Positions 1 through 64,000 of a DNA stretch of 64,000 nt are shown here, one piece after another. Location: NCBI RefSeq assembly GCF_036013745.1, contig NZ_CP107880.1:7192001-7256000 (forward strand), given 5' to 3'. The translations under genes and the position numbers were made by a program. Within the stretch, counting starts at the first letter, position 1; each line of letters opens with the position of its first letter. The stretch comes from Streptomyces sp. NBC_00483. GTDB lineage: Bacteria > Actinomycetota > Actinomycetes > Streptomycetales > Streptomycetaceae. The notes below the pieces were generated by a model. It made no database searches and was not told where the DNA came from. It worked only from the letters and a program-made list of their open reading frames with translations.

Positions 1-987
1 TTCACCCGCGCGTCGTGCGTGTACCGGTCGCGGTTCTCCACCGTCATCGGGCTGTGTTCGCAGGCGATCCTCGACCACGGCACCGACGAGCAGCGCGAGA
101 CCATGCTGCCGAAGATGGCGGCGGGGGAGCACGTCACGGCATTCGCGCTCACCGAACCCGGTGCCGGGTCCGACGCCGGTTCGCTCACCACCACCGCGCG
201 CCGGGTCGACGGCGGCTGGGTCATCGACGGGCACAAGCGGTACATCACCAACGCCCACTGGGCCGACGAGCTGGTCGTGTTCGCGCGCACGGGGGAGCCG
301 GAAGACGGCGCCGCGGGCGTCTCCGCGTTCCTCGTGCCGCGCGACACCGAAGGCGTCACGACCCGGCTGCCCACCCGCATGAACGGGCACGCGGAGGCGC
401 CGGTCGCCGAGATCGACCTCGCCGGGGCGCGGGTCGCCGACTCCGCGCTGCTCGGCGGCGAACTCGGCGCCGGGTTCAAGGCCGCACTGCGCGGCATCAA
501 CCACGCCCGGCTGCACGTCGCCGCCACCTGCGTCGGACAGGCCACCCGGATGCTGGAGGAGACCTCACGGCACCTGTCGGGCCGGAAACAGTTCGGGGCG
601 CCCCTCGCCGACCTCGGCGCCGTCCAGGCCGACCTCGGCCGCTGCTTCGCCGACCTGGAGGCCGCCCGCGCGCTCACCATGGAGGCCGCCCGCGCCTTCG
701 ACTCCGGCACCGTGCCGCGCCACCGCATCGCCGCCGCCAAGCTGTTCGCCTCCGAGATGGCGAGCCGCGTCGCGGACCGCTGCGTCCAGCTCCTCGGCGG
801 CGAGGGCATCGTCGGCGACCACCCCGTACCGCGCATGTGGCGCGACGTACGGGCACTGCGGATCTACGAGGGATCCTCGCCGGTGCACGAGCGCAACCTC
901 GGCCGCGCCGTGAGCAGGCAGGTCGGCGTGGACGGGACGCTGCCCGACACTTACCGTGTCACCCGCGGACCGGCCGCGGGCGCGTAA
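1..987 (+). CDS. Acyl-CoA dehydrogenase, 5' end outside window
   Basis: FAD-dependent acyl-CoA dehydrogenase, oxidising an acyl-CoA to its 2-enoyl-CoA. The frame is open from base 1, so the N-terminal helical domain is missing. The visible part holds the family signature FALTEPGAGSDA at the flavin- and substrate-binding beta domain, then GWVIDGHKRYITNA, and a C-terminal four-helix domain with QLLGGEGIVGDHPVPRMWRDVRALRIYEG, in which the flavin-contacting arginine and the late catalytic-base region lie. A GTG at 19 could be called a start but lies inside the conserved fold, so it is not the true one. The substrate cannot be told. The LysR gene 46 bases downstream on the same strand may regulate it. 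Confidence 0.93.
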   Translation, partial: FTRASCVYRSRFSTVIGLCSQAILDHGTDEQRETMLPKMAAGEHVTAFALTEPGAGSDAGSLTTTARRVDGGWVIDGHKRYITNAHWADELVVFARTGEPEDGAAGVSAFLVPRDTEGVTTRLPTRMNGHAEAPVAEIDLAGARVADSALLGGELGAGFKAALRGINHARLHVAATCVGQATRMLEETSRHLSGRKQFGAPLADLGAVQADLGRCFADLEAARALTMEAARAFDSGTVPRHRIAAAKLFASEMASRVADRCVQLLGGEGIVGDHPVPRMWRDVRALRIYEGSSPVHERNLGRAVSRQVGVDGTLPDTYRVTRGPAAGA

Positions 988-1033
988 GGCCTGGTCATCA
1001 CCCGGGTCCGTTCGACGAGGCACGGGAGTCGCG

Positions 1034-2005
1034 GTGGAGCTGAGACAGCTGGAGCAGTTTCTGGCCGTGGTGGACCACGGCGGACTCGGGCGCGCCGCCG
1101 AGCGCCTGTACCTGTCGCAGCCCACCGTCTCCGGGTCCATCAAGGCCCTGGAGCGCGAGCTGAAGGTCGAGCTGTTCCACCGCACCGCGCGCCGCCTCGT
1201 GCCGACCTCGGCGGGCCGACAGCTGGTGCCGCTGGCCCGGCGGGTGCTCGACGACGTGGTCGCCGTCCAGGACGCGATGCGCAGCGCCCGCGAGGTCGGC
1301 GGGGGCGTGCTCACGGTGATGTGCACGCCCGACATGTCCGGGGAGGCGGTGGCGTCCTGGGCCGGCGGGTTCACGCGCGCGTACCCGGCGGTCCGGCTCG
1401 ACATCAGCGAGGTCGGCTCCCGGCACGAACTCGTGGCGGCGGTCGCCGACGGGCGCGCCGAACTGGGCTTCACGCTCGCCCCCGACGAACTCCGCGGCGA
1501 CCTCGACTTCATCGAACTGGGCGTGCAGCGGCTGCTGTTGGTACGCCCACCGGGACTCGGCGCCCCCGCGACGGGCGAGCGGCGCGTCCCCCTCGCCGGG
1601 ATCGGTGACCTGCCGCTCGCCCGCCGCCAGGTCACCCGCAACGAGGAGGACGCCGTGCAGGCGGCGCTGGCCGCGCACGGCGTCGACCCGACGACCGGCG
1701 CGACCGTGCCCAGCCGCAGCGCCCAGCTCGCCTTCGTGCTCAGGTCCGGGTTCCAGGCGTTCCTGCCGCTGCGGATGTGCGCGGCGGCGCTCGACGCGGG
1801 GGCCGAGGTCGTCGAGACCGACCCGCTCATCGAGTCGCCGTTCGGCGTCGTGCACCGCGCCGGTGAACTCGCCCCCGCGGCACAGCAGTTCGTGGCCGAC
1901 GTCCGGTCGGCGCTGCTGGCCTGGTTCGACGCCATCGAGGCGGGGAGGGAGTCCGGGCTCGGGCTGGTGGACGCGGTGGCCGCGGCGCGGGAGGCGGCGC
2001 TTTGA
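1034..2005 (+). CDS. LysR-family transcriptional regulator
   Basis: A 323-residue DNA-binding regulator. A winged helix-turn-helix fills residues 3-60, including RAAERLYLSQPTVSGSIKAL, and a periplasmic-binding-fold effector domain follows to about residue 300. The GTG at 1034 is chosen because GGGAG sits 5 bases upstream and the helix-turn-helix begins at once; a longer frame to 956 adds only basic residues that overlap the preceding gene. LysR proteins usually sense a small co-inducer and act on a neighbour or themselves. The adjacent acyl-CoA dehydrogenase is the obvious candidate target, which is inference from position only. Confidence 0.93.
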   Translation: MELRQLEQFLAVVDHGGLGRAAERLYLSQPTVSGSIKALERELKVELFHRTARRLVPTSAGRQLVPLARRVLDDVVAVQDAMRSAREVGGGVLTVMCTPDMSGEAVASWAGGFTRAYPAVRLDISEVGSRHELVAAVADGRAELGFTLAPDELRGDLDFIELGVQRLLLVRPPGLGAPATGERRVPLAGIGDLPLARRQVTRNEEDAVQAALAAHGVDPTTGATVPSRSAQLAFVLRSGFQAFLPLRMCAAALDAGAEVVETDPLIESPFGVVHRAGELAPAAQQFVADVRSALLAWFDAIEAGRESGLGLVDAVAAAREAAL

Positions 2006-2051
2006 GGCGTCGCGCCGACACCGCGCGCTGAGGCGGTGCTTCGAGCCGGTG

Positions 2052-3437
2052 TCAGCCCGCTCGGACCGCCGCCACCGCCTTCCGCGCCGCCACCAGCACC
2101 GGGTCCCACACCGGAGAGAACGGCGGCGCGTAGCCCAGGTCGAGCGCCGTCATCTGCTCCACCGTCATGCCCGCCGTCAGCGCGACCGCCGCCACGTCGA
2201 CCCGCTTCGCCGCGCCCTCGCGGCCCACGATCTGCACGCCGAGCAGCCGGCCCGTGCGCCGCTCGGCCAGCATCTTCACCGTCATCAGCGCCGCGCCGGG
2301 GTAGTAACCCGCCCTGCTGGTCGACTCGATGGTGACGGTCACGTACTGCAATCCCGCACGTCGAGCGTCCTTCTCGCGCAGGCCCGTACGGGCGATCTCC
2401 AGGTCGCACACCTTGCTGACGGCCGTCCCGACGACGCCGGGGAACGTCGCGTAGTCCCCGCCGACGTTCGAGCCGATGACCTGGCCGTGCTTGTTGGCGT
2501 GGGTGCCGAGCGCGATGTGCCGCTCGCTTCCCGACACCAGGTCCAGCACCTCGACGCAGTCGCCGCCCGACCAGATGTTCTCGTGGCCGCGCACCCGCAT
2601 CGCCCGGTCCGTGAGCAGCCCGCCGTGCGCCCCGAGCGGCAGCCCGGCTTCCTGCGCGAGGGTCGTCTCCGGGCGCACGCCGATCCCCAGCACCACCACG
2701 TCCGCCGGGTACTCGGCGTCGTCCGTGACCACCGCGCGGGCCCGCCCGTCGTCCCCCGTGAGGATCTTCGTCACCTCGGCGTCGTCGACCATGGTGATGC
2801 CCATGCCGGTCATCGCCTCGTGCACGAGCCGGCCCATGTCCGCGTCGAGCGTCGACATCGGCTCGGCGCCGCGGTTCACCACCGTCACCTCGTACCCGCG
2901 GTGGATCAGCGCCTCCGCCATCTCCACGCCGATGTACCCGGCGCCCACGACCACGGCATGCCGGCCCTCGGTCGCCCGCAGCGTGTCGAGCAGCGCCTGA
3001 CCGTCGTCGAGCGTCTGCACGCCGTGCACGCCGGGCGCGTCGATGCCGGGCAGTTCGGGGCGGACGGGCCGGGCGCCGGTGGCGATCACGAGCTTGTCGT
3101 ACGAGGTCCAGGACTCGGCCCCGCCGTCGAGTTCACGGGAACGTACGCGGCGCCCCGCCACGTCGATCTCCGTGACCTCCGTCCGCGTGCGCAGGTCGAT
3201 GTCCCGCGCCCGGTGCTCCTCGGGTGTCCGGGCGATCAACTCGTCGCGCTCGGCGACCTGTCCGCCCACCCAGTACGGGATGCCGCATGCCGAGTACGAC
3301 GTGAAGTGGCCCCGCTCGAAGGCCACGATCTCCAGTTCGTCCGGGCCCTTGAGGCGGCGGGCCTGCGACGCGGCGGACATGCCGGTGGCGTCGCCGCCGA
3401 TGACCACGAGGCGCTCGCGCGCGGTGTCGGTGCTCAT
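2052..3437 (-). CDS. CoA-disulfide-reductase-like FAD/NAD(P)H oxidoreductase
   Basis: A 461-residue pyridine-nucleotide disulfide oxidoreductase of the CoA-disulfide reductase / NADH oxidase group. The N-terminal FAD Rossmann motif is VVIGGDATGMSAA. A single redox cysteine (C51) lies in SYSACGIPY, the hallmark of the one-cysteine subgroup rather than the CxxxxC glutathione-reductase type. A second Rossmann fold (VVVGAGYIGVEMAE, about 162-175) binds NAD(P)H, the second FAD motif is ENIWSGGDC, and a dimerisation domain ends the protein. The ATG at 3437 begins directly before the flavin fold. Likely cytoplasmic thiol or oxygen metabolism; the true substrate (CoA disulfide, O2, persulfide) cannot be told. 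It converges on the LysR gene. Confidence 0.9.
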   Translation of the reverse strand: MSTDTARERLVVIGGDATGMSAASQARRLKGPDELEIVAFERGHFTSYSACGIPYWVGGQVAERDELIARTPEEHRARDIDLRTRTEVTEIDVAGRRVRSRELDGGAESWTSYDKLVIATGARPVRPELPGIDAPGVHGVQTLDDGQALLDTLRATEGRHAVVVGAGYIGVEMAEALIHRGYEVTVVNRGAEPMSTLDADMGRLVHEAMTGMGITMVDDAEVTKILTGDDGRARAVVTDDAEYPADVVVLGIGVRPETTLAQEAGLPLGAHGGLLTDRAMRVRGHENIWSGGDCVEVLDLVSGSERHIALGTHANKHGQVIGSNVGGDYATFPGVVGTAVSKVCDLEIARTGLREKDARRAGLQYVTVTIESTSRAGYYPGAALMTVKMLAERRTGRLLGVQIVGREGAAKRVDVAAVALTAGMTVEQMTALDLGYAPPFSPVWDPVLVAARKAVAAVRAG

Positions 3438-3453
3438 TTCTTTACGCTAACCC

Positions 3454-3538
3454 GGGGTTGCGGTCGCGGGGCGCTGCCCCGGACCCCGCGCCTCAATCGC
3501 CGGCGGGGCTGGAAGGGGCTCCGGCGGGGCTTGATTTG
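3454..3538 (-). repeat. GC-rich dispersed repeat, copy A
   Basis: One of five related GC-rich elements in this window. It contains the inverted core GGGGCGCTGCCCCGGACCCC and the flank CTCAATCGCCGGCGGGGCT. Read on the minus strand it starts with the tail of the DUF4349 gene, whose last codons and stop lie inside the element. The stem-loop could act as a terminator for that gene. Other copies are near 6824, 10523, 13023 and 53213. Confidence 0.7.
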
Positions 3539-4434
3539 GCGGATGTCTGGTTGCGGGAGCGGAAGAAGCGCGCGAACAGGAAAGCGACCAACGCCAGCAG
3601 TGCCGCGAACGGGAGGACTGCTGCCAGGGCGATGCCGATCCATTTCAGGGTCGTGGTGAAGGCGTCCCAGCCGCCCGACAGGGCGTCGAGGAGGTCGGGG
3701 TCGTCGTCCGCCGCCGGTGTGGCCGGAGGTGTCTCGGTCAGGCGCAGGGTGATCGTCGCGAGGCTGGTGCGGTCCTTGAGGGAGTCCTGCTGCGCGAGCA
3801 GCGCCTCCAGCTCCGACTGGCGCGTGCCCAGCTCGCCCTCCAGGGTCACCACGTCGCTCAACTTCTCCGCCCGGTCCATGAGTTCCCGCACCCGCGCCAC
3901 GCTCGCCCGCTGCGACTTGATCCGGCTCTCGGCGTCCACGACCTGGTCCGTGACGTCCTTCGCCGTCACGTTTCGCTCCAACAGGCGCCCGCTGCCCGCG
4001 AGTTGGTCGAGCACGTCCTCGTACGACTCCTGCGGTACGCGCAGTGTCACGCGGGAGCGCTCGTGGCCGTGGCCGTCCCGGTCGGTCGTCTCGTCGCCGA
4101 CCAGCCCGCCCGCGTCCTCGGCGGCGGTGCGGGCCCTGTCGAGCGCGTCCGGGACGTCCTTGACGCGCACGGAGAGGTGCGCGGTGCGGATGATGTGCAC
4201 ACCGGTCAGCTTCGGTGGCTTCTTTGCCTGTTGGTCGCTGGAGTCGGCCTTGCCGCCCGCACCACTGTTGCCCGGGCCTGCCTGCCCGGCGGCCTTGTCG
4301 TCGGCGTCGCTGCCGCCCGCGTCGCCGCCCGCCCCCGAGCAGCCCGTCAGCGCGAGCGCCACCGCGAACAGTGTCGCGGCGAGCAGCGCCAGCGGTCGTG
4401 GCCTGGTGCGTGTCGGCGTACTGGAAAGGTGCAT
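3493..4434 (-). CDS. DUF4349 lipoprotein
   Basis: A 313-residue membrane-tethered lipoprotein of the DUF4349 family. The signal sequence ends in a lipobox, LTGC, with Cys32 as the predicted lipidated residue. A low-complexity linker follows. The DUF4349 domain (about 75-245) includes a long coiled-coil with RVRELMDRAEKLSDVVTLEG and TRQSELEALLAQ. A C-terminal membrane helix (about 255-280) is followed by basic residues, so both ends would anchor the protein. No enzymatic function is known for the family. It is divergent to hemY, with 154 bases between. The last residues, PSSPAGD, are encoded by a dispersed repeat rather than by family sequence. Confidence 0.87.
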   Translation of the reverse strand: MHLSSTPTRTRPRPLALLAATLFAVALALTGCSGAGGDAGGSDADDKAAGQAGPGNSGAGGKADSSDQQAKKPPKLTGVHIIRTAHLSVRVKDVPDALDRARTAAEDAGGLVGDETTDRDGHGHERSRVTLRVPQESYEDVLDQLAGSGRLLERNVTAKDVTDQVVDAESRIKSQRASVARVRELMDRAEKLSDVVTLEGELGTRQSELEALLAQQDSLKDRTSLATITLRLTETPPATPAADDDPDLLDALSGGWDAFTTTLKWIGIALAAVLPFAALLALVAFLFARFFRSRNQTSAKSSPAGAPSSPAGD

Positions 4435-4588
4435 GGACGTACCCCCCGAGGGACGTGACGGTCATCGGACGTCCCCTTCGACGCGCGAGTCCCCCGAACG
4501 GTGGTTGCCGACCGGTCCCGAAGCGGTCACGGTCGGGACACGGCCGCGCGCGTCAATCTGGAGCTGACGTTCTGACAAAGTGGGGGGC

Positions 4589-6082
4589 ATGCGTGAAGCG
4601 GACACTGTGACGAAGACGGGTCGGGGCAGGCGGGGCAGGAAAGTCCTCGTCATCGGCGGCGGAATTGCCGGCCTCGCGGCCGCCCACCGACTGCTCGACG
4701 GGAGCGAGCGGGGCGGGCCGGTACACGTGACCGTCCTGGAGGCCGACGAACGGCTCGGCGGCAAGCTGCACACCGGCGAGATCGCCGGCGCGCGCGTCGA
4801 CCTCGGCGCCGAGTCGATGCTGGCCCGCCGCCCCGAAGCGGTCGGCCTCGCCCGCGAAGTGGGCCTCGGCGACCGCTTGCAGCCGCCCAGCACGGCCACC
4901 GCCTCCATCTGGACCCGCGGCGCCCTGCGCCCGATGCCCAAGGGCCACGTCATGGGCGTGCCCGGCACCGCGGAGGCGCTCGAGGGAGTCCTCTCCGACG
5001 AGGGCCTGCGCCGCATCCGCCGCGACGACCACCTGCCGCCCACCCACCTCGGCGAGGACGTCTCCGTCGGCAGGTACGTCGCCGCACGCCTGGGCCGCGA
5101 GGTCGTCGACCGGCTCGTCGAACCGCTGCTCGGCGGCGTCTACGCGGGCGACGCCGACCTGATCTCGATGCGCAGCGCCGTGCCGCAGCTGTTCGAGGAG
5201 GCGGCGCGCCACGTCTCGCTCACGGAGGCCGTCCGCGCCATCCAGGAGCGCGCCGCGGCCAACCAGCAGACCGGGCCCGTGTTCATGGGCATCGAAGGCG
5301 GCATCGGTACGTTGCCGGGGGCGGTCGCCGACGCGGTGCGCGCCAAGGGCGGCGAGATTCTGCTCGGCGAGCGCGCCACCACCCTCACGACCCGCGACGG
5401 ACAGTGGCAGCTCCGCACCGAGTCCGGCCGCACCTTCGAGGCGGACCAGGTGATCGTCGCGCTCCCGGCCCCCGCCGCCGCGAGCCTGCTGCGCACGGCG
5501 TCCCCGATGGCGTCCCAGGAGCTGCGCCGCATCGAGTACGCCTCCATGGCCCTGATCACGATGGCGTTCCGGAAGGCGGAGGCGGACGTTCCGGAGGGCA
5601 GCGGCTTCCTCGTCCCGCCGGTCGACGGCCACACCATCAAGGCCGCCACCTTCGCCTCCCGCAAGTGGGGTTGGATCGCCGAGCAGAACCCCGACCTGCT
5701 CGTCGTGCGCACCTCGGTCGGCCGCTACGGCGACGAGAAGGACCTCGCCCGCGACGACAACGACCTCGTCGACCTCTCCCGCCAGGACCTGCGCGAGGCC
5801 ACCGGCCTCAACGCCGCCCCGGTCGCCGCGCACGTCACGCGGTGGAAGGACGGTCTGCCCCAGTACCCCGTCGGGCACGCCGCCCGCGTCGACCGGATCC
5901 GCGAGCGCATCGCCGCCGTGCCCGGCCTCGCCGTGTGCGGAGCCGCGTACGACGGCGTCGGCATCCCGGCGTGCATCGCCAGCGCGTACGCGGCCGTGGA
6001 CATCCTCGGTGGCGACACCACGGCCCTCGACGAGCTGAAGGCCGACCCGGTGCAGAGCATGCACGGCGGAGCGGGAGAATGA
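4589..6082 (+). CDS. hemY: Coproporphyrinogen/protoporphyrinogen oxidase (HemY/CgoX type)
   Basis: A 497-residue FAD enzyme oxidising coproporphyrinogen III to coproporphyrin III (the CgoX role in actinobacteria) or protoporphyrinogen. The FAD motif [17 protein letters not shown] lies at residues 19-35. The family block [20 protein letters not shown] follows, then [20 protein letters not shown], and the C-terminal flavin motif [20 protein letters not shown]. Length fits the family. The ATG at 4589 is preferred; the in-frame GTG at 4580 adds three residues, and a GTG at 4607 is also possible. hemQ begins 4 bases after its stop, so the two are almost certainly one operon. With ChdC next door, the CgoX reaction is the better reading. 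Confidence 0.95.
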
Positions 6083-6086
6083 GGAC

Positions 6087-6818
6087 ATGAGTGACGACGC
6101 CACCACCCCCGAGGCCGCCCGCGTTCCGAACAAGGGCAAGCTGGCCAAGGACCTCAACGAGGTCATCCGCTACACCCTCTGGTCCGTCTTCAAGCTGAAG
6201 GACGTGCTCCCCGAGGACCGTTCCGGGTACGCGGACGAGGTCCAGGAGCTGTTCGACCAGCTCGCCGCGAAGGACGTGACGATCCGCGGCACGTACGACG
6301 TGTCCGGACTGCGCGCCGACGCCGACCTCATGATCTGGTGGCACGCGGAGACGGCCGACCAGCTCCAGGAGGCGTACAACCTCTTCCGTCGCACGAAGCT
6401 GGGCCGCGCGCTCGACCCGGTGTGGTCGAACATGGCGCTGCACCGCCCCGCCGAGTTCAACCGCTCGCACATCCCGGCGTTCCTCGCCGACGAGACGCCG
6501 CGCGACTACATCTCGGTGTACCCGTTCGTGCGCTCCTACGACTGGTACCTGCTGCCCGACGACGAGCGCCGCAAGATGCTCGCCGACCACGGCAAGATGG
6601 CGCGCGGCTACCCGGACGTGCGGGCCAACACGGTCGCGTCCTTCTCGCTCGGCGACTACGAGTGGATCCTCGCGTTCGAGGCGGACGAGCTGTACCGGAT
6701 CGTGGACCTGATGCGGTTGCTGCGCGCGTCCGAGGCGCGGCGTCACGTCCGTGAGGAAGTTCCGTTCTTCACGGGGCGCCGCAAGTCGGTTTCGGAGTTG
6801 GTGGCGGGGCTCGCGTAA
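6087..6818 (+). CDS. hemQ: Coproheme decarboxylase ChdC (HemQ)
   Basis: A 243-residue chlorite-dismutase-fold enzyme that turns Fe-coproporphyrin III into haem b by two oxidative decarboxylations, the last step of the coproporphyrin-dependent pathway. Tyr145 in ISVYPFVRS matches the radical-forming tyrosine of characterised ChdC proteins, and His168 in [12 protein letters not shown] matches the proximal haem ligand; both assignments are by family analogy. True chlorite dismutases carry a distal arginine and lack this tyrosine pattern. Start ATG 6087, with GGAGAATGAGG just upstream and only 4 bases after the hemY stop. A GC-rich repeat follows at 6824 and may end the transcript. Confidence 0.96.
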
Positions 6819-6823
6819 GTCGA

Positions 6824-6895
6824 TCAAGCCCCTGCGGCGATTGAGCAGCGGGGTCCGGGGCAGAGCCCCGGGACCCCGACCCCGGAGGGGCTTGA
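6824..6895 (+). repeat. GC-rich dispersed repeat, copy B
   Basis: Begins TCAAGCCCCTGCGGCGATTG, contains the inverted core GGGGTCCGGGGCAGAGCCCC, and ends with AGGGGCTTGA, an inverted echo of its start. It sits between the convergent hemQ and hydrolase stops and could terminate both. Confidence 0.7.
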
Positions 6896-6897
6896 AC

Positions 6898-8496
6898 TTA
6901 GCGGCTTGAGCCCAAGGGCTTGGGCTCCTTGTGCGGCGCGCACGAGGCCGCACCATTCTCCGGCAGCTCTCCGCGGAGGAGATACGCGTTCAGGCGACCG
7001 TTGACGCACTGGTTCGGGCCCGCCCCGATCCCGTGCGTGCCCGCCTTGCGTTCGGTCACCAGGGACGAACCCGCGAGGCGGCGGTTGAGTTCCTGCGCGC
7101 CCTTGTACGGCGTCGCCGCGTCCCGTTCGGCCGCGAGGATCAGCGTCGGCGGGAGTTCGCCCGGGGCGGTGCGCACGTCGAGCGGCTGCTGCCGGGGAGT
7201 GGACCAGTAGGCGCACGGCAGGTTCATCCACGCGTTGTCCCACGTCTCGAACGGGGCGCGCTTCGCGAGGGCCGAGTTGTCGCGGTCCCAGGTGCGGAAG
7301 TCCGTCGGCCAGGACGCGTCGTTGCACTGGACGGCCGTGTAGACGGCGTTGCTGTTCTCGTCCTCCTTGGCCGACTCCTTGATCGGGGCGGCCTGGTCGA
7401 CGAGCGGCTTCGGGTCGCCCTTCACGTAGGCGGAGAGCGCGTAGGCCCGCAGCGGCCAGTAGTCGTCGTAGTACCCGGCCTGCAGGAACGCGGACTGCAA
7501 CTGGGCCGGCCCGACCTTGCCCCCGGCCGGCTTGTGGGACACTTCCGCGCTCACCTTCTCGTACGCGGCCTGCACCTTCCCGGGCGTCCTGCCCAGGTGG
7601 TACGCCTTGTCGTGGCGGGCGACCCACGCCTTGAAGTCGGTCCAGCGGCGCTCGAAGGCGGCCGACTGTTCGAGGTTGTTGGCGTACCAGATCCCGTCGG
7701 GGGACGGGTCGACCGCCGAGTCGAAGACCATCCGCCGCACGTGCGAGGGGAACAGCTCCGCGTACACGGCACCCAGGTACGTGCCGTACGAGGCGCCGAT
7801 GAACGTCAGCTTCTTCTCGCCGAGCGCGGCCCGCAGCACATCCAGGTCACGGGCGTTGTTGAGCGTATTGAAGTGCTCGATGTCCGGGTTCCGCCCGGCG
7901 CACCCGCGCGCGTACGCCTTCGCCTGCGCGACGCGCTTCTTCTTGTACGCGGCCGAGGGGTGGGTCGGCGACTGCGTCGGGCCCTTCCGGCTCTTCTTCG
8001 GGTCCTCGCAGGACAGCGGCGCCGACCGGCCCACGCCGCGCGGGGCGTATCCGACCAGGTCGTACGCGGCGGCGATGGGCCGCCACTCCGGCTGCGTTCC
8101 GGCCACCGGGAAGTACATGCCGTTGCCGCCGGGGCCGCCGGGGTTGAAGACGAGCGGGCCCTGCCGGGCGACCTTGCGGCCCTTGTTCTTACCGGTCGTG
8201 TTCTTGCCGGTCGCCTTCACGCGGCTGACGGTCAGCTTGATCTTCTTGCCCATCGGGTGCGCGTAGTCGAGCGGGACGGTGACGGTGCCGCACCGGACCG
8301 AATCCGGCAGACCCTCGACCTCGGGGCAGGCGCCCCAGCGGATCCCGGCGTCCGCGGCGCGCAGCGCGGCGATCGTGGTGCCGGCCGTCTCGGGGGCGGG
8401 CTGCGGTGTGGGCGCGGCGGCGCCCGCGGGGGCGGTGACCAGGGCCGAGAGGATCAAGGATCCCGCGGTGGCGCAGAGGGCGGGGGCTGCTCGCAT
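6898..8496 (-). CDS. Exported alpha/beta hydrolase, TAP-like (tripeptidyl aminopeptidase type)
   Basis: A 532-residue secreted hydrolase. The signal peptide is residues 1-28, with the cut near TAPAGAAA. The oxyanion segment NPGGPGGNG is at about 119-126. The nucleophile Ser236 is in FIGASYGTY, with Asp459 in AAERDAATP and His488 in AGTHGIG completing the triad. A C-terminal TAP-like domain surrounds the last two. This fits the S33-type peptidases of Streptomyces that remove tripeptides or cleave esters; the exact substrate is not evident. A frame running back to 8664 exists, but the ATG at 8496 gives a proper signal peptide and has GAAGGGA upstream, though at a long distance. Confidence 0.88.
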   Translation of the reverse strand: MRAAPALCATAGSLILSALVTAPAGAAAPTPQPAPETAGTTIAALRAADAGIRWGACPEVEGLPDSVRCGTVTVPLDYAHPMGKKIKLTVSRVKATGKNTTGKNKGRKVARQGPLVFNPGGPGGNGMYFPVAGTQPEWRPIAAAYDLVGYAPRGVGRSAPLSCEDPKKSRKGPTQSPTHPSAAYKKKRVAQAKAYARGCAGRNPDIEHFNTLNNARDLDVLRAALGEKKLTFIGASYGTYLGAVYAELFPSHVRRMVFDSAVDPSPDGIWYANNLEQSAAFERRWTDFKAWVARHDKAYHLGRTPGKVQAAYEKVSAEVSHKPAGGKVGPAQLQSAFLQAGYYDDYWPLRAYALSAYVKGDPKPLVDQAAPIKESAKEDENSNAVYTAVQCNDASWPTDFRTWDRDNSALAKRAPFETWDNAWMNLPCAYWSTPRQQPLDVRTAPGELPPTLILAAERDAATPYKGAQELNRRLAGSSLVTERKAGTHGIGAGPNQCVNGRLNAYLLRGELPENGAASCAPHKEPKPLGSSR

Positions 8497-8680
8497 CGCT
8501 TGGACGTATCCCTTCGTCGGGGCCCGCGAACCCGTGCGGCGAAGCGGTTCGCGAGGCCGTGCGACTCGCGCACAAAAGGGATCCTTGGGGCGGCAGTTGA
8601 CGAAGTAAAGGACCAGGTCGTGGGTGTCGGAACCATGACCCTGATGCGTGGTAACTGCCCTCATCGGCGTGCGTGGCGGC

Positions 8681-9472
8681 TCACTCGGTGGTATGTCGCC
8701 CCATGCCGGTCAGCGCCGCGCGCAGCTGCGGGTCGTCGACCGCCCGCACCCCGCGCACCGCGACGGCGAGCAGGCTGCCGGCGCCCAGGGGCCGGCCCGC
8801 GAGCAGCCGCTGCCCGGTCGGTGAGGCCCAGCGCGTGTACGGGTGGCTCTCGATGCGGGCGAGGGTGAGGCAGCTCAGTGTGAGCAGCAGCGGGAGCCCG
8901 AACCACAGTGCCACCGGCCCCTCTTGCCGCGCGTTCTCGTCCGGCAGCAGCGTTGCGAGCAGGCCGAGCAGCACCACGGCGGCCGTCGCCCGCCGTACCT
9001 GCCGTACCGCGCCCGCGAGCGTTGTCCGCTCCTGGTCCGGCACCGCGAGCCCGGCCGCGACCAGCCGCTCCGCGAGCACCCGTACCGCGTCCCCGGCCGC
9101 GGCCGCCGTCCGCAGCGGCGCGATCCGCGCCTGACCCTCGGGCCCGATCGCGCGCAGCACCGAACGCTCCATCGGGTCCTCGCCGACCGGGTCGACGACG
9201 GTCGCCCAGCCGGTGTGCGCGAGCAGCAGGCGCCGGCTGCGAGCCATCGACACGAGCGTCACCTCGGCGACCCGGTCGGGGCCGCCCGACAGGAAAGCGG
9301 TCTCGTACAGGGACAGCTCGCGCCCCTGGTACGCGTCGGCGCGCACGCCGACGGACGTGTCGCGGCCCGTCGCGCGTTCGCCCTCGGCGGCGCGTACGGC
9401 CGCGAGACACAGCCGCCCACAGGAGACTCCGGCGGCGACGCAGGCGACGAGGAGGAACAGGACCCACAACAT
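8681..9472 (-). CDS. TIGR04222-domain membrane protein
   Basis: A 263-residue protein. An N-terminal membrane helix carries three cysteines (VACVAAGVSCGRLCLAAV). The TIGR04222 core follows at about 45-150 (SLYETAFLSGGPDRVAEVTLV), then two more hydrophobic segments near 165-200. Family members commonly end in a Gly/Cys-rich tail; this one ends in charged residues with no such tail, and neither frame just downstream supplies one. Function is unknown. It is third in a minus-strand row with a DUF4142 protein (62 bases upstream) and a DUF692 enzyme, a neighbourhood I think recurs in Streptomyces (from memory, not checked). Confidence 0.8.
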   Translation of the reverse strand: MLWVLFLLVACVAAGVSCGRLCLAAVRAAEGERATGRDTSVGVRADAYQGRELSLYETAFLSGGPDRVAEVTLVSMARSRRLLLAHTGWATVVDPVGEDPMERSVLRAIGPEGQARIAPLRTAAAAGDAVRVLAERLVAAGLAVPDQERTTLAGAVRQVRRATAAVVLLGLLATLLPDENARQEGPVALWFGLPLLLTLSCLTLARIESHPYTRWASPTGQRLLAGRPLGAGSLLAVAVRGVRAVDDPQLRAALTGMGRHTTE

Positions 9473-9534
9473 GCGCAGTTTCTACGACAGTTGCGCGAAT
9501 GCCGCCATGCCTCGCCCACGATGTGGACAGCCGG

Positions 9535-10413
9535 TCATCGTGTCGTGACGTTCGGCTTCGGTTTCGTCTTCTTCGGCTTCGGCTTGGGTGGCTTCTTGTC
9601 GTTGTCCTTCTCGCGTGCGTCGGGGGCCGGTTTCGGCCGGGACGCGGCGGGCGGCAGGGAGAACGAGGGGGTGGGCGACGGTGAGACCGGGGTCGCGGTG
9701 CCCGGTGCGGGGGTCGGTCCCGGTGGGGCGGGGGAGCGGGTGGCGGGCGGCGGGCTCGCGGTGGCGCCGTCGCGGGCGAGCGCGTCGAAGTCGACGAGGC
9801 CGGTGGCCTCCAGCACCTTGATGTGGTCGAGGACGGTGGTGTTGGCGTCGTCCGCGAGTTCCCGCACGAGCGCGTTGCGCGTCGAGGCGCGTACCTGGGC
9901 GACCAGCGAGAAGACCTGCCCGTGGGCGCGGCGGAGGATGTTGGCGAACTTCTGCTCGTAGTCCTCGCCTCTCGCGGCAGTCAACTCCCGTAACCAGCCC
10001 TGCTGTTGGGCGTTCGGCTGGCTGGGAAGTTCCAGGTTCATCCGGGCCGCGACCTCGCGCACCCGGGCGTCCAGGAACGTGTGCCCCTCGACGAGGTGCT
10101 TGCCCGCCGTCTCGACCGCCTTGCTGGGCGCCCGCTCCTCGGCCTGCTGTCCTGCGGGCAGCTCCCACAGCCCGGCCAGCCGCACCTTGGTGATGAAGAG
10201 GCGGTCGGTGGCGGACAGCGGCCCGAATCTGGTGGACACGGTCTGGGCGTTGAGCTCGTCGAGGCCGGTGCCGGAGCGGTCCGCGTACGACCACAGGGGG
10301 AAGACGAGCGCGGCCAGCGTCGCCACGAGTCCCGTGACGATGAGCGCGGTGCCGTTGACGCGGATTCCGTGGCCGGTGGCGCCGGGTGGGGTGGTGGGCG
10401 GGAACAATCGCAT
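9535..10413 (-). CDS. DUF4142 protein with N-terminal anchor and Lys/Pro tail
   Basis: A 292-residue envelope protein. A membrane helix at about 22-42 is followed by a ferritin-like helical DUF4142 domain (about 60-215: TDRLFITKVRLAGLWE, HTFLDARVREVAARMN). A Pro/Ser/Thr-rich linker and a lysine-rich end (KPPKPKPKKTKPKP) complete it. The charged tail may bind wall polymers or anionic lipids, which is inference. The ATG at 10413 has a perfect AGGAGG 4 bases upstream, so the longer frame to 10437 is rejected. DUF4142 has no proven biochemical role. It sits between the DUF692 and TIGR04222 genes. Confidence 0.83.
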   Translation of the reverse strand: MRLFPPTTPPGATGHGIRVNGTALIVTGLVATLAALVFPLWSYADRSGTGLDELNAQTVSTRFGPLSATDRLFITKVRLAGLWELPAGQQAEERAPSKAVETAGKHLVEGHTFLDARVREVAARMNLELPSQPNAQQQGWLRELTAARGEDYEQKFANILRRAHGQVFSLVAQVRASTRNALVRELADDANTTVLDHIKVLEATGLVDFDALARDGATASPPPATRSPAPPGPTPAPGTATPVSPSPTPSFSLPPAASRPKPAPDAREKDNDKKPPKPKPKKTKPKPNVTTR

Positions 10414-10522
10414 GGTGCCTCCTGGTGCGGCACGCACGCTAGCCTCCGGCTCGGGCGGGTGGGGTGGGCATCGGTCGGGTTTACGTCACCTGCGGTAGGT
10501 ATGCGGTCGCCGCGGGCCGCAC

Positions 10523-10672
10523 CGGGGTTGCGGACGCGGGGCTCTGCCCCGGACCCCGCTACTCAATCGCCGTAGGGGCTCAAATGGCTCGACCGTGCCG
10601 CGGGGCTTGGATGGTTCAGCCATGCCGCGGGACTTGGATGGCTCGGTTGCGCCGCAGGGGCTCTATTTGGTC
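10523..10672 (-). repeat. GC-rich dispersed repeat, copy C, with internal tandem units
   Basis: Starts like copy A, with the inverted core GGGGCTCTGCCCCGGACCCC and then CTCAATCGCCGTAGGGGCT. It then carries about three degenerate tandem units of roughly 28 bases built on GCCGCGGGGCTTGGATGG. The DUF692 gene on the minus strand stops (TAG) at its far edge. Confidence 0.7.
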
Positions 10673-11970
10673 CGCCGCAGTGCGAAAGCTGCGGTCTTCA
10701 GGGCTCGTGCTACCGGGCGGCCGGTCAAGGGCTTGGGGCCGGAGCGGTCGAGCCACCAGTGGGTCAACTCGCGGCGTGTGGCGGGCTCTTGGAGCCGTTG
10801 CGTGAGCAGGAGTTGCTCCGCGAAGTCGAGGGCATCGCGACGGTAGCCGTTCGTCATTGGCTGCCGGCGGGCGTAGTCGAGGAAGAGTGACCGGTACGCG
10901 GATTCGCCGAGGATCAGGGGGAGTTCGGGTGCCACCTTCGCGACGACGTCGGCCCGCTTGCCCGCGAGTGCCCGGGCCTGGACGGCGAGTCGCGCGCGGT
11001 CGAAGCCCTCCGGGGCGGGAGTGCCGGCGACGAGCGCGGACAGCAGGGCGGCCTGGTCGAGTGCGAGCCGCTGCCGCGTGGCGTCGTCGACGGGCGGGGC
11101 GGCGGGCGAGGTCATCCGGTCGTCAGGGGCCTGCGCGCGGGGGCCGGACCCGGCCGCGACCGTCTCCCGGACGACCTCCACCTCGCGCCCCAACTCCCCA
11201 AGGTCCTCGGGGAAGTTGTCATCGCGCTCGAGCAGTACACCCGGCGGGGTCACGCGCGAGGCCAGCTCGGCGAGTACGTCGAGCACGGCCGGCGGCACGG
11301 GGTGGGAGTGGCTGTCGTGCCAGACGCCGTCCCGCTCGAAGCCGCCCGCGACATGCACGTACGCGATGGCCTCGACCGGCAGCTCGGCCAGCGCCTTCGC
11401 CGGGTCCTCGCCGCGGTTGACGTGATTGGTGTGCAGATTGGCCACGTCGATGAGCAGCCGTACGCCGGTCCGCTCCACCAGCTCGTACAGGAACTGCCCC
11501 TCCGTCAGCTCCTCGCCCGGCCAGCCGAACAGTGCCGCGATGTTCTCCACCGCGAGGGGTACCGGCAGCGCGTCCTGGGCGATCCGGACGTTCTCGCACA
11601 GCACGTCGAGCGCGTCGCGGGTGCGCGGCACGGGCAACAGGTGCCCCGCCTCCAGCGGCTGCGAAGCGGTGCGCGCGCCCCCGGCACGTACGAACGCGAT
11701 GTGCTCGCTGACCAGCGGCGAACCGAGAGCCTCCGCGCACGCGGCGAGGTCGGCGAGCCGCCCCTCGTCGGGACGGTCGGCCCCGCCGAGGCCGATCGAG
11801 ACGCCGTGCGGGACGACGGTGACGCCGCGCTCGCGCAGCCGACGCAGGGAGTCCGGCAAATGCCCCGGACACAGATTCTCGGCGACGGCCTCGACCCAGT
11901 CGATGCCCTGCATGGCCTCGACCGTCTCCGCGATCTCGGGCCGCCAGCCGATCCCGGTACCCAGCTCCAT
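10663..11970 (-). CDS. DUF692 (MNIO) multinuclear iron oxidase with C-terminal partner domain
   Basis: A 435-residue protein. Residues 1-265 are a DUF692 TIM-barrel of the multinuclear non-haem iron-dependent oxidase family, whose characterised members (MbnB, TglH, ChrH) modify cysteines or other residues in ribosomal peptides. The expected metal ligands are all present: His55, Glu89/His90, Glu142/Asn143, Asp175, Asn178, His180, His183, His206, His221/His223 and Glu249. A linker (about 270-305) leads to a helical C-terminal domain of about 130 residues, possibly a substrate-recognition domain of the kind usually encoded separately. The ATG at 11970 follows GGAGGGGGAG. The peptide substrate is not known; neighbouring membrane proteins are candidates. 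Confidence 0.88.
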
Positions 11971-12190
11971 GGAACTCCCCCTCCGCCGCCCTGCTTCCTG
12001 GTCTCCTGACCACGAAGGCACGGCGCGAACCCCTTCGGGACCACGTTCAGAGCAACATTTGAGGTTTCATCCATGGGCATCCGGCGGGGCAGCTTCAAGT
12101 GGCCGTCGGCGCGGCACAGGAACGGCCCGCCGCGGCGAGGACCGGGGACCCGGCCCGGCCTCCCGCGGAGTGGGGTAGCCTTCCGAGTGG

Positions 12191-12234
12191 CCCCGGCCGT
12201 CCGTCATCCCCCGTGCGGACGGGCGGGGTCTTTT
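12191..12234 (+). terminator. Intrinsic terminator without an obvious plus-strand gene
   Basis: The 13-base arms CCCCGGCCGTCCG and CGGACGGGCGGGG pair with one mismatch around a 12-base loop holding CCCCC, and are followed by TCTTTT on the plus strand. Both flanking genes are on the minus strand, so the T-run points to a plus-strand transcript, perhaps a small RNA. TAGCCT at 12176 could be its -10 box. It might instead serve the Pth2-like gene on the minus strand, where no T-run follows the stem. The rest of the gap 11971-12264 shows no gene. Confidence 0.55.
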
Positions 12235-12264
12235 ACGTGCCCGGGGCCCATTCGTGCCCGGGGC

Positions 12265-12990
12265 TCAGAGGTGGGCGAGGCCGGGCAGGAGATCGCCCGT
12301 GAGGGGTCCCTCGGACACGACGGTGTCGCTGGGCGGGATCTCCGTGAACCCGGCATCCCGTACGACCGGCAGTCCGCCCGTGGTCAGCGCGGGCCAGCGC
12401 GCCGGGTCGGCGGTCCGCACGGAGAGCGGGAAGCCCGCCTCACGCCACTCCTTGCGCTCCGCGTCGGACAGCTCCCACCAGGCGAGTTGGGCCCCGTGGC
12501 CGGCCTGCGCCATGGTCTTGCCCGCGGTCATGCCGAGGTCGGGGTTGAGCCAGAGGACCGGGGCCGAGGAGTCGGGGGCGGGCGGCGCCTCCGGGTCGTC
12601 GAGGTCCGTGCCGGAGACCTGGAGGCGGGCCAGGTCCTTGGGCCAGCCGTCGAGGGGGACCGGCGGGAAGACCCGTACCTCCGCGGACCCGGTGGTGACC
12701 GTGATCCCGTCGAGGGCCTCCGCGCGCCGCCACTCCGCGCCCCTCGCCCGCCGCACCACCTTGCGGATCCGGGCGTCCTGCCAGTCGTGCATCGCCTGCG
12801 CCCACGGTCCTTCACCGACCGAGCGCTCGTCCGAGAGGATCACCAACACGGCGCGCGCCGCGGCCTCCAGGGCGTCCGTACGCGTCGGGGGCGCGGCCCG
12901 CTCGATACGTACGACGAGCGGCAGCACGAACTCGCGTGCGCTGGGCTCGGGGTGGGAGGGGGTGTCGGTACGGGGGGCATCACTGGTCAC
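12265..12990 (-). CDS. Peptidyl-tRNA hydrolase, Pth2-like
   Basis: A 241-residue protein whose C-terminal half carries the Pth2-family signature: LNPDLGMTAGKTMAQAGHGA, in which Lys, Gln and His match conserved Pth2 residues, and SVRTADPARWPAL. The reaction would be cleavage of peptidyl-tRNA to recycle tRNA. The N-terminal half (about 15-150) is an extension not found in archaeal Pth2, which is about 120 residues, so the substrate could differ. The GTG at 12990 begins VTSDAPRTD; further upstream the frame runs into repeat D, where codons look like noise. Streptomyces normally also has a bacterial Pth elsewhere. Confidence 0.82.
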   Translation of the reverse strand: MTSDAPRTDTPSHPEPSAREFVLPLVVRIERAAPPTRTDALEAAARAVLVILSDERSVGEGPWAQAMHDWQDARIRKVVRRARGAEWRRAEALDGITVTTGSAEVRVFPPVPLDGWPKDLARLQVSGTDLDDPEAPPAPDSSAPVLWLNPDLGMTAGKTMAQAGHGAQLAWWELSDAERKEWREAGFPLSVRTADPARWPALTTGGLPVVRDAGFTEIPPSDTVVSEGPLTGDLLPGLAHL

Positions 12991-13022
12991 CGGTCCAGTC
13001 TGCCAGGCGGTCGGCCGACCCC

Positions 13023-13190
13023 CACGCCACGGGGCTCTGCCCCGGACCCCGCGGGCTCTCGTACGAAAGGCGGGCTTGATTTGCCGGGGCCGCTTGAATG
13101 GGCGGGGTCGCTTGGTGGGGTGGGGTTGAAAAGATCGGGGCTCCGCCCCGGGCCCCGCGGGCTCTCGTCCGAAGAGCGGGCTTGAATGGC
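13023..13190 (-). repeat. GC-rich dispersed repeat, copy D, two tandem units
   Basis: Two units about 120 bases apart share GGGGCTCTGCCCCGGACCCC (or GGGGCTCCGCCCCGGGCCCC) followed by CGCGGGCTCTCGT, a short variable stretch and GCGGGCTTGAA/T. It fills the gap between the divergent Pth2-like and ABC transporter genes, ending about 45 bases before the ABC start, so promoters must lie beside or inside it. Confidence 0.65.
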
Positions 13191-13235
13191 TCAGCCGCCG
13201 CCGGGGCCCCAGCACGTGTAGGGGAACATGACCGC

Positions 13236-14072
13236 ATGCACGTCACGCTCCGCGGCGCGGGTCGCCGCTATGGACTTGGTGGGCCCTGGGTGTTGCGCGG
13301 GGTCGACATGGACGTGCCCGAGGGGGCCGTGTTCCGGGTGCGGGGGCCCAACGGCACGGGGAAGTCCACGCTGTTGCGGCTGGTCGCCGGGATCGACGCG
13401 CCCACCGAGGGCCGGGTCATCGGCCGCCCGCGCACCGCCTACGTCCCCGAACGCTTCCCGCCCGCCCTGCCGTTCACCGCCCGCGCCTACCTCACGCACA
13501 TGGGCCGCATCCACGGCCTCGGCCGCCCGACGGCCGCGCGGCGGGCGGGGGAGTGGCTGGAGCGGTTCGGCGCCGGTGCCTACGCGGGGTCACCCCTCGC
13601 CGAGCTGTCCAAGGGCAGCAGCCAGAAGGTGGCGGTGGCCGCGGCCCTGCTCGCGGAGCCGGAGCTGCTCGTCCTCGACGAGGCCTGGACCGGCCTCGAC
13701 ACCGCCGCCCGCGACACGCTCGACGACGCCGTCGCCGAACGCGCCGGGGCCGGCGCCGCCGTGCTCTTCGTCGACCACGACCCGCGCCGCCTGACCGGCA
13801 CCGCCGACGCGACGTACGAGGTCGAGGAGGGGGCCGTGCTGCGGAGCGAGGGAGGCGGCGGGGCGACCGTGGTCGTCGACGCCGCCGGGCCCGCGGGCCA
13901 CGAGCCCGCCCTGTCGCACCCGCACACCCACGTCCGCCTCGACCCCCGCACCGTACGGATCACCACGGACGCCGCGCACTCCGACGCTGTGCTGCGCACG
14001 CTGCTCGCCGCCGACCCGCCCTGGCACATCGTCGCCGTCCGCACGCCCGAGCCCACGGAGAACAACGGATGA
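13236..14072 (+). CDS. ABC transporter ATP-binding protein
   Basis: A 278-residue ATPase subunit of an ABC transporter. Walker A is GPNGTGKST, the signature loop is the variant LSKGSSQKVA in place of LSGGQ, Walker B is LLVLDEAW, and the H-loop is VDHD. A C-terminal extension of about 70 residues (from VVVDAAG on) is atypical and may contact the membrane partner. The ATG at 13236 has AGGGGAAC 8 bases upstream. Its TGA overlaps the next gene's ATG (ATGA), so the pair is translationally coupled. Cargo is unknown; the form suits an exporter. Confidence 0.9.
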   Translation: MHVTLRGAGRRYGLGGPWVLRGVDMDVPEGAVFRVRGPNGTGKSTLLRLVAGIDAPTEGRVIGRPRTAYVPERFPPALPFTARAYLTHMGRIHGLGRPTAARRAGEWLERFGAGAYAGSPLAELSKGSSQKVAVAAALLAEPELLVLDEAWTGLDTAARDTLDDAVAERAGAGAAVLFVDHDPRRLTGTADATYEVEEGAVLRSEGGGGATVVVDAAGPAGHEPALSHPHTHVRLDPRTVRITTDAAHSDAVLRTLLAADPPWHIVAVRTPEPTENNG

Positions 14073-14737
14073 CCACGGCCCTGCTCTCCTACCAGTCGGC
14101 CCTGCTGCTGCGCTCGCAGCGCTGGCTGGCGCCGGTCGTCCTCTACGCCGCGTTCGCCGCAGTCGGCGTGCAGGCGGGGCAGCCGGTGCTCGACTCCCTC
14201 GGGTACACCGCAGCGGCCCTGCTCCCCGTGGGGGCCTGGCTGGCGCGGATATGCGTCACCAACGAGCCGCCCGCTGCCCGCAGTTGCACCGCTGCGGCGA
14301 CGGCGCCGTGGCGCGCCCACGCGGCGAGCCTGGCCGCCGCGTTCCTCGCCACGCTGGCCGTCGGCGTCGCGGCGACCGTGGTCGTGGCGCTGATCAGCGA
14401 CGGGGTCAGCACCGATCGCCTGGTGCGCGTGGCCAAGTGGCCGGCCGCCGGGGCCGGGCTGCTCGCCGTGCTGGTGTGCGCCCTCGTCGGCGTCGCCGTC
14501 GGGGCCGTCACCACCTGGCCCGTGGTGCGCGGCACAGGGCTCGGCGTGGCCACCTTGGTGCTGTGCGCGCTCGTCGCGCTGATCGCCCCAGGATCACCGG
14601 CGAAGTCGGTGGTCAGTGCCCTGGTGACCGGGTCGCAGGACGGGGCGGTGCCGGTCCTGCTGCTGCCGCTCGCAGGGGCGGTGGCCGTGGCCGGGATCTG
14701 CGCGGCGGCGGCCTGCGCCCTCGCTTCCCGCCGCTGA
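14069..14737 (+). CDS. ABC transporter membrane subunit
   Basis: A 222-residue hydrophobic protein with about six membrane helices (for example WLAPVVLYAAFAAVGV and FLATLAVGVAATVVVALIS). The start overlaps the stop of the ATPase gene by 4 bases, so it is the natural permease partner. There is no signal peptide and no substrate-binding protein nearby, consistent with an export system. The residues give no clue to the cargo. Confidence 0.85.
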   Translation: MTTALLSYQSALLLRSQRWLAPVVLYAAFAAVGVQAGQPVLDSLGYTAAALLPVGAWLARICVTNEPPAARSCTAAATAPWRAHAASLAAAFLATLAVGVAATVVVALISDGVSTDRLVRVAKWPAAGAGLLAVLVCALVGVAVGAVTTWPVVRGTGLGVATLVLCALVALIAPGSPAKSVVSALVTGSQDGAVPVLLLPLAGAVAVAGICAAAACALASRR

Positions 14738-14744
14738 GGCCCGG

Positions 14745-14927
14745 CTAGCCAGAGCAGGCCGTGCGCTGCGCCTCCTGCCACTCGCAGACCGGGCACAGCG
14801 TGATGCCCTTCGTCGACTCCGGGTACTCCGTCGGCTTCCGGCACAGCACGCACTCGGCGAACGGCTCGCCAGGCGCAGCAGTGGGTGCCGGGCGCTCCTC
14901 GGGGCCACCGGCGCAGTAGTCGCTCAT
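14745..14927 (-). CDS. Small zinc-ribbon-like protein
   Basis: A 60-residue protein with two CxxC knuckles (CVLC and CPVC) spaced by 17 residues, a typical zinc ribbon, plus single cysteines at each end. The ATG at 14927 has TGGAG just upstream; the longer frame to 14990 lacks this. Likely cytoplasmic, function unknown. It may bind nucleic acid or a protein partner, which is inference from size and fold only. Confidence 0.72.
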   Translation of the reverse strand: MSDYCAGGPEERPAPTAAPGEPFAECVLCRKPTEYPESTKGITLCPVCEWQEAQRTACSG

Positions 14928-14986
14928 GGCTCCAGCGTACGTACACGGGCGTACGGCCAGCGCGGGCGAGCACGGCCAAGCCACGG

Positions 14987-15889
14987 TCACGCCCCGCGCG
15001 CCGCCCCCACCAGATCCGACACCCGCACGAACCGGTACCCCTTCGCCCGCAGCTTCGGCACCACCGCCCGCACCACCCGCTCCGTCGTCGGCGCCGCGCT
15101 GCGCGTGCAGTGCATGACGACGACCGAACCGGGCCGCACCCCGTCGAGCACCTGCCGGGTCACGGCGTCCGCGTCCGTGGCGAACGCGTCACCGCTCACC
15201 ACGTCCCATTGCACCGCCGTCACCCCGGTCGGCGTCAGCGCCCGCAGCGCCGCCCGGTCGTAGCAGCCGCCGGGGAACCGGAAGTACGGCACGACATGCT
15301 CGACCCCCGCCTTCCGGAACGCGCCGAACGCGCGGTCGACATCGGCCCGCATGCCCCGTGCCGGCACCCTCGGCAGTCCGTAGCAGTCCCCGGTGAAGGC
15401 GTAGTGGCTGTACGAGTGGTTGGCGACCTCGAACAGCCGGTCCCGGCCGATGTCCTTGGCCTCCGTGGGGTACTCCTCGGCCCAGCGCCCGGTCATGAAG
15501 ACCGTGGCAGGGACCTTCAACTTACGTAGGGTGCCCACCAGTTGAGGGTTGTCGAAGCGCTCCCCGGCCCGCGCCCGCGCCCCCTGGTCGGCCGTCATGT
15601 CGGCGTCGAAGGTGAGCGCTACGGTCCGGTTCTTCGTCGCCGCGCCGCGCTTGAAGACGGGGGTGGTGCCGCCCGGGCCGGGAGCGAGGGTGGGCTTGGG
15701 GGTCTTCTTCGGTTTCGGGGACGCCTTCGGTGAGCTGTCCGGGGCGCCTTTCCGGGGGCTCTCCTGGGAGCCGGTGGGGCGCGTCGCGCCCGAGACCCCC
15801 GACGAGGAGGGTTCGCCGCATCCGGCGAGGCCGAGAGCGAGCGCGCCCAGGGCGCAGGCCGCGGTCACGCGGCGTACATGTCTGATCAC
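14987..15889 (-). CDS. Polysaccharide deacetylase (NodB) lipoprotein
   Basis: A 300-residue lipid-anchored enzyme removing N-acetyl groups from a cell-wall or surface polysaccharide. The lipobox LAGC places the lipidated residue at Cys24. A Ser/Pro/Lys linker runs to about residue 75. NodB motifs follow: TFDAD (Asp95 catalytic base, Asp97), NHSYSH with metal ligands His158 and His162, RFPGG near 204, and a late VVMH block with the second catalytic histidine. All key residues are present, so it should be active with a divalent metal. It faces outward on the membrane. Chitin-type or peptidoglycan substrates both fit. Confidence 0.92.
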   Translation of the reverse strand: MIRHVRRVTAACALGALALGLAGCGEPSSSGVSGATRPTGSQESPRKGAPDSSPKASPKPKKTPKPTLAPGPGGTTPVFKRGAATKNRTVALTFDADMTADQGARARAGERFDNPQLVGTLRKLKVPATVFMTGRWAEEYPTEAKDIGRDRLFEVANHSYSHYAFTGDCYGLPRVPARGMRADVDRAFGAFRKAGVEHVVPYFRFPGGCYDRAALRALTPTGVTAVQWDVVSGDAFATDADAVTRQVLDGVRPGSVVVMHCTRSAAPTTERVVRAVVPKLRAKGYRFVRVSDLVGAARGA

Positions 15890-15980
15890 GCGCCGACAGT
15901 ATCGTCGGATTTACCTCAAATCGTGCAAATCGGACTCGCGAGGAGGGGCGTGATCTCGTGCAGTGGGGTACCCGGCCCCC

Positions 15981-16346
15981 ATGACGACACCAATGGCTTC
16001 CCCCGACCCCTCCACCTCGGTCGTCCCGTTCGTCGTCGGCCTGGTGATCGCGCTGGCCCTGATCTGGGCGGTCTGGATGGGCATCAGGTTCCGACGCCGG
16101 GAACCGGGCCCACCCGACCCGGCCGACCAGCCGAAACTCCCGCGTACGGGCCCGGTGGAAGAGGTCCGCGAGATGCGGGAGCCCGACGAGATGCCGCACA
16201 CGGACGACGGCGGCTCCCGCCTGCCCCCGCACGAGCTGCCCGGCTTCGGCAACGCGGGCAGCAAGCGCAGCACTGACCAGCGGCCGCGCCACTGGAGCCG
16301 GGACGGCGGCGACGCAGCCGGCAGCGGCGGCCCGGGGCGCACCTGA
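15981..16346 (+). CDS. DUF6479-type small membrane protein
   Basis: A 121-residue protein with one membrane helix near the N-terminus (VVPFVVGLVIALALIWAVW) and a charged, proline-rich cytoplasmic tail including EEVREMREPDEMPHTDDGG and LPPHELPGFGN, blocks I recognise from small conserved Streptomyces proteins. The ATG at 15981 is used; a GTG at 15963 is an alternative, and neither has an ideally spaced ribosome site. Function unknown. Confidence 0.75.
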   Translation: MTTPMASPDPSTSVVPFVVGLVIALALIWAVWMGIRFRRREPGPPDPADQPKLPRTGPVEEVREMREPDEMPHTDDGGSRLPPHELPGFGNAGSKRSTDQRPRHWSRDGGDAAGSGGPGRT

Positions 16347-16433
16347 GGGGACGGGCCACGCGCGGGGGGCACGCGTTACGGAGCGTGACCCTTCAGCGCG
16401 CGGCCCCGGCCCGGGTTCTGCCTCGGCCCGGGG

Positions 16434-16694
16434 TCAGTGCGCCGCCCCGGCCCGGGCGCGTCGGCGGCGCTCGGCCCGCAGCAGCCGGGCCCGCTCACCC
16501 TCGGAGGTCCCGCCCCAGACCCCCGACGTCTGCTCCGTGGCGACGGCCCACCGCAGGCACTCCGTGATCACCGGGCAGCTTCGGCACACCTCCTTGGCGG
16601 CCTCTACGTCATCCATGGCGGGCCCGGTCGTGCCGACAGGGAAGAAGACGTCCGGGTCCTCATCGACACACGCCGCGCTGTCCAGCCACTCCAT
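16434..16694 (-). CDS. WhiB-family iron-sulfur regulator
   Basis: An 86-residue WhiB-like (Wbl) protein that holds a 4Fe-4S cluster and acts with the principal sigma factor or as a redox or nitric-oxide sensor. The four cluster cysteines are AAC, then EVCRSC, then TEC, in the family spacing. The turn GVWGG and a basic C-terminus (RLLRAERRRRARAG) follow. The ATG at 16694 has GAGGA 8 bases upstream. Start codons at 16709 (GTG) and 16721 (ATG) lie in the same frame but lack a good ribosome site. Closest in size and shape to WblE/WhiB1-type proteins; the exact subclass is not certain. Confidence 0.93.
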   Translation of the reverse strand: MEWLDSAACVDEDPDVFFPVGTTGPAMDDVEAAKEVCRSCPVITECLRWAVATEQTSGVWGGTSEGERARLLRAERRRRARAGAAH

Positions 16695-16925
16695 CTCCGT
16701 GTTCCTCACTGGTAACGGCATGCGGCGGCGGGTGCCCCCAACACCCGTACGGAAACGCGGAGTTTGAGCGCCGCAGGCAGGGGGACCCGGATCGCGGCCG
16801 AAAGGCCAGGGGAGCAAAGGGAAGTCGGGGCCGGGCGGGGTGCATCCCCGCCCGGCCCCGACGTCGCCCTGCGACATGGAGCGGGAGGGGCTACAACGGA
16901 ACGGAGTGGAAGGGAGTGAGCCGCC

Positions 16926-17249
16926 ATGCCCAGCGGATCGAGCGCCAAGCGTGAGCGCCAGTACGAGAAGATCAGGAAGAGCGCCCAGGACCGGGGCGAG
17001 AGCACGTCGCGGGCCAAGGAGATCGCCGCCCGCACGGTGAACAAGGAACGTGCGAGGAGCGGCGAGTCGAAGCAGGCGAGCCGCACATCGACGCAGGACA
17101 TCTCCTCGGGCAGGCGCGGCGGCCTCCGCTCCCACCAGGGCGCCGGCGGTCCGACGAGGGACCAGCTCTACGAAGAGGCCAAGAACCGCGGCGTCGAGGG
17201 CCGCTCGAAGATGAACAAGGACGAACTCGCCAAGGCACTGGGGCGCTGA
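16926..17249 (+). CDS. Small basic conserved protein ('plasmid stabilization' type)
   Basis: A 107-residue, highly charged protein. Residues 1-60 are rich in Arg, Lys and Ser (RERQYEKIRKSAQDRG, RAKEIAARTVNKERAR). A C-terminal SAP-like or Rho-N-like helical motif follows (TRDQLYEEAKNRGVEGRSKM, then NKDELAKAL). It has been annotated as a plasmid stabilization protein in many actinobacteria, without solid evidence. The fold suggests nucleic-acid binding. GGGAGTGAG sits upstream of the ATG. The acidic gene downstream starts 7 bases after the stop. Confidence 0.82.
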   Translation: MPSGSSAKRERQYEKIRKSAQDRGESTSRAKEIAARTVNKERARSGESKQASRTSTQDISSGRRGGLRSHQGAGGPTRDQLYEEAKNRGVEGRSKMNKDELAKALGR

Positions 17250-17256
17250 TCACTTC

Positions 17257-17523
17257 ATGGCAAAGCAACCGGGCGCCGTCCCGCGGGACCTCCCCGACCA
17301 GCAGGCGGACACCGAAGAAACCGAAACCACCGGGCCCGGCACGAACCCCGAGCCCGACACCGACGCCGAGCAGCGGGCCGGGGCCGAGGGCGCCCCGGAG
17401 GACGAGTCCGGGCCCGACGTCACCGTCCCCGACTCGGACGTGGCGGGCACCGGCCGCACCGGCGCACCCCATGCCCCGGGCGTCCACCCGGACCAGCCCG
17501 TCCCGGACGAACCCGCCGACTGA
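17257..17523 (+). CDS. Small acidic hypothetical protein
   Basis: An 88-residue, very acidic and disordered-looking protein (rich in Glu, Asp, Pro, Gly, Thr) with no membrane segment and no recognisable domain. It follows the basic protein at 16926-17249 by 7 bases, probably in one transcript. The opposite charges suggest the two could interact, which is inference. Codon bias fits a real gene. Confidence 0.6.
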   Translation: MAKQPGAVPRDLPDQQADTEETETTGPGTNPEPDTDAEQRAGAEGAPEDESGPDVTVPDSDVAGTGRTGAPHAPGVHPDQPVPDEPAD

Positions 17524-17542
17524 CACTGACTCCCATAGCGCG

Positions 17543-18421
17543 CTAGCGCCCCCGCAGCGCCCCCGCCACCTGGTCGAAGAGCGCCGCGTGGGCGCGGGCG
17601 CTTGCGGGGGTCTCCGGGTTCCAGGGCAGCACCGACGCCCGTTCGGCGACGGACGCCCAGTGCGGGTCGGCCGCGTACTGGGCGCGCGGCGCCGCGTTGG
17701 CGCGGGCGTCCGACAGGATGACGTCGGGGGCGAGTTCGGCGACGTCCCGCCACGTCCCCGTGTACCAGTTGGCGCCGGGCCCCTCGGGCGGCGCCACCAT
17801 GCCGACACCGAGCCCGCCGAGCGCGCTCAGGTCGGGCCACTTGGTGGGCCGGGCCAGGTGCACCGCGTCCGCCCCAGCGGCCGAGAGCGCCAGCACCTTC
17901 AAGCCCCGCGCCCCGCGGGCCGCGACCCCCAACTGCCGTTCGGCGCGGGCGAGTTCCTCCCGCATCTCTGCCGGCTCCGAGGTCCCGAGCGAGTGCCCGA
18001 GCTCCGCGAAACGCTGCCGCACCCCGCCCAACGTGCGGCCCTGCCCCACGTCGAACACGGCGACGGGGACGTGCTCCTCCAGATGCTTCGCCGTGTCGGG
18101 CTCGATGCCGTACACCTGCCCGCCGCCGTACGTGAGCGCCACGACCAGGTCGGGGCGCGCCGCGAGCACGTCGTCCAGGCCGAGCCCCGCTCCCGCGCCC
18201 AGATACGCGAGGTCGTCCAGCGGCAGCGCGCCGGACTTGGCGTGATCGGGCTCCTCGCCGTCGTGGAACGAGCCGAAGATCCCCACCGGGCGTATGCCCA
18301 GATCCCACAGGCTCGCCCCGGCCTGTATATAGGCGACGACGCGCTGTGGCGTCTCGCTCGCGGACGTGAGGTGTCCGCGGTCGTCGGTGAACTCCCAGGC
18401 TGTGGTTGACCGTTCTTCCAT
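17543..18421 (-). CDS. ABC-type Fe/siderophore substrate-binding-fold protein without signal peptide
   Basis: A 292-residue protein of the TroA/FecB-like periplasmic-binding superfamily: DDRGHLTSASETPQRVVAYI at the start, then LDDVLAARPDLVVALTYGG and VAELAPDVILSDARAN, the usual clamshell blocks. Unusually it has no signal peptide or lipobox from the ATG at 18421; starting further upstream (to 18484) does not create one either. It may be cytoplasmic, or use an uncommon export route. No permease lies beside it and no clear iron box was seen upstream. It converges on the acidic protein gene. Confidence 0.8.
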   Translation of the reverse strand: MEERSTTAWEFTDDRGHLTSASETPQRVVAYIQAGASLWDLGIRPVGIFGSFHDGEEPDHAKSGALPLDDLAYLGAGAGLGLDDVLAARPDLVVALTYGGGQVYGIEPDTAKHLEEHVPVAVFDVGQGRTLGGVRQRFAELGHSLGTSEPAEMREELARAERQLGVAARGARGLKVLALSAAGADAVHLARPTKWPDLSALGGLGVGMVAPPEGPGANWYTGTWRDVAELAPDVILSDARANAAPRAQYAADPHWASVAERASVLPWNPETPASARAHAALFDQVAGALRGR

Positions 18422-18489
18422 AAAGGGGACCTTGCCCAGGGCACTCGCCCGGCACGCGGTGTGCCACCCGCGAAAACCGGCCACGCGAA

Positions 18490-18519
18490 CGGCCGTCCCC
18501 TCGAACGAGGGAACGGCCG
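18490..18519 (-). terminator. Probable terminator of phoX-like gene
   Basis: 14-base arms CGGCCGTCCCCTCG and CGAGGGAACGGCCG pair with one mismatch around AA, 20 bases beyond the stop of the minus-strand PhoX gene. There is no T-run, as is common for Streptomyces stem-loops. Confidence 0.55.
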
Positions 18520-18538
18520 ACCGTCATGCGTCAACGGC

Positions 18539-19921
18539 TCAGTGCCAAGGTCCCGTCACGGCGAACGTGGTCCCCGGCGTATAGCAGTTCACGAACATCG
18601 TCTCGCCGTCCGGCGAGAAGGTGACCCCGGCGAACTCGCCCCACTCGGGCTTGTCGGCCGTCCCGATGTTCTGCCGGCCGCGCGCCATGGCGTACACCTC
18701 GCCCTTGCGCGTCACGCCGAACACGTGCTGAGCGCCCTCGCCGTCCTCGCACACCATCAGGCCCCCGCTGGGCGCGAGGCAGATGTTGTCGGGCTCCTCG
18801 CCCGGCAGCTGGACGTCCGTGTCGGGACCGAACACGATGACCAGCGTCAGGCGGCGCGACGACGGGTCGTAGCGCCAGATCTGGCCGAAGTGGTCGGCGG
18901 CCGAGCCCTCGCGGCTGCGGGCGTACGACGAGACGAAGTAGACGCTCGACCCGCCCCAGTAGCAGCCCTCCAGCTTCTGGGCGTGGGTGATGCCCTTCGG
19001 GCCGAAGTCCTGGTTCCGGATGGGGGTCTGTGCGGCCAGCGGGTCCGGCACGTCGACCCACTCGATGCCGCTGAACGTGGCGCCCGTCTCCTGGACCGCC
19101 GACAGGTCCGGCACGCCCGGCACCCGCATCGCCTGCAACTTCCCGCCCGCGCGCAGCGAACCGAGGCCGCCCTTCGCGTTCTTGGGCAGGAAACGGTAGA
19201 AGAGGCCGAAGGGCTTGTCGAAGGCGTCCTCCGTCTCGTAGACGACGCCGCGCTTCGGATCGACGGCGATCGCCTCGTGCTGGAAGCGGCCCATCGCGGT
19301 GAGCGGGACGGCGCCCGAGCGGTGCGGGTCGACCGGGTCGACCTCGAAGATGAAGCCGTGGTCCTTGGTGTAGCCGTTCGTACCGGCCTTGTCCTCGGTC
19401 TCCTCGCAGGTCAGCCAGGTGCCCCAAGGCGTGGGCCCGCCCGCGCAGTTGACCGCGGTGCCGGCGATGCCGACCCGCTCGGACAGGACATTGTTCTTCC
19501 GGTCCACGGAGAGCACGGTACAGCCGCCCTTGCCCATCGGGTCGTACGTCAGACCCTCGACGGTCGGCACCGCGATCTTTCCGGTGACCCGGTTCTCGTG
19601 GTTGCGTACGAGGTGCACGCGGCCCTGTCTGCCGGCGAACGCCGCCATCCCGTCGTGGTTCGACGGAACCTTGCCCTCGCCGGAGCGGAGTGGCTCCCCC
19701 TCTCGCGACAGGACCTTGTAGCGGAATCCCTTCGGGAGGTCGAGGAGACCGGCCGGGTCGGGCACCAACGGGCCGTATCCGGCGCGTCCTTGGGCGGCTG
19801 CCGAGCCGGCGAACAGCTCGGAGAGGTTCCCGGCGAAGGCGATGCCCACCCCCAGGGCGCCGGAGCGGGCGAGTACTTGACGTCGGGTCGCGGACTGTCG
19901 TGCGTCAGCGGTGCGGGACAT
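18539..19921 (-). CDS. PhoX-family (DUF839) secreted phosphatase, Tat substrate
   Basis: A 460-residue secreted beta-propeller phosphatase of the PhoX / DUF839 group, which uses Ca and Fe ions to hydrolyse phosphomonoesters. The Tat signal is TRRQVLARSGALGVGIAFAG (twin Arg at 13-14), with cleavage near GSAAAQ. Family segments include LVRNHENR, GGPTPWGTWLTCEE and DNICLAPSGGLMVCEDGEG. A perfect AGGAGG lies 8 bases before the ATG at 19921. Phosphate control (PhoP) is plausible, but no clear PHO box was identified. Confidence 0.9.
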   Translation of the reverse strand: MSRTADARQSATRRQVLARSGALGVGIAFAGNLSELFAGSAAAQGRAGYGPLVPDPAGLLDLPKGFRYKVLSREGEPLRSGEGKVPSNHDGMAAFAGRQGRVHLVRNHENRVTGKIAVPTVEGLTYDPMGKGGCTVLSVDRKNNVLSERVGIAGTAVNCAGGPTPWGTWLTCEETEDKAGTNGYTKDHGFIFEVDPVDPHRSGAVPLTAMGRFQHEAIAVDPKRGVVYETEDAFDKPFGLFYRFLPKNAKGGLGSLRAGGKLQAMRVPGVPDLSAVQETGATFSGIEWVDVPDPLAAQTPIRNQDFGPKGITHAQKLEGCYWGGSSVYFVSSYARSREGSAADHFGQIWRYDPSSRRLTLVIVFGPDTDVQLPGEEPDNICLAPSGGLMVCEDGEGAQHVFGVTRKGEVYAMARGRQNIGTADKPEWGEFAGVTFSPDGETMFVNCYTPGTTFAVTGPWH

Positions 19922-20092
19922 GGGTGCAACCTCCTGCTGGCGGACAGGAACTGTGACCCGGCTGTGTTTACCACGTGCCTATCGCCGCGGGAACCACGCG
20001 CGTAGCGCAGGCGATTCGTGCACCGACCATGTATCGGAGCGCCCGTGACGTGCCCGTACTCACTCGTGACTTACGCGTGTACGAGCCCCTAC

Positions 20093-21217
20093 TTACTCGT
20101 GTACGAGCCCCTTCGCGTCGCGCGCGAGCGCGGTCAGCCGGGAGATCGCCCGGAAGTACTTCTTCTTGTAGCCGCCGTTCAGCATCTCCTCGCTGAACAG
20201 CCGGTCGAACGGAAGCCCCGACGTGAGCACGGGTATCTCCCGGTCGTAGAGCCGGTCCGCCAGGACGACGAGCCGCAGTGCGGTCGACTGGTCGGGCACG
20301 GCCGCCACATCGGTGAGGCAGACGGCCTTCAGGTCGTCCGTCAGCGCCCCGTACCGGCTCGGGTGCACGCGCGCGAGGTGCTCCAGAAGGTGCGGGAAGT
20401 CGTCGAGCGAGGCGCCCTCGGTGGCGTACGCCGCCTTGGTGACCTGCTCGTCGGTGAACGGCGCGGGGGCCTCGGGCAGGCCGCGGTGCCGGTAGTCCTC
20501 GCCATCGATGCGCAGCGGCCTGAAGTGGGCCGACAGGCCCTGGATCTCGCGCAGGAAGTCGGCGGAGGCGAACCGGCCCTCGCCGAGCTTGCCCGGCAGC
20601 GTGTTGGACGTCGCGGCGAGTGCGACACCGGCTTCGACGAGCCGCGCGAGCAGACTCGACACGAGCACCGTGTCACCCGGGTCGTCCAGCTCGAACTCGT
20701 CGATGCAGAGCAGCCGGTGGCCGCCGAGCGTCTTGACGGTCTGCTGGAAGCCGAGCGCGCCGACCAGGTTCGTCAGCTCCACGAAGGTGCCGAACGCCTT
20801 GTACTCGGGCTCGGCGGGGGTCGCGTGCCAGAGGGAGGCGAGGAGGTGGGTCTTGCCGACGCCGTAGCCGCCGTCGAGGTAGACGCCGCGCGGTCCGGTC
20901 GGGGCTGCGGGCTTCTTGCCGAAGCCGAGGAAGCCGCGCTTCTTGCCCGCCCCGGTCGCGTGCGCCCCGCGGAGGCCGGCCGCGAAGGAGCTCAGGACCC
21001 GGACGGCCTCGGTCTGGCTGGGCTGCTTCGGGTCCGGGATGTACGTGTCGAAACGTACGGAGTCGAAACGGGGCGGCGGCACCATCTCGGCGACCAGGCG
21101 CTCCGCGGGGACGCGCGGCTCGCGCGCGCACAGGGACAGCGGCGACGGGTCGGCTATGGGGCTGATGCCCATCTGGCTGGACTCCCGGGAGTCGGCGGCT
21201 TCGAGGGATGACGACAC
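20093..21217 (-). CDS. zapE: AFG1/ZapE-family ATPase
   Basis: A 374-residue AAA-like ATPase of the ZapE/AFG1 family, linked to cell division in proteobacteria and protein quality control in mitochondria. Walker A is GGYGVGKT (116-123), Walker B is LLCIDEFELDDPGD, and the sensor segment ATSNTLPGKLGEGRF is typical. The end, FDRLFSEEMLNGGYKKKYFR, also fits the family. The GTG at 21217 has AAGGTGG upstream. It is divergent from the reductase gene with only 37 bases between, so the promoters must overlap. The actinobacterial role is not established. Confidence 0.9.
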   Translation of the reverse strand: MSSSLEAADSRESSQMGISPIADPSPLSLCAREPRVPAERLVAEMVPPPRFDSVRFDTYIPDPKQPSQTEAVRVLSSFAAGLRGAHATGAGKKRGFLGFGKKPAAPTGPRGVYLDGGYGVGKTHLLASLWHATPAEPEYKAFGTFVELTNLVGALGFQQTVKTLGGHRLLCIDEFELDDPGDTVLVSSLLARLVEAGVALAATSNTLPGKLGEGRFASADFLREIQGLSAHFRPLRIDGEDYRHRGLPEAPAPFTDEQVTKAAYATEGASLDDFPHLLEHLARVHPSRYGALTDDLKAVCLTDVAAVPDQSTALRLVVLADRLYDREIPVLTSGLPFDRLFSEEMLNGGYKKKYFRAISRLTALARDAKGLVHE

Positions 21218-21254
21218 GGTTACCCACCTTAGTCTCCGTGCCACACTGCACGTC

Positions 21255-22067
21255 ATGCGACGCCTGTTCCCTGTGACGTACGAAACAGCAGATGGCAAGG
21301 GGTACGAGGGGAGGGAGGCGAGCCCGGAGGGGCGTGAGTGGAGCCTCGACGAGCTCGCCTACGCCTACGCGTACCCGCCCGAAGCGGCGCACGCGCCGTG
21401 GCTGCGGGCCAACATGGTCTCCACGCTCGACGGCGCGGCCCAGCACGACGGCCGCTCCCAGCCCATCTCCAACGCCACCGACATGCGGGTCTTCGGCACG
21501 CTGCGCGGGCTCGCCGACGTCGTCGTGGTCGGCGCGGAGACGGTCCGCCTGGAGGGCTACCGCCCCGCCCGCGCGCGCGAGGCGTTCGCGGCGCGCAGGG
21601 AGGCGGCCGGACAGGGCCCCGCCCCGCAGATCGCCGTGATCAGCGCGAGCCTCGACCTCGACTTCGACCTGCCCCTGTTCACCGACCCGCTGGTGCCGAC
21701 GCTGCTGCTCACCGGCGCGGGCGCCTCGGCCGACCGGGTCGCGGCCGCGCGCAAGGCGGGCGTGGAGGTGCTGGTCGCGGGCGACGGAGCCGCGGTCGAA
21801 CCCGACCGCGCGGTGGCGGCGCTCGGCGAGCGGGGCCTCAGGCGCCTGCTCACCGAGGGCGGGCCGAGGATGCTCGGTCAGTTCGTGGCGGGCCGGGTAC
21901 TCGACGAGCTGTGCCTGACCGTGTCCCCGATGCTGACCGCGGGGGACGCCCAGCGGATCGCGGGCGGCTCGACCTTGGCCGTGCCGGAGCGGTTCGAACT
22001 GACGTCCCTACTGGAGGAGGACGGATTCCTGTACAGCCGTTACGCCCGGCCGCGGGGCGGACAGTAG
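21255..22067 (+). CDS. RibD-C-domain pyrimidine reductase-like protein
   Basis: A 270-residue protein of the RibD C-terminal / dihydrofolate-reductase-like fold, which reduces the ribosylamino-pyrimidine of riboflavin synthesis or a related compound with NADPH. Motifs are LRANMVSTLDGAAQHDGRS, LRGLADVVVVGAETVRLEGY and RRLLTEGGPRMLGQFV. There is no deaminase domain. No ribosome site is seen and the gap to the divergent zapE is 37 bases, so a leaderless transcript is likely. Whether it serves riboflavin is unknown; no rib genes are near. Confidence 0.85.
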   Translation: MRRLFPVTYETADGKGYEGREASPEGREWSLDELAYAYAYPPEAAHAPWLRANMVSTLDGAAQHDGRSQPISNATDMRVFGTLRGLADVVVVGAETVRLEGYRPARAREAFAARREAAGQGPAPQIAVISASLDLDFDLPLFTDPLVPTLLLTGAGASADRVAAARKAGVEVLVAGDGAAVEPDRAVAALGERGLRRLLTEGGPRMLGQFVAGRVLDELCLTVSPMLTAGDAQRIAGGSTLAVPERFELTSLLEEDGFLYSRYARPRGGQ

Positions 22068-22260
22068 CCACTGTCGGCCGCTGTCCGCCGACAGCACGGC
22101 GACATTCGGCGGAATGACTCGTTCCGTTTAGCTTTGGCTGGGCACACTAAATCTCGCAGTCCCCGTGCGAATACGGGGCAGGATGGTTTCCGCAGGTCCG
22201 CTGGTCCACCCGGAGGGTCGTCGTCAGTCGGCCCACGGTAGGAGAAGAAGGGCGCCCGTC

Positions 22261-22734
22261 GTGTTCACGAGCGTATTGATGATCGAGAAGGCTCTGACCT
22301 CCGCCGACGTGGAGTTCGTCACCACCTTGCACGGCGAGGAGGACGTCTCCTTCCACGTGCTGCTGCAGCCCCGCGGAGACCAGGCGGACCGCCTGCTGCG
22401 GGCCATCGACGACGTCGCGATGGGCGAGTTCGACGAGGCGGGCAGGGAGAGCGAGGTGCCCGAGGGCGACGAGGCCAAGGGCCCGGCGGAGAAGGCCCTC
22501 GCCGTCTCCCTCGCCGCGCTGCACCAGGCGGGCAGCGAGGCGGTGGGCCGACTCATCGAGGACCACCCGCTGGACGCCCTCAAGGCGCTCGTCGACGAGG
22601 TGAAGGCGGACGAGGTCATCGTGCTGACCGATCCGCACTACGTCGAGGAGTTCTTCCACCGGGACTGGGCCTCGCGCGCCCGCCACCAGGTCGGCGTGCC
22701 GGTCCTGAAGCTGTTCTCGCACAGCAAGGCGTGA
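22261..22734 (+). CDS. Conserved hypothetical upstream of murC
   Basis: A 157-residue soluble protein, small alpha/beta fold (SVLMIEKALTSADVEFVTTL, then DEVIVLTDPHYVEEFFHRDW and VGVPVLKLFSHS). Its shape recalls universal-stress-like proteins. Homologues have been labelled indole-3-glycerol phosphate synthase, but it is far too short for that TIM barrel and lacks the active-site lysines, so the label should not be used. The GTG at 22261 has AGAAGG 9 bases upstream; an ATG at 22279 is an alternative. Position just before murC may link it to wall growth or division. Confidence 0.75.
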   Translation: MFTSVLMIEKALTSADVEFVTTLHGEEDVSFHVLLQPRGDQADRLLRAIDDVAMGEFDEAGRESEVPEGDEAKGPAEKALAVSLAALHQAGSEAVGRLIEDHPLDALKALVDEVKADEVIVLTDPHYVEEFFHRDWASRARHQVGVPVLKLFSHSKA

Positions 22735-22857
22735 CGGACAGCAGGGGGTGACGGGGCGAGGGGCGGGGCGGCACGGGCCGAGGCAATAGGCTTGGCCCCT
22801 GCCGTGGTCGACGTGACTACGGACCAGGACACCCGAGAACCCCAGGGGAGATCACGC

Positions 22858-24261
22858 ATGGCACCCGGCCTGCCGCATTCCGTCGCCGACATGGACCGAC
22901 CGCACTTCATCGGCATCGGCGGCGCCGGCATGTCGGGCATCGCCAAGATCCTCGCCCAGCGCGGCGCGCAGGTGGCGGGCAGCGACGCCCGTGAGTCCGC
23001 GACCGCGCAGGCGCTGCGCGAGCTCGGCGTGACGGTGCACATCGGCCACGACGCCGCGCACCTCGCCTCCGACGCCACCTGCGTGGTCGTCTCCTCGGCC
23101 ATCCGCGAGGACAACCCGGAGCTGGCCCGCGCCAAGGAGCTCGGCGTCCCGGTCGTGCACCGCTCGGACGCGCTGGCCTCCCTGATGGACGGCCTGCGCC
23201 CGATCGCGGTGGCGGGCACGCACGGCAAGACGACCACGACGTCGATGCTCGCGGTGTCCCTGAAGTCCCTCGGCCTGAACCCGTCCTACGCCATCGGCGG
23301 CGACCTGGACGTCCCCGGCTCCAACGCCGACCACGGCGAGGGCGAGATCTTCGTCGCCGAGGCCGACGAATCGGACCGCAGCTTCCACAAGTACAAGCCG
23401 GAAGTCGCGATCATCCTCAACGTCGAACTCGACCACCACGCGAACTACGCGTCCATGGACGAGATCTACGAGTCCTTCGAGACGTTCACCGGGAAGATCA
23501 CCCCCGGCGGCACCCTCGTCATCGCCGCGGACCAGGCGGGCGCCGCCGAGCTGACCCGCAGGGTCCGGGACACGACGTCCCTCAAGGTCGTCACGTACGG
23601 CGAGTCCGAGGGCGCGGACATCCGCATCCACAAGATCACCCCGCGCGGCCTGGCCAGCGAGGTGACCGTCCTCCTGGACGGCAAGCTGCTGACCTTCACG
23701 GTCTCCGTCCCCGGCCGCCACTACGCGCAGAACGCGGTGGCGGCGCTCGCCGCGGGCGTCGCGATGGGCATCCCGGCCCGGAACCTGGCCTCGGCCCTCA
23801 AGTCGTACACGGGCGTCAAGCGCCGCCTCCAGCTCAAGGGCGAGGTGAACGGCGTACAGGTCATCGACTCCTACGCCCACCACCCCACGGAGATGACGGC
23901 GGACCTGGACGCGATGCGCGCGGCGGCCGCCGACTCGCGCCTCCTCGTCCTCTTCCAGCCCCACCTCTTCTCCCGCACCCAGGAGCTGGGCAAGGAGATG
24001 GGCGCCGCGCTCGCCCTCGCGGACGCCTCGGTCGTCCTCGACATCTACCCGGCCCGCGAGGACCCGATCCCCGGCATCACCAGCGCCCTGATCATCGACG
24101 CCGCCCGCGAGGCGGGCGCCGACGTACAGGCCGCCGCCGACAAGGACGCCGCGGTCGCGGCGGTCGCGGGAATGGCCAAGCAGGGCGATCTCGTTCTCAC
24201 CATGGGCGCGGGCGACGTCACGGACCTCGGCCCGCGGATCCTTGACCAGCTGAAGGGATGA
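22858..24261 (+). CDS. murC: UDP-N-acetylmuramate--L-alanine ligase
   Basis: A 467-residue Mur ligase that adds L-alanine to UDP-N-acetylmuramate with ATP, the first amino-acid step of peptidoglycan synthesis. HFIGIGGAGMSGIA (17-30) binds the nucleotide sugar, AGTHGKTTTTSML (119-131) is the ATP loop, EADESDRSF and LNVELDHHANY carry metal-binding residues, and DSYAHHPTEM is the C-terminal MurC signature. GGGGAG lies upstream of the ATG at 22858. A frame back to 22792 adds unconserved residues. murC here lies outside a dcw cluster, as is common for Streptomyces. msrB follows after 5 bases. Confidence 0.96.
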   Translation: MAPGLPHSVADMDRPHFIGIGGAGMSGIAKILAQRGAQVAGSDARESATAQALRELGVTVHIGHDAAHLASDATCVVVSSAIREDNPELARAKELGVPVVHRSDALASLMDGLRPIAVAGTHGKTTTTSMLAVSLKSLGLNPSYAIGGDLDVPGSNADHGEGEIFVAEADESDRSFHKYKPEVAIILNVELDHHANYASMDEIYESFETFTGKITPGGTLVIAADQAGAAELTRRVRDTTSLKVVTYGESEGADIRIHKITPRGLASEVTVLLDGKLLTFTVSVPGRHYAQNAVAALAAGVAMGIPARNLASALKSYTGVKRRLQLKGEVNGVQVIDSYAHHPTEMTADLDAMRAAAADSRLLVLFQPHLFSRTQELGKEMGAALALADASVVLDIYPAREDPIPGITSALIIDAAREAGADVQAAADKDAAVAAVAGMAKQGDLVLTMGAGDVTDLGPRILDQLKG

Positions 24262-24266
24262 GGCAC

Positions 24267-24674
24267 ATGTCGTACGACGTCGAGAAGCCGGACGAGCAGT
24301 GGCGCACGGAACTGAGCCCGGCGGAGTACGCGGTGCTGCGCCAGGCCGGCACGGAGCCCGCGTTCGTCGGTGAGTACACCGACACGAGGACGAAGGGCGT
24401 CTACGCCTGTCGCGCGTGCGGCGCCGAGCTCTTCACGTCCACCGAGAAGTTCGAGTCGCACTGCGGCTGGCCGTCCTTCTACGACCCGAAGAACACCGAC
24501 GCCGTGGAACTCATCGAGGACCGCACCCACGGAATGGTCCGCACCGAGGTGCGCTGCGCGCGCTGCGGATCGCACCTCGGCCACGTCTTCGAGGGCGAGG
24601 GATACCAGACGCCCACGGATCAGCGGTACTGCATCAACTCGATCTCACTCACGCTGAGCCCCGAGGGGGAGTGA
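24267..24674 (+). CDS. msrB: Peptide-methionine (R)-S-oxide reductase
   Basis: A 135-residue MsrB that reduces methionine-R-sulfoxide in proteins. Zinc cysteines are C48/C51 and C97/C100. The catalytic cysteine is C122 in QRYCINSISL, and C66 in ESHCGWPSF is a likely resolving residue. The ATG at 24267 is preferred over 24258, which overlaps the murC stop, because AAGGGATGAGG then fits as ribosome site. It probably shares the murC transcript. Confidence 0.95.
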   Translation: MSYDVEKPDEQWRTELSPAEYAVLRQAGTEPAFVGEYTDTRTKGVYACRACGAELFTSTEKFESHCGWPSFYDPKNTDAVELIEDRTHGMVRTEVRCARCGSHLGHVFEGEGYQTPTDQRYCINSISLTLSPEGE

Positions 24675-24696
24675 GCACCGGCGGTCCCGGCGGCGC

Positions 24697-25368
24697 TCAG
24701 CGCGCCGCCGTTGCCGCCGTCACCGGCCGGAAGCCCGGGTTGCTGACGCAGTCCGACATGCTCTCGGTGTTGGTCTCCTTGTTGATCGGGCACGCGCCGA
24801 TGACGAAGCGCGACGCGACCCCGCCGGGGAAGGCGACCTCGACCTGGTCGGCGTACTTGTGCGTGTCGCCGATCGTCTCGTTGACGTCGATGCCGTTCGG
24901 GGCGTCGATGTAGTAGTTGTACGCGCCGCCCCGCATCCACTTGGTCCACTTCTTAAAGAGGTCGTGGTCCCGGGTGGTGGAGACGAACGGCGACGGCTGG
25001 TTCTTCAGTACGTACTGCTCCAGGTCGTACTGCCCGGTCGTGACGTCCTTCGCCTCGAAGCCCTCCTTGAAGATGACCGCCGGGGCGCGCCCGTCCGCCC
25101 GGTACAGCGTCTGGCAGTCGTTCCGGTACTCCGGGTCCGGCGAGATCCTCTCGAGCGGGACGCGGTCGATGGCCGCGTAGAGGCGGTCCGGGACGACGGG
25201 ACAGGAGGAGGGCGCGGCCTTCGCCACGGAGGTCGCGGACTTCGTGGTGTCGACGTCCGGGGCACTGGCCGTGGCCGACGGCGCGGAAGCGAGGGCCAGC
25301 ACGGACACCACGGCGGCGGGCAGGGCGGCGAGGCGGCGCGCGGTACGAGGGATCTTGTTGATCATCAT
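24697..25368 (-). CDS. Secreted ADP-ribosyltransferase, Scabin/ScARP (pierisin-like) type
   Basis: A 223-residue exported protein. The signal peptide is about residues 1-36 (cut near SATASA). The mature part shows the RSE-type mono-ADP-ribosyltransferase pattern: Arg90 in QTLYRADGRAPAVIFKEGF, a PFVSTT strand (Ser130), and Gln175-Val176-Glu177 in ADQVEVAFPGG, matching the QxE motif of guanine-modifying pierisin-like enzymes such as Scabin and ScARP. Four cysteines (56, 85, 193, 207) can form two disulfides, as in Scabin. The likely activity is NAD-dependent ADP-ribosylation of guanine in DNA or nucleotides. It starts 40 bases after the P450 stop with GAAGG upstream. No immunity gene is obvious. 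Confidence 0.85.
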   Translation of the reverse strand: MMINKIPRTARRLAALPAAVVSVLALASAPSATASAPDVDTTKSATSVAKAAPSSCPVVPDRLYAAIDRVPLERISPDPEYRNDCQTLYRADGRAPAVIFKEGFEAKDVTTGQYDLEQYVLKNQPSPFVSTTRDHDLFKKWTKWMRGGAYNYYIDAPNGIDVNETIGDTHKYADQVEVAFPGGVASRFVIGACPINKETNTESMSDCVSNPGFRPVTAATAAR

Positions 25369-25408
25369 GAGCAGAACCTTCGGGGGCCGCGACCAAGATC
25401 CCTGCCAA

Positions 25409-26668
25409 TCACCGGATCGTGGGCGTGTGCGGGTGGCACACCCGTAGTTCCTTGATCCCGTTGATGAAGTTCGACACCAGGCGCTTCGGTGGGGCCGCGA
25501 GTGTCAGGGTCGGGAGAGACCGGCCCACTTCCTCGTACAGCGCCTGTAGTTGAAGGCGGGCGAAGTGGGCGCCCAGGCAGACGTGCGGACCGTCTCCGAA
25601 GGAGACGTGGGGGTTCGGGGTGCGGGCCAGGTCCAGGGTGAACGGGTCGGGGAAGACGCGTTCGTCGTGGTTGGCGGAGGCGTGGAGGACGACCACCTTG
25701 TCGCCGCGCTTGATGTGGGCGCCCGCCAGGGTCGTGTCCTCGGTCGCCGTGCGGCGGAAGGTCAGGACCGGTGGGTGGCGGCGCAGCAGCTCGTCGAGCG
25801 CGAGCGTCAAGTCGGCTTTTCCCGTGCGGAGTTGTTCGTACGCGGGTGGGGACTCGGCCAGCAGGGCGAGGCCGCCGGGAGCGGCGCTGCGGACCGTGTC
25901 GTTGCCGGCGATCGTCAGCAGGAAGAAGAACATCTGGCGTTCGGGCGGGGTGAGATCGGGGTCCGCGGCGAGCGTCGTCATGATGTCGTCGGCCGGGTGG
26001 GCACGCTTGTGGGCCGTCAGCTCCTCGGCGTACGCGAACATGTCGGCCAGTGCGGAGGGGGAGCGGGGGTTCACCGGTGGGCCGCTTGTCTCTGTTGCCT
26101 CGTCCGGGTCCTGGTAGCCGATGACGCGGCGGGTCCAGTGCAGGAGCAGCGCGCGGTCGGACTCCGGGACGCCCAGGAGGTCGGCGAGGTTCAGGAGGGC
26201 GTAGTCGTCGGTGACCGTGGTGACCAGGTCCACTGTGTCCGTGTTCTTGTTGTCGTTGTCGTGAAGGGCCTTGTGCAGCAGGGATCTTGCCCGTTGCCGT
26301 GCTGATTCCTCGAACGCCGCCACTCGGCGCGGCGTGAACGCCCGGCTCACCAGGCGGCGCAGCCTGCCGTGGGCCGGCGGGTCCTGGTTGAGCATCATGC
26401 CGCGGATGAACGGGAGGTCCGCCGGGTCCGGATCGCGGATCTGGGTCGCGCCCAGGTGCGAGGAGTACGCCGACGCGTCCTTGAGGACCCGGACCACGTC
26501 CGCGTGCCGGGTGACCGCCCAGAAGCCGGGGCCCTCCGGCCAGCCGAGGACCGCGGGCTCCGGCTGCCAGGCCACCGGGTGGTGGTCGCGCAGCGTCCGG
26601 TAGCGGTCGTGCGGGACGCCACGCGCGTACAGGCGCGGGTCGAAGACGTCGGGGACGACAGGCGTCAC
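25409..26668 (-). CDS. Cytochrome P450
   Basis: A 419-residue soluble bacterial P450 monooxygenase. I-helix oxygen motif AGNDT (254-258), ExxR at Glu293/Arg296, and haem loop FGDGPHVCLGAHFAR with ligand Cys364 are all intact. The region GMMLNQDPPAHGRLRRLVSRAFTP is typical of the group containing CYP124/125/142-like lipid and steroid hydroxylases, but the substrate is unknown. The GTG start overlaps the stop of the upstream hydrolase by 4 bases, so the two are coupled. The ADP-ribosyltransferase gene follows after 40 bases. No ferredoxin gene is adjacent. Confidence 0.94.
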   Translation of the reverse strand: MTPVVPDVFDPRLYARGVPHDRYRTLRDHHPVAWQPEPAVLGWPEGPGFWAVTRHADVVRVLKDASAYSSHLGATQIRDPDPADLPFIRGMMLNQDPPAHGRLRRLVSRAFTPRRVAAFEESARQRARSLLHKALHDNDNKNTDTVDLVTTVTDDYALLNLADLLGVPESDRALLLHWTRRVIGYQDPDEATETSGPPVNPRSPSALADMFAYAEELTAHKRAHPADDIMTTLAADPDLTPPERQMFFFLLTIAGNDTVRSAAPGGLALLAESPPAYEQLRTGKADLTLALDELLRRHPPVLTFRRTATEDTTLAGAHIKRGDKVVVLHASANHDERVFPDPFTLDLARTPNPHVSFGDGPHVCLGAHFARLQLQALYEEVGRSLPTLTLAAPPKRLVSNFINGIKELRVCHPHTPTIR

Positions 26669-27441
26669 GAGCCGTCCGCCCGCAGGAAGTCCTCCATGAC
26701 GCGGATCAGCGCGAGCGGCGCCTCGTCCATCGCGTAGTGGCCGCACACGGGGAGGTCGACGAGCTCCCCGCGGGTGAACCAGGCCAGCCACGTCGAGCGC
26801 ATCAGGGGCGCGGCAAGGGCCGGGTCGAGCTGCCCGGTGATCGCGAGCGCGGGGACCGTACAGGGGTCCAGGTCCGCGTGGAAGTCGTCGCCGGTCCACG
26901 AGTCGAGCCAGGCCCGGAACGCCTTGGTGTCGCTGCACGCGAACGAGCGCTCCACCATGCGGTCCAGCCACGCGGCGGGGCGTACGCCGCCCGTCGTGAC
27001 GTCGATGATCGCGCGGCGGTTCGCGGGGGAGGTGTCGGCCGTCACGAACAGCTCCCGCTGCTCGGGCGTCATGGGCAGACCGGACGCCGGGACCGGGGAC
27101 ACGCCCACGACGCGGCGCACCCGGCGCTGCGCGGTCGCCACCACGCGCTGCGCCACCGTGCCGCCCATGGAGTGCCCGATCAGCGAGAACCGCTCCCAGC
27201 CGAGCCGGTCCGCGAGGTCGAGCACGTCCGCGGCGCCCTCGGCCGTCGTGTACGCGCCCGGCGTCTGCTTCGCCTCCCCGTAGCCGCGCAGGTCCACGAG
27301 CGCGTACTGGAAGGAGGTGCGGTCGAGGTCGGCCACGATCGGCGCGTAGGCGGCGCGGTCGGCGAACCAGCCGTGCACCGCGATCACCTTGTGCGGGCCG
27401 TCACCGTGCAGTTCGTACGGCAGGACGAAGGAGGAGGCCAC
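26665..27441 (-). CDS. Alpha/beta hydrolase
   Basis: A 258-residue cytoplasmic serine hydrolase. The nucleophile is Ser91 in LIGHSMGG, the oxyanion segment is VHGW, the acid is likely Asp in ITGQLDPAL, and the histidine is in VCGHYAM. GTG 27441 has TTGGGAG closely upstream. Its stop overlaps the P450 start, so hydrolase and P450 probably act on the same small molecule, for example ester cleavage combined with hydroxylation. Divergent from the pentapeptide gene with 133 bases between. Confidence 0.88.
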   Translation of the reverse strand: MASSFVLPYELHGDGPHKVIAVHGWFADRAAYAPIVADLDRTSFQYALVDLRGYGEAKQTPGAYTTAEGAADVLDLADRLGWERFSLIGHSMGGTVAQRVVATAQRRVRRVVGVSPVPASGLPMTPEQRELFVTADTSPANRRAIIDVTTGGVRPAAWLDRMVERSFACSDTKAFRAWLDSWTGDDFHADLDPCTVPALAITGQLDPALAAPLMRSTWLAWFTRGELVDLPVCGHYAMDEAPLALIRVMEDFLRADGS

Positions 27442-27574
27442 GTCGACTCCCAAGGGTGTGGGACTTCGGGCGGTGCGGGACGCCTCCAAAGGTGGCGCGG
27501 GGCCGGGCCCGGCCACAAGGGGGCGCACGCGCGCGTGGCGGCGTGCGCCGTGGCCGATCGGCGACAATGTGGGG

Positions 27575-28408
27575 GTGACCTCCCCCGACGCCCCACCCGA
27601 CCGCCCCGACCTGCGCGCCGATTGCGCCGACTGCTTCGGCCTGTGCTGCGTCGCCCTCCCCTTCGCCAAGTCGCACGACTTCGCGCACGACAAGAACGCG
27701 GGCACGCCCTGCCGCAACCTCCAGCAGGACTTCCGCTGCGGCATCCACGCGAGGCTGCGCGACGAGGGCTACCCCGGCTGCACCGTCTTCGACTGCTTCG
27801 GTGCGGGCCAGAAGGTCTCCCAGGTCACCTTCGAGGGCGTCGGCTGGCGTGAGCGGCCCGAGAGCGCCAGGGCCATGTACGAGGTCTTCCCGGTCATGCG
27901 CCAACTGCACGAGCTGCTCTGGTACTTGAGCGACGTACTGGAGCTGAGAGCGGCCGGTGCCGTGCACGACGACGCCCGGCGGGCCCGCGAGGACATCGAG
28001 CGGCTGACCCGCGCGCGCAGCGACGAACTCGTCGCCGCCGACGTGCCGACCATCCGGGGCGACGTGAACGCCCTTCTACTGAAGGCAAGTGAACTGGTGC
28101 GCGCCGACGTGCCCGGCGCGCTCGGCCGCAAGAAGAACCACCGGGGAGCCGACCTAGTAGGCGCGCGTTTCAAAAAGGCCGACCTACGGGGCGCCAATCT
28201 CCGCGGCGCCCTCCTTGTAGCCGCGGATCTGACGGCCGCAGACCTCCGCTCGGCCGACCTGATCGGCGCGGACCTGCGCGACGCCCGGCTCGCGGGCGCC
28301 GACCTCACCGGGGCGCTGTTCCTCACCCAGGCGCAGGTGAACGCGGCCCGCGGCGACGCGGCCACCCGCATCCCTGCGGGCCTGCGGCGCCCGGCGCACT
28401 GGGCGTAG
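27575..28408 (+). CDS. Cys-cluster (YkgJ-like) plus pentapeptide-repeat protein
   Basis: A 277-residue protein with two parts. The first 80 residues hold nine cysteines in spacing like the YkgJ / UPF0153 metal-binding family (ADCADCFGLCC, TPCRNLQQDFRCGIH, GCTVFDCFGAGQ), so a zinc or iron-sulfur site is expected. A helical linker follows. The last 80 residues are pentapeptide repeats of the A(D/N)LxG type (GADLVGARFKKADLRGANLR) forming a right-handed beta-helix. The GTG at 27575 has no ribosome site and may be leaderless. Target unknown; pentapeptide helices can mimic DNA, but that is not shown here. Confidence 0.83.
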   Translation: MTSPDAPPDRPDLRADCADCFGLCCVALPFAKSHDFAHDKNAGTPCRNLQQDFRCGIHARLRDEGYPGCTVFDCFGAGQKVSQVTFEGVGWRERPESARAMYEVFPVMRQLHELLWYLSDVLELRAAGAVHDDARRAREDIERLTRARSDELVAADVPTIRGDVNALLLKASELVRADVPGALGRKKNHRGADLVGARFKKADLRGANLRGALLVAADLTAADLRSADLIGADLRDARLAGADLTGALFLTQAQVNAARGDAATRIPAGLRRPAHWA

Positions 28409-28428
28409 GTCCCGGCCCCGAGCGGGGC

Positions 28429-31477
<3,049 letters not shown>

Positions 31478-33315
31478 GGTCGTGGATCGGGTGTCGTTGC
31501 GCCATCGACCTTTCGGGCATAGCCCAGGCCGTTGGCCGGCCCCAGGGGCTGTGGGGCGGAGTCGGGAACGGGAGTTCGTGCGCCGAATGGGTGACCTGAG
31601 GGTGGGTGCGTCGTTGAACCACGCGATGGTCTTCGGCGTGGTGAAGGGCGGGCGAACGGGGTGGTCGGAGCGGTGATGCGCAGCGCGTCGGGCTTGCGGG
31701 TGTTGTCCCCGCCCCGCCTGGCCCGGCATGCCGGGGCGATGGCGCTGAAAACGCGGCTGCGGCTGTCCGAGCGGGACGCGGAGGTTCTGGCCGGACTGGG
31801 GGAATTCCTGGATCGGCTGGCGGGGGCGGATCTGGCGGAGCGAGTGCGGCTGGGCACTGGGCATACGCTGGAGGATTTCGCGCGGCGCAAGCGGGAGTTG
31901 AGCGCGATCACCTCGGCCCGTTGGGCGGGCACCATCGTGCGCGGCAGCAACGACCAGTGGGTGCTGGCCCGCCGTGCGCAGGCCGACGACCTGAAGCAGC
32001 TGACACGGGCGATCGAGGTTATCCGAGGGCGGCTGGCAGTACCGGTGGCCGCCTGCGACATCAAGACCCGGGTGGCGGGCTACCCGACCCAGGCCGTCCG
32101 CGCCGCCAAGCAGCGCCGTCTCGCGCACCTCACCGCGCGCGCCGCCCGGCTGCGAGAGCAGCGGCGGGCCGGGAGGGTGAAGATCGTGCGCGGCGGCAAG
32201 CGTCTACTCAAGACCCGCCTGCGGTTGGAGCCGGCCGGGCTGGACGAAGCAAGTTGGCGGGAGCGGTGGAGGCAGGCGCGCACCCGGATCGAGGCGGACG
32301 GCGAGTCCGGCAAACGCCACGGCAACCAGACCATCAGCATCAGCCCGGACGGCGTCGTCACCATCAAGCTGCCGGGCGAACTTGCCGCCCAGCATGCCGA
32401 TGTGGTGGACCGCTACGGGCGCTACACCCTGGATGCCCGCGCGGCCTTCGCGCATCGGGATGCCGAGTGGCAGGCGCAGGTGAAGGCGCACCGCGCGGTC
32501 GGCTACACGGTCACGTTCGAGTGCGGGCGCTGCTATCTGACAGCCGCCTTCACCCCGCCCTCGAACGTGCTGCCCGAGGGGGCGGACGATGAGGCGTTCT
32601 TGGCCGCCGTGCGGGCCCGCGGGGTGATCGGTATCGATCACAACGCCGATCACCTCGCCGTGTGGCGTCTGGACGTGCACGGCAATCCCGTCGGCCGCCC
32701 GACCCGCATCGAGGTCGACTACGCCGGTTCCACCTCCCGCCGCGATGCGCAGATCCGGCACGCCTGCTCCGCCCTGCTCCGTCAAGCGCGCCAGTCGGGG
32801 GCGGGGGCGTTGGTGATCGAGGACCTCGGGTTCGCCATCGGCCGGGAGGAGTGCGGCGGGTGTGGCAGGCGGGGCCGGGTGTTCCGGGCCACGGTGGCGG
32901 CGATGCCGACGGCGAAGTTCGCGGCCCGGCTCCTCGCGATGGCTCACCGGGCGGGACTGTCGGTGATCGTCGTCGACCCGGCGTACTCCAGCCGCTGGGG
33001 CGCCCAGCACTGGAAGAAGACCACCAGCACGGCAACTCATCAGACGTCCGGTCATGACGCTGCGGCGATCGTGATCGGCCGACGCGGCCAGGGACCGTGC
33101 ACACGATGCACGCCGCCGAAGAGAGAAGGCAACGGCCCAGCCTGCCGAAGACCGTCCGCGGCAGGCCACTGACGTGCAGTCCTGGACGCAGGGCTCACTT
33201 TGACTCAGTGGATAGGAACGGTGTTCTTTACTGTGACCGAAATCTTCGAGCGCATCACGGACAAGCTGGCAAGAGACGAAATCGCGCCGCCGCACAACGA
33301 GAAAGACCCCAGAGG
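31478..33315 (+). mobile_element. IS605-type TnpB-only element (outer limits; ends not resolved)
   Basis: The stretch between geoA and the gene remnant at 33316 carries a single tnpB-like gene and no tnpA. No terminal inverted repeats are expected for this class; hairpins mark ends instead. CCCCAGGGGCTGTGGGG near 31540 could be a left-end hairpin. The right end, where a guide RNA would be encoded, must lie near or beyond 33172. The given limits are the maximum span; true ends need an empty-site comparison. Confidence 0.45.
31676..33172 (+). CDS. TnpB-related RuvC-type nuclease (IS200/IS605 OrfB-like)
   Basis: A 498-residue protein related to the TnpB RNA-guided nucleases of IS605-type elements. 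RuvC residues are Asp321 (GVIGIDHNADHLAVWRLD), Glu382 (LVIEDLGF) and Asp461 (TSGHDAAAIVIGRR), all intact. The block VDPAYSSRWGAQHW is typical of the actinobacterial TnpB-related branch. The usual zinc ribbon is reduced: only Cys393/Cys396 stand between the last two acidic residues, with another CxxC (475/478) after them. A basic, helix-rich N-terminus (about 30-240) would bind RNA. The ATG at 31676 has CGGAG upstream. It may be an active guide-dependent nuclease or a drifting copy. Confidence 0.87.
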   Translation: MRSASGLRVLSPPRLARHAGAMALKTRLRLSERDAEVLAGLGEFLDRLAGADLAERVRLGTGHTLEDFARRKRELSAITSARWAGTIVRGSNDQWVLARRAQADDLKQLTRAIEVIRGRLAVPVAACDIKTRVAGYPTQAVRAAKQRRLAHLTARAARLREQRRAGRVKIVRGGKRLLKTRLRLEPAGLDEASWRERWRQARTRIEADGESGKRHGNQTISISPDGVVTIKLPGELAAQHADVVDRYGRYTLDARAAFAHRDAEWQAQVKAHRAVGYTVTFECGRCYLTAAFTPPSNVLPEGADDEAFLAAVRARGVIGIDHNADHLAVWRLDVHGNPVGRPTRIEVDYAGSTSRRDAQIRHACSALLRQARQSGAGALVIEDLGFAIGREECGGCGRRGRVFRATVAAMPTAKFAARLLAMAHRAGLSVIVVDPAYSSRWGAQHWKKTTSTATHQTSGHDAAAIVIGRRGQGPCTRCTPPKREGNGPACRRPSAAGH

Positions 33316-33627
33316 TCACACGGGCTGACCCACCCGACCTGCCGCGTGCGTGACGGCCGCCCGCGCCAGCGCCTGCACGATCGGGTGCGGGCGGCTGCCG
33401 TCACCGGACAGCTCCGGCTGGAACAGCGTCGCGACGAAGAACGGGTGCTGCTGCGGCGGAGTTCGTGACGGCGCTGACCGGATAAGCCGCTGATCGGCGG
33501 CCCCAGGGGGCGCCGGCGTTCGAGCCGGCCCCGGCACTCTCACTCGTTCGTGGATCGTCGTGGGCGTGCGCGGAGGGTAGGGCTCTGGCCGTGGCCGAGT
33601 GGGCCAGGGACCGGAGGCGGGCGACCC
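33173..33627. other. Gene-poor stretch after tnpB
   Basis: No intact gene of normal size. It contains a short plus-strand frame of 31 codons (33233-33328, starting GTG ACC GAA ATC), the remnant described at 33316-33450, and plain GC-rich sequence from 33451 on. Bases 33190-33310 are clearly less GC-rich than the surroundings, which suggests foreign origin or the end of the mobile element. Confidence 0.5.
33316..33450 (-). pseudogene. C-terminal remnant of a glutamine-amidotransferase-like (CTP-synthase C-terminal-related) gene
   Basis: The minus-strand frame ends in HPFFVATLFQPELSGDGSRP and HPIVQALARAAVTHA, then a stop at 33316. From memory this matches the last 40 or so residues of class I glutamine-amidotransferase-like proteins related to the CTP synthase C-terminus. 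Upstream of about 33450 the match is lost at once and no start or catalytic cysteine can be found. It is therefore a gene tail left by an insertion or deletion, next to the tnpB gene. Confidence 0.55.
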
Positions 33628-34281
33628 ATGGAACAGACTGCGTTGCGTCCCAAGTCGATGCCGGGAACCGGGGGCAGGGCATCGACCACGACGTCGACGC
33701 CGGAGCCGTCGGCCGGCCCGCTGACGGGGCCCGGTCCTGAGCCGAAGCCCGGCAGGCCGGGCGCCGCCCAGCAGCTCGGCAGGCGCCTGTGCAGCGTGCT
33801 GTGCGGCCTGCTGTGCGCGGTCGTGCTCGTCCTCGCGGGCATCGGCCTCGGCACCGTGGGAGCCACCGTCATCGGCATGAGCAAGCTCGCCGAACTGAAG
33901 CGGCAGGCCCCGCCCGCGGCAGGGCCCGCGACCCCGCCGCCGAGCAGCCCCGCCGCCACGCCGGGACCCACCACGGCGCCCGCACAGCCCGCGGCGCCCC
34001 TGCCGAGGGGCGGGCTCGGCGTGGAGGTCGTCGACGCCCCCAAGGCACCCGGCGCGCTCGTCGTGGCCGTGCACGTCCCGGGCCCCGGCTACACCGGCGG
34101 CCTGGTCCGCGGCGACGTCCTGGTGGGCCTCGGCGGCCGGCGCGTCGGCTCCGCGCTCGACCTGGCGGCGCACGTGGCCGACGTCGCGGACACCCGACCG
34201 GGACGACAGGTCGTGGTCACGGTCCGGCACGCGAACGGGGAGCTGCAGAAGCTGGCGGTCACCCCCGGGGTGGTCACGTGA
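33628..34281 (+). CDS. Membrane-anchored PDZ-domain protein
   Basis: A 217-residue protein. A disordered N-terminus leads to one membrane helix (about 57-82, LCGLLCAVVLVLAGIGLG), a Pro/Ala/Thr linker, and a C-terminal PDZ domain (about 128-215: LGVEVVDAPKAPGALVV, YTGGLVRGDVLVGLGGRRV). There is no protease domain, so it is a binding module displayed outside the membrane rather than an HtrA enzyme. The ATG at 33628 has CGGAGG 11 bases upstream. Partner unknown. The next gene starts 146 bases downstream. Confidence 0.85.
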   Translation: MEQTALRPKSMPGTGGRASTTTSTPEPSAGPLTGPGPEPKPGRPGAAQQLGRRLCSVLCGLLCAVVLVLAGIGLGTVGATVIGMSKLAELKRQAPPAAGPATPPPSSPAATPGPTTAPAQPAAPLPRGGLGVEVVDAPKAPGALVVAVHVPGPGYTGGLVRGDVLVGLGGRRVGSALDLAAHVADVADTRPGRQVVVTVRHANGELQKLAVTPGVVT

Positions 34282-34427
34282 CGGCCGTATTCGGCGCGCG
34301 CCCCGCCCACGGCGCCTGAAATCATGGGCAGAGGTCGGTCTCGCGCCGCCCCGCGCCGCCGGGCAGGATGGCTGCCCGTACGACGCCCGCACTCCCACAG
34401 GCGCCCACCCGTACGAAAGGCCAGGAC

Positions 34428-35564
34428 ATGACGACCGGTACCCCCGCGCCCTTCACCGCCGCCGACTACAAGGCCCGCATGGACCGTGCCGCGCAGTCCG
34501 CCGCCGACGCGGGGCTCGCAGGGGTGCTGGTCGCGCCGGGCCCCGACCTCGTATGGCTCACCGGCTACCACGTACCGGCCGACACCGAGCGGCTCACCCT
34601 CCTCGTGCTCGCGGCCGACCAGGAGCCCACACTCGTCGTGCCGACCCTGGAGGCGCCCGACGCCGCCAAGGCCGCGGGCGCCGACGCGATGACGCTGCGC
34701 GACTGGACCGACGGCAAGGACCCGTACGACGTCACCGCCCCGCTGCTCAGGTCGGTCGGGGGTCCGGGCCGCTTCGGGGTGAGCGACAACGCCTGGGCGA
34801 TGCATCTGCTCGGCCTGCAGAAGACCCTGCCCGAGACCTCGTACGTCTCGCTCACCGAGGCCCTGCCGATGCTGCGCGGCGTGAAGGACGCCGCCGAACT
34901 GGAGCGCCTCGCCGCCGCCGGCGCCGCGGCGGACGCCACGTACGAGGAGATCAAGAAGGTCGCCTTCGCGGGCCGCCGCGAGAACGACATCGCCGGTGAA
35001 CTGTCCGATCTGCTGAAGCGGTTCGGGCACTCGCAGGTCGACTTCACCGTCGTCGGCTCGGGCCCGAACGGCGCCAACCCGCACCACGAGGCGAGCGACC
35101 GCGTCATCGGACACGGCGACATGGTGGTGCTCGACTTCGGCGGCCTCAAGCACGGCTACGGCTCCGACACCACCCGTACCGTGCACGTCGGCGAGCCGAC
35201 GGACGAGGAGCGCAAGGTCCACGACATCGTCCGGGAGGCACAGACCGCGGCCTGTGACGCGGTACGCCCCGGGATCGCCTGCCAGGACGTCGACCGGGTC
35301 GCCCGCAAGGTCATCACGGACGCCGGGTACGGCGAGTACTTCATCCACCGCACCGGGCACGGCATCGGCGTCACCACCCACGAACCGCCCTACATGATCG
35401 AAGGCGAGGAGCAGGAGCTGGTGCCGGGCATGTGCTTCTCCGTCGAACCCGGCATCTATCTGCCGGGCCGGTTCGGCGTCCGCGTGGAGGACATCGTGAC
35501 CGTCACCGAGGACGGCGGTCGGCGTCTCAACGCGACGGCGCGCGAGATGGCGATCGTGGGCTGA
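34428..35564 (+). CDS. pepQ: M24 family Xaa-Pro peptidase
   Basis: A 378-residue metallopeptidase of the aminopeptidase-P / prolidase family (M24), cleaving the bond before proline. Metal ligands lie in VVLDFGGLKHGYGSDTTRT (two Asp), HRTGHGIGVTTHE (His), FSVEPGIYLPG (Glu) and RVEDIV (Glu). The N-terminal creatinase-like domain occupies about 15-140. The ATG at 34428 has AAAGG and AGGA upstream; the frame open to 34368 has no support. Cytoplasmic, probably in peptide turnover. The kinase-fold gene follows after 6 bases. Confidence 0.92.
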   Translation: MTTGTPAPFTAADYKARMDRAAQSAADAGLAGVLVAPGPDLVWLTGYHVPADTERLTLLVLAADQEPTLVVPTLEAPDAAKAAGADAMTLRDWTDGKDPYDVTAPLLRSVGGPGRFGVSDNAWAMHLLGLQKTLPETSYVSLTEALPMLRGVKDAAELERLAAAGAAADATYEEIKKVAFAGRRENDIAGELSDLLKRFGHSQVDFTVVGSGPNGANPHHEASDRVIGHGDMVVLDFGGLKHGYGSDTTRTVHVGEPTDEERKVHDIVREAQTAACDAVRPGIACQDVDRVARKVITDAGYGEYFIHRTGHGIGVTTHEPPYMIEGEEQELVPGMCFSVEPGIYLPGRFGVRVEDIVTVTEDGGRRLNATAREMAIVG

Positions 35565-35570
35565 GCGGCC

Positions 35571-36476
35571 ATGCCGTCGACGCCGCGGCAGCCCACTGCC
35601 GACGCCGTGCGCTGCGTCCTGGAGGCGATGCTTCCGGACGGCGGCACTCCGGAGGTGCGCCCCGTCACCGAGGGCGGCGAGCACTCCACGTGGTGGGTGG
35701 GGAAGGCGCACGTGCTGCGCCTCGTCACCGACGGGGCGATGTCCGCGCGGTTGCGCCGCGAGGTGCGCCTCCGTGATCTCGTACGTCCCCACGTCCCGGT
35801 CGCCGTGCCCGCCTCCGTCGCGACGGGGGAGTGGGCGCCCGGCCTCGCCTGCACGCTCGACAAGCGGCTGCCCGGGGAGTCCGCAGAGGTCAGGGACGTC
35901 ACCGCGGCCGGCGAGGAGGATCTCGCCGGGCTGCTCGCGGGGCTGCGCGAGGTGCCGGTCGCGCGGACCGTTCCCGTCGGGGTGGCGAAGGTGCCGCCGC
36001 GCTCACTGGAGAGCCTGCGCCGCGAGGCCGGCGCCGCGGCCCTGAAGCTCGACGCGGACGGCGAGTTCGAGGCCGAGCGGCTCGATCAGCTCGCCGCGCG
36101 GGCCGTCGCGCAGCTCGTCCCGCAGCCCGAGGCCGTACTCGTCCACCACGACCTCAAGGGCGAGCATCTGACCGTGTCGACGGACGGCCGGGTGCGCGGC
36201 GTCCTCGACTGGGCCGACGCGGTCGTCGGTGACGCCGCGGAGGACATCGCCGGGCTCACGATCGCGGTGGGCGCGCGTGCCGCGGTCCGCTCCGCGACGC
36301 TGGCGGGGTACGGACCGCGGTCGTGCCTGCGGGGGCTGTGGCTGGCCCGGTGCGATGTCCTGGTGCGGCTCGGGGACCGGCTGTACGGCGCGGACGACAG
36401 CCCCGAGAGCCTGCTGCGGGTGCAGTTGGAGCGGGCGTGGGAGGCGATCCTGCTGGAGCTGGTGTCGGAGGGCTGA
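35571..36476 (+). CDS. Aminoglycoside-phosphotransferase-fold kinase
   Basis: A 301-residue kinase-like protein of the APH/choline-kinase fold. The catalytic loop is VHHDLKGEHL, where the usual Asn after the catalytic Asp is replaced by His, a variant seen in one APH subgroup. The metal-binding Asp is in LDWADAVVGD. The ATP-binding lobe shows VLRLVTDG. It is in a likely operon with the peptidase gene 6 bases upstream. Substrate unknown; the fold alone is not evidence of antibiotic resistance. Confidence 0.85.
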   Translation: MPSTPRQPTADAVRCVLEAMLPDGGTPEVRPVTEGGEHSTWWVGKAHVLRLVTDGAMSARLRREVRLRDLVRPHVPVAVPASVATGEWAPGLACTLDKRLPGESAEVRDVTAAGEEDLAGLLAGLREVPVARTVPVGVAKVPPRSLESLRREAGAAALKLDADGEFEAERLDQLAARAVAQLVPQPEAVLVHHDLKGEHLTVSTDGRVRGVLDWADAVVGDAAEDIAGLTIAVGARAAVRSATLAGYGPRSCLRGLWLARCDVLVRLGDRLYGADDSPESLLRVQLERAWEAILLELVSEG

Positions 36477-36479
36477 GCC

Positions 36480-36537
36480 GGAGGGCGGCGGCGGGACGGA
36501 GGGCCGGGCCCGCCCGCTCTCCGGCCCGCCGCCCTCC
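36480..36537. terminator. Bidirectional terminator hairpin
   Basis: 12-base perfect arms GGAGGGCGGCGG (36480-36491) and CCGCCGCCCTCC (36526-36537) enclose a GC-rich loop. It sits between the convergent kinase-fold and treZ genes and may stop both. Confidence 0.6.
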
Positions 36538-36544
36538 GTCCCTG

Positions 36545-36571
36545 TGCGCTTCTACGGTTGCGCTTCTACGG
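36545..36571. repeat. 14-base tandem duplication over the treZ stop
   Basis: TGCGCTTCTACGG occurs twice, 14 bases apart. The second copy contains the complement of the treZ TAG stop (36566-36568) and the first copy has the same CTA at 36552. It looks like a recent slippage duplication; the treZ reading frame is not affected. Confidence 0.6.
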
Positions 36572-38332
36572 CGCCACAGCGACCACGCAGGACTCCGCCG
36601 GGACCGTCAGCACGCCGTCCCTGCCCGGCAGTTCCACCGGCTCCCACGTGGCGAGCAGCCGCGCCACAGGACGCCCCAGCGGAATCGACACCGGCACGTC
36701 CGACAGGTTCACAGCCACCCGTAGATCGCCGCGCCGGTAGGCGATCCACCTCGCCCGCTCGTCGTACGCGACCTTGACCGCGGCCAGATCCGGGTCCCGG
36801 AGGTCGGGGCGGGCGCGGCGCAGGGCGATGAGTTCGCGGTACCAGGTGAGCACGCGCGCGTGGTGGCCCGTTTCGCGCTCCTCCCAGTTCAGACAGGAGC
36901 GCTCACGGGTGGCCGGGTCCTGCGGATCAGGGATGTCCTCCTCGGCCCAGCCGTGCGCCGCGAACTCCCGCCGCCTGCCCTTGCGTACGGCTTCGGCGAG
37001 GGCGGCGTCGGTGTGGTCGGTGAAGTACTGCCAGGGCGTGCTCGCGGCCCACTCCTCGCCCATGAACAGCATCGGCGTGAACGGCCCGGTGAGCACGAGC
37101 GTCGCCGCGCACGCGAGCAGTCCGGGACTCACGAGCGAGGAGAGGCGGTCGCCCTGCGCCCGGTTGCCGATCTGGTCGTGGGTCTGCGTGTAGGCGAGCA
37201 GCCGGTGCGCGGGGACGGTGGTGCGGTCCAGCGGGCGGCCGTGGCGGCGGCCGCGGAACGTCGAGTACGTGCCGTCGTGGAAGAAGCCGTGGGTGAGCGT
37301 CTTGGCGAGCGAGGCCATCGGCTGCCGCGCGAAGTCCCCGTAGTAGCCCCGCTGTTCACCGGTGACGGCCGCGTGCACGGCGTGGTGCACATCGTCGTTC
37401 CACTGCGCGTGCAGTCCGAGCCCGCCCTCGGAGCGCGCGGTGATGACGCGCGGGTCGCCGAGGTCGGACTCGCCGACCAGGAACAGCGGCCGCCCGAGGT
37501 CTTCGGCTAGCGCGTCCACGGCCGCCGAGAGCTCCTCCAGGAACGGCAGGGCGCGCCGGTCGTGGAGCTCGTGGATCGCGTCGAGCCGCAGCCCGTCGAT
37601 CCGGTAGTCGCGCAGCCAGGCGAGCGCGCTGCCGATCAGGTACGCGCGTACCTCGTCGGAGCCGGGCGCGTCCAGGTTCACCGCGCTGCCCCACGGCGTG
37701 TGGTGCGTGTCCGTGAAGTACGGGCCGAAAGCGGGCAGATGGTTGCCGGAAGGGCCCAGGTGGTTGTGCACGACGTCGAGCACGACACCGAGGCCCTGTT
37801 CGTGCGCGCTGTCGACAAAACGCTTCAGCGCCTCGGGCCCGCCGTACGGCTCGTGCACGGCCCACGGGTCGACCCCGTCGTAGCCCCAGCCGTGCCGGCC
37901 CGGCATGGGGCACAGCGGCATCAACTCCACGTGCGTGATGCCCAGGTCGGCGAGGTGGCCGAGCCGCCCCGCGGCGGCGTCGAGTGTGCCCTCCTGCGTG
38001 TACGTGCCCACATGGAGCTCGTACAGGACCGCTCCCGTCAGTCCGCGCCCGGGCCACTGGCCGCGCCACGCGTACCGCCTGTGGTCGACGACGGCGCTCA
38101 GCCCGTCCGGGCCCTCGGGCTGCCGCCGCGAGCGCGGGTCGGGCAGCACGGGTCCTTCGTCGACCGCGAAGCCGTACCGCGTGCCGTCCACGGCCTCGGC
38201 CCGGCCGGACCACCATCCGTCGCCGCGGTACGGGTCCCGCGCCAACGCGCGCGTGGTGCCCTGTTCGTCTTCGGCGCCCCGTATGTGGAGCGTTACCTGC
38301 TCGGCCTGTGGTGCCCACACCTCGAACTGCAC
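36566..38332 (-). CDS. treZ: Malto-oligosyltrehalose trehalohydrolase
   Basis: A 588-residue GH13 enzyme that releases trehalose from maltooligosyl-trehalose, the last step of the TreYZ route. An N-terminal beta domain (VQFEVWAPQAEQVTLHI) precedes the barrel. The nucleophile is in GLRLDAIHEL, the acid in FLVGESDLGD, and the third carboxylate in YTQTHDQIGNRAQGDR. MFMGEEW is a family block. The GTG at 38332 has GAGGGGG upstream. The other two genes of the pathway, treY and treX, lie 4.4 and 8.2 kb further on, same strand, with unrelated genes between. Confidence 0.96.
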   Translation of the reverse strand: MQFEVWAPQAEQVTLHIRGAEDEQGTTRALARDPYRGDGWWSGRAEAVDGTRYGFAVDEGPVLPDPRSRRQPEGPDGLSAVVDHRRYAWRGQWPGRGLTGAVLYELHVGTYTQEGTLDAAAGRLGHLADLGITHVELMPLCPMPGRHGWGYDGVDPWAVHEPYGGPEALKRFVDSAHEQGLGVVLDVVHNHLGPSGNHLPAFGPYFTDTHHTPWGSAVNLDAPGSDEVRAYLIGSALAWLRDYRIDGLRLDAIHELHDRRALPFLEELSAAVDALAEDLGRPLFLVGESDLGDPRVITARSEGGLGLHAQWNDDVHHAVHAAVTGEQRGYYGDFARQPMASLAKTLTHGFFHDGTYSTFRGRRHGRPLDRTTVPAHRLLAYTQTHDQIGNRAQGDRLSSLVSPGLLACAATLVLTGPFTPMLFMGEEWAASTPWQYFTDHTDAALAEAVRKGRRREFAAHGWAEEDIPDPQDPATRERSCLNWEERETGHHARVLTWYRELIALRRARPDLRDPDLAAVKVAYDERARWIAYRRGDLRVAVNLSDVPVSIPLGRPVARLLATWEPVELPGRDGVLTVPAESCVVAVAP

Positions 38333-38479
38333 GGACCGTTCCCCCTCGTGACCGGATGCCTGCCGACAGTGACGGCTGAGTCCCATGGTGCGTCAGTTGT
38401 GATCGACGCGGGGCCGTTTTGCCTCGCTGGGGCACGCGTCACACGAAGTCGAGGCTCTGCCGCACGAAGTCGGCGCCCG

Positions 38480-39400
38480 TCACACGAAGTTGATGCGCTT
38501 CTGTGCCACCGGGTACCCGGCCTTCGCGAAATTCGCCGCCATGGGGAAGTTGCCCTCGTCCGTGGCCGCCGCGATGAACTCGGCGCCCCGCTCGGCCAGG
38601 AAGTGCGTCGTCTCCACCAGGAGGTCGTACGCGTACCCGTGCCCGCGCTGTTCGGGCACCACGCCGATGAACCCGACACAGGGGCCCGCGGGATTGTGCG
38701 CGGGCACATGGAGGCCGACGAGCTCGCCCTCCTTCGTGTACGCCAACTGCAACCACTCGCGGCCCGCGGGGAACCAGTGGAAGAAGTCCAGCTCCTGGCG
38801 CGCGGCCCGGTCGGAGCCGCTCTCCTCGATGGCCGCCCGCGAATGCGCGTCCAGCGTCCCCGAGTGCACGCGCCGCAGCACGTCCAGGACGGCCTCGTCG
38901 TCGGGCTCGGGGCGGAACTCCAGGCGGCCGGGCCGCTCGGGCAGACCGTCCCCCGGAGTCCACCGATACCGAAAACGCTCCACCAGGAAGCGCATGCCCG
39001 CGTCCTCGACCGCCGCCCTGCGCGGCTCGACCGCGGCCACGACCTCCGGCCGCTCGCGCCAGTCGGGCGGCAGCAGCAGGTCGAACTCGGTGCGGAACGG
39101 TGCCCTCCGCAACAGCTCGGCGCCCGCCGCGGCCTCGCCCTCGGCGACGTCGAACCAGTCCAGGGCCACGGGCCGCTCGTCGTCGGGACCGCCCCACCAC
39201 GCCGCGCGGGCCACCACACGGTCGCCGCGCAGCGCCACCCAGGTCCACTCGGGCCGGTACTCGCCGCCCTCGCCGACGGTGCGGTACACGGATCCGACGA
39301 GGGCGCGGCCGACCAGGCCGGGATCGTCGAGGGAATGGAAGAGGCGGGCGTCGGCCTCGGTGAGAGCACGCACGACAAGGGGCAGGACTGTCGAGGTCAA
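38480..39400 (-). CDS. GNAT-family N-acetyltransferase
   Basis: A 306-residue acetyltransferase. The CoA-binding block is GFIGVVPEQRGHGYAYDLL (about 255), followed by NFPMAANFAKAGYPVAQKRI. The preceding 200 residues hold a degenerate first GNAT-like domain. A TTG at 39400 is chosen as start since AAGGAGA lies 5-6 bases upstream; no ATG or GTG fits as well. Acceptor unknown. It sits upstream of treZ on the same strand with 147 bases between, and diverges from the FHA gene. Confidence 0.85.
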   Translation of the reverse strand: MTSTVLPLVVRALTEADARLFHSLDDPGLVGRALVGSVYRTVGEGGEYRPEWTWVALRGDRVVARAAWWGGPDDERPVALDWFDVAEGEAAAGAELLRRAPFRTEFDLLLPPDWRERPEVVAAVEPRRAAVEDAGMRFLVERFRYRWTPGDGLPERPGRLEFRPEPDDEAVLDVLRRVHSGTLDAHSRAAIEESGSDRAARQELDFFHWFPAGREWLQLAYTKEGELVGLHVPAHNPAGPCVGFIGVVPEQRGHGYAYDLLVETTHFLAERGAEFIAAATDEGNFPMAANFAKAGYPVAQKRINFV

Positions 39401-39519
39401 GAAGTCTCCTTGGGGAGCGGCCCGTTGGTGGCCGCGGCGCGCCGAACGTAACAGCGCGGGGTGGCCCACGCTCCCGGTTTTCTGGACACCTCGGCCTCCG
39501 CTGCCCGACAATTCCCTTT

Positions 39520-40071
39520 GTGACGTCCTCTTTTGAACACCACACGTACCCGGCTCGGCTCTCCGACGCCGAGCGGGACCGTGCGCTGAAGGTGCTCAGG
39601 GACGGCGTCGCCCTCGGTCGGCTCTCGCACGACACGTTCGTGCGCCGCATGGAGCTGGTGTTCACCGCCCGGCGGACCGAGGACCTCGACCGGCTCACCG
39701 CGGATCTGCAGCAGGAGAGCCGCTGGTCGCGGGCGCTGTTCGGCACCGTGGGGGCGGTCTCCGGGTTCACCGTGCGGCTGCGCAGGGCGTGGACCGTGGA
39801 GCGGCTGCCGAAGCTGCTCCTGCCGCCGGCCGCGTCCCCGTACCCGCTGCGCATCGGCCGCGACCCGGCCAACGGGCTGCGGCTGAGCCACGACACGGTC
39901 TCGCGGGTGCACGCCGAGCTGAGCCGGCAGGCCGGCGTGTGGGTGCTGCGCGACCTCGGCTCGACCAACGGCACGTCGGTGAACGGGCGCAGGGTGATCG
40001 GCGCGGCCGTCGTGAAGGACGGCGATCAGGTCGCCTTCGGCCGCATGGCGTTCCGGCTGTCCGCAGACTGA
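39520..40071 (+). CDS. DUF1707 plus FHA-domain protein
   Basis: A 183-residue protein. The N-terminal DUF1707 domain (about 11-65: ARLSDAERDRALKVLRDGVA, GRLSHDTFVRRMELVF) is followed by a C-terminal FHA domain (about 105-180) with IGRDPANGLRL, HDTVSRVHAEL and LGSTNGTSVNG, the phosphothreonine-binding set. It should read Ser/Thr-kinase signals. The GTG at 39520 has no strong ribosome site. It is divergent from the GNAT gene and convergent with the peptidase, whose stop is 15 bases away. Confidence 0.9.
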   Translation: MTSSFEHHTYPARLSDAERDRALKVLRDGVALGRLSHDTFVRRMELVFTARRTEDLDRLTADLQQESRWSRALFGTVGAVSGFTVRLRRAWTVERLPKLLLPPAASPYPLRIGRDPANGLRLSHDTVSRVHAELSRQAGVWVLRDLGSTNGTSVNGRRVIGAAVVKDGDQVAFGRMAFRLSAD

Positions 40072-40086
40072 CCCGGGGGCGCCTGC

Positions 40087-41370
40087 TCACCCGCGCGCGT
40101 GCCGCACCGCCGCCACCGTCGTCCGCGCCTGATGCTCTATCTGGTGGGCCACCGGCACCCACCGCGCCCCGAACCGCTCGGCGTACGCCTCGCACCACCG
40201 GGTGACGAGGGCGTCGAGACGGGGCGCCGCCTGGTCGTCGGCCTCCACCAGGACCCGCAGGAGCATCGCCGCGGCCCGCAACGGAAGCCGCCGGGCGAAC
40301 GCGTCGATGCTGCCGACGTACGCCATCGTGGCGCCCGGCGGCGGCGGTTGGACCCAGTCGTCCGCGAGCCCCGGCACCAGGCCCAGGGCCCAGCAGGCCG
40401 CGCCGAGGAGCGGACCGCCGGTGTCCGGGAGCCGCGGCATGGCCTCCGTGAGGATCTCCTCCACGAGCCGGGTGTCGCGGCTGAGCCGGGCCGACAGGCG
40501 CCGCAGCGCCCGCTCGGGCGCGGGATGCGGGGCCGGGTCGTCCACCAGGTCGCTGGCCCACATCGGGACCTCCACGATCGCCGTGGAGCCGCCGTAGCGG
40601 TGCGCGTGGTGCCACGTCGACAGACGGGCGTCGTCGGGCAGGCTCGGGAACGCGGCCTGCGCGTCCAGGTCCGGCATCACATGGACGCCGCGCCCCGACG
40701 TCGGCCAGCCCGCCGCGTCCGACGCCCCGGTCTCCACCGGTATGTGCAGTTCGGCGGCCGACTTGGCGAAGGGCTCGGCGAGCCCCGGTATGTCCCGGGT
40801 CAACTGCACCCAGCTGCCGCCCAGTTCGGTGCCGTGCAGGGACACCTGGAGGTAGGGCCGCACCTCGTCGATCACGCCGACCAGGGTCTTCGTCTCCGGA
40901 GGAAGCCGGTCCGGGGGCAGCACCGACGGCGACCACTCCGGCTGCTCCGCGCCAGTGGGCCTGAAGAAGCCCCGGTGGTAGTCGAGCAGCGAGTGCGGCT
41001 CCGGAGCGTTGTGCAGGGCCGCGCCGTCCGGGTCCGCGCACAGCAGGAAGTGCCAGGCCCGGTCGGTTCGCAACTCCTGGTCGAAGAGCGCCTTTTCGGC
41101 CAGGTGCAGCGCCGTGGAGCCGCCCGTGGGCTCATTGGCGTGCGCCCCGGCCACGATGAGGACGGCGCGCTTGTCGTGCCCTATGGACAGCAGGTGCAGG
41201 GGGCGCCCCCCACGCGACGTCCCGACCTGGCGTAGGCGACACAGGTCAGGTCGGTGAGACGTCAGCTCCCGCGCTGACTGGACCAACTCGGCCGAGGTGG
41301 GGTACCGCTGCTCCGACAGGTGACTCACCCCCGTTGGTGCTCCCGGCGTCAGCAATCCGCAGTACCCCAT
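40087..41370 (-). CDS. M14-family zinc carboxypeptidase
   Basis: A 427-residue M14 peptidase. Zinc ligands are the His and Glu of AGAHANEPTGG and the His of SLHGTELGG; the catalytic Glu is probably in TAIVEVPMW. An extra helical domain of about 130 residues ends the protein. There is no signal peptide, so it is likely intracellular, cleaving peptides or amides. The ATG at 41370 has TGGAG 6 bases upstream. Divergent from the P450 at 41517. Confidence 0.86.
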   Translation of the reverse strand: MGYCGLLTPGAPTGVSHLSEQRYPTSAELVQSARELTSHRPDLCRLRQVGTSRGGRPLHLLSIGHDKRAVLIVAGAHANEPTGGSTALHLAEKALFDQELRTDRAWHFLLCADPDGAALHNAPEPHSLLDYHRGFFRPTGAEQPEWSPSVLPPDRLPPETKTLVGVIDEVRPYLQVSLHGTELGGSWVQLTRDIPGLAEPFAKSAAELHIPVETGASDAAGWPTSGRGVHVMPDLDAQAAFPSLPDDARLSTWHHAHRYGGSTAIVEVPMWASDLVDDPAPHPAPERALRRLSARLSRDTRLVEEILTEAMPRLPDTGGPLLGAACWALGLVPGLADDWVQPPPPGATMAYVGSIDAFARRLPLRAAAMLLRVLVEADDQAAPRLDALVTRWCEAYAERFGARWVPVAHQIEHQARTTVAAVRHARG

Positions 41371-41516
41371 GCTCCGCTCCATGTGTCAAGAAGGCCTATA
41401 CAGCGGCCCCGGGCCGCTCGGCAGGGGAGAGTTCACGCCACCTCGGCCCCGTGCAGGTCAGACCCGTACGTCACCCTGAGTCACCGCTGTCACTCGGACA
41501 GTGGAACGGAGGCTGC

Positions 41517-42767
41517 GTGACGAAGGCCTCGGTGGTGCGCTGGGAAGAGCGGCGCGCAGCGACCGGTGCGCGCCCCGGTACAGAGTGGAGTCCCGCGGTG
41601 CTGTGCCCTTCCGGACCGGTCTCGTATCCCGACGCATCGGGGTCCTACCCGCGCGCGGGGTCCGTGACGCAGCCCCCGAGCCTCGCCGCGCCGCGGACCG
41701 CCCACGATCCGTTCCCGCTGTACCGCACCCTGCGGACCACGCACCCGCTGCACCTCGACAAGCCCTTCGGCGCGTTGCTCCTCAGCCGCTACGTGGACGT
41801 GCGCACGGCGCTCGCCGATCCCCGGCTGGTCGCCCCGCCGCCCGGCCGTACCTTCGCGCACCTGGAAGCGGACACGCACGCCGCCCAGCGCGCGCTCCTC
41901 GCCCCGGCCCTCCAGGGGCGCGCGTTGGCCACCCTGAAGGCGAGCGTCGAACGCACCGCCTACGTGCTCGCGCGCCGCCTCACCCGACGCCATGAGGCCG
42001 ACCTGGTCGAGGGGTTCTGCCACTGGCTGCCCACCGTGGCCGTCGTCCGCGCGCTGGGCCTGCCCTACGAGGGCACCGCCCACGTCGCCGCCCTGTGCCG
42101 CGCGGGGCTCACTCACCTGGGCGGCGCCCCGGACGCCCTGGACGCCTTCCTGCGCCCGCAGATCGCCCGCCGCCGCGCCCACCCCACGAGCGACCTCCTG
42201 GGCGCCCTGTGCGCCGCACGGGCCGATGGACGGCCGCTGTCCGACGACACGGTCTGCGGGCTCGCCGCGACGTTCCTCGGCGCGGGCGGGGACGCCACCG
42301 GCAGGGCCCTGGCCGCGCTCCTCGCCAACCTCCTCGACCACCCCGAGCAGTTGGCGCTGGTGCGGGCCCGCCCCGAACTCGCCGACGCCGCCTGGGCCGA
42401 GTCGCTGCGCCGCGATCCCGCCGCGCACGTCGTCCTGCGCCGGGCCCTCGCGCCTGTCCCGGTGAGCGGCGGCACGATACCGGCGGGCGCCACGGTCGCG
42501 TGTCTGGTGGGAGCGGCGGGCCGGGACGCGGCCCGGTTCGCCGACCCCGACCGCTACGACCTGTTCCGCGCGGCTCCCGGGCAACTGGCCCACGGCACAG
42601 GACGGCACCGCTGCCCGGGCGTCCAACTCGCCCGCCTCACCGCCGATGCGGGCCTGCGCGCCCTGCTGGCGGCGCTGCCGTCGATGGCGTGGGCGCCGGG
42701 CTTCAGGCCCGCCTACGAGGGCCTGCTCACCCGCTCTCCCGCAGCTCTCCACGTACGTCTGCGATGA
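41517..42767 (+). CDS. Cytochrome P450 with altered haem loop
   Basis: A 416-residue P450. The I-helix motif is FLGAGGDATG, ExxR is in WAESLRRDP, and the haem loop is LAHGTGRHRCPGVQLAR. The cysteine ligand is kept, but the nearly invariant Phe seven residues before it is His. About 55 extra residues precede the P450 fold; an inner GTG near 41664 could be an alternative start, though GGAGG stands 4 bases before the GTG at 41517. Substrate unknown. The gene overlaps treY tail to tail by 41 bases. Confidence 0.88.
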   Translation: MTKASVVRWEERRAATGARPGTEWSPAVLCPSGPVSYPDASGSYPRAGSVTQPPSLAAPRTAHDPFPLYRTLRTTHPLHLDKPFGALLLSRYVDVRTALADPRLVAPPPGRTFAHLEADTHAAQRALLAPALQGRALATLKASVERTAYVLARRLTRRHEADLVEGFCHWLPTVAVVRALGLPYEGTAHVAALCRAGLTHLGGAPDALDAFLRPQIARRRAHPTSDLLGALCAARADGRPLSDDTVCGLAATFLGAGGDATGRALAALLANLLDHPEQLALVRARPELADAAWAESLRRDPAAHVVLRRALAPVPVSGGTIPAGATVACLVGAAGRDAARFADPDRYDLFRAAPGQLAHGTGRHRCPGVQLARLTADAGLRALLAALPSMAWAPGFRPAYEGLLTRSPAALHVRLR

Positions 42768-45183
42768 GGGCTCGCAGGACCTCGCCCTCGCTCTCGCCCT
42801 CTGCCTCGTCGCTGCTCTGGTCGGCGCGGACGAGGAGCGCCACAGGGAGATGCTCGAAGAGTTCCGCCACGCGCGCGTGCCCGCTGAACCGCCTTCCTGG
42901 TGCGAGGAGTTCGACCCACTCGCCCTCGGGAAGCGCGAGTTGTGTCGAGCGCCATCCGCCGGCGTCGGCGAGCCGCAAGGAGAGTCGGGTCGCCGCCACG
43001 ACCACTTGGCCCGAGCGCGCGTAGGCGACGCAGTGCGCCTCGCCGGGGCCCTCGGCGCGCAGCGGCTCGTAGGTGGCCGCGCCGCCGAACCACTCGGGGT
43101 GCGCGCGGCGCAGGCGCAGCGCGCACCCGGTGAGCTCGGCCTTGGCGCTGTGCTCCTTGGGGGCGAGCCGGGCGGGCGCACGGTTGTCCGGGTCCACCAG
43201 GGCGCGGTACTCGTGCTCCGTGCCCTGGTAGAGGTCGGGAACGCCCGGCATCGTGAGGTGGACGAGGGCCGCGCCCAGGATGTTCGCGCGCACATGGGGC
43301 CCCAGATCGTCCATGAAGCGCAGCACCTCGTTGCCCGGCGGGCCGCACGGGCCTGACGCCACGAAGTCCTCCACCGCGCGTTCGTAGTCCGCGTTCTGCT
43401 CCGTCCACGTCGTGAAAAGCCCCGCCTCGCGCGCGTGCTTGAGCATCGCGGTCCGCAGCCGCGCCGGTTCCGCGGGGCCGAGCCCGGCCACGGTCTGCCA
43501 GGCGGCCCATGCCAGCTGCGGGTCGGGCGCGCTCGCGCCGCCGCCCCGCGCGGTCCGCCCGGTGACCTCCGCGAGGAGCGCCTCCCACCGTTCGGGGCAC
43601 TGCGTCAGGACCGAGACGCCGGCCCGCACGTCGGCGCTGCGCTTCGTGTCGTGCGTCGACAGGACCGTCGACGTATAGGGCCAGTCGCGCTGCACGCGCG
43701 CGCAGTACGCGTGGAACGCCTCCACGGACACGGCGGGGTCCCCGGGCGAGCCGCCCACCTCCAGGGCCGACAGGAGCGGCGTGAACCGGTAGAACGCCGT
43801 GTCTTCCACCGACTTGGCCCGCAGCGCCGAAGCGGTCTGCGCGAACCGTGCGCGGAACGCCGTGTGCGCGGGGCCGGTGCCGCGCCGCCCCAGCGCCAAC
43901 TCCCGTACGGCGTCGACCGCGCGGGCCTCCTCGGGCACCGTGAACGCGGCCTTCGCCTCGCGCGCCGCGGACGCCGTCAGAACGGTCTCAGGGGGCACGC
44001 CACCGGTGGCGTAAGGCCGGTACACCGGAACCCGCACCAGAAGCTCGCACAGCGCCGTACGCAGCGCCCAGGGGGCGTGGTCGCGCAGCCCCGGTTCCTC
44101 GGCGCACAGCGCGGCGGCCTCCCGCGTCAGCCGGTCCACCTCGGTGGCCAGTTCGTGCGCGACGACGCGGTGCGCTGCGCGCCGCACGGTCGCGGGCCAG
44201 TGCCCGCCCCGGTCCGCCGCGGCCCCCGTGAACCGGCGGAACAGGCCCAGGAGTTCGTCGGACCCGGCCGGGTCGGTGAACAGCCCGTCGATGTGCCGCA
44301 GCGCGTCGTACCCGGTGGTGCCGGCCACGGGCCACGCGGCGGGCAGCCGCTCCTCGTCCTCCAGGATCTTCTCGACGACGGTCCACCGGCCACCGGCCGC
44401 CTCGCTCAGGCGCTGCAAGTAGGCGCCAGGGTCCGCGAGTCCGTCGGGGTGGTCGATCCGCAGCCCGTCGACGACGCCCTCGCGCAGCAGCGCGAGCAGC
44501 GTGCCGTGCGTCGCCTCGAAGACCTCCGGGTCCTCCACCCGCACGGCGATCAGATCCGAAATGGTGAAGAAGCGCCGGTAGTTGAGCTCGGTACGGGCGA
44601 GGCGCCACCACGCCAGGCGGTACCACTGGGCGTCGAGCAACTGGAGGAGCGGCAGGGACGCCGTGCCCTCGCGCAGCGGAAACGCGTGCTCGTAGTAGCG
44701 CAGTACGTCGCCGTCCACCTTCAAGTGCGGTAACTCATCGCCTATATGGCGGCCCAGGACCGGCAGCAGCACCCGGCCGTCCTGCGCCTCCCAGTCGATG
44801 TCGAACCAGCGCGCATACGGAGACGAGGGGCCGTCGCGCAACACGTCGCGCAGTGGCCGGTTGTACGACACGGCCGCCGCCATGTGGTTGGGCACGAGGT
44901 CCACGACCAGGCCCAGACCGTGCCCGCGCGCCGTCCGGGCGAGGTCCCGCAGGCCGTCCTCGGCGCCCAACTCGGCGCGCACGCGCGCGTGGTCGACCAC
45001 GTCGTAGCCGTGCGTCGAACCAGGGACCGCCTCCAGGATCGGTGACAGGTGCAGATGGGAGACCCCCAAGGAGGCCAGATACGGGACCGCTGCCGCCGCG
45101 GCGGCGAACCCGAAGTCCGGTTGCAGCTGGAGCCGGTACGTCGCCGTGGGCGTCGCGGGCGGCATCGGTTGCTGAGGCGTCAT
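42727..45183 (-). CDS. treY: Malto-oligosyltrehalose synthase
   Basis: An 818-residue GH13 enzyme that isomerises the reducing-end glucose of maltodextrin to a trehalosyl unit. It begins ATYRLQLQPDFGFAAAAAAV, typical of TreY. Barrel motifs are VVDLVPNHMA, GLRIDHPDGLADP (nucleophile), VVEKILEDEE (acid) and STHDTKRSADVRAG. The end extends through LPVALLVRA. ATG 45183 has no clear ribosome site and may be leaderless; the frame runs back to 46404, but that part is antisense to the transporter gene. It pairs functionally with treZ and treX. Confidence 0.95.
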   Translation of the reverse strand: MTPQQPMPPATPTATYRLQLQPDFGFAAAAAAVPYLASLGVSHLHLSPILEAVPGSTHGYDVVDHARVRAELGAEDGLRDLARTARGHGLGLVVDLVPNHMAAAVSYNRPLRDVLRDGPSSPYARWFDIDWEAQDGRVLLPVLGRHIGDELPHLKVDGDVLRYYEHAFPLREGTASLPLLQLLDAQWYRLAWWRLARTELNYRRFFTISDLIAVRVEDPEVFEATHGTLLALLREGVVDGLRIDHPDGLADPGAYLQRLSEAAGGRWTVVEKILEDEERLPAAWPVAGTTGYDALRHIDGLFTDPAGSDELLGLFRRFTGAAADRGGHWPATVRRAAHRVVAHELATEVDRLTREAAALCAEEPGLRDHAPWALRTALCELLVRVPVYRPYATGGVPPETVLTASAAREAKAAFTVPEEARAVDAVRELALGRRGTGPAHTAFRARFAQTASALRAKSVEDTAFYRFTPLLSALEVGGSPGDPAVSVEAFHAYCARVQRDWPYTSTVLSTHDTKRSADVRAGVSVLTQCPERWEALLAEVTGRTARGGGASAPDPQLAWAAWQTVAGLGPAEPARLRTAMLKHAREAGLFTTWTEQNADYERAVEDFVASGPCGPPGNEVLRFMDDLGPHVRANILGAALVHLTMPGVPDLYQGTEHEYRALVDPDNRAPARLAPKEHSAKAELTGCALRLRRAHPEWFGGAATYEPLRAEGPGEAHCVAYARSGQVVVAATRLSLRLADAGGWRSTQLALPEGEWVELLAPGRRFSGHARVAELFEHLPVALLVRADQSSDEAEGESEGEVLRALIADVRGELRESG

Positions 45184-45264
45184 GCGAAGGTACGTACCCG
45201 CACCGCCGTCTTTCGTGTCATCACCGCATGCGTCTACGCACGCGTGCCTCGTTAACGTCGGACG

Positions 45265-46501
45265 ATGCCTGGTACATCCAACAAGGTCGGTGGAACGCTC
45301 GACGCCTACCGCAGGGTGCTCGCGGCGACGGGGCGCCCGCTGCCCGTCGTGTCGTTCCTCGCGCGGCTGCCGGTCGCGGTGATCCAGTTCGGCAGCGTCC
45401 TCCTGGTGACCCGCACCAGTGGCTCTCTCGCCACCGGAGGCGTGGTCGCCTGCGCCCTCGCGCTCGGCCAGGTGGCCATGGGGCCCTTCGTCGGGAGGCT
45501 CGCGGACCGGCGCGGCCAGCGCCCCGTCGTCCTCGTCTTCGCGCTCCTCAACGGACTCGCGATCGCCGCCTACACGCTTGCCGCGCTCGCGGGCCTGCCG
45601 ACTTCCGCCCTGATTGCGCTCGGCGTCCTCGCGGGCGCCACGGTCCCCGGCATCGGGCCGCTCGCGCGGGCCCGCGGTGTCGCGCTCGTGCGCCGTGAGG
45701 GCGACGACGAGCGGGTGGTGAACGCCGTGCTGTCCCTGGAGTCCACCATGGACGAGCTCAGCTTCGTCCTCGGCCCCGCGCTCATCGGGATCGCCTCCGT
45801 AGTGGCGCATCCCGCCTACGCGTTCGGCGCGGCCGCGCTCCTCGTCGCGGTCTGCGGCACGGCGTTCGCGCTGCACCCGACCGCCACGGCGGTGCCGGCC
45901 GCCCCGGCGGGGACGCGGCCACGCGCGCGTGCGGAGCGGCCACGGCTGCCGCGCCAGGTCCATGTGGTGCGCGTCGGGCTCGTCCTTCTCGGCATCCTGC
46001 TCGGCGGCTGCGGCGCCGGAATCACCGCGCTCACCGAGGAGTTGGGGCACGGCGACCAGGCGGGGCTCGTCTACGCCGCCATGGGCGTCATGAGCGCCGT
46101 CGTCGGCCTGTCCATGGCGGCGGTGCCCGCCCGGTTCACGCTGCGGGCCCGCTGGCGCGTCGCCACCGCGGCCGCCGCCGTCCTGTCGCTCCCGCTCCTC
46201 GTCACGCACTCCATGGCGCTCCTGTACGTCGCGGTGACCGTCTTCGGCGCGCTGTTCGCCCCGAACCTGATCACCGGGTTCGGGCTCACCGAGCAGGCCG
46301 TGCCACGCGAACGGCTCGGCGAGGGCATGACGGCCGCCGTGAGCGCGTTCGTCGGCGGACAGGCCGTCACGCTCGCCGTGGCGGGCCGCCTCGCGCAGGC
46401 CCACGGGGCCGCTGCCGCCTTCGAGGTGGGCAGCCTGGCCGCCGGGCTCGCCTTCCTCGTCGCACTGCGCGTACGGCCCCTCCAGGCGGTCGGCGAGACG
46501 G

Positions 46502-46527
<26 letters not shown>
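45265..46527 (+). CDS. MFS transporter
   Basis: A 420-residue membrane protein with 12 predicted helices in two bundles, including the loop GRLADRRGQRP that matches the MFS motif after helix 2. A basic central loop (AGTRPRARAERPRLPR) separates the halves. Substrate unknown; the position between treY and treX does not imply sugar transport, and the strand is opposite. Its last 26 bases overlap the 3' end of treX. Confidence 0.88.
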
Positions 46528-48619
<2,092 letters not shown>

Positions 48620-48815
48620 GCTGACGACTCTTCCTTCCCGAGCTCCCGACTACCTAAGAGCAGGGAATACCCCATTGGCCCGGCGGTCCGGGCGGCATCG
48701 GACACTCTCTGCCCCAAAGTGAAGCAACCACACAGGAGTTGGCGCCCTCTTACACGGCGACCATGTCGGTCCGGCATGCCCTCGACCGGGGCTGCCGGGG
48801 AAGTTGGGGGAAGAT

Positions 48816-49601
48816 GTGCGCACAGCTGTAAGACGCCATCTGGGGAAGCTGATGGCGGTGGTGGCGCTCGCGGTAGCGGGCGGCGCCGTCGCGGTCGGCG
48901 TGACACTGCCTGATGACGACGGGAGCGACCTGGCCAGGGCGGGGACCGCGCAGCAGGACGCGGTGGCCCCCGAGGGCACCGTGGAGCCCGCACCCGCACA
49001 GGGAGCGAAGGGGGTGGGGCGCGATCCGCTCACGGACGCCGAGACGGAGCGCGCAGAGAAGCTGGCGACGGCGGGCAACGCCCTGCGGATGGACGCGCGG
49101 GACGTGGAGGGCGACCGAGGTCCCCAGCACCTGTCGACGAACCTGACAGAGGTCGACCCCGGCCTCAGTGACGCCGCCGCCGACGAACGCCGTGCCGACG
49201 TCGTGTACTACGACTACAAGAGCGACTCCGTCGTCACGAAGACGGTGAACCTCGACACGGGGAAGGTCGAGGACAGCAGGACCGACCAGGGCGTGCAGCC
49301 GCCGCCCAGCCAGGGCGAACTGGCAGAGGCGGCCCAGCTGTTGATCGCGGACCCGTCGGGCGCCGACCTGAAGGGCGACTACAAGGACGCCACCGGCAAG
49401 CAGCTCACCAAGCCGGACCAACTGCAGCTGAGCGGCATGGTGTTCCGCAAGAAGACCGTCGCCGACGTCCCCGCAGAACTCAAGGAATGCGGCGAGCACC
49501 GCTGCCTGCGCGTCATCACCAAGGTCGTCAACGGGCCGTGGATCGACACCCGCGACCTCATCGTCGACCTGAGCGCCCGCAACGTCTCCCGCCTCGGCTG
49601 A
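48816..49601 (+). CDS. Secreted partner resembling N-terminal domains of copper amine oxidase
   Basis: A 261-residue exported protein with an N-terminal hydrophobic signal or anchor (residues 12-33). The rest resembles the D2/D3 domains that precede the catalytic domain in copper amine oxidases: DVVYYDYKSDSVVTKTVNL, then GVQPPPSQGELAEAAQLLIA, and a final DTRDLIVDLSARNVSRL strand. The active domain is absent here but is encoded by the next gene, 40 bases downstream. The GTG at 48816 has GGGGGA close upstream; a TTG at 48804 is possible. The domain match is by eye and needs a profile search. Confidence 0.75.
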   Translation: MRTAVRRHLGKLMAVVALAVAGGAVAVGVTLPDDDGSDLARAGTAQQDAVAPEGTVEPAPAQGAKGVGRDPLTDAETERAEKLATAGNALRMDARDVEGDRGPQHLSTNLTEVDPGLSDAAADERRADVVYYDYKSDSVVTKTVNLDTGKVEDSRTDQGVQPPPSQGELAEAAQLLIADPSGADLKGDYKDATGKQLTKPDQLQLSGMVFRKKTVADVPAELKECGEHRCLRVITKVVNGPWIDTRDLIVDLSARNVSRLG

Positions 49602-49641
49602 GGACCTCGCCGACCTCTCCTCCATGAAGGAGCGCTTCCGT

Positions 49642-50961
49642 ATGCACCTCACAAGACTCTTGCGCGCCCGCATCCGGCCCGCAGCAGTTGCCACGGGCCT
49701 CGCGGTCACCGCGCTGCTCGCCGGCACCCTCGCCACCGCACCCGCCGCGACGGCCGCACCGCCCCAGGCGCCCGCTGCCGCCGCGCCCGCCTGCTCGGAC
49801 GCGTACCGCATCGAGCAGACCCTCGACGGCGGCACCACCTGGCGCATGTGCTGGCACTACAACACGCTGGCAGGACTCGTCCTGGACGACGTCAGCTACC
49901 AGCCCAAGGGCGAGGCCCAGCCGATCCGCGTCCTCACCAGCGCCCGGCTCGCACAGGTCCATGTCCCGTACGACGACGGGGAGGCCGAGTACGACGACGT
50001 TACCGGCACCGACTTCGGGCAGGCCCTGCAGAACCTGAAGCCCGGCGAGTGCCCGGGCGGCACCATCAAGACCGTCAAGGTCCCCGACATGGGCAACGTC
50101 AAGGGGCTGTGCACGACCACGCGTGCGCGCGGGCACGCGTACCGGCTCAGCGACGACTACTCGACCGGCGGCAGCGGCAAGGTCTACAGCGCCCAGGGCA
50201 AGGACCTGCTCGTCTACACGGTCAACAAGGCGTCCTGGTACGAGTACATCACCGAGTGGCGCTTCGCCTCCGACGGCACCATCACGTCCAATGTGGGCGC
50301 CACCGGCAGCCTCTCCCCGTACGACTACGACGGCACCGACGGCAAGGGCTGGCCCATCGGCAAGGGTGCGACCGCCTACGCCGAGAGCCACAGCCACAAC
50401 GTCTTCTGGCGGCTCAACTTCGGCCTGGACGGCTCGCCCAAGGCCAAGGTCGAGCAGTACGACTCCAAGGTGACCCCGCCGAACGGTGACGGATCGCCCA
50501 CCACGAAGACGACCCGCACCCCCGTCACCAAGGAACTCGCGGGTGACGTAAAGGACATGCGGTGGTGGCGCGTGGTCTCCACCGCGGGCAAGAACAAGGA
50601 CAACCACCCCAGGTCGTACGAGTTCGTGCCCGGCCGCTCCAACCGGTTCCCGGGACGCGCCTTCACCAAGCACGACGTCTACTTCACCGAGTACAAGAAG
50701 TGCGAGCAGTACGCGAGCGACAATCCCGCCGCGAACTGCGGGGGCACCAGCGTCAACAAGTGGGTGAACGGACAGACGCTCAAGCACCCGATCACCTGGG
50801 TCAACATCGGGTTCCACCACATCGCCCGTGACGAGGACCAGCAGCCCATGCCGGTGCACTGGCAGGGCTTTTCGCTGGCCCCCAGGGACGTGACCGCTAT
50901 GAATCCGCTCACTCCGGCCGACCTCGCGGGGCAGAACGGGGTTCCCCGAAACGGCAGTTGA
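49642..50961 (+). CDS. Secreted copper-amine-oxidase catalytic domain protein
   Basis: A 439-residue exported protein (signal peptide 1-39) matching only the catalytic beta-sandwich of copper amine oxidases; full enzymes have about 640 residues. The topaquinone site reads SWYEYITEWRFASDG: Tyr200 is kept and followed by Glu, but the invariant Asn before it is Trp199. Copper ligands are His250 and His252 (ESHSHNVFW) and probably His393 (GFHHIARDED). VHWQGFSLAP matches the usual end. ATG 49642 has GGAG 9 bases upstream. Together with the gene before, it would make a complete enzyme in two chains. Confidence 0.85.
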   Translation: MHLTRLLRARIRPAAVATGLAVTALLAGTLATAPAATAAPPQAPAAAAPACSDAYRIEQTLDGGTTWRMCWHYNTLAGLVLDDVSYQPKGEAQPIRVLTSARLAQVHVPYDDGEAEYDDVTGTDFGQALQNLKPGECPGGTIKTVKVPDMGNVKGLCTTTRARGHAYRLSDDYSTGGSGKVYSAQGKDLLVYTVNKASWYEYITEWRFASDGTITSNVGATGSLSPYDYDGTDGKGWPIGKGATAYAESHSHNVFWRLNFGLDGSPKAKVEQYDSKVTPPNGDGSPTTKTTRTPVTKELAGDVKDMRWWRVVSTAGKNKDNHPRSYEFVPGRSNRFPGRAFTKHDVYFTEYKKCEQYASDNPAANCGGTSVNKWVNGQTLKHPITWVNIGFHHIARDEDQQPMPVHWQGFSLAPRDVTAMNPLTPADLAGQNGVPRNGS

Positions 50962-51091
50962 GAAACCGGCGGCCGCATCCGGCTGCATCGCCACCCGCTC
51001 CCGGAGTACCCTTCCTTGATCGTTGCTGGGGGATGGGGTCTACAAGTTCGGGTTCGACAAGCTCGGGGGAGCGGAAGGCGGTGCGGAGCGG

Positions 51092-52360
51092 GTGAGCTCG
51101 GGAGGGCTGGAGCTGCCCCCTGGTGACGACGGTCACGAGGGCCAGGACAGCCAGGAGACAGCCTCCACGGAGATCCCGCCCGGAGCGGTGTCGCTGGCCA
51201 GGCCCATGGACGTCGCGTCCCAGATCGGTCCGGAACTGGACTGGGGCGCCGACGCCTGGAGCGAGGTCCGTACGCGCGCGCAACGTGCGGGGCGGGCCTA
51301 TATCTGGCTGAACCTGGTGGAACAGCGGCTGCGCGCCGTCGTCGCCGCCGTGCTCCGCCCCGTCTACGCGCCCGTGCACGGCGAGGACTGGGTGGTCGCG
51401 GCGGCGGGGCCCGCCGGGCAGGAGTGGGTGCAGCGGGCCGTCGCCGTGCGCGAGGTCAGCCGCCGCAAGGGCTATCTCCTCGACCCGGCCGACGACAACG
51501 TGTTGTCGTTCCTGACCCTGCCGCAGCTGCGCGAGCTGATGGTGCAGCACTGGCCGTGCTTCGAGCCGTACTTCGACGACCGCCGCGACGTCGAGCTCGC
51601 CCTGGACGAGCTGGAGGTCACGCGCAACGTGGTCTCCCGCAACCGCGCCCTCTCGGAGACGGTCCTCGCCCAGGCCGAGCGCGCCTCCTCCCGCCTCCTG
51701 GACATACTCGGCGCCGGCTCCGACGTGCCCTCGGCCCGCCGACTGCCCGTCGACGCCGTCGAGGAACTGGTCGGCGACCGGTACGCGGACGTGGTGGGGG
51801 TGCACTCGGACCGGGTCAGGCTGCTGCGCCAGTTCCCTGCCGAGGACCTCTTCGGCGGGGCGCGGCGCCTGGACGCCATCGGGATAGGCCTCAACCTGCT
51901 CGCGCAGAACTTCTCGGGACGCCGCCTGGTCCGCCTCGCCGAGTCGGGCTGCCGCATACGGCTCCTCTTCCTCAACCCGGCGTCCAGCGCGGTCAAGCGG
52001 CGCGAACGGGAACTGGGGATCAAGCGGGGCGAGTTGAGCCGCTCCGTCGAGATGAACATCCTGCACATGCGCCGGGTGCGGGCCCGCCTCAAGGACCCCG
52101 ACGCCTTCGAGATCCGCGTCTTCGACGAGACACCGCGCTTCAACGCCTACCTCGTCGACGGCGACGGATCGGACGGCATCGCCGTCGTCCAGTCCTATCT
52201 GCGCAGGACGCGGGGGATGGAGGCGCCCGTCCTCGTGCTGCGCGGCGGGGGACGCATCGTCAAGGCGAGCGCGTCGTCGGACACCGGGGAGAACGGCCTT
52301 TTCGTGACGTACCGCGACGAATTCGAGCAGGCCTGGGCGGACGCGCGGCCGGTGTCGTAG
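51092..52360 (+). CDS. HEPN-domain conserved protein (SAV2148-like)
   Basis: A 422-residue cytoplasmic protein conserved in Streptomyces. The N-terminal half (about 50-215) is a helical HEPN-like domain (LDWGADAWSEVRTRAQRAGR, AYIWLNLVEQRLRAVV). The C-terminal half (about 245-410) is an alpha/beta domain resembling a phospholipase-D-like fold without clear HxK motifs. HEPN domains are often RNases or nucleotide-binding, but the R-x4-H motif is not obvious here. The GTG at 51092 has GGAG 4 bases upstream and matches the start remembered for homologues. Confidence 0.8.
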   Translation: MSSGGLELPPGDDGHEGQDSQETASTEIPPGAVSLARPMDVASQIGPELDWGADAWSEVRTRAQRAGRAYIWLNLVEQRLRAVVAAVLRPVYAPVHGEDWVVAAAGPAGQEWVQRAVAVREVSRRKGYLLDPADDNVLSFLTLPQLRELMVQHWPCFEPYFDDRRDVELALDELEVTRNVVSRNRALSETVLAQAERASSRLLDILGAGSDVPSARRLPVDAVEELVGDRYADVVGVHSDRVRLLRQFPAEDLFGGARRLDAIGIGLNLLAQNFSGRRLVRLAESGCRIRLLFLNPASSAVKRRERELGIKRGELSRSVEMNILHMRRVRARLKDPDAFEIRVFDETPRFNAYLVDGDGSDGIAVVQSYLRRTRGMEAPVLVLRGGGRIVKASASSDTGENGLFVTYRDEFEQAWADARPVS

Positions 52361-52471
52361 GGCCTGTCGTTCGGATCAGGCCGGGCTCCGACGGGTGCCC
52401 GGCCTGATTGTCAGTGGGGCGTGCGATGGTGTTGGTCATCGGGGGAACGCACCACGAAGAAGGGGGCTGCC

Positions 52472-53233
52472 ATGGGCTGGCACCGCGAGCTGATGATCGG
52501 CTTCGACCTGGAGACGACCGGGACCGATCCGCGCGAGGCGCGCATCGTCACCGCCGCCGTCATAGAGGTGAAGGACGGCGCGGTCCTCGGGCACCGGCAA
52601 TGGCTGGCCGACCCCGGAGTGCGGATCCCGGACGAGGCGATCGCGGTACACGGTGTCACCAACGAGCGGGCGGCAGCCGAGGGCGAGCCGGCCGACCGGG
52701 TCGCCGACGCCCTCGCCGAGATCCTGGTGGGCTACTGGCGCACGGGCGTCCCCGTGGTCGCGTACAACGCGACGTTCGACCTCACCCTGCTCTCCGCCGA
52801 GCTCGCCAGGCACGGGCTGCCGTCCCTGCGCGAGCGCCTCGCGGGGGTGGAGCCGGGGCCGGTCGTGGATCCGTACACGATCGACCGGACCGTCGACCGC
52901 TACCGGCGGGGCAAGCGCAACCTCGAAGCGGTCTGCACCGAGTACGGGGTCCCGCTCGATGCCGCACACGACGCCTCGGCGGACGCCCTGGCCGCGGCGC
53001 TGCTCGCCCGCGCGATAGGCGAGCGGCACGCGAAGGTCGCGCAGCTCGGGGTGGCCGAGCTGCATCGCAGACAGGTGGAGTGGTTCGCGGAGTCGGCGGC
53101 CGACTTCCAGAACTTCCTTCGCAGGAAGGGCAATCCGGACGCGGTGATCGACACGGTGTGGCCGATGCGTCAGATATCCAACGGGACTGGCGCATCGAGC
53201 CGGACCGGCCTATCAAGCCCCTCCGGCGATTGA
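52472..53233 (+). CDS. DnaQ-like 3'-5' exonuclease
   Basis: A 253-residue DEDDh exonuclease. Asp12 and Glu14 lie in IGFDLETTG, the next Asp in VVAYNATFDLTLL, and the His/Asp pair in AAHDASADALAAALL. Similar to DNA polymerase III epsilon-type domains but stand-alone, so a repair or RNA-processing role is likely. AAGGGG lies upstream of the ATG at 52472. The last residues, GLSSPSGD, and the stop come from a dispersed GC-rich repeat, so the original C-terminus has been altered. Confidence 0.92.
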   Translation: MGWHRELMIGFDLETTGTDPREARIVTAAVIEVKDGAVLGHRQWLADPGVRIPDEAIAVHGVTNERAAAEGEPADRVADALAEILVGYWRTGVPVVAYNATFDLTLLSAELARHGLPSLRERLAGVEPGPVVDPYTIDRTVDRYRRGKRNLEAVCTEYGVPLDAAHDASADALAAALLARAIGERHAKVAQLGVAELHRRQVEWFAESAADFQNFLRRKGNPDAVIDTVWPMRQISNGTGASSRTGLSSPSGD

Positions 53234-53263
53234 GGAGTGGGGGCCCGGGGGCGAAGCCCCCGA
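53213..53263 (+). repeat. GC-rich dispersed repeat, copy E
   Basis: Starts TCAAGCCCCTCCGGCGATTG, nearly identical to copy B, and continues to the hairpin CGGGGGCGAAGCCCCCG. The exonuclease stop codon (53231-53233) lies inside it. The hairpin may terminate the exonuclease transcript. Confidence 0.7.
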
Positions 53264-53284
53264 ATCTTTAGAGGAACATCCGCC

Positions 53285-54166
53285 TCAGAACGGATACCAC
53301 CGCACCGCAGGGTCCCCGTCCCGCAGCGAAGCGACCCGCCGCCGAAACTCCGCCAACGCCTTCGGGTTGGACGGCGCATGCTGCGAAACCCACGCACAGG
53401 ACGCCGTCTCCCGCGCCCCGCGCAGCACCGCGCATCCCTCCCACTCCCGCACATCCCACCCATACGCGGACACGAACCCGTCGTACGCGTCGGCCGGCAG
53501 CCCGTACCGGTCGCGCGACAGGGCCATGACGACGAGATCGTGCTCCCGCAGATCGGAGGAGAACGTCTCGAGATCGACGAGGACGGGTCCCTCGGGCCCG
53601 ATGTGCACATTGCGCGGCAGGGCGTCACCGTGGATCGGCCCGGGCGGCAGCTGCGGGGTCAGCGCCGCGGCGGCCGCCGCGAACCCGTCCCGACGCTCGC
53701 GCAGATAGTCCGCGTCGGCCGGGTCGATCGCGTCGCCCGCGAGCCGCAGCCAGCGCTCGACCCCGCCGAGCAGCTCCCGCCGCGGCAGCTCGAAACCGGT
53801 CGGCGTCGGCAACGCGTGCACCAGCTTGAGCAGCTCCGCCAGATCACGCGGCTCGGCCGGGCGGACGGCCGCCGGGATCCGGTGCCACACGGTCACCGGG
53901 TGCCCGTCCGCGACGAGCGCCTCGTCCTTCGCGGCGCGCACCGCGGGGACGTCGTGCCCGGCGAGATAGGAGGCGATGGCCAGTTCGCGGCGGGCGCGGT
54001 CGAGGAGTTCGGTGCCGCCGTGCTCGATGCTGCGCCCGACCTTGACGACGAGGTCGCCGACGCCGAACACCGCGTTCTCGCCGAGCGCGATCAGCTCCGC
54101 GGTGGCGGCGGTGCCGTCCACGACATCCGCCTGCGCCAGCACTTCCCGTGCCCGTGCCTCGTCCAT
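53285..54166 (-). CDS. Aminoglycoside-phosphotransferase-fold kinase
   Basis: A 293-residue APH-family protein. The catalytic loop GPIHGDALPRNVHI has the standard HGD...N pattern, and VLVDLETFSSD supplies the metal-binding Asp. The N-lobe shows VVKVGRS (ATP-binding Lys). The ATG at 54166 has AGGAGG 6 bases upstream. Substrate unknown; it may act on a small alcohol or be a self-protection kinase, but nothing in the sequence decides this. Convergent with the exonuclease. Confidence 0.86.
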   Translation of the reverse strand: MDEARAREVLAQADVVDGTAATAELIALGENAVFGVGDLVVKVGRSIEHGGTELLDRARRELAIASYLAGHDVPAVRAAKDEALVADGHPVTVWHRIPAAVRPAEPRDLAELLKLVHALPTPTGFELPRRELLGGVERWLRLAGDAIDPADADYLRERRDGFAAAAAALTPQLPPGPIHGDALPRNVHIGPEGPVLVDLETFSSDLREHDLVVMALSRDRYGLPADAYDGFVSAYGWDVREWEGCAVLRGARETASCAWVSQHAPSNPKALAEFRRRVASLRDGDPAVRWYPF

Positions 54167-54314
54167 GCCCTGCCTCCTGCGTCCCCGCATCTCACCTGGT
54201 ACGAGGCCAGTCTCGCACCGGAAATTCGGTGGACGGGCCGGGGGCGCTCCACCTGCATGTGGGGCATGTGCAGCGCAGCCATGATGGCCGTTTCGGCGAC
54301 CCGCCAGATTCAGG

Positions 54315-54600
54315 GCTGCGCGCCGACGCGCTGACCCGCGCCGTGCTGCTCACCCAGCCCGAGTACGCACGCAAACGCACGCAAGCGCCCGCAAACGCAC
54401 GGGTGACTACGGGAGTTGGACCCGCCGCACCGTCCTCACCTGGCCGCACTTCGAGTGGCGGCTGTTCGGCCGGTGCCGCGCATCGCGTTCCGCCCGGCCC
54501 CACGGGTCGACGCGGGCGTGCTCCGTATCGAGCGCAGGGCGACGCCGATGCTGACCCCGGACGATTGCCGGCCGACAGGAAACACCCGCAAACCAGTTGT
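54315..54600 (+). pseudogene. Decayed Erm-type 23S rRNA methyltransferase, C-terminal part only
   Basis: Three frame segments join to an Erm-like C-terminus: LLTQPEYARKRT (from about 54345), then GDYGSWTRRTVLTWPHFEWR (from about 54401), then VPRIAFRPAPRVDAGVLRIE. A 20-base gain from two extra 10-base units (GCAAACGCAC) separates the first two, and a one-base loss near 54473 the last two. The first two thirds of the gene, with the SAM-binding site, are gone; 54167-54314 shows nothing recognisable. It lies directly upstream of a macrolide glycosyltransferase gene, as intact erm-type genes do in some Streptomyces. Confidence 0.75.
54371..54400 (+). repeat. 10-base tandem repeat causing frameshift in erm remnant
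   Basis: Three units: GCAAACGCAC, GCAAGCGCCC, GCAAACGCAC. Removing two units restores the Erm reading frame from RKRT to GDYGSW, so the expansion is a plausible inactivating event. Confidence 0.7.
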
Positions 54601-54626
54601 ACGAGACGTCTCGTCTCGCTTACAGT
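54597..54626 (+). promoter_or_regulatory. Promoter with palindromic operator for glycosyltransferase gene
   Basis: TTGTAC (54597-54602) and TACAGT (54621-54626) are 18 bases apart, a good -35/-10 pair. Between them lies the perfect 14-base palindrome ACGAGACGTCTCGT (54601-54614), a typical TetR-family operator shape and place. Transcription would start about at the ATG (54633), giving a leaderless message. No repressor gene is next to it. Confidence 0.72.
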
Positions 54627-54632
54627 CGGATC

Positions 54633-55862
54633 ATGACGAACCCGAGCCACGGCAAACGTGCCCACATCGCCATGTTCTCCATCGCCGCCCACGGGCACGT
54701 GAACCCGAGTCTCGAAGTGATCCGGGAGCTCGTCGCCCGTGGGCACCGCGTCACGTACGCGATCCCGCACCTGTTCGAGGAGAAGATCGCCGAGACCGGC
54801 GCCGAGCCGGTCCTCTACCGCACCACGCTCCCCGGCCCCGACGACGACCCGGCGGCGTGGGGGACCACGCTGCTCGACAACGTGGAGCCGTTCCTGAACG
54901 ACGCGATCCAGACGCTGCCCCAGCTCATCGAGGCCTATGAAGGGAACGGTGAGGTCGAGGGCGTAGGCGTCCCCGACCTCGTCATCCACGACATCACCTC
55001 CTACCCGGCAGGCGTCCTCGCCCACCGCTGGGGCGTGCCCGCCGTGACGCTCTCGCCGAACCTCGTCGCCTGGGAGGGATACGAGGACGAGGTCGCGAAG
55101 CCGATGTGGGAGGAGCCCCGCAAGACTCCGCGCGGCAAGGCCTACTACGAGAAGTTCGACGCGTGGCTCAAGGAGTCCGGCGTACCGAAGACCGCCGACG
55201 AATTCTGGGGCCGCTACGACCGCACCCTCGTCCTCATTCCGAAGGCGCTCCAGCCGAATGCCGACCGGGTCGACGAGAAGAAGAACACCTTCGTCGGCGC
55301 CTGTCAGGGCGACCGGTCCGCGCAGGGCGAGTGGGAACGCCCCGCCGACGCCGAGCGCGTACTGCTCGTGTCGCTCGGCTCGTCGTTCACCAAGCAGCCC
55401 GAGTTCTACCGGGAGTGCGTGAAGGCGTTCGGCGATCTGCTGGGCTGGCATGTCGTGCTCCAGGTCGGCAAGCACGTCACCGCCGAGGACCTCGGGGCGG
55501 TCCCCGGCAACGTAGAGGTGCGCCAGTGGGTGCCGCAGCTGGCGATCCTCAAGAAGGCCGACGCCTTCATCACGCACGCCGGCGCGGGTGGCAGCCAGGA
55601 AGGCCTGGCCACGGCGACGCCGATGGTCGCCGTGCCGCAGGCCGTCGACCAGTTCGGCAACGCCGACATCCTTCAGGGCCTGGGCGTCGCCCGCCACGTA
55701 CCCATGGAGGAGGCGAACGCGGAGACGCTCCGCGAGGCAGTCCTCGCGCTGGTCGACGACCCGGAAGTGGCGCGCCGTCTTGCCGTCATTCAGCAGGACA
55801 TGGCGGGCGAGGGCGGAACGCGGCAGGCGGCCGACCTCATCGAGGCCGAACTGCGCCCCTGA
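54633..55862 (+). CDS. mgt: Macrolide-type glycosyltransferase (MGT/OleD family)
   Basis: A 409-residue GT1 enzyme of the OleD/Mgt type that transfers a sugar from UDP-glucose to a macrolide or similar acceptor and inactivates it. The N-terminal acceptor site shows [18 protein letters not shown] with the catalytic His near residue 21; the C-terminal donor site has [19 protein letters not shown] followed by [10 protein letters not shown]. Length fits the family. Cytoplasmic. The start is the ATG at 54633, 7 bases after a -10 box, so no ribosome site is needed. The adjacent erm remnant supports a past role in macrolide or lincosamide protection. Confidence 0.93.
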
Positions 55863-55924
55863 TGTCAGCTCCTGATATCAGTCCCTGATGGCAGCCCTTG
55901 GCATCGGGGTGGGGTAGACGCGAT

Positions 55925-55957
55925 TTCGCACGGAACGGTTCCACTGTTCCGTGCGAA
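55925..55957 (+). terminator. Hairpin after glycosyltransferase gene
   Basis: Perfect 12-base arms TTCGCACGGAAC and GTTCCGTGCGAA around GGTTCCACT, 62 bases past the mgt stop. Probably a terminator, although no T-run follows. It could also be an operator for the downstream gene. Confidence 0.55.
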
Positions 55958-55981
55958 GCGTGTGCCAAACGGATAACGAAA

Positions 55982-56010
55982 TTGACTCGCTGTGACGTAC
56001 GACCAATAAC
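55982..56010 (+). promoter_or_regulatory. Likely promoter of CDP-alcohol phosphatidyltransferase gene
   Basis: TTGACT (55982-55987) and AATAAC (56005-56010) are 17 bases apart in an unusually AT-rich gap, about 100 bases before the ATG at 56110. A good -35 and a 4-of-6 -10 match. Confidence 0.5.
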
Positions 56011-56109
56011 CTCAAGAAAAGGTTGCGTACTTACGTTCTTGAACTTGTCGAGAACGGATTCTTACCGTGAGGTGAACCTACTTTTGAACAAAGGAAGCTG
56101 GCGCGCCTC

Positions 56110-57195
56110 ATGCCCCGAGACATACCGTCGTTGCCCGAAGTGCGGCGCATCACCCAGAAAAAGCGCGACGCGTGGTGGACCGTGCTGCTCGTCGACCCGA
56201 TCGCCACACCTCTCGTACGGGTCACGGCGCGCTGGACGCGCATCACCCCGAACCAGATCACTTGGGGCGCTCTGATCCTGGGGCTCGGCGCGGCCGGCTG
56301 TTTCGCGATGGGGGACTGGCGCTGGCTGATCGCCGGAGCGCTGATCTACCACCTGAGCTTCGTGCTCGACTGCATGGACGGCAAGGTCGCCCGGCTGACC
56401 GGGCAGGGCTCCGTGTTCGGCGCCTGGCTCGACTACATCTTCGACCGCGTCCGCGTGATGGCCTGTGCCGTGGCGCTGATGGGCGGCCAGTTCCAGCGCA
56501 CCGGCGACCTGATCTACGTATGGCTCGCCGTGGTCGTCGTCTTCCTCGACGGGCTGCGCTACATCAACTCGCTGGAGATCTTCAAGACCCGGCACACGAT
56601 GCGCAAGCAGATCAAGTCCCGCATGCGTGCGGCCCGTCGCGCGCAGAACGCGGACGACGTCGCCTTCATGGAGGACCTGCTGCGGGCCAACCCGTCCGCG
56701 GACATCGAGCAGGACCTGCACGGCGCGGCCAACGCCGAGCACGCCGAGAACGTGGAGCACGACGAGCACGTCGAGGGCGATGCGCAGGCGGAGGCCGTGG
56801 AGCCGGCGCCGCGCCCCAAGGTCGTCGACCTGCACCAGGAGTTCCGCAGCCGTTTCCCGGGCTATCTGCGTTTCCGGTCCTTCATGCTGCGCCACCGCAT
56901 CCGTACGCACCTGATCAGCGGCATCGAGTTCCAGATGGCCGTCTTCATCGTCGGCCCGCTGCTCGACCAGGTGATCGGCGCGACCGTCGTGGCCGGCGCG
57001 CTGCTGCTCGTCTTCGAACTCGCCATCGTCTACAAGCTGTTGCTGTCCACGCGCGACTTCGGCCGCACGCTGGCGGCCTTCGAGCAGGATGCCGCCGAGA
57101 AGGACGCCGCGCAGATCGACGCCGAGGAAAAGAACGTCGCCGAAAAGGACGCCTTCGACGAAGAGCACGAAAAGGGCCTGTCCACCGTCGCGTGA
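56110..57195 (+). CDS. CDP-alcohol phosphatidyltransferase with acidic insert
   Basis: A 361-residue membrane enzyme moving a phosphoalcohol from a CDP-alcohol (or phosphatidyl from CDP-diacylglycerol) to an acceptor. The catalytic motif is complete: DCMDGKVARLTGQGSVFGAW followed by LDYIFDR (pattern DG-AR-G-D-D). About six helices are present. Between helices, residues 185-245 form a very acidic soluble insert (NAEHAENVEHDEHVEGDAQA), and another charged tail ends the protein. These are unlike standard PgsA or PIS enzymes, which have about 200 residues. Product unknown. Ribosome site AAAGGAAG is rather far from the ATG. Confidence 0.88.
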   Translation: MPRDIPSLPEVRRITQKKRDAWWTVLLVDPIATPLVRVTARWTRITPNQITWGALILGLGAAGCFAMGDWRWLIAGALIYHLSFVLDCMDGKVARLTGQGSVFGAWLDYIFDRVRVMACAVALMGGQFQRTGDLIYVWLAVVVVFLDGLRYINSLEIFKTRHTMRKQIKSRMRAARRAQNADDVAFMEDLLRANPSADIEQDLHGAANAEHAENVEHDEHVEGDAQAEAVEPAPRPKVVDLHQEFRSRFPGYLRFRSFMLRHRIRTHLISGIEFQMAVFIVGPLLDQVIGATVVAGALLLVFELAIVYKLLLSTRDFGRTLAAFEQDAAEKDAAQIDAEEKNVAEKDAFDEEHEKGLSTVA

Positions 57196-57241
57196 CGCGA
57201 GCGGTGAACAGGCCGTGGGTTCGAGGAGCCGGTGCGCGCCG

Positions 57242-59533
57242 TCAGACGCGCACCTCCTCGCCGCCCTCGTGCGGGACCGGGGCGGGCTCCATGCCCGCCT
57301 CGTCGTGCGTCAGGTCCGGCATCCGGTGCAGCCACTTCGGCAGATACCAGTTGCGTTCCCCGAGCAGCGCCATCACGGCCGGGAGCAGCACACCGCGGAT
57401 GACGGTCGCGTCGATCAGGATCGCGGCCGCGAGGCCCACGCCCATCTGCTTCATCGACTGCATGGACAGCGTCCCGAAGATGCTGAACACGGCGACCATG
57501 ATGACGGCCGCGCTGGTGACCACGCCCGCGGTGGTGACGACGCCGTGCCGGATCGCGTCGAGGTTCGTACGCCCCTGAAGGCGCGCCTCCTTGATCCGGG
57601 ACACCACGAACACGTGGTAGTCCATCGACAGGCCGAACAGGATCACGAACAGGAACAGCGGCAGCCACGCGATGATGGCGCCCACTCCCTCCGCGCCGAC
57701 CAGTGAGGCGCCCCAGCCGTGCTGGAAGATGGCGACGAGGACCCCGTAAGCGGCGCCCACCGACAGCAGGTTGAGCACGATCGATGTGATCGCGACCGTC
57801 AGTGAGCGGAACGAGAGCAGCATCAGCAGGAACGCGAACGTGACGACGAACGCGAAGACCGGGACGACGGAACCGACGATCTGGTCGTTGAAGTCCTTCG
57901 ACCCCGCGACCTGTCCGGTGATCGGCGCCTCTGCGCCGTCGACCTCGCCGAACGTGGCGGGCCGCACCTCGTCGCGCAGCAACGCCAGGCTCTTCTCTGC
58001 CTTGTCCTGATCGGACCCGCCCACGAGCGGTACGTCGATGATCGCCACGTTCTGGTCCCGGTGCACGGTGACCTCGACAGGGCCGCGCGAGGCGCCCGAG
58101 CTCACGGCCTGCGCGCGGAAGTCGGCGAGTGCGGCGCGCGCATCGGCGGAGTTGATGTCGTCGGCCTTCACGACCACCTCGGCCGGATCCGAGCCGCCGG
58201 GGAACGCCGCGTTGACCCGGTCGTACGTCGCCACGATCGGCAGCGAGTCGCCGAACTCCTGGTCCACGGTGAGGTTCTGGGTCTTCATGCCGAGCGCGGG
58301 CGCGGCGATCGCGAGCAGCGCGACGACCGCGACGGCGACGGAGACGGCGGGCCGCGCCAGTACGACGGTCAGCACCCGGCTCCAGAAGCGGCTGCCACCC
58401 TCCCCGTTGGCTCCATCGGCCCCCTTGCTCCCGTTGCGTCGCTTCGTCGGGTGCAGGAACGGGATCCGCCCCTTCTCCACCCGCTCCCCGAGCAGCGAGA
58501 GCAGCGCCGGAAGCACGGTCACGGATCCCACCATCGCGACCGCCACCACCATCAGCGAGGCGAGGCCCATCGCCTGGAACTCGGCGAGCCCGGTGAACAG
58601 CATGCCCGCCATCGCCACGCACACCGTGACCCCGGAGACGATGATCGCCCGGCCGCTGGTGGCCGCCGCGACGCGCAGTGCCGTCTGCGGGTCGTGCCCC
58701 TTCATCCGTTCCTCGCGCTCGCGCCGCACATAGAACAGGCAGTAGTCGACGCCGACCGCCAGGCCGACGAGCAGCATCACCGAGTTGGCGGTCTCGCTCA
58801 TCGGCTGCAGATGGCTGACGATGCCCATCAGGCCCATCGTCGCCATGATCGCCGTGACGGCGAGCGCCACCGGGAGCAGCGCCGCGACGAGCGCGCCGAA
58901 CGCGATCAGCAGGATGCCGAGCGCGACCGGCACGGCCGAGTACTCGGCGCGCTGGAAGTCCTCGCCGAACGCGTCGTCGAAGGTCTTGTTCATGCTCGCG
59001 GCGCCGATCTCCTCGATCCGCAGCGCGCCATGGTCGCCGGCGACGCCCGCGACGGCCTTCTGGACCGGCTCGACCCGGTCGGCCGCGGTGTCGGGATCGC
59101 CCCGCATGTCGAACTGGACGAGCGCGGTGCGGCCGTCCTTGGAGATCGTCCGGGCGTCGGCGGCGTACGGCGAACGCACGGCGGTCACCTTGCCCGTGCC
59201 CTCGACGGCCCGCACCACGTCGGCGACCGCCGCCTTGAACTCGGGTGCGGTCGCCCGCAGTTGACCGTACTTGCTCTGCACGAGCACGGTCTCGCCCGCC
59301 GGTTCGTCGACGCCCGCGTCGTCGATGATGCGCGCGGCCTGGCTGGTCTCCCCCTTGAGCTGGTCGTCCTCCGAGACGTCCACGCGTCCCGCGACGGACC
59401 CCAGGCCCATCGCCACCACGACGAACAGCACCCAGATCCCCACCGCCGCCCACCGGTGCCGGGCGCTCCAGCCGCCGGCCCGCGCCGCGACCCCGCGCAC
59501 CCGGCGGTCCCGCTGTTCCCCGTTCCTGGCCAT
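57242..59533 (-). CDS. MMPL-family RND-type transporter
   Basis: A 763-residue membrane protein with 12 helices in two repeated halves, each with a large outer loop, as in MMPL/RND exporters of lipids or drugs. Helix-4-like blocks VGLAVGVDYCLFYVRRERE and VILFGLSMDYHVFVVSRIKE carry the Asp-Tyr pairs of the proton relay. The shorter length and absence of a C-terminal domain resemble YdfJ-like rather than MmpL3 proteins. The ATG at 59533 has a strong GGAGGTGA upstream. It is divergent from the protease gene. Substrate unknown. Confidence 0.93.
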   Translation of the reverse strand: MARNGEQRDRRVRGVAARAGGWSARHRWAAVGIWVLFVVVAMGLGSVAGRVDVSEDDQLKGETSQAARIIDDAGVDEPAGETVLVQSKYGQLRATAPEFKAAVADVVRAVEGTGKVTAVRSPYAADARTISKDGRTALVQFDMRGDPDTAADRVEPVQKAVAGVAGDHGALRIEEIGAASMNKTFDDAFGEDFQRAEYSAVPVALGILLIAFGALVAALLPVALAVTAIMATMGLMGIVSHLQPMSETANSVMLLVGLAVGVDYCLFYVRREREERMKGHDPQTALRVAAATSGRAIIVSGVTVCVAMAGMLFTGLAEFQAMGLASLMVVAVAMVGSVTVLPALLSLLGERVEKGRIPFLHPTKRRNGSKGADGANGEGGSRFWSRVLTVVLARPAVSVAVAVVALLAIAAPALGMKTQNLTVDQEFGDSLPIVATYDRVNAAFPGGSDPAEVVVKADDINSADARAALADFRAQAVSSGASRGPVEVTVHRDQNVAIIDVPLVGGSDQDKAEKSLALLRDEVRPATFGEVDGAEAPITGQVAGSKDFNDQIVGSVVPVFAFVVTFAFLLMLLSFRSLTVAITSIVLNLLSVGAAYGVLVAIFQHGWGASLVGAEGVGAIIAWLPLFLFVILFGLSMDYHVFVVSRIKEARLQGRTNLDAIRHGVVTTAGVVTSAAVIMVAVFSIFGTLSMQSMKQMGVGLAAAILIDATVIRGVLLPAVMALLGERNWYLPKWLHRMPDLTHDEAGMEPAPVPHEGGEEVRV

Positions 59534-59915
59534 CAGGTCACCTCCGAATTCGAAGGTATGGGCGGGATAAGCCCCGTTCGTCGTGCTGTTCGGTGAGGTC
59601 CGGGAGGTGGGGGTCCACGCGGAGGATGACCCGAGTCCCCTACATCTATTGGGGGTTGAGCCGTCGGGGGATGAACCGGCGCACCCTGGACCGGTCTTGG
59701 TCCGACCTTGATCCGAATCTCCGCAACCGTCCGATTTGTTATTACGAAACCTTGTTGAGCACGTCACAGGTTCATGTAGGTCTTGATCTGATCGCGTCAA
59801 TCGGCCAGGGTTTCGTCTCAACCCCCGGACATCTTCCGGAGTTTGACAACCTTCGCGATGGTTCGTCCTGGGGCGCTGGCATTCCCCCCACACACCACTG
59901 AGGAGATCCCTCTTC
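59534..59915. other. Divergent intergenic region, MMPL transporter / subtilisin-like protease
   Basis: A 382-base gap that must hold promoters for both genes. Part of it (59720-59800) is AT-rich. A TTGACA stands at 59843 but no matching -10 box is found at proper distance. No gene, RNA or clear palindrome was seen. Confidence 0.5.
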
Positions 59916-61121
59916 ATGGCAACAAACCAGCATGCGCGCACGATGAAGCTCACCGCGGCCATAGCCACGGCGGCGACAGCAGTGGGCGTCACCATGTTCG
60001 GCGGCTTCTCCGCCACCGCGGCCCCCGTCGAGGGCAAGGTCTACGGGCAGGACGCCAAGGGCGCCGTGTCCGGCAGCTACATCGTGCTGCTCGACCAGAA
60101 GGCGGGCGCCTCCGCCAAGAAGGACCTGGCCAAGGAGTACGGAGGCACGCTGAAGCGCAACTACAGCTCCTCCGTCAACGGCTTCTCGGCGAGCGGCCTC
60201 TCGGACACCGAGGCCAAGCGCCTCGCGGCCGACGGCTCCGTGTCGAAGGTCGTCCAGAACAAGAAGTTCCACATCGACGCCACCCAGGACAGCCCGCCGT
60301 CGTGGGGCCTGGACCGCATCGACCAGGCCGAGACCGCGGGCGACAGCAAGTACACGTACCCGGACAGCGCAGGCGAGGGCGCGACCGCGTACGTCATCGA
60401 CACCGGGGTCCGGGTCAGCCACAAGGACTTCGGTGGCCGCGCCTCCTCCGGCTTCGACGCGATCGACAACGACGACAACGCCGACGACGGCAACGGGCAC
60501 GGCACGCACGTCGCCGGCACCATCGCCGGTGAGGCGCACGGCGTCGCCAAGAAGGCGAAGATCGTCGCCGTCCGCGTCCTCGACGACCAGGGCTCCGGCA
60601 CCACCGAGCAGGTCGTGGCGGGCATCGACTGGGTGACCGAGAACCACCAGGGCCCCTCCGTCGCCAACATGTCGCTCGGCGGCGGCGTGGACGAGGCGCT
60701 CGACGCGGCGGTCAAGAAGTCCATCGACTCCGGTGTCACCTACGCGGTGGCGGCGGGCAACGAGTCGGCGGACGCCGCGCAGTCCAGCCCCGCCCGGGTC
60801 CCGGAGGCCATCACGGTCGCCTCCTCCACGAAGGACGACGAGCAGTCGGACTTCTCCAACTACGGCTCCGTCGTCGACATCTACGCGCCTGGATCGGACA
60901 TCACGTCCGACTGGAACACGGGTGACGACGCCACCAACACCATCTCCGGTACGTCGATGGCGACCCCGCACGTCGTCGGCGCGGCAGCCGTCTACCTGGC
61001 CGGACACAAGGACGCGGCCCCGGCCGACGTCGCCAAGGCGCTCACCGACGGGGCCACCCCGGACGCCATCAAGAACGCGTCCGACGGCACCGCGAACAAG
61101 CTCCTGAAGGTCGTCGAGTAA
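59916..61121 (+). CDS. Secreted subtilisin-like serine protease (S8)
   Basis: A 401-residue exported protease. Signal peptide 1-36. An I9 inhibitor-type propeptide (about 52-120, SYIVLLDQKAGASAKKDLA) folds the enzyme and is cut off near DATQDSPPSWGLDRI. The triad is Asp162 (AYVIDTGV), His195 (GNGHGTHVAG) and Ser347 (SGTSMATPHV), with oxyanion Asn282 nearby (AAGNESA). A proteinase-K-like domain with no C-terminal extra domains. GAGGAG lies upstream of the ATG. A strong hairpin follows the stop. Confidence 0.96.
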   Translation: MATNQHARTMKLTAAIATAATAVGVTMFGGFSATAAPVEGKVYGQDAKGAVSGSYIVLLDQKAGASAKKDLAKEYGGTLKRNYSSSVNGFSASGLSDTEAKRLAADGSVSKVVQNKKFHIDATQDSPPSWGLDRIDQAETAGDSKYTYPDSAGEGATAYVIDTGVRVSHKDFGGRASSGFDAIDNDDNADDGNGHGTHVAGTIAGEAHGVAKKAKIVAVRVLDDQGSGTTEQVVAGIDWVTENHQGPSVANMSLGGGVDEALDAAVKKSIDSGVTYAVAAGNESADAAQSSPARVPEAITVASSTKDDEQSDFSNYGSVVDIYAPGSDITSDWNTGDDATNTISGTSMATPHVVGAAAVYLAGHKDAAPADVAKALTDGATPDAIKNASDGTANKLLKVVE

Positions 61122-61140
61122 ACGTTTCAGCTCGATGACC

Positions 61141-61181
61141 GGCGGCCGCCGTGCCCACCCCCACGGGGAACGGCGGCCGCC
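61141..61181 (+). terminator. Terminator of the S8 protease gene
   Basis: Perfect 12-base arms GGCGGCCGCCGT (61141-61152) and ACGGCGGCCGCC (61170-61181), 19 bases after the protease stop, with an inner CCCC/GGGG pairing. Confidence 0.7.
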
Positions 61182-61186
61182 TTGCC

Positions 61187-61220
61187 GTGTGCGCTTATCG
61201 TGTGCGCTTATCGTGTGCGC
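61187..61220 (+). repeat. 13-base tandem repeat directly before a start codon
   Basis: GTGTGCGCTTATC occurs twice in full (61187-61199, 61200-61212), then GTGTGCGC up to the ATG at 61221. Each unit contains a TTATC that could act as part of a -10 box. It replaces any ribosome site for the DUF1697 gene. Confidence 0.75.
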
Positions 61221-61793
61221 ATGACTCAGGGGACGACGAAGGCCGAGGGCTGCGCCGCGCTGCTGCGCGGCATCAATGTGGGCGGCAACAAGAAGGTGCC
61301 GATGGCCGGGCTGCGGCCGCTGATCGAGGGCCTCGGCCTCACCGACGTACGCACCTACCTCCAGAGCGGCAACGTCGCCTTCACCGCGCCCGACGGCGGT
61401 GACGAGGAGGCGCTCGCGGCCGCGATCGGCACGGCGATCGAGGGCGAGTTCGGCTTCACCGTCGACGTCCTCGTGCGCCGCCACACCTATCTGAAGGCGG
61501 TCATGGCGGACTGCCCGTTCCCGGCCGCCGAACTGGAGGCCAAGCAGCTGCACGTCACGTACTTCTCGCAGGCCGTGACCGCCGAGCGGTTCGCCGCCGT
61601 GGACCCGGCCGCGTACGCCCCCGAGGACTTCCGCATCGGCGACCGCGCCCTCTACCTCTACGCGCCCCAGGGCCTCGGCGTCTCGAAGCTGGGGGCCCAG
61701 CTGTCCCGACCTGCGCTCAACAAGGGTCTGATCGCGACCAGCCGCAACTGGAACACGGTGACGAAGCTCGTGGAGCTCACGGCCCCACGGTGA
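61221..61793 (+). CDS. DUF1697-family protein
   Basis: A 190-residue soluble protein of the DUF1697 family: AALLRGINVGGNKKVPMAGL at the start, TYLQSGNVAFTA, and LYLYAPQGLGVSKLGAQL near the end are the hallmarks. Function unknown. The ATG at 61221 follows a 13-base tandem repeat with no ribosome site, so the gene is probably read from a leaderless or near-leaderless message. Confidence 0.9.
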   Translation: MTQGTTKAEGCAALLRGINVGGNKKVPMAGLRPLIEGLGLTDVRTYLQSGNVAFTAPDGGDEEALAAAIGTAIEGEFGFTVDVLVRRHTYLKAVMADCPFPAAELEAKQLHVTYFSQAVTAERFAAVDPAAYAPEDFRIGDRALYLYAPQGLGVSKLGAQLSRPALNKGLIATSRNWNTVTKLVELTAPR

Positions 61794-61817
61794 GCGCGTC
61801 CGTGAAAAGGTCGGTGT

Positions 61818-62831
61818 ATGCGCTACATAATCATCGGAGCAGGAGCGGTCGGCGGCGTCATCGGTGGGCGGCTCGCGCAGGCGGGGCACGGTGACGTCGT
61901 GCTCGTCGCACGCGGCAGGCAGTACGAGGCGCTGCGCGACAAGGGCCTGCGCGTCGAGACGCCCGACGGGCCGCACACCCATCAACTCCCGGTCGTGGAC
62001 GGCCCGGAGGCGCTCGGGGCGCTGCGCGCCGACGACGTGCTGATCCTCGCCGTGAAGACGCAGGACAGCGCGGCGGCGCTCGCCGCGTGGGGACCGCGCC
62101 CCGTCGAGGGCGGCGGTACGGCGGCCGGGCGGCTGCCCCTCGTCTGCGCGCAGAACGGGGTGGAGAGCGAGCGGCTCGCCCTGCGCACCTTCCAGCGCGT
62201 GTACGGGATGTGCGTGTGGCTGCCCGCCACGTTCGTCGAGCCGGGCGTCGTCCGCGCCCCGGGCGCCCCGATCTCCGGCATGCTGCACCTCGGCCGCTAC
62301 CCGTCGGGAAGCGACGGGACAGTGCGGGCGATCTCCGCCGACCTGGAGAAGGGGCTCCTCGAAGCGCCCGTCGTCGACGACGTCATGCGCTGGAAGTACG
62401 CCAAGCTCCTCGCCAACCTCGCCAATGCGATCGAGGCGGTGTCCGGCGTGCTCACCAGCGACGAGGCCCTCGCCCTGTTCCGCCGGGCCCGCGCCGAGGG
62501 AGAGGCGGTGCTCGACGCCGCCGGTGTCGCGTACGCGAGCCAGGACGAGGAGAAGGCCGCCCGCGCCGACAAGATCCGCTTCGAGCCCTTCGACGGCGCC
62601 CCGCGCGGCGGCGGCTCCTCCTGGCAGTCCCTCCAGCGCGGCGCGGGCAGCATCGAGGCCGACTACCTCAACGGCGAGATCGCCCTGCTCGGCCGCCTGC
62701 ACGGCGTACCGACACCGGTCAACGACGTCCTCCAGGAACTCGCCAACGAGGCGGCGCGGGAAGGGCGTTCGGCCGGGGAGACGAGCGTGGCGGACCTCGT
62801 CGCGGCGGTGGACGCGCACCGCGAGTCCTAG
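61818..62831 (+). CDS. Ketopantoate-reductase-family oxidoreductase (PanE/ApbA-like)
   Basis: A 337-residue NADPH-dependent reductase of the PanE/ApbA family. Rossmann motif IIIGAGAVGGVIGGRLAQAG at the N-terminus; VKTQDSAAAL and CAQNGVESE complete the cofactor side; the C-terminal helical domain has MRWKYAKLLANLANAIEAV with the catalytic Lys. It could reduce ketopantoate for vitamin B5 or another 2-oxo acid. AAAGG stands 7 bases before the ATG. Lies 24 bases after the DUF1697 gene. Confidence 0.9.
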   Translation: MRYIIIGAGAVGGVIGGRLAQAGHGDVVLVARGRQYEALRDKGLRVETPDGPHTHQLPVVDGPEALGALRADDVLILAVKTQDSAAALAAWGPRPVEGGGTAAGRLPLVCAQNGVESERLALRTFQRVYGMCVWLPATFVEPGVVRAPGAPISGMLHLGRYPSGSDGTVRAISADLEKGLLEAPVVDDVMRWKYAKLLANLANAIEAVSGVLTSDEALALFRRARAEGEAVLDAAGVAYASQDEEKAARADKIRFEPFDGAPRGGGSSWQSLQRGAGSIEADYLNGEIALLGRLHGVPTPVNDVLQELANEAAREGRSAGETSVADLVAAVDAHRES

Positions 62832-62886
62832 CGTCTGTCGCGTTTGTTCAAGAGGAGCGGGTACCGGTCGCCGTAGCGTCAGCGGC

Positions 62887-63471
62887 ATGAACGAACTCCG
62901 CATGGACACCGTGTACCCGTACCTCACCGAGAGCGCCGCCGAAGCCGTGCGCGTCGCGGCCGGCGTCAAGCCCGACCGGCTCGACGCGGCCTCGGGCTGC
63001 GGCGACTGGGACGTGCGGACGCTCGTGAACCACTGGACCGTGTACACCTCGCACGGCATGGAACACCGGGCGCTGCGCACCCAGTTGCCCGAGGAGCTGA
63101 CCTCGCGCGACCTCACGGCCGACGAGGGCTGGGCGGCGACCTACGCCGCCGACCTCGACCGGGCGGTCGCCGCCTGGGCCGAACCGGCCGTCTGGGAGGG
63201 CGAGGTCGATCTCGGCTTTGCCAAGCAGCCCGCACCCGAGGTCGCCGCCCTGCTGTGGGCCGAACTCGTCCTGCACGGCTGGGACGTGGCCACCGCCACC
63301 GGGCAGGAGTTCCGCGTCTCGGACGGCGCGGCGGCCCTGCTCCTCCAGGTCGTGGAGGCGAACGCCGAGCTGTACCGCCAGTACGAGGGCTTCGCCGCGC
63401 CCGTCGACGTGGCGGACGACGCATCGGTGTACGCGAAGGCCCTCGCCCTCAGCGGCCGCGACCCGCGCTGA
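62887..63471 (+). CDS. TIGR03086/DinB-like putative metal-binding protein
   Basis: A 194-residue protein of the maleylpyruvate-isomerase-like / TIGR03086 group with a DinB four-helix bundle. Candidate metal ligands are the histidines in LVNHWTVYTSHGMEHR and LVLHGWDVATATGQ; SGCGDWDVRTLVNHW is the usual opening block. Such proteins can be mycothiol-dependent enzymes, which would fit an actinobacterium, but the substrate is unknown. It starts 55 bases after the reductase gene. Confidence 0.86.
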   Translation: MNELRMDTVYPYLTESAAEAVRVAAGVKPDRLDAASGCGDWDVRTLVNHWTVYTSHGMEHRALRTQLPEELTSRDLTADEGWAATYAADLDRAVAAWAEPAVWEGEVDLGFAKQPAPEVAALLWAELVLHGWDVATATGQEFRVSDGAAALLLQVVEANAELYRQYEGFAAPVDVADDASVYAKALALSGRDPR

Positions 63472-63483
63472 CGGGGGCCGGGC

Positions 63484-64000
63484 TCACTCGCCGCGCCACT
63501 GGGAGTCCCGCCGTGCCCACCGCACGGCGGGCCCCACCCCGAGCCCCGCCACCACGAACAGCACCCCGAGCACGGCCCAGCCCGCCGTCCCGTGCCGGAT
63601 CGCGGTGACCGTCACGAGGGCGGGCGCGGCCATCGTCGCCGCGGCCTGCCCGGAGTTGAACACGCCCTGGTAGACGCCCTGCGCCCGGGCGTCCGCCAGG
63701 CCGTAGCCGACGGTCCAGCCGCCCGCCGCCTGCAACACCTCGGCGAGCACCTGCACCACCGCACCGACCACCAGAATCCCCAGCGCCCACAGCGGCGAGG
63801 CCCCCGCCGAGAACGCGAAGAACGCGCAGGACAGCGCGAGCAGCAGCCCCGAGCGCCGCATCGCCTTCACCGCACCGGGCAGGTCCTCCACGCCGCGCGT
63901 CGCCCGCACCTGAAGCAGGGCCACCAGCACACAGTTGAGGACCATGACGAGCGCCGCCGTCCACGTCGGCGCCTCGGTGTGCTGCGCGATCCACAGCGGG
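63484..64000 (-). CDS. MFS transporter, 5' part outside window
   Basis: The C-terminal 171 residues of a membrane transporter; the frame is open to the window end and its start is not visible. About five helices are seen (LLLALSCAFFAFSAGASPLW, ALGILVVGAVVQVLAEVLQ, then AAMMAPALVT-like and WAVLGVLFVVAGL segments). The order and the short basic tail RWARRDSQWRGE suit an MFS exporter. Convergent with the TIGR03086 gene, 12 bases apart. Confidence 0.82.
   Translation of the reverse strand, partial: PLWIAQHTEAPTWTAALVMVLNCVLVALLQVRATRGVEDLPGAVKAMRRSGLLLALSCAFFAFSAGASPLWALGILVVGAVVQVLAEVLQAAGGWTVGYGLADARAQGVYQGVFNSGQAAATMAAPALVTVTAIRHGTAGWAVLGVLFVVAGLGVGPAVRWARRDSQWRGE

Follow-up and report, generated by a model that had tools for sequence, protein, structure and literature searches.

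Two adjacent genes, ORF1 and ORF2, encode homologues of the two parts of a copper amine oxidase (CAO). They lie in the domain order of that enzyme, are closely linked and are conserved as a pair. Both are located in the window, i.e., the whole 64,000-nucleotide stretch analysed, from Streptomyces sp. NBC_00483 (genome G000, a single contig of 10.24 Mb). This anatomy is well supported; the mechanism proposed for it is a reasoned guess. On balance we lean toward the reading that the gene products are two halves of one exported copper oxidase in which Tyr200 of ORF2 is converted to topaquinone, with the full assembly and the wedge role for Trp199 set out below. Export, assembly, copper binding, quinone formation, substrate and the wedge role are what we infer from the features described here.

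The gene pair, its conservation and export

The features of the pair are listed in Table 1. The ATG at 49642, preceded by AAGGAG, was the best start for ORF2 and, because ORF1 ends at 49601, the genes are 40 bases apart, as the initial annotation had stated. Upstream of the pair and on the opposite strand is glgX (NCBIfam TIGR02100). The downstream gene (51023-52360), which we take to encode a HEPN-domain protein, had no NCBIfam match, and none of the neighbouring genes points to a substrate. A promoter and terminator scan returned no promoter-like sites and one terminator-like site, compared with 1.7 in shuffled sequences. Elsewhere in the window, 54597-55862 encodes a macrolide-inactivating glycosyltransferase according to NCBIfam (NF033129, above its cut-off).

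Table 1. Features of the ORF1-ORF2 pair (window coordinates; domain and functional assignments are predicted).
Feature	Position	Strand	Basis
ORF1, 261 aa, putative exported or membrane-anchored D2+D3 half of CAO	48816 (GTG)-49601	+	Profile and fold evidence
ORF1 probable N-terminal hydrophobic export signal or anchor with RRHLGK, aa 1-32 (end approximate)	48816..48911	+	Sequence; homologue N-termini; homologue names
ORF1 D2-like domain, aa 67-160 (approximate)	49014..49295	+	AlphaFold2 secondary structure; VIA alignment to CAO D2-D3 stretch
ORF1 D3-like domain, aa 161-261 (approximate)	49296..49598	+	AlphaFold2 secondary structure; VIA alignment
AAGGAG, ribosome-binding-site-like	49627..49632	+	Sequence; 9 bases upstream of ATG 49642
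ORF2, 439 aa, putative CAO catalytic domain D4	49642..50961	+	PF01179 match; PDB sequence and fold matches
ORF2 probable signal peptide, aa 1-38 (end approximate, by eye)	49642..49755	+	Sequence; homologue N-termini
Tyr110, aligned with conserved active-site Tyr (AGAO Tyr284)	49969..49971	+	AGAO alignment; 80/80 loci
Asp119, aligned with catalytic base AGAO Asp298	49996..49998	+	AGAO alignment; 80/80 loci
Lys196, in place of consensus Thr (AGAO Thr378)	50227..50229	+	AGAO alignment; K 49, Q 30, E 1 of 80
Trp199 (TGG), in place of consensus Asn (AGAO Asn381)	50236..50238	+	AGAO alignment; 80/80 loci
Tyr200, aligned with topaquinone precursor AGAO Tyr382	50239..50241	+	AGAO alignment; 80/80 loci
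His250-Ser-His252, predicted copper ligands (AGAO His431, His433)	50389..50397	+	AGAO alignment; each His 80/80
Trp256, four after second copper His, marks non-Asn group	50407..50409	+	80/80 Streptomyces loci
His393, predicted third copper ligand (AGAO His592)	50818..50820	+	AGAO alignment; 80/80 loci

The two-gene arrangement was highly reproducible among relatives. Among the 80 named Streptomyces loci, which are the best 80 of 442 relatives, ORF1 was upstream of ORF2 in 79, ending 41-408 bases ahead of the ORF2 match; at the remaining locus ORF2 is cut by the start of the contig. Apart from one "Actinomycetota bacterium", every named relative listed for ORF2 was Streptomyces. Both glgX and the 51023-52360 gene flanked the pair at 73 of the 80 loci, six loci, each on a stretch truncated close to the match, lacked one flank, and both were absent at one locus, where the pair is located elsewhere (L111). 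A homologue of the 51023-52360 gene was present at 75 of the 80. Strong matches to ORF1 and ORF2 shared the same 52 of 121 Streptomyces genomes, on one strand and 43-287 bases apart; outside these 52, fragments of ORF2 occurred in two genomes (G424, G491) and weak matches to ORF1 in three (G400, G404, G456). In 17 further loci (13 from other genera of Streptomycetaceae and four from Streptomyces) ORF1 was again always upstream. This layout, found at 79 of 80 named loci, in 52 of 52 genomes and at 17 of 17 further loci, rules out a single gene that has been broken. Four ORF2 matches were flagged for an in-frame stop, which lay in the final or penultimate codon of each match and is therefore the end of the gene.

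Pairwise dN/dS (NG86) was below 1 throughout, with a median of 0.46 for 78 ORF1 pairs and 0.38 for 79 ORF2 pairs, consistent with purifying selection. Second, divergent ORF1-ORF2 pairs of the WYDY type were detected beside the main pair in three genomes (L113, L114 and L115 in G461, G449 and G485). An exception to the paired layout was a second, truncated ORF2 (L116, G493:C1:10882000-10884800), with its partner not nearby and ORF1 fragments about 112 kb away.

A hydrophobic stretch was present within the first 60 residues of 117 of 120 ORF1 homologues and at the N-terminus of 106 of 120 ORF2 homologues, but twin arginines within the first 14 residues were found in just 61 of the 120 ORF1 homologues. 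Export of both gene products is thus read from hydrophobic N-termini rather than from a signal-peptide predictor. ORF1 had 970 matches at E ≤ 0.001, and wherever one of the 120 rows listed bore a name, it was either "Tat pathway signal sequence domain protein" or "hypothetical protein". Because ORF1 homologues carry these names, annotation misses the partner chain of the "copper amine oxidase".

Domain assignment of the two gene products

The ORF2 gene product matched PF01179 with an E-value of 1.4e-36 (126.8 bits; cut-off, 27) and aligned nearly end to end with D4 of the Arthrobacter globiformis CAO (AGAO). Structure comparison found the D4 beta-sandwich fold in its model, which is of middling confidence (pLDDT 72.6). 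These results support the assignment of ORF2 as D4. AGAO residue numbers were counted along the alignment row, and several agree with PMC9491219 and with PDB titles. Both HxH ligands and the candidate third histidine noted in the initial annotation were confirmed, the latter as His393; all three copper histidines are assigned by sequence. Trp199-Tyr200-Glu201 was likewise borne out when ORF2 is read from ATG 49642, and Trp199 falls on AGAO Asn381. Glu201 was invariant in the 80 named Streptomyces loci, as was Met403, which aligns with AGAO Met602. Instead of the T-X-X-N-Y-D/E consensus, these proteins have Lys/Gln/Glu-X-X-Trp-Tyr-Glu, with both Thr and Asn replaced at all 80 loci. Trp199 is more than a chance change because the motif and the active-site residues are invariant throughout this set.

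The assignment of ORF1 as D2 and D3 is supported by comparisons at the level of the family and of the predicted fold. The ORF1 gene product of the window had no Pfam match, including the CAO N2/N3 families (PF02727, PF02728 and PF21994), at the curated cut-off, and no match among PDB sequences at E up to 10, either as a single sequence or as a profile. With E up to 1, 8 of the 71 members of the ORF1 family matched AGAO-like_N2 (best, 3.4e-4) and 2 matched Cu_amine_oxidN2 (best, 0.2); PF02728 was absent from the 13 Pfam families matched at that limit. The family profile aligned with CAO D2/D3 in hhalign with a probability of 96.4 (P = 1.4e-9). The real comparison scored 77.2, 40 column-shuffled decoys scored at most 22.7 and the reversed decoy 17.6, values so far below the real match that they rule out a chance resemblance. 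The predicted fold also matched CAO D2+D3 (Foldseek, VIA). Superposition of both domains together gave a high rmsd, about 8 (VIA), so the way D2 and D3 sit against each other is not reproduced. The refuting result proposed in the initial annotation, absence of any N2/N3 profile or structural match, was not obtained: ORF1 of the window alone missed the Pfam N2/N3 profiles, but the family profile and predicted fold matched CAO D2+D3.

The residue before the cofactor tyrosine

The residue that precedes the cofactor Tyr varied among relatives of the pair. The 17 further split loci had Trp in 15 cases and Tyr in two, and six divergent Streptomyces copies had Trp in four and Tyr in two. At L172 and L177, split loci from other genera, Trp-Tyr-Glu is replaced by Tyr-Tyr-His and Tyr-Tyr-Gln, and the copper motif reads His-His-His.

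A natural single-chain form was also detected. In a distant actinobacterial MAG (locus L032), one chain joins ORF1-like and ORF2-like halves in the same order; the ORF1 profile matched the N-terminal half of this protein family (P0241) with P = 1.6e-8 and the ORF2 profile matched the C-terminal half with P = 5.5e-17. Of the 2599 relatives of L032, the 120 listed are those most like the query. Before the Tyr they had Trp (100), Tyr (16), Met (3) or Phe (1), and all 120 retained the Tyr, both HxH histidines and the base Asp. Named single-chain relatives came from MAGs called Rubrobacter, Rubrobacteraceae, Propionibacteriaceae or Actinobacteria, and strong matches were rare, occurring in only 3 of 396 sampled genomes of the phylum. 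The genome with L032 (G379) is 87% complete and 6% contaminated and held the sole match among 39 genomes of its class, so its contigs may be foreign and the class placing is unsure. The P0241 proteins resemble the pair in having D2/D3-like and D4-like halves, Trp, Tyr, Met or Phe before the Tyr and Trp after the HxH motif. They differ in forming one chain of about 530-550 aa, in being only remotely similar to the Streptomyces pair, and in having Arg after the Tyr in 120/120 and a hydrophobic N-terminus in 0/120 of those listed.

Canonical CAOs kept Asn at this position. It preceded the Tyr in 24 of 24 canonical CAOs (one partial; L032 set aside as being of the single-chain type), a set for which the search pattern itself required Asn-Tyr, and in 26 of 26 canonical Streptomycetaceae copies among the best-scoring matches listed, where the pattern left this residue free. 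The host of the pair has its own canonical CAO (G000:C1:1545780-1546991), which shares the Pfam domain with ORF2 but has a full-length domain in a 721-aa open frame and the motif GNYDY. The initial annotation had presented Trp as an exception to the Asn of known CAOs. The Asn rule stood for canonical enzymes, but Trp is not unique, since a wider non-Asn group carries Trp, Tyr, Met or Phe there.

Four positions beyond the second copper His, all 80 split proteins and all 120 listed single-chain proteins had Trp, and all 23 canonical ones had Ala, Phe, Val or Leu. Canonical, single-chain and split proteins formed separate groups in the tree, which, with three long stems and no outgroup, cannot identify the sister pair; the Trp that follows HxH in both suggests that the single-chain and split proteins belong together. 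A third non-Asn variant, with Glu before the Tyr (GEYVLY), was observed in two single-chain PF01179-like proteins of 533 and 549 aa (L126:700-2298 in G258 and L129:1426-3072 in G247). These have HVHYPFWR or similar with the same Trp after HxH, and a hydrophobic N-terminus by eye; only L129 passed the Pfam cut-off.

Cofactor formation, assembly and alternative readings

Known CAOs provide the frame for a mechanism (PMC9491219 and PMC3382800). The CAO structures solved are homodimers in which each chain contains D2, D3 and D4 and arms of D4 contribute to the interface (PMC3382800). By comparison, D2+D3 and D4 are divided between ORF1 and ORF2, and the pair differs from AGAO, a PF01179 CAO and phenylethylamine oxidase, in its two chains and in having Lys-Ala-Ser-Trp-Tyr-Glu. 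The Asn before the precursor Tyr has been termed strictly conserved (PMC3382800). The side chain of AGAO Asn381 rests on the topaquinone ring and maintains its productive orientation, and in N381A topaquinone formation is 180-fold slower, kcat is down 160-fold and the ring is flipped (PMC9491219). The yeast Asn-to-Ala mutant has only 5-10% topaquinone (PMC3382800). A plant CAO clade without the T/S-X-X-N-Y-D motif has been reported (PMC12058724), so the mere absence of the motif has a precedent. A screen of the open-licence PMC literature, mostly by title, returned no description of a split CAO, of a comparable Streptomyces CAO or of an aromatic replacement among the entries listed.

We propose that ORF2 folds as D4 and binds copper through His250, His252 and His393, that Tyr200 is the cofactor precursor and Asp119 the base, and that ORF1 supplies the D2 and D3 domains that ordinary CAOs carry in-chain. 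The likely assembly is a D4-D4 dimer with two ORF1 chains (alpha2beta2), the best model because ORF2 aligns with AGAO D4 nearly end to end. Tyr200 would most likely still be oxidised to topaquinone by copper and O2, and Trp199 (in relatives also Tyr, Phe or Met) would probably take the role of Asn381, since a large aromatic could hold the quinone ring by stacking. The resulting enzyme would be extracellular and would oxidise a primary amine or another amino substrate with release of H2O2. AGAO N381A (PDB 7wir, 7wis) also lacks the Asn and still forms topaquinone (PMC9491219); that mutant is engineered, with a small side chain, slow and flipped, whereas in the pair a large aromatic has been fixed by evolution.

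The invariance of the Tyr, copper histidines and base argues for a working oxidase, and the inactive relative suggested in the initial annotation becomes less likely. Nevertheless, Trp could abolish cofactor formation, given the strict conservation of Asn and the yield of the yeast mutant, and an unmodified Tyr200 is possible with two consensus positions lost. The pair would then bind copper and lack topaquinone, Trp199 blocking the cofactor, and serve as an extracellular copper or amine binder or scaffold. We consider this a minority possibility, if a real one. The crippled biogenesis of N381A and its yeast equivalent, the two changed consensus positions and the quite different residues around the Tyr in relatives (e.g., the Arg that follows it in the listed single-chain proteins) are in keeping with it. 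However, Tyr200, Asp119 and Tyr110, which serve cofactor and turnover and not metal alone, are invariant in the 80 split loci and have counterparts in 120/120 single-chain proteins listed.

A different cofactor or chemistry, in which the adjacent aromatic yields a radical, dopa or some cross-linked species in place of topaquinone, seems unlikely. The Trp, Tyr, Phe or Met of the listed single-chain relatives, the Trp or Tyr of split copies, and the Trp after the HxH motif that accompanies loss of Asn are consistent with such a change, but the proton-abstracting base Asp119 is kept. Moreover, because some relatives have Tyr, Phe or Met where the pair has Trp199, a product that depends on Trp could not serve the whole group, and a Trp-specific cofactor was rejected as a general rule. 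Equally improbable, in our judgment, is the broader proposal of a distinct and widespread bacterial CAO branch in which Asn has become an aromatic, with a split into two exported chains in Streptomycetaceae, a cofactor made by a changed route or otherwise derived from Tyr, and a reaction beyond known amine oxidation. That the genes are mere neighbours without a shared role, with ORF1 encoding a membrane protein of other origin, is very hard to credit: ORF1 itself has no Pfam or PDB sequence match, but profile, fold and decoy tests group it with D2/D3, strong matches to both genes occupy the same 52 genomes, and natural single-chain fusions exist.

The pair represents a natural family that replaces the Asn with the rest of the site kept, and offers an evolutionary test of the role of this residue, as opposed to a crippling mutant. 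The split is likewise a natural way to ask what D2 and D3 contribute, by adding or omitting ORF1.
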